This document shows, piece by piece, positions 1 to 64,000 of a stretch of 64,000 nucleotides of DNA; position 1 is the stretch's first letter; each line of letters begins with the position of its first letter. The translations under genes were made by a program, and so were the position numbers. The notes below the pieces were generated by a model. The model ran no database searches. It was not told the DNA's origin and was given only the letters and a program-made list of their open reading frames with translations. The stretch covers positions 1 through 64,000 of the forward strand of contig JBBHKE010002299.1 of assembly GCA_037447655.1 (NCBI GenBank), given 5' to 3'. Source of the stretch: Zygnema cylindricum. Taxonomy: Eukaryota > Streptophyta > Zygnematophyceae > Zygnematales > Zygnemataceae.

Positions 1-900
1 AACCACAGCTTCAACTCAGGATGTGGCAGACTTGTTCTTTCGACAGATATTTCGCCACCACGGACTTCCGAAAAGGATCGTCAGCAACTGTGATCGAAAT
101 TTTGTGAGCCACTTTTGGAGAAGTCTGTTCGAGCTGTGTGGAACGCAGTTTGCCATGTCCATAGCTTATCACCTTCAAACCGATGGTCAGACCAAGAGGG
201 TAAACCAGACTTTAAAGGAGGCTCTACGGGCTTATGTATTGGTGCACTAAACGGATTGGGTGAACCTTTTGACGACAATTGAGGTGGCGTACAACAGCGC
301 AGTGCACTCGTCCACAAATGCCACGCCATTTTCCCTCAATGAGCACCAACCCACCCTTCCCCAAAATTTATTGGCCGCGGATTGCCCTTCTCCCACAACT
401 CTGAATTTTTCCAAAACGGTACATGGAAACTCGAAAAAGGCGGCGAAGGCACTCCAGCTCGCAAAAGACCGTCAAAAGTCGCAGGTAGACGCTCACCGTA
501 AGGATGCCGTTTTTGGTGTGGGCGATAAGGTTCGCCTGAACATGGCAAACATGTCATTACCGGGTGCCCTTTCTAAGAAATTGGCATCGAGATTTACACG
601 CCCTTTCACGGTTCTTTCGAAAGTGGGTGAGGTGGCCAAAATTGGATATTCCTAAAGACTGGCATATTCATATTGTTTTTCATGTTTCCCTTCTCAAACC
701 GTTTCGCGACCCCGATTCGTTTTTTCCTAATCGATGCCCGCATACCCCATGATCGCCAATTAAGGGTACTTCAGACGAGTACGAGGTGGAGTAAATCCTT
801 CAGTCGCGTCGCCTTTGAAATTCTCACTCCACACAATATTTGGTGCACTGAAAGGGCTACGGAGTTGAAGACGATTCTTGGGTGGACGAGATGGATCTGC
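1..900 (+). pseudogene. Ty3/gypsy chromovirus integrase C-terminal half and chromodomain (copy A)
   Basis: This is the 3' end of a pol gene; the rest lies left of the window. Positions 1-640 encode the second half of an integrase core (VSNCDRNFVSHFW carries the second catalytic Asp region; HLQTDGQTKRVNQTLKEALR corresponds to the HPQTDGQTERVN block, with K in place of the expected catalytic Glu) and then the GPY/F-type C-terminal domain ending in VFHVSLLKPF. The frame has a TAA at 248-250 and shifts near 635-640. Positions 774-900 read as a chromodomain (DEYEVE, YLVH, KGYGVEDDSWVDEM) broken by a TAA and two TGA codons. The role in a live element is cDNA integration guided by methylated histone. 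It is broken here. Homologous sequence lies at 48220-49145 on the other strand. Confidence 0.85.
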
Positions 901-943
901 ATTCACTCGAATTCACTCGAATTCACTCGAATTCACTCGAATT
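901..943 (+). repeat. 10-bp tandem repeat (TTCACTCGAA)x4
   Basis: Four perfect copies of a 10-bp unit lie directly after the chromodomain remnant. The unit contains the palindrome TTCGAA across its junction. Confidence 0.9.
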
Positions 944-1454
944 GCTGCGCCGATTTACTCAGAGTGCGGACACTCAGCTTAACCGGAGGGGCAATTGCAA
1001 AGGCCGCGATAAAGGAACGAATCACAATGTTCCAACCATCGCAATCATCTTGGGGGCTCGGCGAAGGAATGCAGCGGCGATAATAAAGGATCGCAGCACT
1101 GTGGTTGCGCAGCTACCGAAGCAAAGCATAGCAGCGGTGCCGTTAGAGAATTGCAACGGTAACGCTGCGCTGACAGGAAATCGCAACGGCGCAGGTGTGC
1201 ATCACAACATTGGTGACGACAAACCCGCGGTTTTGTCGCAGGAGCGCAATTAAAGAAATGTTGGACGCTGCGATACCCTCGCACGCTGTGATGTGTGGAA
1301 AAGTCCATCAGTGAAACCCTCAACCCTCGCGGGTAAAGCCGCCATCAGCCTTCGCGACCAATGTAGTCAAAGCTGTTGGGAGAGCGTCTCGTTCCGCACA
1401 ACCAGCTTACCTTCACTTCTCGAATAACCTGAGTTATCTTGCACATCAACATCC
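944..1454 (+). other. GC-richer spacer of chromovirus copy A
   Basis: This stretch joins the chromodomain to the accessory ORF. A 123-codon open frame (882-1253) rich in Gly, Asn, Arg and Ala runs through it, but no domain is recognised. The low-complexity GCAAC/GCAGC composition resembles 47700-48220 in copy B, so it belongs to the element and is probably untranslated. Confidence 0.5.
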
Positions 1455-2319
1455 ATGGCGTCGTCGTCCTCTCCACCCCTGAAAAAAAGGAGACTTGTAC
1501 GGGTAGGGCAAGAGGATATACCCCATCTGAAGATTGTTATTGGCGGTGGAGGTCATGGTAGAGGCAGATCTGAGGAGGAAGGTAGAGGCAGAGCTAAAAC
1601 CGAAAAAGACAGCTACTAGCGAGGCAGGGCCTGCGGTGACAAGTGGAGGAAAAGGGTCAAAAAATCCGCAGGATCCCGAGTACAACCCACTCCAAGAGGA
1701 GGATCAGAAGGACGAAGAGATTCATGAGATCTCGAATACCAGGGAGACGGAACGGGAACCAACACCCCCGCAAATTGAGGAGCGTGCCTCTGATCTAGAG
1801 GTGATGAGGGACCCAAATAAGCAAAACATCGCAAACGAGCAGTCCTTGGAAAGCTCTGAAAAGAAGAAGGAAGCTCAAAACCCTACCGGAGACGATGTAT
1901 TTCTTCTTCGAGAGGAACAAGAAGGCAGGGACGGGGAGATTAAAAAAGGAGAAGAAAATCACGATTACCTTTTCCCACTCCCTATCGACACCCGGCATCC
2001 GGACCTCACCTTTAGTTTTGCTAAGCGCTTCTATTGGGATCCTTCGAAGTGGCCCGCACAAGGCGCACAGGCAAATCTGGGGACCCTATTAACATCCCCG
2101 CCAGCGTGCCGTCACACCCGGCTTAGAATTACATGAGAATGAAGGACTTAGGGAATAACCATAAGGGTTACGTGCAGTTAAACCCTCATACCCTATCATT
2201 TGTGGAAGTGGTAAAAGACCAATATCGGTACTGGTTAGATGTTCCGGGCTTGCTCGGCCAATATCACCCATAGGATGTCCGTCTTCATGACATCATCTCT
2301 CGGGCTGAAGTCACACCCG
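1455..2319 (+). pseudogene. chromovirus accessory ORF, N-terminal part (copy A)
   Basis: The family is not recognised. The ATG at 1455 starts MASSSSPPLKKRRLVRVGQ, matching MASSSSPPPKRRRLVR of copy B (ATG near 47640, - strand). The product has a basic nuclear-localisation-like N-terminus, a long acidic Glu/Lys-rich stretch (1540-1960) and a conserved block containing DTRHPDLTFSFAKRFYWDP, KDLGNNHKGYVQLNPHT and VEVVKDQYRYW. Compared with copy B there are frameshifts near 1505-1535 and near 2080, an in-frame TAG just before the KDLGNNHKGY block, and an insertion that begins near 2320. The ORF sits between integrase and the 3' LTR, the place where extra genes of some gypsy elements lie. Function is unknown; a nucleic-acid-binding or Gag-like role is only a guess. 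Confidence 0.6.
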
Positions 2320-3564
2320 TGTTGAAATTCAAGTATTTTCTAGGTCTTGAGATTGTAAATTAAAATGCAAAGAGGAGACACTGACAGCCTGCCTCTAACT
2401 CTTCACTCAAGTCCCCACACTTGTCGCAATCACTGAAGACTTGAAGAAGAGTTAGATCCATGGCTGCTTAGGCTGTCCAAAGAGGACAAGCTGGCAAATC
2501 TTGATAGAGTTACCTAAAAGATTTTGACGGACCAAATATTTGATCCGGGTACCTACCGTCTGTCAAACTAGCCGTTAGGCTGAACCGTTTAGTCTTACAT
2601 TAGAGTTAAACGATATAGGGTTTGATAATTATATATATATTTACACGTAGACTAATTCATTCAACTGAAACTTCATTCGGGACGCATAGATTCAGTTATG
2701 TAGAGTACGGAGTACAGTACAGAGAAGAAACAGATACCGCGCATTTTGTTTCGATAGCGAAACAAATACCGCGCAAGTATTGATGACGGCTACGATTGAA
2801 ATCTAGTTTTGATCGGACGGCCGGGAAGGATGCCGAGATCGCGGAAGAGAATCACGGCGGTTTGCGATCATCGCCACATCGAGTGACACGTGGCGCGATA
2901 ACATTGGATTGCGGCAACTCCAGACATTACGGGAACAAATCCCGATTTTGACACGTGTCGACATTTTGGCCATGTTGTATGATGGACGTACAGAAAGTAC
3001 ATCAGTACCTGTACTTTTCTGTACCACACAGTAATTTGATTGGTGCCGTACGTCAATAGATAAAGTTTTTGAGAGAGAATAAGACTTAGAAAATTTAGTA
3101 GGTAGCAGCCTCTCTCCGAGAGAGCTCCTATACAAAAGGTTATCTTTGACCATTCATAACTATCAATTTACTTGACCGAGAGCTCCTATACAAAAGGTCA
3201 TCTTTGACCATTCATAACTATCAATTTACTTCACCATTTCTAGTGATTCATTTTGCTGCGGACTCAAGGGAGTCCAAGCTACATAGGGTTGTAGTTTGTT
3301 AGGGTTTTTGCTTGCAAGGGTGGCTGTATTTCTAAGGGAAGTTAAAAGTGGGTGAATGTGTCCAAAACTCATATTCTAACTTTGCATTCTGTGGTGGAAC
3401 AGAGCACACAGAAAGTCTTATTTCACAGGGGTGAAGCTATAATAGGTTTTTGATTGTCAAGGGGTCAGTCATTTGGGTTTATATCAACTTGGAGTCGGCA
3501 CTATCTAGATTAGTTTCTTTTGGATTTGCGATTTCTGTGGGCAATGGAGCCCACAGAGTTTCAA
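2320..3564. mobile_element. insertion splitting the accessory ORF of copy A
   Basis: Copy B reads straight from the ...AQAEVTP block into the ...KQAQKNAQQRARATK block. In copy A the same two blocks are separated by about 1.25 kb. The inserted DNA starts GTTGAAATTC and ends GAGTTTCAAC, giving a short terminal inverted repeat (GTTGAAA/TTTCAAC). It contains no coding domain. It is AT-rich at 2600-2660, has a GC-rich middle (2780-3060) and a tandem duplication at 3119-3232. It is likely a non-autonomous DNA element; boundaries are accurate to about 5-10 bp and no clear target duplication was seen. Confidence 0.45.
3119..3232. repeat. 57-bp tandem duplication
   Basis: Two adjacent near-identical copies of a ~57-bp unit containing GAGCTCCTATACAAAAGGT and TTTGACCATTCATAACTATC. 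They differ by single bases. Confidence 0.85.
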
Positions 3565-3981
3565 CCCGAGGTACGGGCACTCAAGCTGGCCCGGAAGAAT
3601 GCTCTGCAGCGGGCTCGAGCTGCCACGAAACACGTTTCATTCAAATTGAGGAAGGTACCTCGGTTGGAACCAGTGGATGGGGGGTTAGGTGGGGCACAAC
3701 AAATCGTAGCACCCGAAGCTTCCCAAATCTTGGCACCTGAAGCACCTGCACCGGCGGCCATTCTGCCAAAACCTGAAGCACCAACGGCTGCACCGAAGGA
3801 AAGGGAGGACGAAGTTCGGGTGCGGATCACTCGGAGACACTTGGCAGCGGCGGACGATCACATTGCGCTGCTAGAGACTCGATGTGAGCAGCTCCAAAGT
3901 CAATTGGACACTCTACGACAAGAATTCGAGGAATACCGTGAGGAGACATACGGGATACTCCAGCAACTTCAGTTCCCTTGA
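3565..3981 (+). CDS. chromovirus accessory ORF, C-terminal coiled-coil part (copy A)
   Basis: This is the continuation of the accessory ORF after the insertion. An open frame runs from upstream (ATG codons at 3520 and 3544 lie in the inserted DNA) to the TGA at 3979-3981. It begins with a basic helix (RALKLARKNALQRARAATK), continues through a Pro/Ala-rich linker with repeated APEA motifs (3705-3790), and ends in a heptad-type coiled coil (LAAADDHIALLETRCEQLQS, then LDTLRQEFEEYREETYGILQQ). Copy B keeps the same helix, linker and coiled coil at 46380-46760 (- strand). Dimerisation is inferred from the coiled coil. The stop codon lies about 45 bp before the LTR. Confidence 0.6.
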   Translation, partial: PEVRALKLARKNALQRARAATKHVSFKLRKVPRLEPVDGGLGGAQQIVAPEASQILAPEAPAPAAILPKPEAPTAAPKEREDEVRVRITRRHLAAADDHIALLETRCEQLQSQLDTLRQEFEEYREETYGILQQLQFP

Positions 3982-4009
3982 GTAAGTGAGGTTCAGCGGG
4001 ACGCTGAAT

Positions 4010-4025
4010 CCTTAGTGGGAGGCAT
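4010..4025 (+). promoter_or_regulatory. polypurine tract of chromovirus copy A
   Basis: AGTGGGAGGCAT lies directly before the TGTAACA start of the LTR. The same position in copy B reads AGTGAGAGGCAT. This is the expected primer site for plus-strand DNA synthesis. Confidence 0.6.
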
Positions 4026-4438
4026 TGTAACAGGGTTACAGAGAATTGTACAATATTGTTAGGGACGAGGATGGTGCAGTTGTGGTTCCAGAGCAGCGCA
4101 GCTGCGACGCGAGAGTAGCGCAGCATAGCAATGTAGCAACTTAGTATTTTAACATTGCAACGCCGTGTAGCAGCATAGCAATGCCGCAGAATGTATATTG
4201 AACTTTATAGTTCTAGAAAGATAGTTTTGATGGACCGCGGTTGACCGTGAAGGTCCACGTGTACAATTGTGTAGTGATTGATTGACTAGCAGCTAGTTGG
4301 TATAAATAGTAAAGTAAACTTAGCGAACAACAGACTCTTTGAGTAGACCTTTGCAGCGAACTTTCAATTTGTAACCTTCTCCCAAATAATAAAGCTTAAT
4401 CTTATCCGTGTATGCTGTGTACTGTTGCAGTTGTTACG
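4026..4438 (+). mobile_element. 3' LTR of chromovirus copy A (413 bp)
   Basis: The LTR starts TGTAACA and ends TGTTACG, a terminal inverted repeat apart from the last base. The copy-B LTR is 409 bp with the same layout. A TATA box (TATAAATAG, 4301) lies about 90 bp before a polyadenylation signal (AATAAA, 4388), consistent with U3-R-U5. Low-complexity GCAGC/GCATAGCAATG repeats fill 4090-4180. The 5' LTR is outside the window, so target-site duplication cannot be tested. Confidence 0.75.
4301..4393 (+). promoter_or_regulatory. LTR core promoter and polyadenylation signal
   Basis: TATAAATAG at 4301-4309 and AATAAA at 4388-4393 mark the likely start and end of the R region of the chromovirus transcript. 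Confidence 0.6.
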
Positions 4439-6019
4439 AGGAGATCTTGGGAGTCTTTCCGCTGTCCATTGTAGTGTGTTGTGGTTTACTCTTTACCCCT
4501 TTTACACTCAACATACATGAGCTCCATTGTGAGAGCACATGTTGGCTTTTAACTTACCTGCAAAATTGTAATCTAATCGTGAATCGTAAATAGTGTGGCT
4601 TGATTTAGTCGCGTGTGACGATGCGCATATTTTTCATTTAATTTCATGAATATTTCTAGGAGGGTCCATTTTCTTATCGTATAAAATGTTTATTTCGCTT
4701 TGTGCGAGTTAATTTATATGTATCACGTCCTCCTTTAGTCTGCGTTTAAGTTCAACCTAACGCTTTGAGATTATATTTCAATCTTTACAAACTAAAATGT
4801 ATTTTTATTTAATGGTGAAGTTCCATCAGGAAATTATGTAATTGTACGACCAACATTACAAGATGTTACATTATGACAGATGCTTATGAACGATGTTCTA
4901 TCGCGCAAAGATTGTAATACACGTTGGTGCAATTCAATGGAACCACGTAAGTTAGGATCAAATATTGAAAATTGTCAATGATTGTCACACCGACCAAAAA
5001 TATTAATTTGGGTACCATGTACGTGCGTACTAGGGTATTCTACAACAAAAAAAATGTACTCTTTGTAGACGCATTGTTAGATACCAACTCATTTTTTAGG
5101 GTTCCTTTTTTTTCGTATGACGAATGAGCTTTGCTAGAAATAGTGTGAATGGGCGCCAACAAAAATTGCGTGAAAAAAGCGCGTTACGATTTTTTTTTTG
5201 TTTTTGGTTGGATTTTTGAATGTACTATAAAATGAATGCTCGTTACACCGACATGGTTTGTGTTTCTGTTTTATCTTAAAGGATATTACAAAGAAGTACA
5301 AAGGAGTGGTATATGTGGGAACAACAACCATAGGGTGTTTTAATGAAAAATACAAACGCAAACATTTTCAAACCGCAATAATGTCTCATGCAAGATGTAA
5401 TAGTGTGGCAAACATAAATGTCTTGAAGTATATAAATATATGCAGATTACGTGACAACGGGTATACCCCATATGGGATTTAATGGGTATTTTTGATGACA
5501 TGTTTTCACAACTCTAAGAACGTTTAAGGATATGTTGTTTTACAAAATTCTATGCTACTTAATTTCTGTAAAGCTATGTCAATTTGTAAACTGTGTTTCC
5601 CATTTGTGCATGATTTATTACATGACATGCATCTAAAATCTTAACCTTAACATATCCTTTTACATAGCTTGTGTAGCACTTTATATTAACCGATACATCC
5701 TATGCAGTGATGACATGTTCTTAGTTCCTAAATATTGCGAAACTACAGTACACACCATAGTTAAAAAGTAGGTGAAAGTAGGCCCATACAATATGCCTAT
5801 TGTACGCAAAACATACAATATGACCTTAAGACCCATATTTTATTGGTCGCAAAATGAAATAAAATAGTAACAGGGTTGAGTTGCACATTGATAGAAAAAG
5901 AATTAGACGTCATGTCTAACTTTTGAAAAACATTCGGACAAATTTTTATTTTTCCGTGAGTTTTGGGGTATTTTTTATTTTTTTTATTGGTAAGATTTTT
6001 ATTGGCTATCTGAAATTAA

Positions 6020-6101
6020 AAATAGGACAAGTGTGTACGTGGAAAAGATGTTTTAAGTGGCGAAAAAAATATTAATACTAATAGGCGATACACGGTGTAC
6101 C
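6020..6101. mobile_element. right-end fragment of short TA-type MITE
   Basis: The stretch GTGTGTACGTGGAAAAGATG...TTTTAAGTGGCG...CTAATAGGCGATACACGGTG matches the right half of the complete 215-bp element at 33921-34135, ending in CGGTG followed by TA. The left half is absent. Confidence 0.65.
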
Positions 6102-7300
6102 ATCGACGGCGCTTGTTGCGGTTTCGAAATGATACATTCTTCCGGCGGTACGGCAAAATGTTTCGTTAACGGCTGCCGATGGAAGTTACACGATCCCGTT
6201 AGGTGCCAGTTTCATGGGCATGGATCGTGCCTTGTCATGTAGACGTTTTCGTACTGTCCCGTCATACATTCGCCTCCGTACTGCAGACGGACAACAGGTG
6301 GAACGACAAACACCGCCTATTTATAGGTTTACACAACGGCGACCAAAGGTCTATAAGGCCGTACGTCCATTACCGAAAAAGTAGAGTTTTTTACTGAGGG
6401 CCGTATCGCTTTGTACAAGTCTGTACCACTTTTTTTCTTTTGTAAGATTTTTTTTTTTTTGCAAGAAAAACATCTTCACGGTAGAATCTCCAAGTTTGTA
6501 GGCGTAAGATCTGACCGTCGGATACATAGTTTTTTTTATCTGAGACGCCACGTCGCTAACCCAAAGTTTTGTGACGCACGTCCTTAGTGAGGATACTTTT
6601 CACACACTAAACGTGTAAAAATGGGCCGCGTGGTAAAAGGAAAATCAAATACACGATGAGCGCGCGGTATTAGGTGTGTACACGTCGCATGGGCCATGTT
6701 TGCCGTCGCTTTTCTGTCGTTCCTTTTAGAAATTTTAGATACTGCATTTTACGAGTCATTAATTAATTCCGCTGGTACGGATTTTAACTCCGCTGTTATT
6801 CGGATTTTAACTCCGCTGTTATAGATATTAACCCTACTGGTACGTAAGACTTTGCCTTCTAAGATTCTTTCAATATTTTAAGCATCGAATAATAACCTAC
6901 GTGGTATCGAACCATAATGATCCACGAAAATAAAAAGTGGTTTACGGACGCGACCTAATGGAAGACACCGCAATCAGTCCGTACATTTACTCAAACCGCT
7001 AACAGTAAGCCGGTCTAATTTGTATATAGATATATCGCGTGCGAATTTTTTTGATTTCCAATGGTTGCCGTCGTGACACGTGTGCTCATTATCCAATGTG
7101 TCGCGGCTCAAATTTTTCTGTAAATGGTGATGTACCTCGAAAATTTTGAAGCGAATGCTTTACGATAAAATATCCAACGGTCATTATTACCTCCAAAGCC
7201 TTTGTCGAATATTGGCAAGATTCTTTGTAATGTTGTTAGCTGATAAAAACAAAATATAGGGTACGGAGTAATACGGTGGGGTCCGAATTCTTGTGAACAA

Positions 7301-7336
7301 CCTCACTTTTCGTCCGATGGAACTTAACTTCACCCT
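7301..7336. mobile_element. terminus of Harbinger-like MITE
   Basis: CCTCACTTTTCGTCCGATGG followed by CACCCTAA resembles the inverse of the left end of the complete element at 32374-33040 (GGGTATGG...CATCAGACGAAAAGTGAGG). The partner end was not found. Confidence 0.45.
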
Positions 7337-7681
7337 AATAACACAAGCACAATGCTGCATAGAGGTTTCATTCGTAGTATGCGCACGGTAAAAAACTTTG
7401 AAAAAGAATGCATATGCGCATTATTCAAAATTTCAGATTTTTTAAAATGCGTTGACCGACTTTGACTTTATTATAAAATAAAAATACGAAAATTTTCATC
7501 AAAAGTACTACTACAACTTAGGGTAGTGCCCATGTATTAAAGTACCAGGTTTTTTATTAGCACAAAGGAGAGTACTCCCTATTTTTTTCATTGCCCGTCA
7601 CGCGCATGTGCGTAAAAACATTGCAGTTAATCAAATTTAACTCAAAAAAAAGTTTACATGAACATTGGTACTGTTTAACTA

Positions 7682-8746
7682 CACCGTCGATCGTATTTAG
7701 CGTGTTGAACACTAATTCGGCGCCCCTAAATTTTGAGGGTAAATGATACTAATTTTTCCTGTACGCTAATTACGAGATGAACAATTAGTGTACACCATTT
7801 TAATTTATGTATTTTTTATTAGTGTGGAGTACGAAACGTGTCGCTGCGTCTAAAAATGTACTTTCTAATTATACAAGTACGGATTTTTAATAAAATATTT
7901 GCTATCACACGAAATTCAGTGTACGATTTAAAAGATTTCGTACTTTTACCTGTTTTAGTGTCATTTATTTGTCGCGTGCTGCCTAAAAAACCCTAAAAAC
8001 CGAAATTAGAGTTAGGAATTAATTAGAGTGATAGTATGCGACAGTGTACGAATTGTCAGAATTTGTACTTTCTCCTATATTACTGTGAATATCCTCTCGA
8101 CAAATCAGCTGTACCCATATTGGCGTTCGTTGAAAAATTAGTGTATACCTTTTTTTCGAAATTTTTCTAAGTCAAAACTACAGTACAGTACACCGTGAAT
8201 CGCTATTAGCGTAATGAAATAGATAGCGTAATGAAACAATTAGCGTACTTTACGGTAAATTGTGTTTTTTCGGGTACACCATGATTCTAATTTATCATGT
8301 ACTCTAATTTGTAAACTGCTTTGTAAAAATTTTCAACACATAATATGTCCATACTAAAACATGTATATGTACGAAACTGTTCAAATCGTACGCCTTCGCG
8401 TTTTTTTGACATCTGCGTATGCCGGAAAATATTTACGCAATTATATATTATTATATTTTCTGTACTTTTTAACTTAAAAATGTACGAAATAGTACAGATC
8501 TGGCAGTCCGTACACCACACTATTTAAAAGGGAACTAAATTACAGTTATGAACCGCATTGAGCGGGGTACCTCAAATAACGTGCAAAAACTTTTAGCGTA
8601 CTTTATTCTATTTGAGAATTTGCCCCAAAAAAAGGGGTACCCCAATTAGCGTCATGTACGCTAATAGCGATTCACGGTGTAGTGTGCATGACACTAAATT
8701 ATTCTATACACTAATAATTTCTACACGCTAAATACGATCGACGGTG
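7682..8746. mobile_element. 1.07-kb TA-type MITE/DNA transposon with nested copy
   Basis: The perfect terminal inverted repeat CACCGTCGATCGTATTTAGC (left, 7682) and its complement (right, ending 8746) are each flanked by TA (7680-7681 and 8747-8748). TA flanks fit the Tc1/mariner superfamily. There is no transposase ORF. A second element (8191-8679) sits inside it, so the original length was about 575 bp. Confidence 0.75.
8191..8679. mobile_element. 489-bp TA-type MITE nested in another
   Basis: Terminal repeats CACCGTGAATCGCTATTAGCG / CGCTAATAGCGATTCACGGTG are flanked by TA (8189-8190, 8680-8681). The interior shares CCGTACACCACACTATTTAAA with the element at 33059-33559 (CCGTACTCCACACTATTTAAA), so the two are one family. 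Nesting shows it arrived after the host element at 7682-8746. Confidence 0.8.
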
Positions 8747-9045
8747 TAGCGTTAACTATTCTAATGTCGAATATTTGTAGATAGTGTAACGTAAAAATGT
8801 GTTAGTCCGTACTAAAACTGCTCATTATTTAGTACAGACGTACAAAATACGTGTCAGAGAATGGCGTCGAAAGGGAAAATTGAGTGCGTCGCATGAAAAA
8901 GCGTACTGAGATTTGATTGCAAGTCATAAAAGACAAGAGAAAATCGCGAGAACGTTTTCGCACATATTCAGGCCGTCGAATATGTGAACACACACTTTCG
9001 CGGCTACCCTTTAAGCATGGGAAACTCTGTCGATTTTTTAACTCT

Positions 9046-9064
9046 AACAGCGATTCACGGTGTA
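9046..9064. mobile_element. isolated TA-type MITE end
   Basis: AACAGCGATTCACGGTGTAC matches the right terminal repeat of the 489-bp family. No left end was found. Confidence 0.45.
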
Positions 9065-9659
9065 CTTTCAACCTTTTTCAAGAAATTACGTACACTCCAT
9101 CCGTACACTCCATCCGTACACGAAAAGTATACGAAATTTACGAAAAGTTCAAAAAACCCTAAAAAGAATGCATAATCGTAAAAAAATCAAAATTTTAACG
9201 AATGAAACCTCTATGCATTACTATAATGCTAAACTGACAGAAAATAGGCGGGAAACAGCAGTACGGCAGTAAAAATGATTTACTTTAAGTACAAAAAGAA
9301 ACGTACGTTTCACTAATTGCACAAACAATAATTATAAATATTCAAATAGTGCTATGTACTGTACCGTACCCTAAAGTTAAATTCGCCATTCGATCCGTTT
9401 TCCCATCGTCGTTAAAAAAAAAATTCAAGACTTTAGGACGATTGGTCAATAAAGCACCAACCATGCGACTGACCTTTAACAATGCGACCAATGTGCGTCG
9501 CTGTACGACTCTCCCTGCGACTACATGAACGACGTAAATAGTTTGACCGCATTCTCCCAAAAGAGGGAAGCGTCTGAGGGGATCATCTCGCGCACAAAAT
9601 CTGCGATATTTTCCAATCGAAAAAAAGATCTCGACGGCCGAGAGTGCTCAAAATACCGG

Positions 9660-9819
9660 GCGGTGACTTGTCCAAACTTGTCCAATTTTCAGTTTGAGAC
9701 CGCCAATCGGAAGCTGAGAATCTTGTTTTTCAATCGCCACCGTCAGATCCACAATCCAACAACTGTGTACGGAGTAAATATGTATTAAAAAACATTAACA
9801 CTAATAGCGATTCGCGGTG
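9660..9819. mobile_element. right half of short TA-type MITE
   Basis: Contains GAGACCGCCAATCGGAAG, ATCGCCACCGTCAGATCCA and ends CTAATAGCGATTCGCGGTG followed by TA, matching the 215-bp family at 33921-34135 and 31590-31808. The left terminus is missing. Confidence 0.65.
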
Positions 9820-9865
9820 TAGTCGTCAAAAATGCCTTTTGAACTGTCGCCATAGAGGCAGCCCT

Positions 9866-9904
9866 GGAGAAGGTGGAGAAGGTGGAGAAGGTGGAGAAGG
9901 TGGA
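9866..9904. repeat. minisatellite (GGAGAAGGT)x4
   Basis: Four tandem copies of a 9-bp unit. Confidence 0.9.
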
Positions 9905-10189
9905 CGGGTTCAGAAGGAAACCCTAGTCTCAGAATTCGATTTTTGGAGGTTTAGATTTTATGGTCACTTTGCATTCTTGGTTTAGATCTTTGATTGGGAG
10001 TTAATTTTTAAATTTAAATATATTTATTTTGAGCTCGTTTGGTTGGAGAAAAAAGTCGATTTTTGGAAAGTACAGGCAAAGAAATGGGAGAATCAATCCT
10101 AACATTGCCACGTGGCAGTATGACGAAAAGGTAGAAAGAGAGGGACTATTCATCAATGTGTTAGCCGAAAAGAAATGGAGTTATTCTCT

Positions 10190-10640
10190 GTTTTGTTAGG
10201 GTTGATGCTCAAATCTATTTATGGTTCAAAAGCAAAATTTAGGGCTGAAAAGTAAAATGTAGAATTTAAAAGCAATATATAGGGACAAATAATTTTTTTA
10301 GGCGTGAATATTTTTTTTCCTAAAATTTCTAAAAATTCTTGAGTGTTAACGCAAGTTTTTTTAACGTTTGAAGTCAAAATGAGGGTTTACATTCAAGTTT
10401 TTGGTTTTGACGAGCAAGTCTTTGGGTTTGGAAACCGAACTAGGGCTACAAGCAAAAACAAAAAATAAAAAATTAAATTAAAGTAAATTTAATGTTTGAA
10501 AAGCAAAAAGTTCACAGGTATTGAAAGGAGATCTTAGGGTTTAGAAGAGTGTAACACGAGTTTTAGGGTTTAAATCAAAGTTTAGGGATCATAAGCAAAG
10601 ATTAGGGTTTACCTTGGTCCTAAAATTAGGGTTTGGTGAG
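10190..10640. repeat. degenerate TTTAGGG-containing repeat stretch
   Basis: At least eight TTAGGG/TTAGGGTTT motifs are spaced 15-60 bp apart within an AAAGCAAAA-rich background (for example near 10535, 10563, 10598 and 10626). They look like either scattered teloboxes or a decayed tandem array of a ~20-30 bp unit. Confidence 0.45.
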
Positions 10641-11830
10641 GGTTTTAAACTCTGGGCAGCATCCCAAGCCTTCCGGATTTCCTCCATTTTTTTGTTTTGT
10701 TTTTTTCTAGGATTTTGTACATTTTTTGTAAAGTCATAGTGACAATAATTGTACGGATGGAAACGATTCCCTGTCAAAACCCTGTACGGTTAGAAATGAC
10801 TATTTTATTTATGGCAGTGTTGTCAATTCCTGTTTATAAATATATTTTCAAACGGTTAACTAACGTTTAAATGACTGTTTGAACCTTTATGTTACTTTTA
10901 AGAATTCTAACGATCCAATTTAGATTGTTTGTCTAAACTTAAAAGTGAGTAAATATTTTTACAAAAAACTCGCAATGTTGTTGTGAAACTTGAAATTTCT
11001 ATCCTAAATATTTTTTCTTAAAATCGATGCTAAGTTCCATTGTAGTAATGTGTCCAATGTTGAAATTATGAAATTTCAATGATCGATGTTGAAATTAGAC
11101 ATTTATTGAAATGTCGAGTTTGAAATTTCATTGATTTCCAACGGCCAAACATGAAATTCCAAAAAAAACATCGTCAATGTTGGAAAATATAGTTTGCGTT
11201 TCATTTTAAAAGTTGCACGGGCATTTTTGCAAAGGTTTATCGAGTTTCAAGGATTCACACTCGAATCGTTGCCCTAGGGAGAAAATAAAAGCATCCATAA
11301 GGCCATGAAGACGTACATTAATTGTCCACAAGCTATTTTGAATTTTGCACAAGTGCTTGAAGGTTTAAAATGACGATTTCAGGTTTAGTGGGGATTGTTG
11401 AAACCCAACATTGCTTCTGTGGGTCTTAGAAGGACTAATTTTTTCATAGTCAAGTGTATACTTAATGCATTTTTTCTTAATCTTGATGAATCCCAAAAAA
11501 TGGTCTATTACTGATATTAGCAGTAGAAATAGTGGTTGTGTGGTTGTAGTAGAAGTTAGTAGTTACTTCGATGGAGTTGGCGGTAGCTTGCAATTTTTCT
11601 TATTTTTGCATAAGGACCTTTTACGATTATTTCTCCTAAATTTACAGAAAGAAATTTCAAGAAAATTTGATACAATGTCGAATAGCTTCCGAGTAGTTCG
11701 CCGCAGATGTGGTATCCTCTGATCAGCATGTTTTCCTTCTGCACATTGTAACATTTTACCATTGTTTTTCATATTTTTATATTAAGTTATTTTTGATGAA
11801 GACTATGATACAGTATTAAATACCGTCTAA

Positions 11831-11957
11831 ATGGATTTCCGCAGATGTGGTATCGTCAAGGCAGCATTTGGAGGCAATGTTGTTATTTTTGTGATTATAG
11901 CCGCCATGGCTTTGATGGGAGGCACAATGTCGGTCAATGTGGATTCCGTAGAGGCAG
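11831..11957 (+). CDS. LRR receptor exon 1: signal peptide
   Basis: 42 codons plus one base. [10 protein letters not shown] is a basic n-region, followed by the hydrophobic run [15 protein letters not shown]. The donor GTGAGG follows GAGGCAG. The leftover G joins AT of exon 2 to give Asp, which keeps the frame. A sequence very like its start (CCGCAGATGTGGTATC) also occurs at 11701-11716. The 5' UTR was not resolved. Confidence 0.7.
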
Positions 11958-14900
11958 GTGAGGTAGGAGGGAGAGAAAGAACCTGCTTGGCCTTCAGAGG
12001 CCTGATTGAGTTGTTTCTTGATTCATTGAGTTTCGTCATTCAACGATTTCCTTGATTTGAATATTCTTGATTCATATCTTTTCGTCATTCAATAAATTTC
12101 TTGATCCACTGACTTTCTTGACTCGTTAATTTTCTTGATCTATTGATTTTATGTTTTCATTCCTTTTCTTCATTTCTCGAATTTCTCGAATCAAATTGAC
12201 ATTTTTGATTCGTTGATTTTAGTGATCCCGTCGTTTTTTTGACTCATCGATGTTCTCAATTTGTAGATTTTTTTGAAGCATAGAACCTTTTAATCAGTAC
12301 ATTGGTTTTCTTGTTTCAATAATTTTTTTATTGGTTTATTTTTTCTTATTGTTTTTCCTCATTCAATGCTGGATTCATTGATTTTCGTAATAAAATCTTT
12401 CTTTTCGATTCTCCAAATTTCTTGATTTAACCGCTTTCTTGATTCATTGGTTTTTTTGATTCAATGATTTTCTTGATGCATTAAATTTCTTGATTTCTTG
12501 AGGTTTTAATCCTTGATTTCCTTGATTCACTAAATCTTGATTCGTTTATCTTCCTTATTCTTTGAGTTTATTGATTGATTTGTTTTCTTGGTTTGTCAAT
12601 TATTGTGTTTGCTTTTTCCCTTCATTTATTGATTTTCTTGATTCTTGATTTATTGTCTTGATACATTTGTTCATTACTTTTCTTGATTTGTTTGTTTGTT
12701 GTGGAATTCATGCCGCAATGGTTAACATTACAATTTGTGATTTATATGTCCTATGTTGATGCATAACATTCGATATTCATATACATATAAATAATAAAAA
12801 AAAAACATTTCAATCTCGAAGTTCAATCTTCATGTCTACACCATCAGATTAGCATACCAGATAAATACTCGTAAATATATAACATTTCAATCTTGAAGGT
12901 CAATCTTCACGTCTACACCATCAGATTGTATTGTTTAGAGTTAAAAAAAACGTGTCGAATAACATGTTTCCTTAACTCCACGCTAATTAAAACCAAGCAT
13001 CAAATGTTACGATTCATTAAACATTTCAAACCCCTGATGCCGCATTATGCTAAGTAATCAAATATGATATGCCTCTCTTCTTCCATACATAATCTAGTAA
13101 ACTAAAACATCATCCTTATTCCAACACTTCTTCCATAAGTCCCTGTGAATATCCAAAGAGTGGAGTCCTGCTTAGAACTGAGTCGCTGCACACTTCCCCC
13201 AAGGAACTTTTGCATAAAATGAGTACTCGGGGGTTTTACGCCATCGCTTGTCTCCGCTACAAGTGGGCGGTATTCCGTTTCAAGTGGTACGGCTTTCAGT
13301 TGAGACGTACTGTACGGTAACTGAAAGCAGTAGAATTGCAATTGGGTTATTCCACGTAAAACTGGCTGCCACTGTTTTTGGTGTGGTATGGATCCCTAAG
13401 CTCCTGTTTTATATTCTTTGGGAGTACAACTCTGAAAATTCGGAAGGTGTACTACATGGTTTTATTCTTTATATAAAAAGTTTATAGAGTCTGCCGAAAA
13501 AATATCTGAGTGTCGCAGGCCAAGGGAAATGACCTGTCGACCTAGTTTGTACTTCCAAAACATCCAACTCTAGTTTTAACTTTAGGTACAGTATTTCTGT
13601 ACTTGTACTTGCTATTTTCACTAGTTTAAATGTGCTATCAGAACATCCAATGACCGACTATTCATCAAATTCTTACAAGATTTCATAAAGTTTCCTGCTG
13701 CCTTAATGGTCTTTTAATTGCAGAACCATCGTATTGACATGATTACGCCTTGTCACGTGATCATTACGTTTTTCGATTCTGCTACTTGAATTAGGATGTT
13801 GGTTCCTGTCCAGTCTGCTATTATGCTTAATACAAGCTTTGTGTTTAGTATATTAAGCCAAAATTTGTCACTATTCAACGGCAAATTTTATAAATGTCAA
13901 AAGCATACCCTAAGTTTCACATAATTACGTCAGTTATTCGTCCTTCACCTTTTTTACATCTTTCATAGGGCTTTCAGGCATTTTCACTATCTTTACCAAT
14001 TACATTTGTCCGATCTTTTTCGGTTTATGTTCAATTTTTTTGGCCCTTTCTAGGTTTAAATTCACTTGGACATAATTTACTGAGGATAAAATTTGACCGT
14101 AAAAAAGTAGCATCTGGTAGAATTAAATAGCACTCATAGTTTGTGGAACGCCTAGCTGTTAAGTGTAAATTGTAATGAGGGTAAAAACAAATGTTCAAAA
14201 AAGAAGTGTTCTTAAGTGGCTATTTTAAGTGAGATATTTATACATTGTTGTTCACAAATGTTTTCAATTGATTTTGAAGCTGTACGAAGACTTCAAGATG
14301 GAGGCTGACTTATTTTTTTCCCAAATCCTCACCTAATATAAGTTGTTACTGGTGGTGTGATTTTCTTGTGGGAAAATCCTGATTATTATTCTCTTTGCTT
14401 CTCTTTGATTCACTTCTACACTCTTGCAGATCTTTTATTGGAAGTCCTTAAAACCCTGGAATGTCAGGATGAAAACATTTCCACAACGTGGAACAAGTCT
14501 AACGACTGCAGCAAATGGACAGGCGTGACATGTGACCAGACTGGAAATGTGATTAAATTGTAATTATTTTTTTACATGGCCCGAGTGACTATACACCATA
14601 TTAGATGTATGGTTGTTTTTAGGAAATGGGACTGCCATGTTAGTGGTGCTTCTGTTTCCTCATGGACAATCAGAACATGCATATAAATGGTTTTTCGTTT
14701 ATCATTTTTTTTTTTAATGAAATCATGATATGTGTTGAACAGTCTTACTTGAGTAAAGCTTCATTCCCACAACTAGACGATTCCAATTTTTCTGTAATAA
14801 TGTTGAGAAATAACTTAGAATTCCAACTTTTGAAGCTCACACATTGATTTATTTCTTGGAATGATGATGTTGGCCATCCGCTTTTAACTATACCTTTTTC

Positions 14901-17900
14901 TTTGTAGGGTTTTGAGCACTGAAAATGTAACACATCCGAATGGCACAACTCTTGTAAGAAATACTCTGACGCCGGGCAAATTTGAAACTGACGACAATGG
15001 CAATCTTTTGATTGGGACTATCTCTATGGACATCTCCAAGCTCACAAGTCTTCAAACTTTGTGAGTAACATGCATGTAGTTTTTTTCTTTTTATACATCT
15101 TCTTCAACTGAATAATTTGGGCTTTCGAGGCTTTCAACGTGTAGAAACCATAACTTATACATTCAATTTTTTACTCACTTCTTTAAGTAAAATGCGGACT
15201 ACGCTTATCAAAAACTATCAAACGATACAATGTGATAGAATACCGTAACACTCCGAGATCACCCACAACTCATGAACAACTCAATGACCGCAAGGCATGG
15301 TTCATGCTAATGTTGAAAACATCAATTTAGTGGTCTTTCCTATGATCCTGCAATTTATTCAAGTGTCTTCATGTTGTCGTTTGATTGGTTGAGGCTACTT
15401 TGCCCTTTTTACCCCCAAGATTTGAGTCCAATGCCAAGGAAAAACAGTTTAAATTGCCAAGTCAAATTTACGTTTATCGAGGGGTGTTTTATCCCTATTT
15501 CAGTGTCCATCCCATAATAAAAGCTTTTGTGGACAGGTACTTTTTTCACTATGAATCATTTCTATGTTTGGTTGAAAGCATTCTTACACAACACTGGCGT
15601 GGACTGGGGAGTTTTTTCCTTCCTATGCCAAACATTTGTTTGGGTGAATCATTTATGTTTCTGATAACCATTGCATGTTGGGATCTTGAGAAACATGTGA
15701 TGTTGCTGACTTGTGGATATTTTTTTTTTCAAAAAACTTCGCTACAGATAGCATTCATTTGTGTAACTCTTTGGTACCCTTTTCAAAATTGGCGCAATAA
15801 CACCATCAAGTATGGTTTTGTAATTGTTTTTGCAGAGTTTTGCACTCAAATAGTCTTACTGGCACCATACCATCAACCATTGGAAACCTAATCAACTTAA
15901 GGATTCTGTATGTTTCATAGACCTTGCTGATCATTTTTTTTCACTTTTCCCTTCTTTCATGTTCTTTTCCTCAGTCTACAATTTTGCTTTTTGTATTTAA
16001 TCTGAAATTATAATCAGCATTTTATTTACTTTTCCCCCGTAAGTAGTACAATGTGTATGAATGTCATGGATATAGAATACCTGGCTGTTTTGGCAGCACT
16101 ATCTCATGTTTATGTGCTTCTACCTCTTGTTTGTACTGTGGCAGAAGTTGTTTTGATGAACTCGAATATTATTTTGTATCAAAAGTTTGATTTTAGAGGA
16201 CGCAGATTTATTTACATCTAAACGGAAAATGAAAATGCAATTCAAGTTCAATTGTATATTATTCCTGTTATAAAGTGTAGTTCTTGTATTGTGGGTTATT
16301 TGTTTGATGGCTAATACCTCATGTTAAGTTTTCTCCCATGCGTTGTAGTGACTTGGGCAGCAATGCACTCGAAGGTTCTATTCCAGCAAGTACTGGAAAC
16401 TTGAAAAAGTTGATTTACCTGTGAGTGTCAAAATGCTCCAGTTTTTTCTTTGCTTTATCCACTATGTCCAAAGCACTGTGAGCTAAAGAAATTGTCATAT
16501 TATCCTGTGTAATTGATTGGGAGTACATTCTTCAACTGGCTCTGGATTAAGTGGTTATGCTGTCACATATATGGCGTTTCAGGTTTTAAACTAAATAATC
16601 AATATCTGATCGAACTTTTCATCTTTAAATTATATCTCATTCTCAGAAGCATGGTCGTTTAATTGCTGGTGCTTTTGTATAAACGGATAATTTCCAGGAT
16701 TGAGAGAAAAACAACAACCAGGCGTTTTATCGACAATTTGGCGCATAAACAGTCGATACTTTTGCACTCCACCGTTTGTTCCTTAACATCTGACAGTTTT
16801 ATGCCAATGATAGATGTATTACTTTGTCAATGTCTTTTTATTTCTCAATCAAGAACAACTGAACGGATTAGAACAAGGAAAGATATTTCATTTTGAACTG
16901 ATTTTGTGGATTCAATGTTCTCATACATCACAAAGATTGGAATGGAATAAGTTTCGTCCTGATTTCGTCAGCATCTTAGCTCCTAGCGCTAAAATGTGGC
17001 TCAACGACTTCTTTACTGCTCGCGAAATAAATTTATGGACAGTCCATATTGAAGGTTCAAAGTGAAATCCTTGTCGAATGTTCAAATTTAAGTTCCCTCG
17101 AGACTTCGGATTCTTTGTCACAATAGTCTGGTGTTTGCAAGAAATTCAATGAAGCGAAGTACAATCTCAGTGTACCTGCCCAAAGAATTATTTCATGTAC
17201 ACAACAATACTTTCTGGATGATATAATTTTCAAAAATTCATTGTTTGAAACTTTTTACACGTTGTTGGAGTGGAGATAATGCTTGTAAGGACAATCGGAA
17301 AAACAATGGCTAACCACTAAAAGGTTCCCCACTGCACATAACGATGGATTGAAGTATCACTTTTGCTTTTACAATATCACTGAGGTTATGTTCTCAAAGT
17401 TTACAAGGAAATAAATCACAGCTGACTGGCGAATTGTTGAAAGCTTATAATATTGCACAAAGCATTATTCCAAAACGCTTATTGTCTCAAATCGTGTGCT
17501 TTCACCTCATGTATTGCATGTATCCTCGTTTGGCAATTCTATGCATACTGCGTTATTAACCTACCAATGTGCATCTCTTACTAATTTGAGGAACAACGGC
17601 TTAGTATGATGCGACGGTAGTGTTTTGTATCAAATACTTTAGCAGTCTAAAATGTACAAAACATGTAGATAGTCGTAGCTTCAGCCTACTTGCAAAGTAG
17701 ATTTAAATCGTAGCAACTACATTCAACGAATATTGGGCGAAATTCGGGACACTCAAATATGTGAATCGCAGGTTAAATATTCGGCATTTTCGGTTGTGAC
17801 CATATTTTTTTGAATTTGACGCTATTGTCGGAAAACTTGCCATTCGAGGAAATTACTGATTCCCGCGTCAAAGCAGACAATGATATTCTGGGCTTTTCAC

Positions 17901-20900
17901 AGATAAAGTTTTGATATTCAAAAATTTTGCAGATGAAAATTTTGACGTCCACAGATTTTAGGGACATAAAATTTGGCAATTGAGTTTGATGGCCGAACAT
18001 TAGTGACGAACAATTTTTGGGTTTGCCAAATACAAATGTCTTATTCATGAACTGAATATGGCACGGCTATGATCTAAGTCACATTTCTTCCCTTTTGCCC
18101 AGAAGGTACCGTTAGACAACAAAATATATTGTAAGGGCAACCTCTATGGTTCATATGAGTTTCATTGCAACGGCCACACAGCCTCAATAACTTAATCATT
18201 AGAAATTGCTTGCCACCCTTTACTATTGCATTTAATGTATACTCGCCATTGCTTTTCTCAGACTCGTAATAGTTATTGCTACGGGCTTTTATATGCAATC
18301 ATGCTCGCTAAATACAATAGTTAACTGTTACGTAAACTTAAGCTGACCTTTGCAAGACCTCTTTCACACGGCTTTTTGTCAAAATTTATGATTTAAACGA
18401 TGACAATATTTAAATTGAATGTGATATCTAAATGTTTTTCGCATATTTCTTGCACATGAGCATTATGTTTTATGACGTATTATGTGACTGTACATGCAGG
18501 GATTTGGATCGTAATCAGAACTTTGTTGGTGAAGACGTATTTAACCAAGCTTTGGCTTCATCATTAAATGGGATTCTACCGCCAGAATTGGGGAATCTAA
18601 TCAATCTGGAATACTTGTACGTTTCTAACCGTACTTCTTTTTGCTCAAGGTTTAAAACCGGGGAGTCTAATTATTATGTCTACTTGTATGCTTCTAGCTC
18701 TAAGTTTGTTGGTAGGAACATTTAAAATGGGGAGTTTAGTCAAGATGGAAAACTTGTGCAACTCTTACCTTGATTTCCCTTGCTAGAAGTTTCAGAGCTG
18801 GAAAATCTAATCAATGTTGAATACTTGTATGTATCTAACTTTGATTTTTGGTAGAAGTTTTCACAAATTGACAAATCAATTCAAATGACACATTGGATAT
18901 GAACCATTCTACAATTTTGTTCGTGACATTGCACTGCAATTTCTCCATCAATCTTTTTGTACTGTAGTGGCTTGTGCAATTCAAAAATTTCTTAATTTTC
19001 ATTAAGCCATTAATTTTAGGGTGATTGATCTGATTCAAGAAGTACCATTATTGGTTGTTTCATGTTAGGCTGGCTTATATAATTCAAAAAGTGTTACGAA
19101 TGAAAACTTCATCCTGTGCAGAGACCTTCATGAGTGCAACTTCACAGGAAATTTTCCATCTTTGAAGAACTTGACAAAGCTATTTTTTTTGTGAGTGCCA
19201 CCACACTTCTTAGCCTAGGAGTGCAATTGATGCTATTGTGCATACTCTGGAAGCTATGTATTTAGAAACCGTCAAGTTTGAGAAGGTTATTTGAAGAGGG
19301 CTGCAAACGGGACGCTCTTTTCTGTTTCTTATCTTATTTCTTTTGTAAATATTCCTGAAACTTCTAAAACTTTGTGTTCTTATATAGAAAGACATTTCCT
19401 TGATCATAGGTTTTTGGGCTATTCAGAGGAAGTAGAGGACATACATGCTTAATTTTCTTTCAGCCATTGAATCTTTGTTTGTGTTATCCTATTTATCGTT
19501 TTTGCCACTAAAATTCCTCGGAATGACCATACATGTTTTAAGCGCAAAAATGTTGTTAAATTAATCACTGATTTTTGTACGATATCAGAATAATTCCATT
19601 CACAAGTCATTCTCTAAGGCGTCCTTACCAGTATGTATTGTACCTCCGTCTTTTCAACCCTTGCCCTATTACTTTGCTTCTTATGTTTTCCAGGAATCTG
19701 CAAAATAATCATTTCAATGGGGCGATAGATTTTCTTGGAAATTTCGATGATCTTTTGACCTTGTAAGTGATCCTTCTCCTTTAGCCCCGATTTTCAATTT
19801 TTCTTGAGGGGGCAAAAAGTTGAAAGACACGTCGGGGATTGGATAAATTAGACATGAAAACTATGATTGCTAGCCCACAATCGAAAAGATTTATTGCATT
19901 GATATGAAATTGCTCTTGCCGAGTCTTCTTGCTTCTTTCTCCTAAAAGCGATTTTTTTTTTTCATTTTGGAGCATTTATATCTGGCTGTTTTAAGCGTTA
20001 TGTCGTTAAAGAAGCTTGCTAAGCTGCATATCATTTTTACTCAGGATAAAGATTTCTCAATTTTTGCCAAAAAAATATTACCATTTTGGTGCTCTGGTGG
20101 TTATGTAAAACTTTAACATGCTAATTTAACAAAGGTCAAATGAATCTGTGAAGTCTCTGAATGTCTCTAGCATGTTCGAATCTTGTGCCTATCATTTGCT
20201 CACAGGTTTATAGGCAATAACGAGTTTGACTCTGGAGAATTTCCTGCGATTATTGGGAGTTACACGAAATTGACAACGTTGTAGGTGGTTTCAATAACAT
20301 GAGACTCTTTACGACAGGTCTTTTTACTTTTCTTATATTTAACCGTGTGCCTTGACCGTCCTCTACTGCTTAAAAGAAATGATGCACTGCTAGAAATTGA
20401 GTAAAGCTTTGAAATAAGTAAATCGGGTTTTCAGCAATTTTGAGGTCAATTGACATTATGACCATTGTGATCTTAAAAATAATAAGTGAAACGCGTTTTT
20501 AAGGATGCTGTTAGTCAAAAAAAGCTGTCTATAAAAATTCTGACAAAGTATGTCAGAACCATGTAAACAAGAGCCTTCTGTGTAAGAAAAGAAGACACTC
20601 TTGGTTTACTTGCTTGTTAAAAAAACTGTTATCAACTCGATTGCAAACTTGTCACTAAAATTTCAGAAGCTTAAGCTTTGGACTCATGTTTGGGAATATG
20701 ATGCTCGACCAATTATGTGCAGGAGCATAGTAGATTCTGGACTTACAGGCGCATTACCAATAGAAATCACCAAACTTTCAATGTTGCAAACTTTGTACGT
20801 ATATTTTACGGGACAAGGCTGTATTCGGATGTTTGGATATGTTATTACAAAACTTTCAATGTTGCAAACTTTGTATTGAATGTTTGGATAGAGGAATCAA

Positions 20901-23900
20901 CAAAATTTGCATGTATTTTTACCGGATTTTTCTTCACATTGATGTCTAGTTGCTCGTGTGCTGACTATTGATTGTCAATTGTCATCGTTAAGAAGTTTCC
21001 TTGTTTGCAAGTGTATTGTTTCGTACACACCTTCTCTATGACAGTGAAAACCACTCTTGAATGCATTTTAACATGATTTTGTATTTCTCTGAGCCTGTGA
21101 AATGATGAAATGATATAAGAAAGTGTGAAGTGAGGAAATAATGAGCGTGTGAAATGATGTATTAAGTGCCTGTATGATGATGGCTTTCCAGGGACTTGTC
21201 AAGCAACAATTTAACTTCTATCCCTTCGGATTTTGGCAACCTTGTTGAACTGACAACTTTGTAAGTTTCATGCATAAGAGTTGCTTAATTTTGCTGTTTT
21301 TTAAGTTGTATTGGTCTATGGAAAATCCGAAAAAATATTCCAGGGTCATTCAACCACTTGAGCTATGTGAGAGGAAATTGCAGTTCGTTTTATTTTTTCA
21401 TCTCCATTATTTGTTCATAACAAGAAACTAGTTTCTGTAATCTACTCATTTTGAAGCGTCTCTTTTAGTGTTCTAGTTTCACATGTCATCAGGATAAACG
21501 AGTTGACAGTGAAAACACTGAAATTTCAAAAGCAATATTTAAAAATTTTAATAACAACTTTTATATTTTTTTCTGTTTTTGTAATCTTACAGAAACCTTG
21601 GAATCAATAAGCTCGCATCCATCGAATCCCTGAGTCGTTTACAGAAATTGAAAGATTTGTGAGTATTCCAAAGCATTCTACCAGCAATTTAGTGGTGTTT
21701 TGTTATCTACCAGCTGTTCTTATCAGTTATCCAGGATCTCCCTTAACATAAAGCAGATACTTAATAGATTTTTGCCCGGCTATTTTCCGTTATCGCATTT
21801 TACTGAATAAGACAACTTTTGCAAAAAGAATGTTCTTATGCTGGTTATTTTTTTTTTTTGTTTTTGCTCATGTTGTAACGTGCAAAGCCAGCCTGAATAA
21901 TAACAATTTCTTGAATGACTTAGTAGATTTATGGACTGTGAAGAAGACTGAGAGACTGCTGGAGCCTCATTTTAAATGCTCAAACGACTGCTGTCTTCCC
22001 GATTTTAATTGTTGTTTTTTTTTTTGTTTGTCTTTTACTTTATTAGATTTATTTATTTATTTTGTTTTGTTGGACTTGCAATTTTTGCAGAAATGTTGCG
22101 AATAATTTATTAACAGGACCATTTCCAAATTTTACAAATTCTCAACAGTTAACGACATTGTATGTTTTTCTAAACCCTATTGTTTACTGATAAGGAATAA
22201 CATATTTTTTTGGTATCTATGGTATATTGTGTATGTAAATAGAAGTTGTGTTTTTCAATTTTCATTTGGACTTATTTAATTTGTCGCAACATTGCACAAT
22301 TTTAGTGTTCTTTAGCGTTTTTAACAAGTAATCTCTATGATTCAGTCTTGTTTTTGTTTGACTTGTACTTTTTTTAGTTACTGATTTTATGCAGTAAAGT
22401 TAGGATTTTATCGAAGTTAATAATAGGTGTCGATGGTCTTGATCATCTGAATGAAAAAAAAAAAAGGAAAGAAGAGGAAAAAAAATGTTGAAATTTTTTG
22501 ATGCTCCAAAATAACTTGGATTCGTATGCATATCCCTTTTTATGTTTGCTAACAAGTCTTATGAATATTTTTTTGATGTTTGAGGGAAAAAAGAGGAATC
22601 AATCCTAGATAGAGAAAATTGTCAAAAGATGTTTGCGAAGTACGGCATAAAAGATCTTAAATGCCACTTTTCTACTGATTTTTTTTTTCCTTTCTTTTTT
22701 CTTTGCATTAGCATAAATGAAGTAAGGAATAAAATTCCTTTGTAGATGCTATTTTTATTTTAGTTAAAAAAATATTTCCAGATTTTACAATCGGAGGTGC
22801 AAATTATTGACAGACAAAATCAAATATTTGTTATGTGTACCAGATACATAATTTTTTAAGGATTTTTCATTTACGTTTGGAAAAGGTTAAATTATGTTAG
22901 AAATGTTAATTTAAGTTTGATAAATGTACAGTAACTTTGCTTAAGAACCGTTTTCTATGTTTGAGTAAGCTCATTTATGTTTTGGAAACATTAATTTGTG
23001 TTTGTAAAATGTCAACTCATATTTAAGAAAGGATATTTTGAGAAAGATTGCATATCTTTTATTTTGTTTTACTATTTCGTAGGGATGCAAGTAACAATTT
23101 TTATACCGGAGAAGGTACGAACGGTCTTCCTACGTTTTTTGGAAATTTCAAAAACTTAACAGAGTTGTGAGTTTCTCCCTCTTCTTCTTTGTTGCCTCTA
23201 GTTGTTTAAAGTTTTAAAATTTGATACTTTGAACAAAGCCTCTAGATTTTTGGCCTCTTTAAAATTTAAACGTTGAGGAAATTTGAAATTTTCAACATTT
23301 TTTGTATATTGGAGGCTTTTCAACTCAGGGGGAGGAAGGGGGGGAGGGGGAGGGGGAGGGGGAGGGGGAGGGGGAGGGGGAGGGGAAGGGGGGGGGGGTC
23401 AGGGGGGAGGAGGGGGAGGGGGGAAGAGAGGAGGGGGGGAAAAGGGGGGGGGGGGGGGGGGGGGGGGGGGGAGAGCAAGGGCGAGGGAGAGGGGATTTAC
23501 CACTAATGCGTATATTTCTGCTTTTAAACATCCTTTTCTTTAACTTTTCCCTTGCCTTCTATTTTTCCTTTTTCTAGGCAATTGGACTACAACAAATTTG
23601 GTGGTACAATTCCATTGTCGTTGACTACTCTCACCAACTTGAAAACTTTGTAAGTCCAACTGACCCGCAAAAATAACTTTTTTTTTAATTTTTACAAAAG
23701 AAAGAAACGAAGAAAATAAAAAATCTCGTGTTTTCCCTCTCTTCTCTATATTCTCAGTATTCAATATGACGCCGGTTGTGAAAAACTTAACTGAGACAAC
23801 ACATGGAATATATAAGATGAATCTTAAAACATTGTTAGGTAAAAAAATAAATAAATGAAACATATTGAACGCAAAATCCTACATTTTGATTGTAACTCCT

Positions 23901-26900
23901 ATGCTGGTTTCCACAAATTTCTATGGAAATTTTTATGATTTGTATCATTTTATTCATGTGAATATTCGTAAATCCCACTATTTTTGAATTTGAACATTCA
24001 ACATTCGCATTTGGGAAGATGGAAAAAAAAATTCAGGTTTATTCAGCATCAAAAATAGTTTTTCCAAAATTTTGTCCTCAAAATTTGCGGATCTCGAATT
24101 TTTCATACAATTTTTCCGTCGATAAAAACTGCAAACTTCAAATTTACCATCCACAATATCCGAAGGCATCAAATTTATCGAAAATCAAAAAATCACCAAA
24201 TCTCGGGAACGTCACATTTTATCGAACGCTGATCTTCAAATTTTCCACGTCGTGAAATTTGCAGACAAAAATTAGACTTTGGAAATAAAAAATCTATCCT
24301 TGTTAAAATTTCCGAATGGAGATTCAAAATTCGATTTAAATATTTAAATATTCCAGATGCGTTTCAAATATTCGGCAGACATGGTGATTTATGGTTTTCT
24401 GTTTTCGTTGTTGGTTGCATGGACTTAATTTATAAATATACATATTATATAAACTATATATAATTATATACATTCTTTGAAGTTTGTATTTACTTACCAG
24501 TTTTTTGATTCTGGTTTTTTAACTTTTTGTTGTTCTTAAAATGAAATATACGCAGGAGTTGTGCTCAGTGTGAATTGGTAGGCCCAATACCACCTGAAAT
24601 AGTGAACATGAAGGCCTTAACCATAATGTAAGTCATTTTTCTCAATGCTATAACTCCAATAAGCTTTAATTACATGTACATTACAAAAACTATATGTGAA
24701 AACCTTGATTGAAAGGTACAACTTTATTCTATGCTGGCTGACTCGTAACCTATATTTGGATATATATTTTGGAATTTAAGATTGTTTGAAGCTCATCTTT
24801 ATAAAAGATAAGACTCTTGCACATAAGGGTCAGGTTTTGTAAAACATGATTCAAAAAAATAATTAGTAAGATGCCTTTGGAAAAACCATACTTGAAAATC
24901 TTTCTAACCATGAATAACACTTGCAAGTATAGTCAAATCGACATCCATTCTAAAACAAGTTATAAAACACTCTCAAATGTGTATAGGAGAAGATGCTCTC
25001 GTGTTAATTTTAATAGTATCGATTCCCTTTCCCCCGCTATTTAGTGGATAAATATTAGTGTTGTGTATCGGTAAAAAATTTATCGCGATAACACCGATAC
25101 CGATAGTTATCGGTTATCGAACGGTCAGAGTTACCGATATATTTGTACTTTCGGTACTTTCTGTCTGCATTACACGTGGCAGGTTTCCAGTGGATCCCAA
25201 GGAATAAAGGGACAAAGCCACGGCGTCGGATGTGAAAGGTACATCGTTTTAACTGGAGCCGTACTAAAGCCGTACATATCTTATGCCGGCTACTGTACTT
25301 TCGGCTTGTACAAATGATCTGATTGGTAGGCACCTCAGTAGATAGGGGTTGTGAGTAGGGCGCGTCGGGGGAATAACACGTACAGTTGAGTGAACTTACC
25401 GTACATTTATCTGTACGGTCCATACATATATCGCCAAACCAATATATCGATTATCGGTTACCCGAAAAAAGGCCCATATTGGTTATCGGCAAATCATTAC
25501 CGATACACAACACTAATAAATATGAATCAATCTAAACAGAAAAAAAGACTGCTGACTTGCGCCTCGGTCACCAAAAAAGATCACATTCGCAAAGAATTTG
25601 AATATACAAGAAATGGGTATATTGGAATAAAAAATGGAATCAAAGGCCTATAATGTTTTTTTTACTCTTCAACTGTAGAGCTTTAAGCTCTCCAAAGGAT
25701 TGCAGCATTAGTGGACAAATAACAAACCAAACAATAAAAGAGACGAAAGAAGAAAGAAAAAGCCTCCTTTCAGTTAAATGTAAAACGTGTCTAATCAAAA
25801 GACCAGTACAATTGTAACCGGTTGTGAATGTTAGCATGCCTTGTGGAAACTTTAGTTATTGTGTTAGTTCTCAGGCTAAGGCACTAATGAAGCTGTTTTT
25901 TAATTTTATTACGCAAAATTTTGCAATTGTTTATTCCATTTTTTGTGGCTATGATCTCTCTCTCTCTCTCTCTCTCCAGTGATCTTAGTGGGAATTCGCT
26001 AACAGGAAGTATTCCAGAAAACATTGGCGAGATTACCGACTTGGATTGGCTGTGAGTTTCATTAGAGATTCTGAGGATTGGTAACATTGTAACTGTGGTT
26101 ATAAGCTGTTACTTTTTTTTGTTTTTTTTTTTCTTAAATTGTGTTCTTTCTGTTTTATTTACGTTTTATCCTTTTTTGATAGTGTGATGTTTTTTGGCAA
26201 ACTCGCTTATTTGCCTTTCAAAAAATAATCCATATTACTCAATCTCAGGACTATGGTCATTTTTGCATTTTTTTTGTCTATATGTCGAACATGTTTTTTT
26301 TTTTTTCTTCGGAAACTCCTTATTTACCGAGGAAGAAACCACTTCGATATCCACAGATGTTTCGCAAAGATAATTCGAAACTCAAAATAAATTGCTTAAT
26401 TCTGCAGTCACTTTTTTTGTCATCTTTTTTTTTTGTTTTTTTGTTTTTTATGCTTTCTGGGTTTGATCGGTAAGACACAATTCAAGGAAAAAGGATGATA
26501 ATCAAATCAATATTCCTTTTGCTTTCTTTTGGTTTGTGGGTAATCAGGTACTTGTATTCCAACAATATCAGTGGAACCATACCCGCGAGCATAAAAAGTT
26601 CAAGCATTTCTGATTTGTGAGTGATTGATCTTGCATGATAATCCTCCTCTATGACTTATTCGGGGCTGGAAAATTAATAATACTCTCTAATTACTAATAA
26701 CGGCCCTTCTGATATTATCCTCATTTGTTGAACGGCGAACTTTTTTCATCGTTATCCTTGTCATCTTTTCGTATTAGGGCACACAATTTTTAGGGGGAAA
26801 AAAAAAGGTATATTTTCTTTAACTTTAATTTTTCAGTCAGAAATCATGAACAGAGGTTAGTTGCTAAAGTGCTATCTTTCTCAACCATGACTGCCAAAAT

Positions 26901-29900
26901 TTAATTTTCTTGTGCAAAAAAGTATATGCTTCCACACGAATTTTTGTCCCCTTTCGAAGAAAAAAGGTCACATTTTACTATATTCCTTATCACTTCATCA
27001 AAGGAAAAAAATATTTTTTACCCTAATTCTTGTCACTTTTCCATTTTTTTTTTCTAATCTGCACTAACTCTTATCAATTTTTCAATTTTTTGATGCAGGA
27101 GGCTGTATGGCAATACACTTTCCGGTGGTATTTCGAACAGTCTTGCACCAAAATTACAAATTTTGTAAGACACGCGAATCAAAATTAGTTTTTGACTTCA
27201 GGAGAATGGTCTCATACAAATTGGATTTTTTTCAAAAGAATAGCCTCAAATATGTTAGGCACTGGTTTCTCCTCACAAGTCTAACAGTCTTTGTTAAGTG
27301 CATTAAGCAACCTCATTTGAATGTCTAAACTTAAGAAGGTCATGATACTAATCTGCTTGAAATTAAAAATAAAATGAAAAGTGAGGCATTGTCTATTTGT
27401 TTCATTCGTTTCCTTTAAGAATCTATGTCCTACTTGTTTTACTGATGTTATTTAACCTGCTAAATGGTCTTATTGATACTCTCTTCCTGAAACCTACAAC
27501 GTTGTTCTTAGTATCATATTTACTTTAAAATAACACAGATTCTCAATGTAGACTGCCCATTGCCATTAGTGTTTAACATTTTTCAGGCAGTAAAAGGCAT
27601 TTAATTTTAATTTCGACCATTTTTCTTTTGTTTTGGGGTAAGAAATCGGAAATGCAACAGCCTTTCCTTTCAATCGTAAGGTCACAATTAAAAATCGCAA
27701 AACTGCGTGATGAGAAAAATTACTTTTGACTGTCCGATTTTTTTTTAACACAAATAGTGATGGACCGTGTACTTCTCAAAGCATTATTAACTCTTTTTAG
27801 ATGCGTTTGACTCTCTTCGTAAGTTGTCGAAAGTGCTTGAAGCTTCATAATTTTGATTATGGTTTTTCACGTATAGTTTTGATTTTTTTTTTTGGAGTTT
27901 TAACTTATATTTTTATATTTATGTCGCAGATGGCTGTATAACAATTTATTTACCGGAGAGATCCCATCTGAAATTGGAAGCCTTGAAGGCGAGTCGTTAT
28001 CTGACATGTAAGTTAATGGACATCTCTTAGGAAATTAATTTGGCGTCTTAAACTTTTTGTATATTTTCTCGTAAACTGTTTCTTGCGCATGACTTTTGTA
28101 AAAGTCAAATATGCTCTCGCTTAGCAATTTATTTGTTTGTAAGATTTCAGTTACTTTTTTTTTAATAGATGTCTTGTGAGTGGTGAGATTATTGACGTTT
28201 TAGTTTTTTATTTTGAAGTTCTTGCTGTTCTTTTTGGTATTTTTGGTCCTGTCTCTTTGCTCTCCTTTTTGCTGTTCTTTTTGCTTTGTTCTTTTTATTT
28301 TTTTTGCTTTATGTTAATTTATTATGCTAAGTGAACATTCTACTCTCGCGTATTTTATTACGCTGAGAACATTCATAGATTTGCATCAGATTTGAAAAAT
28401 TTTAACTGCTGACATTTCGAACAATATTGGGCCATTGAATGACAATTTTCTACATTCACATTGATGGAAAATCGAATGACCGTATTTTGCACTTAACAAT
28501 GTTGGAAAAATGAATGACACATTTTTGCAGTCTCCTTCAAGACAACAGATTAACCAACAATATCCCTTCCGAAATATTTAACCTTGTGTCGGAGGATGAA
28601 ATTAATATGTAAGCCAAAAACCTTTTTCAGTTTTCTGGCCTATTTTCAATCCTTTCAACAGACTTTTCCCAGTCTTGTTATGTTATATTTAATTTGAAGA
28701 TATTAATGTCACATCATTTTGTGTAAATTTTGTTCCCTCCTTCAAGTGCTCTGAGTCTTAGGCTGGACATGGACCATATCTACCAAAATCGATGAAATAG
28801 GTTCAAGATTGAACACACCAAGAAATTGACATATTAGCCAATGTTAACTTTACATTTGATGATGGGAATATAACGGACATGGTATCCACATGTAGGTTGC
28901 CGAATCAAAAATCCGAATCCACAAGAAGAAAACAATTGTCGCACATAGAGTTGAAGTTACATGCTGAAACACAAAAGCGATGTTTGGATAATCCTTCCAT
29001 CCTCACTGGACGGCTCAGATTGAGGTCTTTTATTTGAGAAAAAACGACATTAACTTCATATTAAAAAGTCATGCAACCGTTTCGGCCGCTCCTATCAAAC
29101 TGTTTCTAAAAATTCACATTTTTTTTTACTGGTTGCATCAAATTTCAAAATGTACTTTCATCAACCATCAGTCAAATCAACTCAGTCGTGAATTATTTGA
29201 AGGTGTTTTAAACTGTAATGACTTGAAAATACTTGTTTCACTTCATTATAACTTCAAATTTTCAGCTGATATTAATTTGTTTTGGATTGCAGTGACTTGA
29301 GTCGGAACAATTTTGGTGGACCTTTTCCTGAAGGAGTTAACTCGCTAAACGATACTTTGAAAACATTGTAAGTCTGAAAGCAACTTGAGTTTTTAATGAA
29401 TCATATGTTTAAAACCTAGGTTGTTTCGTGCATAAAACAAAAAATACTCGTACTTTAAACGAACTTTTGACTTTGTACGACTAAATGGTCCCTTGGTGTA
29501 AATTATCTCCTAAACACAAGAATCTCCAACCTCTCTCTCTTCCCCTTTCTCTCTCTCCCTCTCCCTCTTCCTCTCCTTATCGCTAACCCTCTCCTTCTCT
29601 CAATTCCTCCCTTCCCTCTCCCTCTCTCCCTCTCTCTTGCTCTACTTATCTCCCCTCCACGATCTCTCCCTCTTCCCTCCCTCTCTCCCTCCCTCAATTG
29701 TTTTTTTTTTGTTTTTATGTATGTAGGCGGTTGAGCAAATGTGGACTTGAAGGCAGTCTTCCTTCCGAACTCAGTGAACTTAGGAGTATTATGTACTTGT
29801 GAGTTATTACTTCTTTTTTTTGACTTACTTTTTTTTCAATATTATCATTTCTCTTTAGTTACCATTTGTTTCATGAGTTCAAATTACGGATTTACCAATT

Positions 29901-32900
29901 TGAAGAATGATACACCGTAAAGTACGCACACAGTACACATGTTAGTACTGTATAGCAGGCGTACACTACACATAGTATGCTGCTGCACCGAGCACGCCAT
30001 ATCTTGGGCGTCAACCTGATTGACGTCGGAGCACGTAAATGTCATCGTCATGCGCTTCAATTTGTTGATGGAGAATCCTAGACATAAATAAGGGAATAAT
30101 TATTAATGTTGACGATACACAATGACCTAGGACTATCTGTGGCTCTGTACTCTATTTGGGTAATTGTCAATGTTGACAACATACAATGACCTAGTACTAA
30201 CTATGGCGCTGTATGCCATTTGGGAATGCTTGAGGTGATGCGTTATTCTTAAGTTGAAAATAAGTCTACAATAATTGGAAGAGAAGTCAAATTTTCAAAT
30301 CATAAAGAACAGATCCGCGGTTTGACTAATTGTAAATATATTACAATTATTGCTTTTTGGATTTCAAATTCATAAATGTGTATATATGTATATATATATA
30401 TGTTTTTATATATATACATATACGTATTTTCATGTATATATATATTACAACTATATACAAATGCATTTTCATATATTGAGGAGTTGTTTATTTTCACTTT
30501 TTTGCAGAGATCTAAGTAAGAACGCTTTTTCTGGACCTATTCCGTCATTAGAAAATCTCACAAATTTGGTGTCGCTGTAAGTCCTTGCATTAACAAACTC
30601 TAAACATATCTTAATTTGTAAGCTTAGCATTTCTGTTATTTTAAACATGGAAAATTGTATGATGTATGTTTTAAAGTGTATCAAAATCCTAGGTTGAAGG
30701 AAACCTTAACAAAATTTAAAACTTTTATGGTAAAATACATGGTTTACTAAAACTTAGAAGTTTTTTTTAAATTAAAATGTTTATTCTAAAAGTTGATAAC
30801 AAGGCATAGGATAAGTTCAGTAGTCATGTTAATTTAAAAGTATTGAAAAAGGAAAATATGTGATAAATCAACATCAATCAAACGACAAAAACGCAAACCA
30901 GAATTAGTACTTTAAGTGAAAATAAGTTTACTGATGGGGGAATTTCCCCCTATGGAAACTCCGGGCGAGTCATATTATATCTTATGAAACCAATACCCTA
31001 ATGGTTATCATGAAATTTTTTCCATCAGTGATTTTTGGTGTTGTGTATTGGGAGCCTTTAAGCGATAACCGATATGTACCTTTTTTTGACCTAACGATAA
31101 TCGATATTATCTGTCCGTACTTCATGCATACCGTTCCTTATTCCGTACTGAAAGTTCCCGTACCAAAACGTAGGCATTTTTTTTAGTCCCCCGGCTTTCG
31201 GGAGATATATCGGTTATTTATCGGTTATCGGGTGGTTATCCGCTATCTTGCCGATATATCGGTAATAACTGGCGATAATTGCCGAATTTATTGGCCACCC
31301 AAACGATGACGACAACCGATATATCGGTTATTGGATTTATCGCCGATGGCACAACACTGATTCTGCATCCGTCCGTACTTTGTCGTTTCTGGCTTGTTTG
31401 AAAACGTCAACCCTATCGTTTAAACTCAAATATTTAAACGTTTGGACGAACGACAGCTAAGCAGACGGTAAAACTGAAACTAAGAAAATCTAAACGGCAG
31501 GGGATATCAATCGCACAAAATCAATCGCACTAAATTTCTGCTCTTGCCCATGTTCACTGTATGCCGATTTCGTCGGAAAAGCTTCACCTGGAACCGTAAA
31601 TCGCTATTAGTGTTAATGTTTTCTTCGTCTCTTAAAACATAATTTCTCCGTACACATTTGTCCGATTATGGATCTGACGATTGCGATTGAAAGGTAAGAT
31701 TCTCAGCTTCCGATTGGCGGTCTCAAATTGAAAATCGAACAAGTGTGTACGGAGAATGTATGTTTTGAGTGTAGGAAAAATCATTTACCCTAATAGCGAT
31801 TCAAGGTGCTGTTCACACTTGTCCGATTCCGTATAAAGACCGCCTCTTGGAAAGTAAGATCCTTTCCATTCAATCGCAACCGTCGATTAAAAGTCCCGTA
31901 CATGTGTGCACGGGGGAAATATATTTTCCAAGTGGCGGAAAAGACATTGACGCTATTGACGATTCACGGTACTCGGTAGGTGATAGGAATAAGAGTCAAA
32001 TCGGAATGCGCTCACAATCTCTCAAATATCTCAATGCGGAAGCGAAATTAAAATCAAAACAAACATTATAACACAATGAAATCTCATAGTCCAAGATAGA
32101 GGCAAATTCAACACTCAATAAAATAAACTCATATTATCTCAATCCTTAAACATTACACTTCCCTTAATTCATTCTTACTTAATTGACTCTTAACTTGATT
32201 CCTAATTGTTATGCAATCTAACTCACACGATGGCTTTATAACTTAGCCGTAGAAACAATCTAGAACATTAACTCTAGAAGTATCTAAATGTACTTAGACG
32301 TAAATGTGGTACAAAACAAAATGAAACTACTAGAAACAAAACTGACAAAATCCTGTACGAATAATTTAACTTAGGGTATGGTTACATCAGACGAAAAGTG
32401 AGGTTTAATACAGAATTTTGTACTTGCCCGTACCATGCCGTACTATATTTTCGTGAGTTTCTTGAAAACAACATTACAGAAAATAAGATTACGATTCTCC
32501 AAGTATCCGGGAGAAGACGTCGACCATCCGATTACATTTTGGTCTTCATCTGCGAAGCAATCGCTCCATACGCCTCTGTATTGGTGAACCCACCTCGCCG
32601 AGGTGGGTTCAGCAATACAGAACCAGTCAAATCGCTACACCTGGACGTCAGACACGTGCGTCGATGAAAAATGAAAATTTTCACACGCCCCCAAAGTCAC
32701 GTGCATTCGGACAAGGTGACCGTAAAATTTTTGCCGAAAAGAAATACGGTTTTTTCCTGAAAGTCATCAGCGTGAAGGAGATCTCTGAGGTACATTGACG
32801 CGGTACACTTGTGAAGTACACGTCCGTAATACGCAAGTACGGATTTTTATACGAAAATGGTCGGTTTCCAAATCTTTGACGATTTTATAGATTTGATCGT

Positions 32901-35900
32901 CGACCTACGTGGAATCACTCAAATTAGAACACGTATGTAAAAACTTGTTTACAGATGATACGCGATGTAACCGAGGCCTCTGTAATACAGAAATTTTGCT
33001 GTCCGTACTATTACAGAGACCTCCTGATGTAACCATACCCTTACGCGAAACGAAACTACACCGCGCATCGTAATTAGAGTAATGAAAAAATTAGAGTATA
33101 AAAACTGAAAAAAACAATTAGAGTAATTTACGCTAATTTATGTGATAGAGCCTTTTCAACGATGAAGTTTACTCTAATTTATTTAAGTACTCTAATTTGG
33201 CACACTAATATCATCTACTGTAAATAGGGTATTCGTACAGAATTTGGCAAAACGTACAGTTTATCGTCACTATGACGTTTGCACTACGCGGTTTGTTATA
33301 ACGCAGATACATGATAACGGCCTGTATTTCATCATTATTTGTACTTTTTTACTTAATAAAGTACAATTTTGCACGGTCTGACACCGTCCGTACTCCACAC
33401 TATTTAAATCGAACCTATAATAGAATGAAAAACGCTAATTAAACTTTACCTTAAATAGAATAATGAAAAAATTAGAATCATTTACTCTATTTCATGTGAA
33501 AGAGTCGAAATTTCGAGCGACCGAATTAGAGTAATTTACTCTAATTACGATGCACGGTGTACTAGACGTACGTCGTGCGAAACGAAACTTCTCGACGTAG
33601 GTACTAGAACTTAAACGAAACAAAATAAATCAAATCATATCTAATCGTGTACACGTGAAAAGTACACGCACGAAATATTACATCAAACTATACGAAACAA
33701 AACCAAAGTACGCAAACCGACGCACGACCAAATCAAATGAAACTGACGCGCGACAAAATCTATACCACACTAACTACGAACCAACATTACGTAGACGTAG
33801 ATTCTAACATTGAAAATCGTAACAGTAGGAAATGCTACCTTTACGAAATTTTACTTACGTACGAAATGTTACTCCGTATGAAATGTTTCTTAATACGATG
33901 TTTGTACTTTTAAGACGGTACACCGTGTATCGCTATTAGGGTTAATATTTTTTCCCTACTTAAAACATCATTTCTTTGTACACACTTGTCCGATTTTCAC
34001 ATGGAGACCGCCAATCGGAAGGTGATAATCTTGGATTTCAATCGCAACCGTCAGATCCATAATCCGAAAAGCGTGTACGGAAAAAATATGTTTTAAGTGG
34101 CTAAAAAACATTAACACTAATAGCGATACAAGGTGTATAGTACTGTAGCTTTCACATTTAAACGCCTCAAAGCCAATATCTCTGCTTAACAACTGTGTTT
34201 TCCATTTGCTATGCTTATCTAGACATTGATGTTGTATTTCTAAAAATCACATTGTAAAACAGCATGTTCTTTTTATATTTCGGTAATAACAATGTTTTGT
34301 TTATTTGCTTGTTGTGTGCAGAATCCTCTCTGGGAATAATTTTGACTTTAAAGTAACTGATCTTCCTAAGTCTTCTCTGAAAAAATTGTGAGTAACAACA
34401 AAAAAAAAAAACTCCTTTTTGTTTTGAATGACATTTTGGAAAGGTTCGAGGACAAGTTGAAGCATATAAACCGTATTTTGTAGAGACAAAGGAGTCGAAT
34501 ATTTTTTCATAATTACAAAACCATACTTTTGAGTTGAATTGCTTGTTTGGACAAAAGACTAATATCTTCTTATAAAAGTCAAAAAGATTTTTGAGTTGTG
34601 AAAAAAGTTTGCTGCGAATTGTTTAACATTAATTATTCATTTAGCGAGGTTTTTTGAATAACGAAAAGGATGATCCTGTATTTGGCAACTGTTATAAATG
34701 AGTAGTTTTCTTAGTGATTTCAGCCATGGTATCCTTAATTATCCTCAAGTTGTTTTTAAACTTCTCTTGATTATCTAAAGTGCATTTTGTTTTCAGTCCT
34801 GTTCGTTCTATTTGGATTACCAATAAAAAATGGGGTATGGATGGGGCTCGAACTGTAGTTCTATATGGAAATGTAATGTTGTATGATAACTTATTTTTTT
34901 TGTGTTGTAAATATATATTTGCAGGGATTTGAGTGCAATAAGAGCTAAATTGCCTTCACTTCCGGTATTTCCTGAGAAATACTATGACAGTCTACTTACT
35001 TTGTAATTCAATGCAACTTTTGTTTTCTTTTAAGTGTCTAAATTTTTGCTTCGCAAGTTCATTGCAATGTTTACTTAGTAAGTTTTTTGTTATTTATATT
35101 TTGCTATTTTAATGCAGTTTTTATTTTCTTAAATTCCTACAGTTTTGCTTTGTAAGCTCATTGCCGTTTCTACATCGGAACTGTGTTGCTGTTTCTATTT
35201 CTTTATTTTTCTAGTCGTTTTTACTTTGTACGTTTATTAATGTTTTTACTTTTTCGGTTTTTTGAGGCTTTAAATGACAAACTTCTAAAAAACTCTATCG
35301 CTTAAGGGGAAGTAAAAATGCAGCATTTACTCATGTTCCTCCAAGTAATTGCAGAAATTTTACAAAAAATTGTAAAAAATTTGGCGTGTACTTGTATAAT
35401 TAGTAGGAATAATCATGGTCATGTGAGAAATTTTTTTAAATGTAATTTCCTGATCTATTCTTTTTAATAAGTTCATACAAAGAGATTCTCGGGAAAAACT
35501 CCCTGGAACTAATTTATTTTTGCAAGTAACCTGGTGGATAAACCAACATAACATTTCTGTAGTCAATTGTTAAGTATATGTATATTTGTATATATATATA
35601 TATGTATATATATGTATGTATGTGGATATATGTATATATGTAAATATATATATATATATATGTTTATATGTATGTACGCTCAATTTGTGTTTTTTTGTGA
35701 CTTGAGTGGTTATTTTGAGCTGTAGATGAGTATTATGCATTTTTTTTGGTGTAAAAGAACAGTACATAGATAATAGTCTATTTATACCTCCGTAAAAAGA
35801 AAGAAAGCAAACTTTTATCGACAAAAATAATTCCTCAACTGTACACGTTTACTGCATCTTTCTGAAAAAAAATATATAACAATGTTAGAAATTCATGGAT

Positions 35901-37206
35901 TTGGGATTCGGGTGTGGTTCGTGGAACTATTTACTCGAAACATTTTTTTTATCCCTTTTTTTATTGTAATCGTTGTTTATTCTGACTTTTGAATAAATTT
36001 TTTATTCTGGCTTCAGAATTTCAAGTTTTTTTTTTTTTTTTTCGACTTTTTGTTGGTTGGTGTCTACAGGAGCCTTGAGTCAAACAGCATTGAGGGGAAG
36101 ATCAACGCATCGTATTTTAAAAAATTTAAAAAACTCCAAGCAGTGTACGTATCATTTATAAACATTCAGTTAATTAATTCAAATGAAATAGAATTCAGTT
36201 GTGGTCATTTAGTTTTCTCCCTCTCCAAAGGGTGCAAATGGTTTTCAAAAAACAATTCAGAGAGTGTAATACTGAACTTGCAAGGTTATATTATTATACT
36301 TCAGTGTTATTTCATAAACTTATTTGGTCATTTTATTTTTGTAGTTCTTTTTTAGGGTTTCTTAGCGGTATTTAGATTTTTGTGCGAGTTTTTCATAAAA
36401 ATATTTGGTCATCTTTTCGTAGTTATATAATGGATTGACAGGTGTATTGAGTTTATGTTAATTCATCTTGTGTTTTTGGTAGTAAATACCTTCTTTTTAA
36501 ATTACATTTTTTTAATAGCTTCGTAGATAACTTCTTCTTATACTTTTTCTTCCCTTTTTTTAACCAGCTTAAACGTTCGTTCGATACTCTCTCAACTTTA
36601 TCTACTGTTACAGATTTCAATTTATTTGTTTTTTTATTAACCATTGAAAAATTTGTAGAATAGGTAATTTAAATAGGTCGATTTCACTTCTCATCTTTTT
36701 ACTTTAATAAGATCCTTTGAAGTTTGATTTTTTTTTTTTTGGCAGATTTTTGAAAAACAATGAACTTACTGGAGATGTGGTTCTTCCCATTAATGGCATT
36801 GATTTGAACTCGACAAATCTTGAGTTTTTGTCGTTAGCGAATAATAAATTGACTGCTAATCTGGGAAACCTCCCAAATACTACCCAAATATCTTTGAGGT
36901 AAGTGGATTCGAATCAGTAAGCTTTTTCCAAAAATGCAAAAACAGAACTGATATCCTGTTTGATGTTTTTACAAAAGAAGAACAAAAATCAAATAAAATT
37001 TCAAGGCAAGTTTATTCTTGTTACGACAATTTAGCGTTCAATAAATTAAGTATCGGTGGAGGAAACCTTTTGAATAATACCGAGTTATATATATAGAAAA
37101 ATTGTATACATACATATATATGCATATGTATAGATGTATATACATGTACATATATTTATATACATGTATATATATGTATATATGTGTGTGCACATATATA
37201 TATGTG

Positions 37207-37259
<53 letters not shown>

Positions 37260-39278
37260 GTATGTATATGTATATATGTATATATGTATATAAATATACA
37301 TATACATATATATATACAAACATATATGTCTGTGTGTGTGTGTGTGTATAAAGATTGTGGTTCATGTATGAATTACATTATAAATAAATAATATACAGTC
37401 AAAAAATAATACAATTGACTTCAACAATTCTTGACAAGTCACTTGATTTTTTTTCATTATCCTTTTTTCACTCTCCGGCTGTGCTGTTGGGTTTTTTTTT
37501 ATTTTTTTCCCTTTCCGGAGACCTAGTCTCTTGCAGCAAAATAAATGAATTCCTTCTATTTTCCCCCTTTTCCCTTGTGCACTTCTTCTGCTTAACCTTG
37601 TAAAGGTAGCGAGTTTTTTTTTTTTTACTTTATTATTGTCTTTTTTTTTGCCCCAGCCTTGTATATTGTCTGAAACTTTTTTACGTTCATTTTTTTTTCT
37701 TTCAATTTTCCTTTTTTTTCGTTGTTATTATTATTTTATTTTATTTACTACACCTTTCCGGTAAACAGGGATTATAGTTTTACTTCATTCTTTTAATCTT
37801 TCTACTTTTTGCTGTAGCTTTACATGCCATCGATAACTTTTCTCAATTCTCTCTCCCCTCTCCCTCTCCCTCTCACTATCCCTCTCCATCTCTCTCTCCT
37901 TCCTCTCCCTCTCCCTCTCCTTCTCCCTCTCCCTCTCCCTCTCCCTCCTCTCACGCTCCCTCTCCCTCTCCTTCTCCCCCTCTCCCTCTCCCCTCCTCTC
38001 CCTCTCCCCTCCTCTCCCTCTCTCTCCCTCTCCCTCTCTCTTTCTCTTCAGCCTTGCAGACAACCCTCTACGCCAAACTATTACCGTCCAGGATATCCGT
38101 GACCTATGTAACAACACTGCTGTAGTTTTTAATGACCATGTGGCTGACTCCCTCTCCCTCTCCCTCTCCCTCTCCCTCTCCCTCTCCCTCTCCCACTCCC
38201 TCCCCCTCTCCCTCTCCCTCTCCCTCTCCTCTTCCTCCCTCTCCCTCTTCCTCTCTCTCTCTCTTCAGCCTTGCAAACAACCCTCTATGCGAAAATACAA
38301 CCGACCAGAATATTCTTAGCCAGTGTAACAACACTGTGGGAGTTTTTGATAACTATGACGCTTCCCCGGTTTGCGTGGTAAATTGTATTAAGGACAACGC
38401 ACCGAGTCCATATTTATATTATAAAAACAATCAGTTTTGTAATTGTTCAGGATATCTCAACGTTACGATCACTGTTGATGATCTTTTATTGGCTTATATT
38501 TCTAAAAGAGGAATGAATAGTACGAGGGCGACAGTTGCCCGGGAAATTGGCGTAAACGAGGAGCAGGTAGAATTTTGTTGAATTAGTTTTTTTTTTTTTT
38601 TTTTTTGTATAATTAGACTGCGTTAAAACTTAATTGAAAGAGAATTTTGTTTTTTTAAATCTGTTTTCCTTTCCTTTCACATAAGTTCCATTTTTAATAC
38701 CCAAACAAAAAGGTGTTGATTTATGCATCTTCGCAAAACTATTGGCGGTGATCCGAATTTTCATTTGAGTACAAATTTTTCTGTACTTTTTGTGACCTTT
38801 TTCTTCCTTTTATTTGGGGATTTGACGTTGTCGTTTCTTTCTTTTGTTTATTTGGTTTTCATCTTCTGATTCTAATTGATGTTTATTGCTATTTTTGTTT
38901 TTTTTTTTTTATTTGCAGATTCTTGTGGCTTCCGGGCAATTTTCAGAGGATGGCGATACTTTAGATTTCATTTTACAAATTTTTAGTGAGGATGAAAATA
39001 CTCCCGGTCTTCAAATTAAAAGTATGCTCCAAAATTTGAAGTCAAAGGCAGTAGTAGTAGAAAGCCTCGGTAAAATCACTGAATGCAAAATCCTCGCTGA
39101 AGAGATTTATAGCCCTGGTGAGTCAACCTCTTTCACCGTTATCTGTATTTATTAAATTTTATTTCAGCCCTTTTTTTTTCAGGTTTTTTAAGGTTTTCTG
39201 GAGTTTTTTGGGGTTTTTTGATGCTTTTTTGGTTTCCCTGTTTGAGCTGCAATATCAAATCTTTAGACTTTCAGCAGA

Positions 39279-39343
<65 letters not shown>

Positions 39344-41709
39344 TTTTGTTTTTTTCCCCAGTTATATTCAAATTAAGCAGTTTAATAGAAAGATTTGAAG
39401 AACCATCTTCAAGTAGAAATTTAATCCTTCACTTTTTTTGTTTCTTTTCTTTATGTAATCCTCATTCGGTCATCATATTTTGTCAATTTCAATATCTTTA
39501 AAAATTCCTCCCCTCCTTTTTTTTTTCCCTTCTGTATGATATGCAGCTCCCCCCCCTCCTCCCCTTTCTTCCTCATCTCCTTCCGCTAATTCGAAGGGTG
39601 GATCAGGTACATTATTTTTTTTTGTCTTTAATGCCATTTTTACTTTTTCTAATAATGTCATATTCTAAATCTGAACTTCCACAAAGTCCATTTCTGGAAT
39701 CCCTCTGTGATGTTATCCTGAAAGAACTTTAAAAACAATATAACGGTAAAAAAAATGCAAATAACGGTTAAAAAAACAATAAAAGATTTCTCTTTTGTGA
39801 CTTTGAGCCACATAACATAATCATGAGAGGGATCACGATTCCATAACCATTCAATTAATCCTTTTATTGCAGCTCTCAAGTTATTAATAGTAGATGTATG
39901 ATGGCTTCTAATCAAAGTGTAGTGATTTTGTACGATGAAATCGTAATTAAAGTAATTTCATACGGCGACTCATAAACAAAGTACAGTATTACCGTATGAT
40001 ATATCGTAATTAAAGGGATATCATGTGATGTCTCATAACCAAGATATAGTAATATTGTACTATGAATTGTAATTGAAAAAATTCCGGCGACGACTCGTAA
40101 TCAAAGTATGCTAATTTTGTTCTATGAATCGTAATTTTAGTAATTCCGCATGGCGATTCATAGTCAAAGCATATTATAATCGTTAGATGAATTGTAATTA
40201 AAGCAATCCCATACGACTACTCGTAGTTAAAGTATAGAAATTCCTCACAATGAATCAAAGTATAGTAGTTATGCGCCATGAGTTGTAATTAAAGTGATTC
40301 CGTACAGTGACTCATGATCAACATGATGAATTGTAGTTAAGAATTTTTGTATGATAACTCCTATTCAAGGAATGGTAATATTGTACAATGAACAGTGTAA
40401 GTAAAGTAATTCCGTACGAGGTCTCGTAATCGAAGTATAGTAACTTCGTACAATGAATCGGAATTAAAGAAATTTCGTTTGTTCAATAGAAATGAAAGTA
40501 TAGTAATTCCGTATGATGACACGTGTTTAAAGTATTTACGTACGACTATCTAATTTTTTTGCACTGAGGGTGACCTCCATCAGGCGAAAAGTGAGGTTGT
40601 TTAGTGGAAAAGGTGCATTTTCGTACAAGGCCGTATTTTTTTTTTTTAAATGATTACTAGAGATTCGGCACGGTCTAGTGGGCGACAACGTCGACCGTCC
40701 AATGTTGTGTTTTCAAAGCAACCGCTCATTCTATCCAGTGTGTTGTTAGTCTCCTCCCTTGTTTTCAAGGAGTAGACTAGCTACACACTGAACGAGTAAA
40801 ATTTGTACACGTGGAATAGTCACACACGATCCATGATGGATGTGAGATAGGAACGTTACATGTGGCATATGCCATGCGCCTTCGGACAGGTTGGAATCAA
40901 ATCAACAAAAAATCACCAAAAAATCATTGTTGAAGAATGTCCCGTGACGCCTCCTTCACCATCCATTGACATCCGAAATTTGCAGCGCCTTCTTTCGTCA
41001 ACTTTTCAACGACAAAATGCGAACGACAAAGCAATGACAGAAACAACAAAATTGCGGCTGGTCGTACCGATACAAGTTTCAAATTTTGTGCTTTTGGAAT
41101 CTTTGACTGTGTTCTTAGTCTGAACATGAACCTACGTGGACCCAATCGAAAAAAAGCACTTAAGCGATAGATTCCTTGTTGACACGACCTGATGGAGAAG
41201 TGAACAAAATATTAAGTGAACGAAATATTACTGCCAGTAAACGTTTCCGTACGATTACTATAGGCTTGAATCAAAGTATAGTAAAATTATATGATGATTT
41301 GCATTGAAAATACAGTAATGTACCGCAATGAATCATAATCAAAGTACACAAATTTCACATGATGCCTCGTATTAGAAGTAAAGTAATTTTCTATGATAAA
41401 CTGTAATCGAATTAATTCCCTACGATTACTTGGAGTAAAAGTACAATAATTTTGTACGGTGACTCGTGATCGAAGTAATTTCGTATCATTTCGTACACTG
41501 ACTTGTAGTCAAGAACCCAAAAATCAAGTACAACGAATGGTAATTGAAGAAATTTCGTACGAAATTTCGTATGATGACTCGTAATTTACGTAATTTCGTC
41601 GGTTTTTTGTTCCCAGGTGTACAAGCGTGGTTAATTGTGGTGATCGCCGTTATCGCGGGACTATTTCTCCTCACCACCATTATCCTTGGAGCATGTTTGT
41701 ACCATAATC
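11831..41709 (+). CDS. LRR receptor protein, HPCA1/LRR-VIII-1-like ectodomain, 32 exons visible (3' partial)
   Basis: A cell-surface receptor assembled from 32 GT-AG exons, 2989 coding bases (996 codons plus one base). Order: signal peptide (exon 1), LRR N-terminal cap with [10 protein letters not shown] (exon 2), about 26 LRRs of 22-26 residues (exons 3-28, typical unit DLSxNxLTGxIPxxIGNLxxL), a Cys-bearing membrane-proximal domain (exons 29-30), a Pro/Ser linker (31) and one transmembrane helix (32). Junctions between exons 2 and 28 fall after base 2 of a codon, usually Leu. The block after the LRRs (NNPLC, Cx3C, CxC, then FILQIFSED) resembles plant LRR-VIII-1 receptors such as Arabidopsis HPCA1 (family knowledge); the assignment is inference. 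No kinase domain is seen up to the N gap at 42539, so the protein is either an RLK cut by the assembly or a receptor-like protein. Exon coordinates are given in the following entries. Confidence 0.8.
11958..14429 (+). other. intron 1 of LRR receptor
   Basis: 2.47 kb, GT-AG. The part 12040-12690 is a degenerate repeat of TTGATTCATTGATTTTC-like units. ORFs at 13102-13341 (-) and 13248-13487 (+) show no domain. The branch end is a long pyrimidine tract ending CTCTTGCAG. Confidence 0.6.
12040..12690. repeat. degenerate (TTGATTCATTGATTTTC)n array in intron 1
   Basis: Dozens of imperfect CTTGATT / TCATTGATTTTCTTGATT words in one direction, with an apparent unit of about 15-20 bp. It looks like an old expanded simple repeat. 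Confidence 0.6.
14430..14559 (+). CDS. LRR receptor exon 2: LRR N-terminal cap
   Basis: 130 bp. Encodes [30 protein letters not shown] and GNVIKL: the Leu-rich helix, the Trp and the paired Cys typical of the plant LRRNT domain. The acceptor is CTCTTGCAG and the donor GTAATT. A Met at 14357 in the same frame is open, but a strong pyrimidine tract precedes 14430 and exon 1 supplies a true signal peptide, so the spliced start is preferred. Confidence 0.85.
14908..15060 (+). CDS. LRR receptor exon 3: linker and first LRR
   Basis: 153 bp, phase 2-2. Ends with [16 protein letters not shown], the second half of an LRR. The front part has NVT and NGT sequons. Acceptor TTTGTAG, donor GTGAGT. Confidence 0.8.
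15836..15907 (+). CDS. LRR receptor exon 4: LRR
   Basis: 72 bp, one 24-residue repeat ([20 protein letters not shown]). Acceptor TTTTTGCAG, donor GTATGT. The overlapping 168-codon ORF at 15385-15891 is in a different frame and is not used. Confidence 0.88.
16349..16420 (+). CDS. LRR receptor exon 5: LRR
   Basis: 72 bp, repeat [20 protein letters not shown]. Acceptor CGTTGTAG, donor GTGAGT. The following 2.08-kb intron shows no recognised feature. Confidence 0.88.
18500..18616 (+). CDS. LRR receptor exon 6: extended LRR
   Basis: 117 bp. [13 protein letters not shown] is followed by an insertion, then [18 protein letters not shown]. It is longer than one repeat by about 15 residues. The donor GTACGT is followed by four decayed copies of the exon end (18590-18835). 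Confidence 0.85.
18590..18835 (+). repeat. decayed tandem copies of the exon 6 end
   Basis: The word series GGGAATCTAATCAATCTGGAATACTTGTACG recurs three more times in weakened form (about 18661-18692, 18730-18760 and 18798-18832, the last as AATCTAATCAATGTTGAATACTTGTATG). These are probably old local duplications of the LRR exon border. None retains a whole repeat. Confidence 0.6.
19122..19190 (+). CDS. LRR receptor exon 7: LRR
   Basis: 69 bp, repeat [19 protein letters not shown]. Acceptor CTGTGCAG, donor GTGAGT. Confidence 0.87.
19694..19762 (+). CDS. LRR receptor exon 8: LRR
   Basis: 69 bp, repeat [20 protein letters not shown]. Acceptor TTTTCCAG, donor GTAAGT. Confidence 0.87.
20206..20280 (+). 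CDS. LRR receptor exon 9: LRR
   Basis: 75 bp, repeat [20 protein letters not shown]. Acceptor GCTCACAG, donor GTAGGT. Confidence 0.85.
20723..20794 (+). CDS. LRR receptor exon 10: LRR
   Basis: 72 bp, repeat [20 protein letters not shown]. Acceptor TTATGTGCAG, donor GTACGT. The last 24 bases are repeated downstream at 20849-20874. Confidence 0.85.
20849..20874 (+). repeat. direct repeat of exon 10 end inside intron 10
   Basis: AAACTTTCAATGTTGCAAAC plus TTTGTA repeats 20772-20797 exactly, 77 bp downstream. It includes a second copy of the donor context (TTTGTATT), offering a weak alternative donor. Confidence 0.85.
21192..21260 (+). CDS. LRR receptor exon 11: LRR
   Basis: 69 bp, repeat [19 protein letters not shown]. 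Acceptor CTTTCCAG, donor GTAAGT. Confidence 0.88.
21593..21658 (+). CDS. LRR receptor exon 12: LRR
   Basis: 66 bp, repeat [20 protein letters not shown]. Acceptor ATCTTACAG, donor GTGAGT. It is shorter than the plant consensus and closer to an SDS22-like unit. Confidence 0.82.
22091..22159 (+). CDS. LRR receptor exon 13: LRR
   Basis: 69 bp, repeat [19 protein letters not shown]. Acceptor TTTTTGCAG, donor GTATGT. Confidence 0.87.
23083..23166 (+). CDS. LRR receptor exon 14: LRR
   Basis: 84 bp, repeat with a small insertion ([19 protein letters not shown] then NFKNLTEL). Acceptor ATTTCGTAG, donor GTGAGT. Confidence 0.85.
23328..23497. repeat. G-rich microsatellite (GGGGGA)n in intron 14
   Basis: About 150 bp of GGGGGA units grading into a pure G run. 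The glycine- and arginine-rich ORFs over it are artefacts. It lies 80 bp before the exon 15 acceptor and could form G-quadruplexes in DNA or pre-mRNA. Confidence 0.9.
23578..23649 (+). CDS. LRR receptor exon 15: LRR
   Basis: 72 bp, repeat [20 protein letters not shown]. Acceptor TTTTTCTAG, donor GTAAGT. Confidence 0.87.
24556..24627 (+). CDS. LRR receptor exon 16: LRR
   Basis: 72 bp, repeat [20 protein letters not shown] with a Cys-x2-Cys pair in place of the usual SxN face. Acceptor ATACGCAG, donor GTAAGT. Confidence 0.85.
25056..25515. mobile_element. 460-bp hAT-like MITE in intron 16
   Basis: Terminal inverted repeats TAGTGTTGTGTATCGGTAA / TTACCGATACACAACACTA are flanked by a perfect 8-bp target duplication ATAAATAT (25048-25055 and 25516-25523). 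The 8-bp duplication and TAGTG start fit the hAT superfamily. There is no transposase ORF. The interior is rich in inverted TATCGGTTATCG words. Confidence 0.85.
25955..25978 (+). repeat. (CT)n run forming the exon 17 pyrimidine tract
   Basis: A pure CT repeat ends in CCAG exactly at the acceptor of exon 17, so the microsatellite is the splice-site polypyrimidine tract. Confidence 0.9.
25980..26051 (+). CDS. LRR receptor exon 17: LRR
   Basis: 72 bp, repeat [20 protein letters not shown]. The acceptor follows the CT microsatellite, donor GTGAGT. Confidence 0.9.
26548..26616 (+). CDS. LRR receptor exon 18: LRR
   Basis: 69 bp, repeat [19 protein letters not shown]. Acceptor GGTAATCAG with a weak pyrimidine tract, donor GTGAGT. 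Confidence 0.85.
27099..27164 (+). CDS. LRR receptor exon 19: LRR
   Basis: 66 bp, repeat [19 protein letters not shown]. Acceptor TTGATGCAG, donor GTAAGA. Confidence 0.85.
27930..28007 (+). CDS. LRR receptor exon 20: LRR
   Basis: 78 bp, repeat [20 protein letters not shown] then SLSDM. Acceptor TATGTCGCAG, donor GTAAGT. Confidence 0.87.
28531..28608 (+). CDS. LRR receptor exon 21: LRR
   Basis: 78 bp, repeat [20 protein letters not shown] then DEINM. Acceptor TTTTTGCAG, donor GTAAGC. Confidence 0.87.
29293..29367 (+). CDS. LRR receptor exon 22: LRR
   Basis: 75 bp, repeat [20 protein letters not shown]. Acceptor GGATTGCAG, donor GTAAGT. Confidence 0.88.
29531..29697 (+). repeat. CT-rich microsatellite before exon 23
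   Basis: About 165 bp of CTCTCC/CCCTCT units end 30 bp before the exon 23 acceptor. The Arg/Glu-rich antisense ORF here is an artefact. Confidence 0.85.
29727..29798 (+). CDS. LRR receptor exon 23: LRR
   Basis: 72 bp, repeat [20 protein letters not shown]. Acceptor TATGTAG, donor GTGAGT. Confidence 0.87.
30360..30470. repeat. TATATG/TATATA microsatellite in intron 23
   Basis: An AT-rich run of TATATG, TATATA and TACATA units just before exon 24. Confidence 0.8.
30508..30576 (+). CDS. LRR receptor exon 24: LRR
   Basis: 69 bp, repeat [19 protein letters not shown]. Acceptor TTTTTTGCAG, donor GTAAGT. Confidence 0.9.
31034..31362. mobile_element. degenerate hAT-like MITE in intron 24
   Basis: GGTGTTGTGTATTGG on the left and CACAACACT on the right resemble the termini of the 25056-25515 element, and the interior has the same TATCGGTTAT words. 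No clean target duplication was seen, so it is an older or partial copy. Confidence 0.55.
31590..31808. mobile_element. short TA-type MITE in intron 24 (inverted copy)
   Basis: Starts near CCGTAAATCGCTATTAGTG and ends CTAATAGCGATTCAAGGTG. Its interior (GGATCTGACGATTGCGATTG, CTTCCGATTGGCGGTCTC) is the reverse complement of that of the 33921-34135 element. Confidence 0.75.
31811..31974. mobile_element. partial short TA-type MITE adjoining the previous one
   Basis: CACACTTGTCCGATT...TTCAATCGCAACCGTCGAT...TTTTCCAAGTGGCGGAAAAG...GACGATTCACGGTAC follows the same plan as 33921-34135 but lacks the left terminus, which is replaced by the end of the neighbouring element. Confidence 0.6.
32374..33040. 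mobile_element. 667-bp Harbinger-like MITE in intron 24
   Basis: A perfect 17-bp terminal inverted repeat GGGTATGGTTACATCAG / CTGATGTAACCATACCC is flanked by TTA on both sides (32371-32373, 33041-33043). The 3-bp TTA duplication fits PIF/Harbinger. A perfect hairpin (GAACCCACCTCGCCGAGGTG region, 32585-32610) lies inside. No transposase ORF is present. Confidence 0.85.
33059..33559. mobile_element. 501-bp TA-type MITE in intron 24
   Basis: Terminal repeats CACCGCGCATCGTAATTAGAG / CTCTAATTACGATGCACGGTG are flanked by TA. The interior shares the CCACACTATTTAAA block with 8191-8679. Confidence 0.8.
33921..34135. mobile_element. 215-bp TA-type MITE in intron 24
   Basis: Starts CACCGTGTATCGCTATTAGGG and ends CTAATAGCGATACAAGGTG, with TA on both sides. 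It is the best complete copy of the short family in the window. Confidence 0.8.
34322..34387 (+). CDS. LRR receptor exon 25: LRR
   Basis: 66 bp, repeat [20 protein letters not shown]. Acceptor TTGTGTGCAG, donor GTGAGT. It follows the largest intron, 3.7 kb full of MITEs. Confidence 0.83.
34925..35002 (+). CDS. LRR receptor exon 26: degenerate LRR
   Basis: 78 bp, [20 protein letters not shown] then SLLTL. Acceptor ATATTTGCAG, donor GTAATT. It has lost the xxN position, but exon size and phase match its neighbours. Confidence 0.78.
35574..35690. repeat. TATATG microsatellite in intron 26
   Basis: A run of TATATG, TATATA and TATGTA words. Confidence 0.85.
36070..36144 (+). CDS. LRR receptor exon 27: LRR
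   Basis: 75 bp, repeat [20 protein letters not shown]. Acceptor GTGTCTACAG, donor GTACGT. Confidence 0.85.
36746..36898 (+). CDS. LRR receptor exon 28: last two LRRs
   Basis: 153 bp carrying two repeats ([19 protein letters not shown] and [17 protein letters not shown]). Acceptor TTTTGGCAG, donor GTAAGT. The final codon is split AG|C, joining to exon 29. Confidence 0.87.
37087..37350. repeat. TATATG/TGTATA microsatellite in intron 28
   Basis: About 260 bp of TATATG units, including a perfect (TATATG)n core at 37200-37260 and a short (TG)n. ORFs here on both strands (Tyr/Ile/Val-rich) are artefacts. Confidence 0.9.
37849..38047 (+). repeat. (CCCTCT)n tract before pseudo-exon
   Basis: About 200 bp of CCCTCT/CTCTCC units ending in CTCTTCAG, directly before the duplicated exon-29-like segment. 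Confidence 0.9.
38052..38146 (+). pseudogene. duplicated partial copy of exon 29
   Basis: CTTGCAGACAACCCTCTACG onward encodes [13 protein letters not shown] and [15 protein letters not shown], clearly like [13 protein letters not shown] and [14 protein letters not shown] of exon 29. It keeps the acceptor (CTCTTCAG) but has Arg in place of the first Cys, has no donor, and runs into the next CCCTCT tract. It is most simply a truncated tandem duplication of tract plus exon. Confidence 0.75.
38147..38266 (+). repeat. second (CCCTCT)n tract forming the exon 29 acceptor
   Basis: About 115 bp of CCCTCT units end in CTCTCTTCAG at the exon 29 splice site. Confidence 0.9.
38269..38566 (+). CDS. LRR receptor exon 29: Cys-containing membrane-proximal domain
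   Basis: 298 bp. Starts [13 protein letters not shown], with cysteines at NPLC and QCNN, then a Cys-x3-Cys (CVVNC, 38372-38386) and a Cys-x-Cys (FCNCSG, 38438-38446), followed by [18 protein letters not shown]. Several N-glycosylation sequons (NTT, NNT, NCS, NVT, NST) are present. The spacing of one Cys pair and one Cys-x-Cys before a beta-rich block resembles LRR-VIII-1 receptors, in which such cysteines take part in H2O2 or quinone sensing in HPCA1. The functional transfer is inference. Donor GTAGAA is weak. Confidence 0.78.
38919..39117 (+). CDS. LRR receptor exon 30: second half of membrane-proximal domain
   Basis: 199 bp, phase 0-1. Encodes [30 protein letters not shown] and [11 protein letters not shown]. 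The FILQIFSED stretch is like the xLQIFP segment of LRR-VIII-1 ectodomains. Acceptor TATTTGCAG, donor GTGAGT. Confidence 0.78.
39289..39340. repeat. (TA)n microsatellite in intron 30
   Basis: About 52 bp of pure TA repeat. Confidence 0.95.
39547..39606 (+). CDS. LRR receptor exon 31: Pro/Ser juxtamembrane linker
   Basis: 60 bp, phase 1-1. Encodes [19 protein letters not shown], a flexible linker of the kind found between ectodomain and membrane helix. Acceptor ATATGCAG, donor GTACAT. The exon is supported mainly by phase and position. Confidence 0.65.
39905..40560. repeat. degenerate satellite in intron 31, left part
   Basis: About ten imperfect units of roughly 65 bp, each of two ~33-bp halves, built on GTACGATGACTCGTAATCAA and AGTATAGTAATTTTGTACAA. 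Units alternate between CTCGTAATCAAAG and ATCGTAATTAAAG forms. It continues at 41215-41600 after an insertion. Confidence 0.75.
40566..41193. mobile_element. Harbinger-like MITE inserted in the satellite
   Basis: The left end AGGGTGACCTCCATCAGGCG followed by AAAAGTGAGG matches the left end of 32374-33040 (CATCAGACGAAAAGTGAGG). The right end near CCTGATGGAG is its approximate complement. An internal hairpin (AGTGTGTTGTTAGTCTCCTCC...GGAGTAGACTAGCTACACACT, 40737-40790) is present. Boundaries are uncertain; small ORFs on both strands look non-genic. Confidence 0.55.
41200..41600. repeat. degenerate satellite in intron 31, right part
   Basis: The same ~33/65-bp unit as 39905-40560. The last unit (GTATGATGACTCGTAATTTA) runs to within about 30 bp of the exon 32 acceptor. 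Confidence 0.7.
41617..41709 (+). CDS. LRR receptor exon 32: transmembrane segment
   Basis: 93 bp, phase 1-1. Encodes [20 protein letters not shown] then GACLYHN, a typical single-pass helix. Acceptor TTGTTCCCAG, donor GTACGT. The codon split C|GN predicts Arg at the start of the cytoplasmic part, but no following exon was identified before the N gap. Confidence 0.82.
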
Positions 41710-42538
41710 GTACGTTTTCAAACATTTGCATGTATCGTGATAGTGATTTTTATTTTTATTTTAACGTTTTTTCTCACGGTTCAAAATACTCTGTGCTACA
41801 ATCTTAGGCTGCCAAAACTATTTGCAGGCTTGTAATACTTTATTTAATTCGCAAATATTTTATATGTACTTGCACTTGCACATTGTCTTCCATATGATCC
41901 TTATCTCTCCCTCTGTCTCTCTCCATCGTCCGCCCTCCCTTTCACCCTCCCTCCCTTGCCCCACTCCCTTCTACCCTCTCCCCTCTCCCTTTTTTCCTTC
42001 CTCCCTCCCTTTTACTCCCCTCTCTCCCTTCCTTCCCTCCCTCCTCACCCTTCCACCCTCCCTCCCTCTCTTGGAAAGGCTCTTCCTCTCTCTTCTTACA
42101 TTTCTATGCGCGTCTCAGTTAAAAAGGTGCATTCTTTGCAGTTCTTTTCTTCTGCATATTTTCCACCCTACTTTTCTTTTCTTTTCTATTCCCGACGGAA
42201 AAAATCATTTATCATTATCAACATATCCTGTACTTTTTATTGCTTCAAAATACATCAAAATCCATTAATTAATTAATGTATTGTGATTTGAGTGTTCATT
42301 CAGCTTAAAAAATGCAACGCATGTTATAGACTCCGCACATTCAAGTAATTACATTACATGTAAATTCAATTATTACAAACCAGTAAGAAAACACAACATT
42401 ATCCTGATAATAATCAGGATAGATAAAATTTCAGAAATTTCCATTTGCTTAAGATAAGCCTTGACATACATGTAAACATATAACACATATATGTTACTCT
42501 ATTTGTAATATGCATACATATATATCAATATATATATA
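41710..42538 (+). other. sequence after the last visible receptor exon, up to the gap
   Basis: This begins as intron 32. It holds a CCCT-rich microsatellite (41905-42072) and AT-rich DNA ending in a TATATA run where the assembly stops. No kinase motif (glycine loop, HRD, DFG) was found. Confidence 0.6.
41905..42072. repeat. CCCT-rich microsatellite
   Basis: Interrupted CCCTC/CCCTT units. The Pro/Leu/Ser-rich ORFs over it are artefacts. Confidence 0.85.
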
Positions 42539-42548
42539 NNNNNNNNNN
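42539..42548. other. assembly gap (10 N)
   Basis: Ten N bases, preceded by a TATATA run. True gap size is unknown, and sequence on either side may not be contiguous. Confidence 1.
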
Positions 42549-42907
42549 GAAACCAACACAAAACCCTTTTGTTTGTCAAAAAATGTTCCAAGCACGTCTT
42601 GCCAAAAGGAAATGCCCAGTGAAACTAGCCCGGGCATTTTATCAACAGGTACTACTGATGAGGGTTTCACCTGCTCTTTAGGCATGCGGATTTCTCGTCC
42701 ACTTTGGGAGTAGTCATCATGGACAACTATTTTACGGGCCCGATCAAAGTGACCCGTAAAGGAAAACCGTTCTGCACGAACCTTGTAAAAAACTGTTTGT
42801 TTTCCCAAAACACAACCAAAGTGTGCGGAACCGTTCAGCCCCAACGAACGGTCGACGAGTGCAACAAATTTTGCAAAAAGAACGGCACGTGCGACAAAAA
42901 TTACTAG
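42549..42907 (+). CDS. possible Cys-rich coding fragment after the gap
   Basis: Not recognised. Base composition is more balanced than the surroundings. A frame from the gap reads TKPFCLSKNVPSTSCQKEMP to a TAG at 42711-42713; another frame (from 42704) reads KGKPFCTNLVKNCLFSQNTT, CGTVQPQRTVDECNKFCKKN, ending GTCDKNY and TAG at 42905-42907. Both frames share a KPFC-like start and repeated cysteines, suggesting a protein with two related Cys-rich modules joined by a frameshift or an unseen splice. It could be the 3' end of another gene or an element-encoded protein. Low confidence. Confidence 0.3.
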
Positions 42908-44957
42908 CTGGCGAAACGCAACGGCTACCCCCGTGAGTCCCTATCCACACTATTTAGTTCTTAGAGGTTGTTATTGAGAACGAGGCAAAAGGATTGGAAG
43001 CTACAAAAAAAAAGTAGGCAAAGCTATTGCAAAGAAAACAATATGAATAAAAATAAATATAACGAGAGGATTCCATTGAAGGCTTCAATATGTTCCAATA
43101 AAAATTCCCTTAATCTATAGGATTTAATATGGGCGAAGAGATAAGGCACAATCTAGGCGGCAAATGAATACAAAAATGGAGGACGATTGCTTTTATCTCA
43201 CCAGTGCCGCTTAACAGAACAATGATACACAAAAGGCATAGGATCACGATGAAATCTCACCTGCACTCTCCATTTTTTTGTGTAGTTTCCGCATGTTCAA
43301 ACGACGATATCTCCAATCCACTCAAAACTCTTCTTTCTGAATATTTTCTAACAGTTTCAATTCGCAAGTTTTTAAGCATCTTTAAGTTTTATCTTTCAAT
43401 ACTGATATAATTCTACACGTTTTGGCATTTATTGCAGCTTGAGGATTTAAACGCGAAACTATTTACATCATAACAAAATGAACGGCCGATATTTCTTGGT
43501 GGGATTGGCGAGATGATGGAACTTTTGTGCAGCTATACAAAAATAGTGTGGGATAGTTATCATAACTATTTGGATTTTTTGTTTTTTTTTGCTTTTGAAA
43601 CCTTGATTACAGGTTGTCGTTTAATTTCTTGGTACATTTTTCCCATTGGTAATTTTTACTTTTACTTATGAAGGGTATATTTAGTCACACCCAATTATTT
43701 GGCGGACTTTTTTATAAATCATTTTTTGGAGAATTTGTGGTTGATATTTTGAAACTTTTTTTTTGTGTGTACTTTTTCAAAATGAGACGTAAAGGGAAAA
43801 TTATGGGGTATAGCACGATGTGCATTTTCTTTTTACCACACATGTAAACGTGTAATCGTGTCTTCATTTTGGACATATGCTATCTTTGATGGTGAATCCC
43901 AACTCCTCTGTATTTTTTGTTCTTTTGTTGACCTTATTTGCTTTAATATTCTGACCGCTATAACATCGCAATTAAAACTTGATCAAAAAAGGTTTTAACA
44001 TGGAATAGAAAACAATTGTCTAGCCACAAACGAATTGGCAACAAGTGAAAAGAGACAACTTAGTGGTGGTTATCATTTATAATTGGCCAATTGTTTCTAT
44101 AACACCCATCTTCTTATGGATATTTCTTGGCTTTTTCTTTGCCCCAGTCCAATTTTTATTTTTTTTTGTGACACATAACATTATGGAAAACGCTGACCGT
44201 CATAAATGTGTGAAAATATCATAGAAGTGGTGACTAGAAGAAAATACTTTTGTGTCAATCAAATATGCATAAAAATATTTAAAAAGCAAAAATATTTTTC
44301 ACAAAATTGGAGATGATGAGTGTGTATAGTTCAAACCCTCCAAATTTGAATAATTATTCTGTGACTTGTTCGATGATTACAATGATGTGATATCTATTAT
44401 CAAGTCGTACGTATTTTTCATTTTAGTGAGATTCTAGCCAAATATATCATGTTAAGATATACGCCATTTCACTAGTACTACGAAATCACATCGTCACAAA
44501 ATCATCAACGATTTCGATAACGGAACCTTAAATCTTTCATTGCCTCGGTTGTGCAGATATTCTCATGTACCATCATTCATATTTCGGTGTGTACAAATGG
44601 CATTTGGTCATTTGACCGCCACTTAGTCCTTTTTGTTTGATATAGATATAAATAGCTTGAGACAAAAATGTAAACATTAATATTCACAAACAAATTGGGA
44701 GCTTGGATTATTACATTCAAAAATTTGTTATAGTTATGAACATTGTCCATCATTGCATTTTGTAAACCGTTGAATATAATGGAATCTACTTTCTCAATGG
44801 CTACCTATCCTATTATTTGCTACATGTGAATGCAATACCTATCTCCACCTATACTTATGCCCTATTCTAAATTGTGACTTATCGAGATCGTCGCTTCAGC
44901 AAATCTTATCATTAGATTTGACGTACCTAGACCTAAAGATTCTCCTAGTTGTTCGAA
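42908..44957. other. AT-rich region without recognised gene
   Basis: No coding domain was found. A short spliceable piece after TTTATTGCAG at 43438 (reading LEDLNAKLFTS then stop) has no supported upstream exon. The last ~150 bp may be copia leader sequence before the gag remnant. Confidence 0.45.
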
Positions 44958-45384
44958 ATGGCCGATGAAGGACAATATGTTATAAGCCAACTTGGCAACC
45001 TTGATAAGTGAAATGCTCCAATTGTCAATTGTGGGGGCGTCGGGCCCAAACGGCCTTTAAAGAGAGGAATTTCTTGGGGATTGTTACCCGAGCAGAGACG
45101 CATCCTGCCCTTGTAGACGCAAACAATGTGAAGGAGGATGAGAAAAAGGCGATGAAAGATTGGCACAGTAAAGAAAAGAGGGCGAAATCAATAACTACGG
45201 AATCAATAACTCTCTGATTTGTGGCCTTACAATTAATCAGTTGAGAAACATGACGAGACTCAAAACTCCAAAAACATGGGAATTCCTTAAGACGACACAT
45301 AAACTCTTAAGCATGACGACACAAATTAAACTTGGTAACACACTTATGAAGATTGTTTATCAAGATGGGAGATGAATGGAGGCG
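44958..45384 (+). pseudogene. Ty1/copia gag N-terminal remnant
   Basis: ATG at 44958 reads MADEGQYVISQLGNLDK then TGA. After a frameshift near 45005 it continues QTAFKERNFLGIVTRAETHP, KEDEKKAMKDWHSKEKRAKS, and in a third frame RLKTPKTWEFLKTTHKLLSM. This is the copia Gag pattern (WxxF...LWxIV.G...P, AxxxWxxKxxKAxxxI, then the TAKExWDxL block). At least one stop and two frameshifts make it dead. Capsid protein is the ancestral role. Confidence 0.65.
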
Positions 45385-45876
45385 TATATCTTTTACTACG
45401 CTAACATTTTGGCCGAAGCCGACGCGGTCACCTTCACCCTTTCTTCAAACACCAAAATCACCCTTCTCATTCTCTCTTTGCCAATCACATTTATACCAGT
45501 ACTTAGTCTACCAAGATTGGACTTCGATAAAGGCATATACATCCCATAACGCAAATCCCTTGGTCAAAGTCCTGGGGAAATTGCCACAATTTGGAAGGCC
45601 AGCCTGTTTGACGTTTAACGGCTTCAAATATTCCGAGATTTGAACTCCGCATCCACCACAAAATTGTTTTTTTGTCGGAATCGTCCTATCTATAGACAGA
45701 AGCTCATCGATGTTTTCTATATTTTTACCTTTTGTCCGACAAAAAAAACAAAGGGTGTTGCTAAACGCTTATACACCCTACAACAGAATGCCACGAGCCT
45801 TGGAGCAATATTGAAAAAGGACGAGATGATAACACCACGTCGGCAATGCACAACGTAATAATCCAAAGGATTCACT
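45385..45876. other. unassigned stretch next to copy B LTR
   Basis: Two open frames (45353-45643 and 45640-45858, +) show no domain. The sequence is the 3' flank of chromovirus copy B. Confidence 0.4.
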
Positions 45877-46285
45877 TGTAGCAACAACAGTGATACATGG
45901 CGAACAAAGGAAGAATTGGGACTTTATTAATTAGGAAGAGATTACTAGATTGAATGCTCCTTGCAAAAGTGTACTTCCAAAAGAGTTGCCTTTGACTAGG
46001 CCTGCTATACTATTAATACTAGCTAGCTGTTAGTCAACCAAGTGCTACACTTATGAACATGTGGACCTTTTCGGTCAATCGACACTTATCCAAACTATAT
46101 TTTAGAACAGCACAGATTAATCTACTATCTGTTGCGTTGCTATACTGCTACGTTGCGCTGCTATGTTGATATACCATACTGCTATGCTGCGGTAATCTAA
46201 CATCGCAGTTGTGATGCTCCGCCATCGCAACTGTAGCAGCCTCCCTACTCTGCTCCAAAATACTCAATCTTGTTACCCTATTACA
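45877..46285 (-). mobile_element. 3' LTR of chromovirus copy B (409 bp)
   Basis: Read on the minus strand it runs from TGTAATAGGG to TGTTGCTACA and matches the copy A LTR throughout, including the GCAGC/GCATAGCA stretch and a polyadenylation signal (AATAAA, complement at 45923-45928). The equivalent of the TATA box reads TATTAATAG, one change from copy A. Confidence 0.75.
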
Positions 46286-46379
46286 ATGCCTCTCACTAAG
46301 GTTGCAGCGTCCCGCTCAATACTATTTACTTAGGGAAAGTGGAGGGTTACACTGCCCCCCACTAAGGTTTCAGCGTCTT

Positions 46380-47640
46380 ATTTACGCAAACTAGAGTTTA
46401 TGGAATATCTCGTAAGTTTCTTGTCGAAACTTCTCGAATTCCGCTCGCAGAGTGCCAAATTGTTTTTGGAGTTCCTCACATCTCGCCTCCAAAAGCGTGA
46501 TGCGGTGATCCGCCGCTAGAAGATGTTGTCGCTCAACCTACCACCTCATCTGTTCATCTCCCTCCTTAGGTGCAATATCCGACGCATCTAATTGTGGGGG
46601 AGGGGTTTTGAGTGGAGGCTCATCAGGTTGTGAACTTTAGAGAGCTATGGGTGCTGCAGCTGGGTGTGGTTCTTCTTCATTGAAGGGTTCCCACCTAAGC
46701 ACTTTCCGTAAATAGAAGGAGATGTGATTCTTGGTTGCTCGGGCTCGCTGTTGTGCGTTCTTTTGGGCTTGCTTGAGTGATCGCACTTACGGTGTAACCT
46801 CGGCCTGAGCGATAATACCGTAAAGACGTACATCCCATGGATGATACTGGCGAAGTAATCGAGGGATGCAATGCGGTAACGATACTGGTCCGCGACAACT
46901 TCTACAAACAGCAGAGTGTGAGGATTCAGTTGTACGTAACCCTTGTGGTTGTTCCCTAAATCTTTCGTCTTCATAAAATTCCTGGCGGGGTGTGAAGGTA
47001 CGCTAGCACGGATGTGGATTGGTTCTCCGGGTTTTCTTGTGCAACACTTCGTTGGCCACGTTGCCAGATTCGAATAGAATCGTTTCAGAAAACTTAAGGT
47101 GAGGTCAGGGTACTAAGAGTCATTGGGAATTGGGAACAAATAGTCGGGAATTTCTTCCTCCTTTTTGCTCTCTCCCTCCGTTTCCCTTTCTTCCCATCGG
47201 AGGACAAACACCTCATCCTTGCTGGGGTGCTGCTCCTCACCCTTCTTTTAAGAGCTCTCTGAAGATTGTTCGTGGGCTGTGCCCTCTTTATTCGGGTCCC
47301 TCATCACTTCCAAATCAGAGGCGCGTTCCTCCTCTGGTGGAGGAATTAGTTCTTGCTCTGGTTCCTTGGCAACTGAGAGAACATGGTCCTATTCATCTTC
47401 GCGATCGCCCTCTTTGGTTGGATGACACTCGGGGTCTTGCAAATTTTTTGACCCCTCCACTCTGTTGCTTTCACCTGTTCCTTCCTCGCTGACAACAGCC
47501 TCAACCTGTTTTGTCTCCTCAGTGGTTGTCCTCCTCTCATCAGCCTCTACCATGGCTTTGGCTGCAACCAACACTTTATCCGCACGTCTTATCCGGACTA
47601 ATCTCCTTCTCTTCGGTGGTGGAGAAGAGGAAGATGCCAT
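46380..47640 (-). pseudogene. chromovirus accessory ORF (copy B)
   Basis: On the minus strand MASSSSPPPKRRRLVRIRRA starts at 47640. An acidic region with ERASDLEVMRDPNK follows, then KDLGNNHKGYVQLNPHTLLF and VEVVADQYRYR, the basic helix QAQKNAQQRARATKNHISFY, and a coiled coil ending near 46385 (LLAADHRITLLEARCEELQK). Unlike copy A there is no 1.25-kb insertion, so this copy shows the ORF is a single unit of roughly 420 codons. Frameshifts separate the 47389-47640 and 46645-46974 parts. Function unknown. Confidence 0.6.
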
Positions 47641-48219
47641 AAAGATGGTAGTGATGGAGAGTTCACATAACTCAACGAGGGCGGGTAAGCTGTTCGTGCT
47701 ATGGTGAATGCTCTCGAATCTACTTTTACAAGGGTTGTCGCGCTAGTTCATGACATCTTTAGGGGGTAGAGTTGTGGGTTTTGTCATTGCGACCCCCATT
47801 GGGTCGCAGCGTACGAGAGTACTGCAGTGTTTAATACTTTGTTGATTGCGATACTGCGACGATATCAAAAGTTCAACTTCGCCAATGCTCGGTTCATAAC
47901 TTTGTTGTTGCGATTTAGAGTGTCGCCGTTGGGATTCTATGTCACGGCGGCTGTGACGCTATAATTCTTTGAGAGCGCAGCTCATACGTTGCAATCCCAA
48001 GCTACGCAGCGGTAGTGTTGTGATCTTCCATTGGCGCCGCTGCGTTTCTTCGTCAAGTCCCCAAGATGACTGCAACGATTACTACGTTGCGATTGGACTC
48101 CCTTCTATGCCTGTTTCGTCTGCCCCCCCGGTGAGGCTGATTGTCTGCACTCTGCCTAAACCTACGCAACAATTCTGGAGCATGATGTCTTGATCGTTAA
48201 CCCAAAAATCGTCCTCCGC
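47641..48219 (-). other. spacer of chromovirus copy B
   Basis: Lies between chromodomain remnant and accessory ORF, with GCAAC/GCAGC-rich composition as in 944-1454. No coding domain. Confidence 0.5.
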
Positions 48220-49145
48220 GCCTTTACCCTTCCTGGGCACCAGATATAGAGAAGAGTCTTGGAATGCCCCGGTTGTAGCTTCCGAGATTAGAGAATTTCT
48301 TCCACTTCATTCTCATCACGAGTACCGTGAACTGGCAGCAGGGACGTATGTCGGAGGTGATTTGGAAAAACCGAATCGGGGTCACGAAACTAAAAGGTTT
48401 GAGGAATGTCAAGTTTGTAGGCAACGTCCTTCAACTTTGAAAAGATAGTGAATGGCAGAGTAAACATCGGTGCCAACTTACGAGAAAGGGCACTTCGTAG
48501 AGATAGGTTTGTCATCCGCAGCCAAACTTTGTTTCCGACTTTAAAGACAACGTCCCTTTGATGTGCATCAGCTTCCATCTTTTGACCATCCTTCACATGT
48601 TGGTGGGCCTTTGCCGCTCTATCGAGGTTAATGTGAAGTGTTCGTATAAAGTCCAATGCAGTGGGAGTGTTAGAGCTGGCGGTCAACTAATTTTGAGGAA
48701 GAATGGGTTGCCTGCCGTTTAGAGCAAAGGGGGTAGCATTCATTGAAGAACGAATCGCCCTGTTGTACGCCACCTCAAGCGCCATCAAATGGTCAACCAA
48801 ATCTGTTTGCTGTGCCGACACTTAAGCTCGTAGTGCATCCTCTAATGTCCTATTTATTCGTTCAGTCTGTCCAATTGGTTTGAGGATGATACACTGTGGA
48901 CATAGCCAACTGCGTCCCACATAGCTTGAACAAAATTTTCCTGAAGTGGCTGACAAATTTCCGATCAGGATCGCTAACAATATTTTCCGGAAGTCTATGG
49001 TGCCAAAATATTTCTCTGAAGAATAGTTCTGCAACATTTCGAGCCGTTACAGTCAATTTTGTAGGTAAGAAGTGTGTCATTTTTGAAAGATATGTTGATT
49101 TGAGGCAACCGGTGACCCAAAGGAAGGAGAAGAAAAACCATCAGT
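48220..49145 (-). pseudogene. Ty3/gypsy integrase C-terminal half and chromodomain remnant (copy B)
   Basis: Minus-strand frames encode MTHFLPTKLTVTARNVAELF, FWHHRLPENIVSDPDRKFVS (second catalytic Asp region) and MSTVYHPQTNWTD, then the GPY/F-type domain (NKVWLRMTNLSLRSALSRKL) and a frameshifted chromodomain near 48250-48340. The parts lie in several frames. The Glu-containing block is mutated. The upstream part of the element is cut at 49145 by a copia LTR. Confidence 0.8.
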
Positions 49146-49908
49146 TGCCATAATATTTAGATTACAAAAGAGGAAACTCTCACGAAGACCACAAAAAGAC
49201 CGACTTCACAATGAAGCCCCAAGCAAACCAGACACACACTAGGTGTGCAAATTTTCCACAATATAAAAAGTATAACAAGGAAACAGCACGCAGAATTTCA
49301 CAAGGTTGTGCCAAAAGATCAAAATGATCTTGCAATTCAAAAATGCACAAAAACTGCTTCGCAGTTTTTCCGTACAATTCATGCTTCCTCTAAAATATTA
49401 TAAGTCCTACATATACCAAGTGAACCTACATCTGATCTACACCGTACCACAATTACCGTGGTCTTCCGGTACACTTAAACATTAATCAAAATAAACATCG
49501 CCGTCTACCGTACAAGTATTTACATCAATCCTTAACCCTAGCCGCCACTAAAGTACGCAGTCAAAGTTCGTCTGCTAAAATGACGGCTCAATCAATATTT
49601 CTCTTCCAAAAATGACGGCGAACTCCGTCCGCCGTCGGCGCATTCATTCATCACCGAAGATGAACCTCCACGTGTAAATTTGGTCCCTCAAGTAAATCTG
49701 TAGTTTGTCAACCAACTCAACCAAGCTTGACTTCCCCACGGACCAACACGTATACATGGAGTGTACCGACTCTATGAACTTCTTTGGAGTTACATACCAC
49801 ACCAAATCTTATCAATGTCGACTCATTCTGGACATAAAACTAACTAAGTCTATAATCTCTTTCTCACACACGAGATAAAAAGAGGACTAATGTTTTCCAA
49901 AACCAACA
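49146..49908 (-). mobile_element. Ty1/copia 3' LTR (763 bp)
   Basis: On the minus strand it starts TGTTGGTTTTGG directly after the purine-rich AGGGGAG and ends ATTATGGCA, that is TG...CA ends. It directly abuts integrase sequence of chromovirus copy B at 49145, showing copia inserted into or recombined with that element. Confidence 0.7.
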
Positions 49909-50710
49909 CTCCCCTAAACCTTTAGACTCTCTCAACCACTAAGTCCACATGCCTCTCTACAAAATTTTAACTTAGGTGCAGGTAAAGGCTTAGTCATCAA
50001 ATCTGCTACCATCATCTCATCGGGCAAATAAGTGAGTTTTCAAATTGTGTTCACCACCTTCTCACTTACAAAATTCAACTTGATATCAATGTGCTTACTT
50101 TTCAAGTGGTGACTTCGGTTAGATGCAATCGCTATAGCTGCGTGGTTGTCACACCACACTATTTGAGGCCCAAATTGCATAAAATGAAGTTCTTAAAGCA
50201 GAGACTTTACCCAAAGTAACTCGTTGACACATGAGTTGGCTGCCATGTATTTAGCCTCCATTGTAGTTTGGGCTGTGACTTTTTGAAGCTTGCTGCTCCA
50301 GTAACATGTTCACTTCCGATCTTGAGAATGAATCCGGTATTGGAGCGGCGGCTTGGCATGTCTTTGTAGCTCGCATTGCTCCAATTCTGAATCTTGACCT
50401 TTTCTCCACCGAGAGCAAGTCGTAGATTCTGTGTCCCTACAAGATACTGAAGCACCCTCTTTGCTGTTTTCCAATCGAATCTTCTTGGATTGTGTAAACT
50501 CCGGCTTAGAGCGCCAACTGCTGCCGCAATATCCGAGCTTGTGCACTCTATGGAGTAGATTAGACTGCCGACAATCTGACGATATGGAATGGCAGCCATA
50601 GAATTTTCTCCCGTGATTCCAAGGTGTCATCAAAAATGACTCCTCCCTCGGTCTCCATGCCTTCCACCTTTTGCTTCTATTCCATGGGAGTGGCAATTTA
50701 TCATGCACGA
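49909..50710 (-). pseudogene. Ty1/copia RT C-terminus and RNase H remnant
   Basis: Minus-strand frame 50599-50207 encodes IPYRQIVGSLIYSIECTSSD, DWKTAKRVLQYLVGTQNLRL and NASYKDMPSRRSNTGFIL, the classic copia segment after RT (YRxxVGSLxYL, KRxLRYLxGT, YxDADWAxDxxxRRSTTG). The part down to 49960 holds a further RNase H piece with HLKSKHIDIKLNF and ADLMTKP-like words in broken frames. The 5' part of pol is absent beyond 50710. Not functional. Confidence 0.8.
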
Positions 50711-51374
50711 TTATTTATTGCCTATGGAGGATTTTCGACCCTATTACTACTTCGTTGGATGTGGTTTCGGACCAATTTTGGAGTAGGTCAATATTAAGCC
50801 GATAGTGCACCAAAAGCCATTTTTGAGAGACGATTATGAACACAAAGATTATTGTTTTGTTCTGTAATCCAAATCCCTATTGAAGTCTATAAAGAATAGC
50901 TAATAGAACTTTATTTCACTTAATTTGGATAATTAAGCTAGAAGATATGTGAGGTCAAAGTAGTGTTTTGGTGCATATTGTAGAAACTTTGACGTTCAAT
51001 ATCTTTTCAACGGCTAAGTTAAACATGCTGTATTTTAAATTGATACATATAACTTTTTAATACCTTTCTAATGAATGTTTGTTTGGATTGTTCAGATAGA
51101 AATTATTAGAGATATGACAGTTTCTGTAAACTGCATAATCTAGGTTAATTATTGACTTTTTGAAGTAATGATTGCTTTTGCCGGTTGGAAATTAGTACAG
51201 GCTGTCCAACCGACTTTTCATAAGTCAAAATTTCTGTCGTTTTCGGGAAATAAACATAGAATGAGTCCTGTAGTGTCAGATTTTTTTGCTAAGTATTAGT
51301 TCTAAGTACTTTAGGTTGTTCGAATTCAATATTGTCTTGGAAAATGAAGGCTCAAAACTGTCTCTCAGTTCTGT
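50711..51374. other. unassigned AT-rich DNA between copia remnant and gypsy LTR
   Basis: No coding domain or repeat was recognised. The 5' LTR of the DNMT element may begin slightly earlier than 51375, because sequence before that point cannot be compared with the 3' LTR. Confidence 0.4.
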
Positions 51375-51960
51375 CGCCTTCCAAAACCTGAACTTACCAG
51401 AAAAGAGCTATTTTGCCAGCCTCCCTTTTTCCATCTTTGGATCATGTTGGAGTTGCCTTCCAGTTAGTCAATTTGTGTCTTGTTTGGCAACAAGGATACT
51501 TGGGGCTTTCTGATTGCAATAGTCCTTGGGATTCTAAAAGAGGGAGTTGGACGGATCCCTTATTGGGAGGGATCCGTGGGATTACGGGACCTTTGGAGTT
51601 TGATCACGGGAGTTTTTCTGTAGCCTCAGTTTGCTCCTCTGGGTGGGTCAAAACCCTTATTAAGTTAACATTCGGGGACGCTTGAATGCTACTTATTTTG
51701 TGCTTAATTATTTGGAATATGTTTATGCATTGTGGTGAATGGCTTCTGTTTGAGTAGGGTAAGAGGCAATATTGTTAAGTCTGCAAAGATTGTTGTCATA
51801 ACATGCTGTCATAAATGTTATGGCAGTCTAAATTATTTCCATTTTGATTTGATTTGTTACTTCCCAGGATTAGGGTTATGGTTGACTTTCTTTTGTTTAA
51901 AGTTGTTAGCATAGCCCACTGAGCTTGATGATATTAAAGCTCGCAGTTAGACAAAACTGA
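51375..51960 (+). mobile_element. 5' LTR of DNMT-bearing Ty3/gypsy element (right end not fixed)
   Basis: 51376-51501 is about 96% identical (5 differences in 126 bp, no gaps) to 63875-64000, the last bases of the window. Pairing across 12.5 kb in the same direction shows the two LTRs of one element. The right end and the primer-binding site were not identified; a methionine-tRNA-type TGGTATCAGAGC is absent. The 96% identity suggests a fairly old insertion. Confidence 0.7.
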
Positions 51961-52096
51961 GAGACCGTGCATTGTTGTGTTTTATAAGGTGCACTTGTGT
52001 CTCTGATTTCAGTTTATTTTTATTTAAAAATGTAAAAAAAAAAATATAGATGGATGTTGGAATAAAAGGGGAGGTGGGGGGGCACCTCGTAAAGAC

Positions 52097-53889
52097 ATGT
52101 TTGGAACCCCGGAAATGGGTGAAACTAGCTCTTCCTCCCGGAGGGCTGGCCAAATTTCTGCAAATTCGGGGATGCCATCGGTGCCATCGGTTTCCCTTAC
52201 AGGTGGGGGACAAGACATTCCAAATCTCCCAAGTCCTCCCCCAATTTCTCCACTTCCGTCCACTCCTCCTATTAGGATGTCCACTGAAGATTTCCCCACT
52301 CTAGCCGAATCTATCGAGCGAAGACGAGCATCTTGGCCATTTCCACCAACTAGAAGGGCTTCACATTCTCCTTCTTCTTATTCGGCTGCTTCTACTCACT
52401 CTCCTATAATTGGACCAGCTACCCGCTCTAGGCAACCCCACCTTAAGTTCCTGGTTCCACCACCAGATTTACATGACACCGTTGGGAGGAACGAGCTTAG
52501 GGATTTGTATGGGCAACAATCACGTGATCACAAGGGTCCTAAAGATAGTCATAGAGGAGCTAGGTCGAGAGCAGATGTGTCAAAATCATGTAGGAGCCAG
52601 GGGAGGGAAAAACCAAAGATGTCTCCACTACCACATTCTGATTTTTTGTCTGCCGAATCCGTTACTTTGGGGAGCGGTTATAGAAGACAAAACCCGAGAG
52701 ATCTAACACCTAAGATGCCTATATTCGACTTAGGGGATCCCTCAACATTGAATTTTCCCACATCTTCATCACCTTCTCCCAATTTTGGCAAGGTTTCGTC
52801 GAAAGAAGTGATAATTGCTGATAATCTCTCACCCATGGGGGAGGGAGAAAATCAAGGGCAAAGAGGGGTAGTTTCGAAATTTTAGTTGTAGAAGATATAC
52901 AACCTAATTTACCGGTCCAGATTTCGGAGTTTCCTGAGGTAGAGGGAAAAACATAAACACTTAGAGAACCACTTTTTAGGGAAGGAGAGGAAGGGGACCG
53001 AGAGGATGCACCCGTGGTTGCACAACGAGATAGGAGTCTTTTCTCCAACAAATCGGCAGGTATTGGAGCTATAGTAGAGAAGGAGTAAGGCGTTGGTGGA
53101 ACAGGGCCGAGAGATGACTTAGTTCCAAATCCATCATTGGTATTTACTCCGACCAACAATCCAAAACTATACTCCATTCTTTTTCGATACAAGTTTACTA
53201 GAGCTCCTGATCCAGGGGAAGCACCTTTGGAAGAGATCCCTGACATAGATAAGATTCCAACATCTATTCCTTCTCGTTTCGAGCATCTTCTCCGAACTCC
53301 TTTTCTATTGATCTACTTTTCCCCCAATTATGCGTTAGGTGGGACACCAACGATTTGACTTAACTGGGATAATGTTTGCCATTCAGGCTAAATTGACCAT
53401 TGGGGTAGAGAGGGTTGTTCCAACGGAGTTAGGAAAGAGTGGGAAGGAAAAGGATGGGATTCGAGAGGTCAGGAAAATTAGAAGGGAAGTAGGGGAATCG
53501 TTAAGACCAACAACTGATCTATTGGGGGTTGGGAGTTTTCCAAGAAGAGACCACAAGGGATTATACAGACTCATGATACTCTTTCTGGATCTGATGCATT
53601 GGTACAGGAAAGGACGGGGACAAAAGCAACACCCATTTCATCACCAAATGGAACAGACAATCGGAGAGTTAGACTTCGACTAGATCCAGGGGTGTTTTTC
53701 AAGGAGAATTTTCAGAAAGTACGAGAAAATTTGGAAATTAGGTTGCAACAACTCTCACCCATACCTATAGCTATACTTGTTATCACTCCCCAGACAAGAA
53801 CAAACCTTTCTCCTTCCCCTCCTTCTCCCTCTAGCTCCTCCACCTCGTCTTCTACACCATTTTCACCCATTTCCCCTCTTCCTCCTTAA
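52097..53889 (+). pseudogene. Ty3/gypsy gag N-terminal region (DNMT element)
   Basis: A 262-codon frame (ATG 52097 to TAG 52885) encodes a disordered Ser/Pro/Arg-rich protein (STEDFPTLAESIERRRASWP, GPATRSRQPHLKFLVPPPDL) without a known domain. The inverted copy at 63309-63875 stays open past the point where this copy stops, showing a 2-bp insertion near 52880 here. Further frames continue in 53137-53358, 53339-53683 and 53599-53889. This is the leader/Gag N-terminal region by position. Confidence 0.6.
52690..53258 (+). repeat. left arm of ~570-bp inverted repeat
   Basis: The segment from CCCGAGAGATCTAACA to GACATAGATAAG is the reverse complement (with scattered differences) of 63309-63870. 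Arms are separated by about 10 kb. The product of the left arm is Gag-region protein on the + strand. Confidence 0.88.
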
Positions 53890-54239
53890 GGAAGTTTACC
53901 CCTCAACCCTACATTTAACTCTTTCCATTTCCCTCCTCCACCTAGTGATGATGATAACATTTACACCGGCAGGGTGATGGAGGTAACATTTTAGAAAAAT
54001 CAATTTCATCTCATTCCACTCCTTCATCACCATCCACCCCTTCTTCTCCTCCTCTAGAATCCTCGTCATTGGTCCTTGATTCTTACAGTCCTTCAGAGAC
54101 ACCCGATCCTCTTTCACTGATTAGGAGTTTTTGCAATCTTTAGGGAACCCTATTTCTCCTATTTTTGATACCACTTCTTCAGAAAACACAGGATTTCAAT
54201 TGCCGGTTGAAGACGATTTCTTCATGGGGGATAACTTGA

Positions 54240-55395
54240 GGTTATTTACAGGGGATGCATCAAGTATTACATTTTCTTTGTTTAAACTCTAATGGGAGTC
54301 TTTTTATGCCGCTGAAGTAAACAAGTACCGAGGAAGTGTGGTTCTGGCCGACTTAGAGCGAATGTTATTTCCGATGATGGTAGATAGATTGGTAGGAGGG
54401 GCTTTGTCACATTATATGGAGAGGAAGACTAGCTTGAATCCTCCAACTATCAAGATTTGGGATTCGACTTTAGACAGGTCCCATGTTACTGCGGTGGCTG
54501 ATCTCGAGGCAACCATCCGTCAGCCTATTTCAGCCACGTACACATTTGGTGATAAGTTACGTGATGAGATATTAGCTTAATCCCAGATGAATAGATCTGA
54601 GTATGCCGCTATTGCTGCTACGAGGATGGAGGCGAATTCCCAACCTTGTACCACATTACTAGGTATATGGGAGACTCAGTATACAAAGCGAAATGAGTCT
54701 TCTATGAGAGAGTTTCATGAATTTAAACGGAAGCCTGATGAAACTCCTCTCACTATATAGAACCGCCTTGCTAACCTTTGTGTTCGAATCAGCAAGATAT
54801 TAAAAATCTGTTGATCATTGCTAAGTTTGAACACGCGTTGTCGAAATCCCTTGACTTGAAGACGACCCGAAATTTAGAAAAATGGACAGCTCACAAAGCT
54901 CTTAATGCTCTTCCTATCACTGATTTTGATCTTGGTACCGCTGCTCAAAAAAACCATGAACACTTTGCAAATCGGGAAGCTCAAGAGAGGACCATGACAG
55001 GAAAAGTTTATAAAGAGGAAGCATTTTTTGGATCGAACACTCCTTTTGTCACCAACGCTGAATTGAATGCTGCCATATCAAGAGCAATGAAAGGGAAGGG
55101 AGTAGCAGAGCGGAATCTGCAAGCTCATGGAGCGGATAGACAGATCCTATTCTCATACAACAATTGTGGAGAGGTTAGACATGGTTGGCAAAAATGTCCG
55201 AGACCTTTATCAGTTGAGTTTGCAGCAAAGAGGGCAAAGATTGATGCCAAACAAGATGCTCGGAATGTGGCATCTGGAGCTGGTGATCAGAGAAAAGGGA
55301 AAGATGGTGGAGGTCGGGACAACAAGAAAGGGGGTGACACCTCAGATGCACAACAGGTGGAATTTCAGATAATTCGTCAAATTAGGCTTCCTTAG
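54240..55395 (+). pseudogene. Ty3/gypsy Gag core and first zinc knuckle (DNMT element)
   Basis: The first frame (54240-54770) carries a retrotransposon Gag fold (WESFYAAEVNKYRGSVVLAD, LGIWETQYTKRNESSMREFH, then NRLANLCVRI) with a TAA at 54578-54580 and a TAG near 54761. A frameshift near 54775 leads to the main frame 54778-55395 (ITDFDLGTAAQKNHEHFANR, ELNAAISRAMKGKGVAERN). NNCGEVRHGWQKCP at about 55157-55200 is a CCHC knuckle whose first Cys is lost. Role: capsid and RNA binding. Ends at an in-frame TAG (55393-55395). Confidence 0.75.
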
Positions 55396-56163
55396 TTCGA
55401 CCATCGAAACATTCCTGATGATTTGATGGCAAAGTTCTCTACTCCTAACACGACATGCGAGGCGTGTGGATATCAGAGCCATACGGCGGCTCAATGTTTT
55501 CGAAAACACCGAATTTTGAAAGAATTGTTTAAATATGTGAAAACTAATCCTGCTACCGAGAAAGCATTTATGAGTATTCCCACTTTTTGTCAAATTTATC
55601 TCCTTCGTGGGACATTTCAACCCGAGGGGGAGAGGAACGAGCCCGATCCGGTTTGGGGGGCACAATTCGGAAATCCAACACCTTTTGAGACGAAATTACA
55701 GAAAGAGTTGTTGGAAGTCAAACACAAACTTGATTCATTGATGAGAGAGAACGCAAGCAAGGGTGCTTCTTCTTCAAAGTCGGCCAGGAAATTAGAGAAA
55801 GAGGCACGGTTGGCTTACCTAACTCAGCAAATGGCAGCTTTTCCGACGGAAGATTCATATTCACATGATGATCCAGAAGGATGGGAGAGTTCATACCACT
55901 CCCGCATGAGTGGATTGTTTGTAGGTGATCCGATTTTGTTTAATGTTGAAATTGGAGAGAGTAGAAGGCAATTACGAAAAATCACTAAAGATCAAAGGAA
56001 AGACAAGTTACAAGCAAGGACCAGTGATCATGAGAGGAAAGGGCAATCGGACATTCTCTCTTTTACCCCTCGGCAAGTCTTTTTGAAGACGAAAGTTGGT
56101 TTAGGGGTTAAAGCTGATTCTCCACCACCACCTCCACCAAAGGTAACCACTTATAATGATTGA
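55396..56163 (+). CDS. Gag-Pol linker with intact CCHC zinc knuckle (DNMT element)
   Basis: Same frame as the previous block. CEACGYQSHTAAQC is a perfect Cx2Cx4Hx4C knuckle (55456-55497), the RNA-binding signature of retroviral-type nucleocapsid. It is followed by a charged segment with coiled-coil character (KLQKELLEVKHKLDSLMREN) and a Pro-rich tail (SPPPPPPKVTT). Ends at TGA 56161-56163. The element therefore had two tandem zinc knuckles, the first now damaged. Confidence 0.7.
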   Translation, partial: FDHRNIPDDLMAKFSTPNTTCEACGYQSHTAAQCFRKHRILKELFKYVKTNPATEKAFMSIPTFCQIYLLRGTFQPEGERNEPDPVWGAQFGNPTPFETKLQKELLEVKHKLDSLMRENASKGASSSKSARKLEKEARLAYLTQQMAAFPTEDSYSHDDPEGWESSYHSRMSGLFVGDPILFNVEIGESRRQLRKITKDQRKDKLQARTSDHERKGQSDILSFTPRQVFLKTKVGLGVKADSPPPPPPKVTTYND

Positions 56164-56961
56164 ACCGCTGATTCCTCCTCACCAGAGACCACTGAAGACA
56201 AACCGGACGACTCTTTCACTCCTCTCACCACGCGGGTGGATTCTCATTCTACTTCGACATCAGCTCCACCCATCCCACCTTCTCGGCCTTCCGCCATGTT
56301 AGTGGATCTTCTCATCCCTCACTCTATAGAGTTAGTTCGCACTTTGGCTAACTCCCATCAAATTTCGGATGAAGAAATCATTTCGGCATTAAGATCTAAG
56401 ATCACCAGCAGGGTGACATCGACAGATGCTTTTGGAGCACCCATTTCATCTTTCGATTCCAGTTTTGGTAGCTCGGCGAAGGTTCCAATTACGGATAGGG
56501 ATTACTCTTCTTTGGCTGTTACATATATTGGTAACTCTTTCGGACACTTTAAGATTAATGGTTTCGGTGGTTTCCTCCAAACTGTGGTGGATACTGGGGC
56601 CCTTCCTAACCTTATCTCTACTAGTGCTTTGGAGAAATTGCCACCCAATTGTAGGCCAAAAGTATTTTACACTAAGGTGTGCCTAAGCACGGTTAGTAGT
56701 GGTAATCAACCAGTTTTTACTATAATGAAGGGTATGGATATCGAATTTGGAGATGATGCAGGTCAAAAGATTTCTATTCGTCTCCCTTTTTTTATGGTGG
56801 AGGGCAATCAGTTTGAAATTTTATTAGAAACCCATACATGGTCACTATTGGGAGCCATTGTAGATTTTTGGAGCGAGCAAATTTGCATTCAGGATTTGTC
56901 AACTTCACTCACTTGCCGTGTTTTTGTCCCTCTCACTTTGTGGGGACGTCATCATTCTTAG
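56164..56961 (+). CDS. retropepsin-type aspartic protease (DNMT element)
   Basis: Same frame as the preceding block. After a Ser/Thr/Pro-rich linker, VTYIGNSFGHFKINGFGGFL leads into VVDTGALPNLIS, the catalytic Asp-Thr-Gly of retropepsins (about 56587-56622), and then a beta-rich domain (GMDIEFGDDAGQKISIRLPF, EILLETHTWSLLGAIVDF). It would cleave the polyprotein. Ends at TAG 56959-56961. There is a further in-frame TAG at 57073-57075 before the methyltransferase. Confidence 0.75.
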   Translation, partial: TADSSSPETTEDKPDDSFTPLTTRVDSHSTSTSAPPIPPSRPSAMLVDLLIPHSIELVRTLANSHQISDEEIISALRSKITSRVTSTDAFGAPISSFDSSFGSSAKVPITDRDYSSLAVTYIGNSFGHFKINGFGGFLQTVVDTGALPNLISTSALEKLPPNCRPKVFYTKVCLSTVSSGNQPVFTIMKGMDIEFGDDAGQKISIRLPFFMVEGNQFEILLETHTWSLLGAIVDFWSEQICIQDLSTSLTCRVFVPLTLWGRHHS

Positions 56962-57120
56962 GAAGCGGCGGCAGGCTGCTACCCGGTCTACACTAACAAT
57001 GCTTCCTCAATTCATTCTTCTAAATTTTCCATTGAATCGGAGGATGAATCCACCGACATTGTCCCCCTTATATAGCAATTCCCGATCTCCGCTGAGTGGG
57101 AGGAATCCCACAAATGGAGA

Positions 57121-58479
57121 TTGGAGGTAACGGCTTCTTTGAGACGAGGTCACCAAAAAGTGTTAAATGTTTTGATAGATGAGAAGACATTACCATGTTC
57201 GAAAAATGTATCCAAAAGAAGAATCGAATTTCGACATTTTGTTCAGGGGCAGATTTTGACGCCACTTTCTCGAGAGGTGGTTTATTTGACACCAGAGCCG
57301 ACAGGGTTAACGGTAGTCTCATTATTTTCTGGCATTAGTACAGATTTAGAAGCTATATTGATGAACGGCCACCAGATTAGAAGTTATTGGGCCGTGGAAA
57401 TTTCATCTTCAGCTCGGGCAACGAGTGAATTTCGATTGTTAGAGCTTCACCGATTGTACCCTCTCCAATTACCTGTATTTGCTATTTCACAATCTCATCA
57501 TCGACTCCCACAAAATATTGACTTAATTACTTCACAAGATATGCGAGATTTGGGGGGGGTAGATTTAGTGATAGCTGGTTGGCCTTGTCAAGGATATTCT
57601 CAGGTAGGGAAAGGAAGGGGAAATAGTGACACTCGAAGTCGTTTATTCTATCAGATGGTTTTTATCCTCAACCTTTTGCAACTACATCACCATAAGCCGT
57701 TGGGATACTTGTTGGAAAATGTCTTCCCTGATGCGGATCAACGTAGTAAGGTAGTTACTGCTTGGCAGGAGACAATTCACTATTTGGGGGAACCTTTAGT
57801 ATTTGATGCAGCTCAGATGGGGTCTCGTGCTTTCCGTCTTCGCTCATATTGGACTAATCTTGCTCCTCTTCCACTATTAAAGGCCGCCGTGGGATTACAA
57901 AAGCGTCCGCCAAACCTCACCATCGATCAGATTTTAGACAAAGGCCGTACACCTACTCCTGTCACATCTACATCTCGACAACTATTTTTTGACTGCAACA
58001 AATCTGGTCAACCAAGAAACGCACTTCCCACTCTGGTTTCATTTCCTCGGAGCCATGCTTATCGTTTAGGTTCCCCTGGCATGATCTTTGACACTAATAC
58101 AAAGAAATGGGATGTGCCCAATATCAATGAACGAGAACGAGCCATGGGTTTTCGCACCAATGCTACTGCCGCTCCCAATCTCTCCCTTGACACTCGTTGC
58201 CGTTTAATTGGTCAAGCTATAGATTTACACCCATTTCAGTGGTTAGTTGGTCTTACACTATCTCATGGTCCTTTGCATTCTCACCAGCATCGCACTTCAT
58301 TTTTACAAGCTCCAGCTCGCATAGCTATGCAAGTCACACTAGCGCTTGGGGGGAGGAGAGATAGAAAAAATCATCAAAAGATCCAACAACAGAAAACCAA
58401 GGAGGGGGGACCAAAAGAACGAGAGAAGCAAGTGCATAAGGTAGAGGATGTTTTGTGGTTGTCTAGAAGGGTGTTATAG
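57121..58479 (+). CDS. retrotransposon-encoded C5-cytosine DNA methyltransferase, DNMT3-like
   Basis: An uninterrupted 453-codon frame, in the same frame as protease and RT, with the full motif order of C5-MTases. Motif I VVSLFSGIS (residues 65-73, AdoMet); Glu in AVEISSSARAT (93, motif II); Asp in LITSQDMRDL (140, motif III); motif IV GWPCQGYS with catalytic Cys156 (57586-57588); ENV 199-201 (motif VI); RLRSYWTNL (motif VIII); ALPTL (IX); ERERAMGF and RLIGQAID (X). GRGNSDTRSRLFYQ after motif IV, RSYWTN in VIII and the ERxxxGF...RLIG end look like DNMT3/DRM catalytic domains (inference). No ADD, PWWP or UBA domain is present. A Lys/Arg/Gly-rich tail (408-452) leads to RT. The first codon shown is TTG; the true product is probably part of the polyprotein. 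Ends at TAG 58477-58479. Retrotransposon-borne DNMTs are known from charophytes and Symbiodinium. Confidence 0.9.
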   Translation: MEVTASLRRGHQKVLNVLIDEKTLPCSKNVSKRRIEFRHFVQGQILTPLSREVVYLTPEPTGLTVVSLFSGISTDLEAILMNGHQIRSYWAVEISSSARATSEFRLLELHRLYPLQLPVFAISQSHHRLPQNIDLITSQDMRDLGGVDLVIAGWPCQGYSQVGKGRGNSDTRSRLFYQMVFILNLLQLHHHKPLGYLLENVFPDADQRSKVVTAWQETIHYLGEPLVFDAAQMGSRAFRLRSYWTNLAPLPLLKAAVGLQKRPPNLTIDQILDKGRTPTPVTSTSRQLFFDCNKSGQPRNALPTLVSFPRSHAYRLGSPGMIFDTNTKKWDVPNINERERAMGFRTNATAAPNLSLDTRCRLIGQAIDLHPFQWLVGLTLSHGPLHSHQHRTSFLQAPARIAMQVTLALGGRRDRKNHQKIQQQKTKEGGPKEREKQVHKVEDVLWLSRRVL

Positions 58480-59443
58480 GAAGGAGATAGAGCAAAGGGG
58501 TTGGGGGGGGACGAGTTTGATCTGTCCCGGTGGACGAGGCCACCGGAGAGTTTTGCAGCTATAGAACCGGGAAAGTTGGATTGGATTATTGGAGAACGGT
58601 TAGAGGAGAGCCAAAAGTCTAGAATTGTGGATCTATTGGGAAGGAATAGGGATGTGTTTTCGTGGGCTGATACAGATGTTGGGATTTACAAGGGCACACC
58701 ATTTAGGATTGACTTAGTGGACGAATCAACGACAGTTTGGCAAAAACAATATCCTTTGAGCCACTCGGAGAAAGAATTTGTGAAAGAGAAAGTCCAAAGT
58801 TTGGTTGATTCAGGATTAGTACAGGAAAGCACTGGTCTTCATGGGTTTGCCTCCCCAACTGTACTGCCTCCGAAGAAAGATTCTACAAGGAAGACTGTAG
58901 ACTTCCGAATGTGTGGAGACTATCGAATGTTAAATGCGGCCACTATATCGGACAAGTATCCTATGCCCACTCTTGAAGAAATATTTGATGCCTTGGTTGG
59001 AGCAAATATATATTCTACCTTGGATTTGAAGCACGGATTTCACCAAGTGCCTATGGAACCTAAGCATTGAGAGAGGAAAGCATTCTGGGCAGGTAAGAGA
59101 TTATACGAGTGGTTTAATATGCTTTTTGGATTGAAAAATGTACCCGCAAAGTTTCAACGAGTAATGGATGAAGCTTTACGAGGGATTGAATGTGCTCGGT
59201 GTTATATTGACGACGTGATCATTTTATCTAACAATTTGGAGGATCACCTCCTTCATTTACAAATGGTAATTGATGCTCTGAGAGCGGCACGCTTAAAGTG
59301 TCTTCCAGGTAAAGGTATATTTTGGGTAGACAAAATTTTGTATTTGGGACATGAGGTTACCACTAGGATTGTAGGTCCACATATGGTCAAAGTCGCCGCC
59401 TTAGATGCGTTGCCAGCTCCTACAAATGTATCTTCACCCCGCA
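58480..59443 (+). pseudogene. Ty3/gypsy reverse transcriptase (DNMT element)
   Basis: Same frame as the DNMT, starting right after its TAG. PFRIDLVDESTTVWQKQYPL and HGFASPTVLPPKKDSTRKTV are the start of the RT fingers, RMCGDYRMLN and PMPTLEEIFDALVGANIYST plus LDLKHGFHQVPME carry the first catalytic Asp, LYEWFNMLFGLKNVPAKFQR and CARCYIDDVIILS carry the YxDD motif (59200s), and FWVDKILYLGHEVT is the thumb start. One TGA (59068-59070) interrupts. The coding sequence is cut by an insertion after APTNVSS. Confidence 0.88.
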
Positions 59444-60999
59444 GATTTAGTTTCGTGCGTATGTGAAATTTGATGCACACACGACGTTTCGTGCGTATAT
59501 ATTTTACATGATGTACTGTGGAGTTTTGAACATTTTGCGGTTCGGCGGAATTAAATGTACGAGTAAAATTAATGGAGCAATTGAGTGGCGCGAAATGTGA
59601 GAGGAAATGGACGGCGGATTGCGAAGCGATCCGACGTGAGATAATCGACGAAGATAAAATGGTACGTCGCACGTAAAGTTCATAATGCGACACGTGGGAT
59701 ATATAAAAAGGACGCCGCCGGTACATAGAATCTTTTTTGGGACATGTGTACTTATTTTTGGCAGGCGCATTTATGACGAGGAACAAAAGTGCGGTACGGA
59801 CAATTTCGGATGGTTTGACGAGGTTTCGACAAGTGGATTTTTATGACCACGCGGCGCGACATCAAGGGTGCCGATTAAGAGCGACGGACGGCGGATATAG
59901 GCCGCCGAGATTTTTTATGTAGTGGTGACGCGAAATCGCGTCAATCACACGATATTTATTTTTGGACTTTCCGGATTGTTTGACAAAATTTGAGGAGTGT
60001 CGTTGAGTGACTCATCATGAGTCTGCATAAGATTTTGTGAGATTTTGTGTACCTGTAAATTTTTGGAAAGTACGGTTCGACAAGTGATTCGTGGTACACG
60101 TGGAAGGCGGACGGCGTCCGCCGATATTTTTAAGGGATCTCATTATCTTTAATGACGTATTATTAGGTGGACCGTACATATGCGATGTCGGTTCACTACG
60201 TGGATTTATCTACGAGTTCATAAGCGAGTTGTCGCGTATGACGCGTATTTTGCGGATGCGTCGGTATAAATATTTGAAACAACATTGTCTTGTCTTACGT
60301 GAATTAATATTTTAGTGTTGATTATTACAGTTTCTATTTAGGTGGTCAATTAGGGTTTCGGTATTTTAATCTGTGTGTATGCAGTGTCGTACTTGCAGAC
60401 AAGTGTACTCTTATGATTGGTCGACTCTCAGGTGTACATTTACAGTTATGATTATTTGTCGTAATAGGTTTTCATGATGTAATACTACTTAGTGGAAGTT
60501 ACGTTGGCTATTTTGACATGTAGCGATTCATTGACAGCTCACAAGTGTACATATATAGGAATGAGCTTTGTTAGGAATTAATCATCAATGCTTAGCATGA
60601 AAAGTAGGGACTGAAGATGTAGACTTTTAGGGTTGCCGATTAGGTCATGCACTTTGAATGATATAAAAATTATTTGATTATACTTTTTGTTTATGTGTGA
60701 TGCATTTGTCTGTTATTATTTATTTATGTTATTTTATATATGTTTGATATGCATTGTTTATGCATTAGTCCTAGGGTTTGTTTATGTCCATTATTCCATC
60801 AAACCTTAGATGTTGTCATAGGGTTTATTTATGTTGATTATTCCATGAAACCCTAGTTGTTGTTTATTGCATCAGTGTATGCATGTATGTTAAATGGAGG
60901 ATGTATTTCATATGATTTTTCGTCGACCTATTTTTGCTTAGTTTCTTGCATGATAGTTTGGGTGGCTTCTGCGGTCTATTTTAGACCAAAGAACAGCAG
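59444..60999. mobile_element. 1.56-kb unidentified insertion between RT and RNase H
   Basis: Flanked by an 18-bp direct repeat with two mismatches (ATGTATCTTCACCCCGCA, 59426-59443; ATGTTTCTTCACTCCGCA, 61000-61017), as expected of a target duplication. The first ~900 bp is GC-richer with a TATA-like box (GATATATAAAAAGGAC, about 59697); the last ~600 bp is AT-rich with a ~56-bp duplication (60770-60860, TAGGGTTTxTTTATGT... twice). No transposase or RT domain and no poly(A) end was seen. It could be a non-LTR or non-autonomous element. Confidence 0.6.
60770..60862. repeat. imperfect tandem duplication within the insertion
   Basis: TAGGGTTTGTTTATGTCCAT...ATTCCATCAAACCTTA and TAGGGTTTATTTATGTTGAT...ATTCCATGAAACCCTA follow each other. 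Each copy has AGGGTTT at one end and AAACCCT-like at the other, forming a weak hairpin. Confidence 0.7.
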
Positions 61000-61017
61000 A
61001 TGTTTCTTCACTCCGCA

Positions 61018-61560
61018 CATTTTGAAGGGTTAGCCAACTATTATAGACGATTTGTTCCAGAGTTTAGCAGCCGAACTCAGGCCCTCAATTTACTCTTAAG
61101 GAAAGATCAAGAGTGATAATGGAAGGAAGAACAAGAAGAGGCATTCCAATTTTTGAAGAATGCGCTAAAAGAAAGTCCGATTCTTCGTATGCTAGACCAT
61201 TCTCGACCATTTATTCTTTACGTTGATTGGAGTTGATTCGGATTAGGGGCCGTATCAGCTCAGCTTGATGATTCAGGAGCCGAATACGTGGTGGCCTATG
61301 CAAGCCGGAGCAACAAAAAGGCGGAGGCCTCTTATAGTAGCTATCATGGGGAGCTTCTGGTAGCTGTTTGGGTCATCAAACACTTCCGACCATATCTTTA
61401 TGGCGTTCATTTCACCCTTATCACCGATCACCAACCTTTGAAATGGATAATGGAGAATAGTAAGCTTACAGGGAAACTTGCTCGATGGGCTTAGATATTG
61501 CAAGAGTATGATTATGAGATAATTCACCGAGCCGATGAGACCTATGGTAATGCAGAAGGT
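61018..61560 (+). pseudogene. Ty3/gypsy RT connection and RNase H (DNMT element)
   Basis: Continues pol after the insertion: GLANYYRRFVPEFSSRTQAL, EEAFQFLKNALKESPILRML, then RNase H with FILYVDWS, GAEYVVAYASRSNKKAEASY, SSYHGELLVAVWVIKHFRPY and LITDHQPLKWIMENSKLTGK. The Asp, Glu and Asp of the RNase H active site are recognisable. Broken by TGA/TAA at 61114-61119, TGA at 61234-61236 and TAG at 61492-61494. Confidence 0.85.
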
Positions 61561-62700
61561 CTTAACAGAAACCCCGATCCCTCTTCTGTTGATGTTACAA
61601 GAGCAAGGTACGTTGAGGATCCTATTTTGGGGGTTGGAATCGTTATGGCAGCAACATTATTCTCTTTGCTTCGTAGAAAAAAGGGGGAACTTTTTGTATT
61701 AAGGGCAGAGGTGGAAGAGCAAGCCCCATTGTCAGCTGACACGGTTGACATTTTTGATGATTTAGACACCTTGAAATCCAATCAGCAAGGGTCAATTTTA
61801 CCACATTTAGAGGGGATCCAGAAAGCTAAAGTTCTACAGAGGATGTCAGCTTACACTTGGGATAAGGGGGTTCTCTTAATGGTTTGGCCGGATGGCGTCA
61901 AGAAGGTAGTTCCACCACCTGGTGATCAAGAAACGTTAGTCATCAACCTCCATGAGCAATGTGGTCATTTCGGTCAGAAGCATACCGTTTCTTTGGTTGC
62001 AGCATCTTATAGGTGGCATGGTATTCGAGCACAAGTGAATCGAGTTATTCAAGCATGCTTAACATGCGATCGAGTGAAAGTGGCATTTGACAAGAAAAGT
62101 GGTACCGAATTACATTCTCTTTCCATTCGGGGAATGTTTTATCGTTGGTCATTTGACTTGCTAGGGCCCCTTCCGACTAGTCGACGAGGAAATCGCTTCG
62201 TGCTTGTGATGATAGAGCATTTTTCTAAGTGGATTGAGCTCGTGGTGCTACCTCGGAAAGAGTCTAAGTTTGTGGGCGATGCCTTTTTACAAAGAGTGCT
62301 TGCTCAGTTTGGGGCCCCCGCGGAAGTTTTAACCGATCAGGGTTCCAAAGTTGCTGGGGATTTTTCGACTTTGATGGAGCAATGTTTGATTGATCACCGA
62401 ATTACTAGTAGAGATCATCCTCAAGCTGATGGGTTAGCCAAACGTTGTGTCCAAACAGTCAAGAGAGCACTCCGAAAATATGCGCTCGAGAAGGATGTGG
62501 GGGATTAGGATTGAAGGGTTCCTTAGATTGCTATGGGCTATAGGTTTAGTAGACAATCATCTCTTCACAGTCACAACCCTTAATTTATGATGTTTGGCAG
62601 GCATCTTATTCTCCCAGGATCTGCCTCGGCCCAAGCCACTGTCTTACCGGAGATGGATAGTAAAGGGACAGTAGAAAGACTAATTACCGCTCGAGCGTAG
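61561..62700 (+). pseudogene. Ty3/gypsy integrase (DNMT element)
   Basis: Frame 61498-62508 holds the HHCC zinc-binding domain (HEQCGHFGQKHT, then ACLTCDRVK) and the DDE core: WSFDLLGPLP (first Asp), VLTDQGSKVAGDFS (second Asp) and HPQADGLAKRCVQTVKRAL, where the expected catalytic Glu is Lys (AAA, 62440-62442). After TAG 62506-62508 the sequence degenerates, with recognisable MFGRHLILPGS and YVPGQRR words of the C-terminal region in broken frames. Integration activity of this copy is therefore lost. Confidence 0.85.
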
Positions 62701-62785
62701 GTTTTTCATCGAGAGATTCCAATAGCCATGGGCAATTTGCAAGCGGCCCAACACAGAGATCAACTTTGGTATTCCCACCATTGGA

Positions 62786-63215
62786 GTGGCTCTTACGTTC
62801 CTGGACAACGACGTTTTTAGCCACGGGATTTTGTTTATCGGATGCGGTAGAAAAAGGATACTTTGGATATTTTTTGCAGGCCGGATTATTTTGAAGGTGG
62901 TTGTGGTTTCCCCTAAAGGAGTGTTCACATTGGAAGGGGCTGACGGCAAAAGAGTCAAAGATAATCAAATTAATGTGGCTCCTTGCCACCTTCGAGGGCT
63001 CGAGGACGAGCCAACATTACATTTCACTTATTTTCCCTCTCCTCCCATTTGTTCTAATTCTCCCTTGTGTGCCCCTGGTTACAAAACTACAGACATATTA
63101 TTATGTGAGGCATGCACACGAGCTTGGCATTCTTCCTGTTTACCTAAGGATTAAGCAGGTTGGGACCAACTTGGCAGACCTTGGTTTTGTGGGGAGTGTG
63201 AAATGGGTGTTTGAA
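62786..63215 (+). pseudogene. integrase C-terminal extension with PHD-finger-like domain
   Basis: After a frameshift, the frame encodes FTLEGADGKRVKDNQINVAP, part of the integrase C-terminal domain, and then PPICSNSPLC, DILLCEACTRAWHSSCLPKD, a TAA, and GRPWFCGECE. ILLCxxC...AWHxxCLP...PWFCxxC is the signature of a PHD zinc finger (Cys4-His-Cys3; the first Cys pair is spaced five residues rather than two). In gypsy chromoviruses this position holds a chromodomain. By analogy a PHD finger would read histone tails for target choice (inference). Ends with TGA before the polypurine tract. Confidence 0.7.
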
Positions 63216-63249
63216 CTTTGGTTTTGATGGCTTTTTAGGACAAGGACCT

Positions 63250-63263
63250 AAGAAGGGGGGAAT
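63250..63263 (+). promoter_or_regulatory. candidate polypurine tract
   Basis: AAGAAGGGGGGAA follows the pol stop by about 35 bp. If it is the true tract, the 3' LTR would begin at TGATTCAGG (63263) and include the inverted repeat; the 5' copy does not show this sequence, so the relation is unresolved. Confidence 0.5.
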
Positions 63264-63308
63264 GATTCAGGAGTGAACCGGACAGTCCCAACATTTGGGA
63301 AGGGGTTG

Positions 63309-63870
63309 GTAACTTTTCTATGTCAAGGATCTCTTCCAAAGGTGCTTCCCTTGGATCAAGAGCTCTAACAAACCTGTTCCGAAAAAGAATGGAGTCTAGT
63401 TCCAGATTGTTGGTCGGAGTAAGTACAAATGATGGATTTGGAACTAAGTCATCTCTCGGCCCTGTTCCACCTACGCCTAACTCCTCCTCCAATATAGCTC
63501 CAATACATGCTGATTTGTTGGAGAAAAGACTGCAATCTCGCTATGCAACCATGGGTGCATCCTCTCGGTCCCCTTCCTCTCTTTCCCTAAAATGTGGTTC
63601 TCTAGGTGTTTTGTTTTTCCCTCTATCTCAAGAAACTCCGAAATCTGGACCGGTAAATTAGGTTGTATATCTTCTACAACTAATTTCGAAACTACCCCTC
63701 TTTGCTCTTGATTTTCTCCCTCCCCCATGGGTGAGAGATTATCAGCAATTATCCCGTCTTTCGACGAAACCCTGCCAAAATTGGGAGAAGGTGATGAAGA
63801 TGTGGGAAAATTCAATGTTGAGGGATCCCCTAGGTCCAATATAGGCCTCCTAGCTGTTAGATCTCTCGGG
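63309..63870 (-). repeat. right arm of inverted repeat: antisense copy of gag segment
   Basis: Reverse complement of 52690-53258. On the minus strand it reads DLGDPSTLNFPTSSSPSPNF and NLSPMGEGENQEQRGVVSKL and stays open for 120 codons, past the frameshift of the left arm. It lies between the pol stop and the start of LTR identity at 63875. Confidence 0.88.
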
Positions 63871-63873
63871 TTT

Positions 63874-64000
63874 TGCCTTCCAAAACCTTAACTTATCTGA
63901 AAAGAGCTATTTTGCCAGCCTCTCTTTTGCCATCTTTGGATCATGTTGGAGTTGCCTTCCAGTTAGTCAATTTGTGTCTTGTTTGGCAACAAGGATACTT
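63874..64000 (+). mobile_element. start of 3' LTR of DNMT element (cut by window end)
   Basis: TGCCTTCCAAAACC onward matches 51375-51501 with five substitutions. The rest of the LTR and the target duplication lie beyond the window. Confidence 0.75.

What the first reader, a model, noticed from the sequence alone, without database searches (positions are those of the whole stretch)
56164..59443. DNA methyltransferase inserted between protease and RT of a Ty3/gypsy element
The sequence shows an intact 453-codon C5-cytosine MTase with motifs I, IV (PCQ), VI (ENV), VIII, IX and X, in the same reading frame as an aspartic protease upstream and a reverse transcriptase downstream, inside one LTR pair. 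Established: retrotransposon-borne DNMTs were reported in charophytes and Symbiodinium dinoflagellates (de Mendoza and colleagues, 2018). Inference: a DNMT3-like domain made as part of the polyprotein could methylate the element's own cDNA or its chromosomal copies. The DNMT frame has no internal stop, while gag, RT, RNase H and integrase do.
Basis: partly seen in the sequence, partly recalled or inferred. Interest (0 to 1): 0.92.

Follow-up and report, generated by a model that had tools for sequence, protein, structure and literature searches.

The report
Methyltransferase-carrying retrotransposon with split repeats
The window holds a worn copy of a many-copy family of plant-type jumping elements, some of them recently active, that carry their own DNA-methylating enzyme and whose unusual end repeats suggest that they enter the genome from a circular DNA form.

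Summary
In detail: a Dnmt3-like C5 methyltransferase (MTase) ORF (57076-58479) lies between protease and RT of a decayed Ty3/gypsy-type element. It is no chance insertion. The genome (352.8 Mb) gave 123 MTase-domain matches (123 of 782 first-look candidates scored), in at least three deep families. One copy (C1344) keeps a single 2355-aa frame: gag-PR-MTase-RT-RNaseH-integrase-PHD. MTase and RT are both under purifying selection (median dN/dS 0.26 and 0.21, 74 of 120 pairs).

Two corrections. The MTase is not specially intact (27 stops/10,453 codons against 22/9,346 in RT, 24 loci with both). And the flanking repeats are no ordinary LTR pair: better-kept copies read A-coding-B-A-B, with TG...CA ends, 4-bp target duplications (3 of 3 copies read at both ends), a self-primer complement beside A, and a palindrome at the inner B/A joint. 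I infer integration from end-joined circles by a DDE integrase.

MTase-gypsy elements with DIRS-like repeats were reported from Klebsormidium in 2018. Seemingly new: the repeat anatomy, the PHD finger, and a sister clade (including annotated Haematococcus proteins) with the MTase between RNase H and integrase.

The parts
50699..51951 (+). Repeat A1, left end of the element (start TG changed in this copy)
   Evidence: Aligns to A of other copies from 50701; boundary at the TGTCATGC start seen in C895, C1515, C1344
51360..51373 (+). Putative self-primer (inferred RNA 5' end region)
   Evidence: Complement of the PBS: 11 nt exact, 13 of 14 here, 14 of 14 in copy L053 (read), 17 of 17 in fam3 C1344
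51952..51965 (+). Putative primer-binding site, directly after A1
52028..56160 (+). Broken gag region (several frames); CCHC-like knuckle near 55453-55500
   Evidence: ORFs; knuckle read by eye from the translation; no Pfam hit for the pieces scanned
56164..56961 (+). Protease region (D-T-G near 56590)
   Evidence: no Pfam hit on its own; the corresponding region of L001 has a sub-threshold Asp_protease_2 match
57076..58479 (+). C5-cytosine methyltransferase ORF, Dnmt3-like, 467 codons; core 57292-58341
58480..59440 (+). Reverse transcriptase, two frame pieces
   Evidence: PF00078 (first piece E 7.6e-6 but below the cut-off score, second piece above it)
59444..60999 (.). Insert that splits RT from RNase H (bounds approximate)
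   Evidence: bounds read by eye; content not studied
61000..61494 (+). End of RT/connection and RNase H
   Evidence: PF17917/PF17919 on 61237-61491; the part before 61237 read by eye
61495..62508 (+). Integrase (H2C2 and rve core)
   Evidence: PF17921, PF00665
63050..63208 (+). C-terminal PHD finger, one internal stop in this copy
   Evidence: sub-threshold in window (E 0.0038), translation; PF00628 E 1.5e-9 in C1344, 4.3e-10 in L001
63251..63262 (+). Polypurine tract
   Evidence: read
63263..63319 (+). Remnant of repeat B1
63320..63873 (-). Inverted piece of this element's own gag (matches 52676-53261), replacing the rest of B1 and the start of A2
63874..64000 (+). Repeat A2, cut; runs on to contig position 64437; no terminal B follows

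Best explanation
The window holds a decayed copy of an old, multi-copy retrotransposon family with a Ty3/gypsy-type Pol, of which at least one relative inserted recently. Its polyprotein carries a Dnmt3-like MTase between protease and RT and a PHD finger after the integrase. Life cycle (shown = anatomy; the rest inferred): the RNA starts inside A, and its 5' end folds back to prime at the site next to A. Reverse transcription then gives an ordinary linear B.A-coding-B.A DNA. The ends of this DNA are joined into a circle. The DDE integrase cuts the circle at the palindromic CA/GC/TG joint inside one repeat and inserts it with a 4-bp target duplication, leaving A-coding-B-A-B. The MTase, imported with the integrase complex, most likely methylates the double-stranded cDNA or the fresh insertion, which would mark it for silence and limit harm to the host. 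The PHD finger probably steers integration to chosen chromatin.
For: Element and family. Selection on MTase and RT. Family branching of MTase and RT trees agrees. Catalytic Cys and Glu in 98 of 98 filled rows. Repeats: B-A-B at the right end of four fam1 copies (C895, C1515, C1233, C1100). C895, C1515 and C1100 carry A alone at the other end at the expected distance; C1233 does too, but holds a second partial copy in between. C1344 shows the complete A-coding-B-A-B. Ends TG...CA with 4-bp duplications in 3 of 3 copies with both ends read (C895 AAGT, C1515 TAAG, C1344 TTGG). For C895 and C1515 (near-identical elements at different sites) the right flank was printed and the left end fetched afterwards. 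In C1344 the flanks, read on by eye, give a gypsy RNase H frame. GACAGCTGTC occurs 7 times in 306,544 held bases of loci (0.29 expected): six at the B/A joint and one in L001 near its polypurine tract. Self-primer: 17-nt exact complement in C1344 against 0 of 266 control windows at 11 nt or more; primer sequence found in 7 further fam1 loci, with at most two changes. A2|B2 joints vary.
Against: Three of five exact-pattern joints are identical, and two copies (C831, C889) share a resected joint by alignment, so the joints vary less than random end-joining might give. On C2012 an A-only match lies 2.4 kb on the wrong side of an A+B match, unexplained. Two further copies with a B/A joint (L051, L053) lack the exact palindrome. 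The repeats of fam2 were not read. Left ends were read in few copies (C895, C1515, C1344; also the window and L053). In the window the primer complement is 11 nt exact, and 2 of 362 control windows reach 11 or more, the longest 12; of two loci that cover the PBS, L053 pairs 14 of 14 and L018 is more diverged. No methylation, expression or enzyme data. In the 2018 yeast test the K. nitens element MTase showed no activity, which the authors call inconclusive (PMC5890265).
Confidence: 0.65

Rival explanations
1. The A-coding-B-A-B layout arises as in DIRS elements by another circular route (rolling or single-repeat circle copied through the inner B-A joint), not by end-joining of an LTR-type linear DNA.
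For: Same order of repeats as DIRS (arrangement given in PMC5890265); 3 of 5 joints identical; a resected joint shared by two copies.
Against: The element encodes a DDE integrase core and no tyrosine recombinase match was listed. It has 4-bp target duplications and TG...CA ends. The PBS lies next to the A end and the polypurine tract next to the B start, so standard reverse transcription gives B.A at both ends. Some joints hold extra or missing bases.
Confidence: 0.22
2. Ordinary LTR (B.A) elements, where the left B was lost and the extra right B is a nested or tandem copy.
For: The window copy alone, with no terminal B, would allow it; C1233 and L053 do hold nested or tandem pieces.
Against: In C895, C1515 and C1344 the 4-bp duplications abut the start of A and the end of terminal B; C1100 shows the same A / A+B asymmetry.
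Confidence: 0.04
3. The MTase is a passenger: a captured domain kept by chance and with no role in the element's cycle.
For: 14 of 30 loci have at least one MTase stop; two copies share a frame-broken MTase tract.
Against: Purifying selection in the same range as RT; an MTase in 91 of the 120 listed polyproteins (the query held the MTase, so the list is biased); catalytic Cys and Glu in 98 of 98 filled rows. The shared broken tract looks like conversion between copies (identity 99-100% over roughly 1 kb, 86-98% elsewhere).
Confidence: 0.1
4. The MTase acts on RNA or on host chromatin (counter-silencing or host epigenome change) and not on the element's own DNA.
For: The target is untested; a PHD finger lies in the same polyprotein. 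CG observed/expected in the fam1/fam2 stretches measured is 0.63-0.70 against 0.95 for window 4001-48000, which suggests past CG methylation of these copies, not by whom; the neighbouring copia stretch has 0.79.
Against: Nearest solved relatives are DNA enzymes DNMT3A/3B, well ahead of DNMT2.
Confidence: 0.2

Closest known systems
KnitGypsy-Dnmt3 of Klebsormidium nitens (de Mendoza et al. 2018, PMC5890265; parts 1-3 of 7 read plus a term search)
   Same: Dnmt3-type MTase in the Pol of a Gypsy element; repeats described as 'the same as that of a DIRS retrotransposon'; purifying selection on the MTase; a K. nitens polyprotein (P0176) has the same MTase-RT-RNase H-IN order
   Different: Another genome with several deep families. 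The paper's main text has no occurrence of 'PHD', 'circular' or 'chlorophyte'; in the parts I read I saw no account of duplications, self-primer or joint. P0176 shows no PHD hit.
SymbioDIRS-Dnmt3 of dinoflagellates (same paper)
   Same: Dnmt3 in Pol, A-coding-B-A-B repeats
   Different: DIRS class with tyrosine recombinase; the element here has a DDE integrase core
DNMT3A/DNMT3B catalytic domains
   Same: Best solved-structure relatives, unrearranged motif order, catalytic Cys and Glu
   Different: The part between motifs VIII and X aligns poorly to DNMT3A; motif IV columns read ECQ in 51 and PCQ in 33 of 99 retrotransposon rows; part of a polyprotein
Tf1/sushi-type self-primed LTR elements (recalled, no call)
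   Same: Complement of the primer-binding site inside the inferred transcribed repeat
   Different: Repeats are split; the MTase
Haematococcus lacustris (3 of 4 listed proteins) and environmental gypsy polyproteins, RT-RNase H-MTase-IN-PHD
   Same: Same MTase profile, PHD finger at the end
   Different: MTase sits between RNase H and integrase; separate RT clade

Membership tests
Ty3/gypsy (Metaviridae) Pol | Order protease, RT, RNase H, then DDE integrase | tested here: met
   (protease match below Pfam's cut-off)
Ty3/gypsy (Metaviridae) Pol | Identical LTRs at both ends of the inserted copy | tested here: not met
   Copies read at both ends are A-coding-B-A-B; hence 'gypsy-type Pol', not an ordinary LTR element
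Ty3/gypsy (Metaviridae) Pol | TG...CA ends with short target duplication | tested here: met
   4 bp in 3 of 3 copies
DIRS elements | Split direct repeats | tested here: met
DIRS elements | Tyrosine recombinase and no target duplication (the latter recalled) | tested here: not met
   rve integrase core, no PF00589 listed; 4-bp duplications
KnitGypsy-Dnmt3 | Dnmt3-type domain in Gypsy Pol with DIRS-like repeats | tested here: met
KnitGypsy-Dnmt3 | Common descent with the K. nitens element | tested here: inconclusive
   P0176 falls on the same (MTase-RT) side of the RT tree, but its own placement has support 71 and a long branch
DNMT3 family | Closer to DNMT3 than to DNMT1/CMT, DRM or DNMT2 | tested here: inconclusive
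   Profile ranking: DNMT3A/B 1.9e-20, DRM 1.3e-10, HhaI 2.6e-9, DNMT2 4.4e-9, no DNMT1 at 1e-3; no tree with cellular DNMT3 was made
DNMT3 family | De novo CG methylation | not testable with these tools
   needs an enzyme assay
Self-primed LTR elements | Primer-binding site complementary to the RNA 5' end | tested here: inconclusive
   Complement to a stretch inside A: 17/17 in C1344, 14/14 in L053, 13/14 in the window; that the RNA starts there is inferred

The most novel reading that the evidence does not exclude
A clade of retrotransposons found in both green lineages (streptophytes and, by annotated proteins, a chlorophyte) has made the two-repeat DNA circle, usually seen as a dead end in retroviruses (recalled), its normal integration substrate. 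A DDE integrase cuts a conserved palindromic joint inside the former LTR. The Dnmt3-like MTase and the PHD finger mark and steer that circle. The MTase was gained once, early, and then changed place in Pol once.
Probability: 0.38. Interest if true: 0.86.

Novelty: new variant of a known kind. Interest (0 to 1): 0.73.

Why it matters
Elements that carry the enzyme of their own silencing are a puzzle; the print I saw has them in dinoflagellates and in charophytes (Klebsormidium). Here the same MTase-bearing gypsy type appears in one more genome in large numbers, and database proteins place it in Closterium, in a chlorophyte's annotation and in many environmental sequences, with the MTase under selection in this genome. 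The repeat anatomy gives a concrete, testable route by which a gypsy-type integrase could use circular DNA, which would link the LTR and DIRS ways of moving. If the circle model holds, methylation before integration can be measured directly on the circles.

Tried and rejected
Rejected: a chance MTase insertion (an RT match lies downstream of the MTase in 24 of the 30 loci L010-L039; the other six show none within about 1.5 kb, two of them, L014 and L020, reaching the integrase end at once, so internally deleted). Special intactness of the MTase frame; a first count over unequal sets (46/12,924 against 22/9,346, p 0.11) was replaced by the matched one. A first idea that a copia element had cut the 5' LTR at 50701: the A start is the true left end. 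L018/L019 as a lineage spreading without MTase: the shared broken tract looks like conversion. A context signal for CG deamination between the window's A copies was weak (3 of 18 CG, 4 of 36 CHG, 16 of 183 CHH sites).

Led nowhere: viral contigs (26 pattern stretches, none confirmed); Rfam and tRNA scans of the window; MatK_N for naming the organism (no match in 1 genome, no control rang); structure prediction; published accounts of PHD-bearing or split-repeat gypsy (listings and abstract starts seen only). In one search the script's own window pairing count (3 of 17) used a misplaced register; one search gives 13 of 14.
Full report
What is in the window. The MTase ORF at 57076-58479 (467 codons stop to stop) matches PF00145 (E 9.7e-13) and sits between a protease region (56164-56961, no Pfam hit on its own) and RT (58480-59440); RNase H, integrase and a PHD finger (sub-threshold and with one stop here) follow after an insert. 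By sequence the nearest solved proteins are DNMT3A and DNMT3B; with a profile of nine relatives DNMT3A scores E 1.9e-20, plant DRM 1.3e-10, HhaI 2.6e-9, DNMT2 4.4e-9, and no DNMT1 reaches 1e-3. Protease, MTase and RT share a reading phase but are separated by stops at 56959, 57073 and 58477. The first ATG of the MTase ORF comes after motif I, so it can hardly be a free-standing gene.

It is a family. The window's assembly has 352.8 Mb in 2689 contigs. A PF00145 search scored 123 of 782 first-look candidates and all 123 passed the cut-off (exons of host MTases may be among them). A search with the window MTase gave 95 matches, 91 of 1871 candidates scored. The tool calls such counts lower bounds. 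Fourteen fetched loci, the window included, form fam1 (74-93% identity to the window's MTase over the matched part); the other loci of that search lie mostly near 45-54% (fam2); a third family (fam3) came from the Pfam search. Of the 30 loci L010-L039, 24 have an RT match downstream of the MTase; six do not within about 1.5 kb, two of these by internal deletion. In one fam3 copy (C1344, L058) a single frame of 2355 codons from ATG holds a CCHC knuckle, protease, MTase, RT, RNase H, integrase and PHD finger in that order; the CCHC and protease matches are below Pfam's cut-off. Uninterrupted copies thus exist.

Selection and age. In the 24 loci with both domains the MTase has 27 stops in 10,453 codons and RT 22 in 9,346 (Fisher p 0.78), so the MTase is not better kept than RT. 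But pairwise dN/dS (Nei-Gojobori) in fam2 is 0.26 (median) for the MTase and 0.21 for RT in 74 of 120 pairs; 45 pairs were saturated or near zero and one lacked codons. In fam1 (14 loci, 91 pairs) the MTase values range from 0.15 to 1.31, low between subfamilies (for example L011-L016 0.19) and often near 1 between very close copies. All 112 MTase comparisons between fam1 (7 loci used) and fam2 (16 loci) were saturated at silent sites. Trees of MTase (77 rows; rows with under 255 filled columns and four duplicate loci dropped) and RT (29 rows; two short rows dropped) both recover fam1, two fam2 groups and fam3. This fits one MTase carried along with RT since before these families split. The A1 and A2 repeats of C1344 are identical over 931 bases, a recent insertion; the window's are K2P 0.063 apart over 564 sites.

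The ends. In fam1 copies C895, C1515, C1233 and C1100 the right end reads B (about 215 bp), A (about 1.25 kb), B. Of 45 genome matches to A-end-plus-B, 19 run from A into B, 22 hold the A end alone and 4 are partial pieces (my count of the table). C895, C1515 and C1100 have A alone at the other end at the expected distance; C1233 does too but holds a second partial copy between; on C2012 the order is the reverse, 2.4 kb apart, which I cannot explain. C1344 shows the whole layout: A1 85514-86444, coding, B1 94737-94978, A2 94981-95911, B2 95912-96154. The element begins TGTCATG and ends GACA. Target duplications are TTGG in C1344, AAGT in C895 and TAAG in C1515: 3 of 3 copies with both ends read, C895 and C1515 being near-identical elements at different sites. 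For these two the right flank was printed first and the left end fetched later. In C1344 the flanks without the element read on, by eye, as a gypsy RNase H frame. At the inner joint B and A are separated by GC, making the palindrome GACAGCTGTC. It occurs 7 times in the 306,544 bases of loci held (some overlap), with 0.29 expected: six at this joint in own-genome copies and one in L001, a distant relative, near its polypurine tract. Two further copies with a B/A joint, L051 and L053, lack the exact palindrome; the window, which has lost the joint, has none. A polypurine tract lies just before B1 and, just after A1, a stretch complementary to part of A: 17 of 17 bases in C1344, where none of 266 control windows reaches 11, 14 of 14 in L053, 13 of 14 in the window. 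In the window 11 are consecutive, and 2 of 362 control windows reach 11 or more. L018, the other locus covering the site, is more diverged there.

What this implies (inference). With PBS next to the A end and the polypurine tract next to the B start, ordinary reverse transcription yields linear B.A-coding-B.A. The inserted form begins at A and ends with B, with TG...CA and duplications at those ends. The simplest path is joining of the linear ends (A|B) into a circle and cutting by the integrase at the CA-GC-TG joint of one repeat. The A2|B2 joints found are: one exact joint in three copies, one with three extra bases, one a base shorter (5 of 5 pattern matches, a pattern that excludes larger losses), one with a deletion (C1100), one with loss of about 150 bases of B (C889; C831 looks the same by alignment), and the fam3 joint. 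The extra bases in C895 could be PBS and polypurine-tract remnants. The repeated exact joint and the shared resected joint speak against fully random joining. In the window copy an inverted piece of its own gag (63320-63873) replaces part of B1 and A2, and its edge lies where A carries the self-primer; a template switch at similar sequence is likely.

Relatives. Protein searches found the MTase in Closterium, a Marchantia fragment, and many environmental sequences. L001, filed under a cyanobacterial metagenome bin, is a relative with two long open frames and a 127-nt end overlap; by its domains it is of eukaryotic type. A search with MTase-RT-RNase H of L058 gave 1023 matches, best 120 listed. 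Of those 120, 22 have the MTase before RT, 69 have it after RNase H (66 of these followed by the integrase, 3 cut), and 29 have no MTase hit. The first group holds K. nitens (1) and Closterium (3), the second three of the four listed proteins of the chlorophyte Haematococcus lacustris. In an RT tree of 99 rows with both domains (91 listed proteins, 7 own loci, L001) the two orders are separated by one branch (support 99). In the MTase tree two changes are needed, the odd row being P0242 with a very long branch; without it the separating branch has support 72. The catalytic Cys and Glu are present in 98 of 98 filled rows; motif IV columns read ECQ in 51 and PCQ in 33 of 99. The list is biased to MTase carriers because the query held the MTase. 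The Haematococcus records are genome annotations; contamination was not checked.

What is known. De Mendoza et al. 2018 (PMC5890265; I read parts 1-3 of 7 and passages from a term search) reported Dnmt3 in a Gypsy element of K. nitens, with a figure legend saying its repeats are arranged as in DIRS, and proposed self-methylation of the cDNA; the K. nitens domain gave no activity in yeast, which they call inconclusive. A 2025 paper (PMC12344493, passages only) mentions retrotransposon DNMT3 of streptophytes and dinoflagellates, citing the 2018 work. I found no print on the PHD finger, the duplications, the self-primer, the circle route or chlorophyte members in searches of the held open library; most subscription journals are missing from it, and I recall Chlamydomonas elements (TOC1, REM1) with odd repeats that could not be read here.

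Function of the MTase. Conservation and selection say that it matters to the element. CG observed/expected is 0.63-0.70 in the fam1 and fam2 stretches measured (0.89 in the young fam3 frame) against 0.95 in window 4001-48000 and 0.79 in the neighbouring copia stretch, so these copies have probably been CG-methylated, but the host also has its own DNMT1-type gene (two RFD matches). I think methylation of the element's own cDNA or fresh insertion most likely (about 0.45), with host-directed action or RNA as rivals. Nothing here tests it.

On re-checking I corrected the stop comparison (matched loci), the count of loci with MTase stops (14 of 30), the status of C1233 and C2012, the palindrome exceptions and the window primer pairing; confidence in the main reading was lowered from 0.68 to 0.65 and of the novel case from 0.40 to 0.38 for the last three.

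Noticed in passing
window 59444-60999: An insert of about 1.55 kb splits RT from RNase H; its nature was not studied.
   Followed up: no
window 63320-63873 against 52676-53261: Inverted copy of the element's own gag inside the 3' repeat, joined at the self-primer; the gag site resembles the primer-binding site.
   Followed up: partly
window 49093-50698: Minus-strand copia-like remnant ends just before the A1 start; similar stretches lie near other copies (L040, L042, L050, L015).
   Followed up: no
L018 and L019: Two fam1 copies are 99-100% identical over roughly 1 kb of a frame-broken MTase but 86-98% alike elsewhere, as if converted.
   Followed up: partly
L001 (CADCWO010000201.1): A retroelement of eukaryotic type filed in a cyanobacterial metagenome bin; 127-nt identical ends suggest a circular or repeat-collapsed contig.
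   Followed up: partly
P0018 (Closterium): MTase predicted in one protein with a copia-type gag (PF14223); could be a gene-model artefact or a second kind of host element.
   Followed up: no
L059/L060 (C1344 flanks): The fam3 copy with the uninterrupted frame sits inside the RNase H region of another gypsy element (read by eye).
   Followed up: no
G000 C2012:87199-90454: An A-only match lies 2.4 kb from an A+B match in the order opposite to the element's layout.
   Followed up: no
window 37800-38600: CT/AG-rich simple repeats beside a short ORF with a cysteine-rich, possibly exonic sequence; unresolved bases in an ORF near 42.5-42.9 kb.
   Followed up: no
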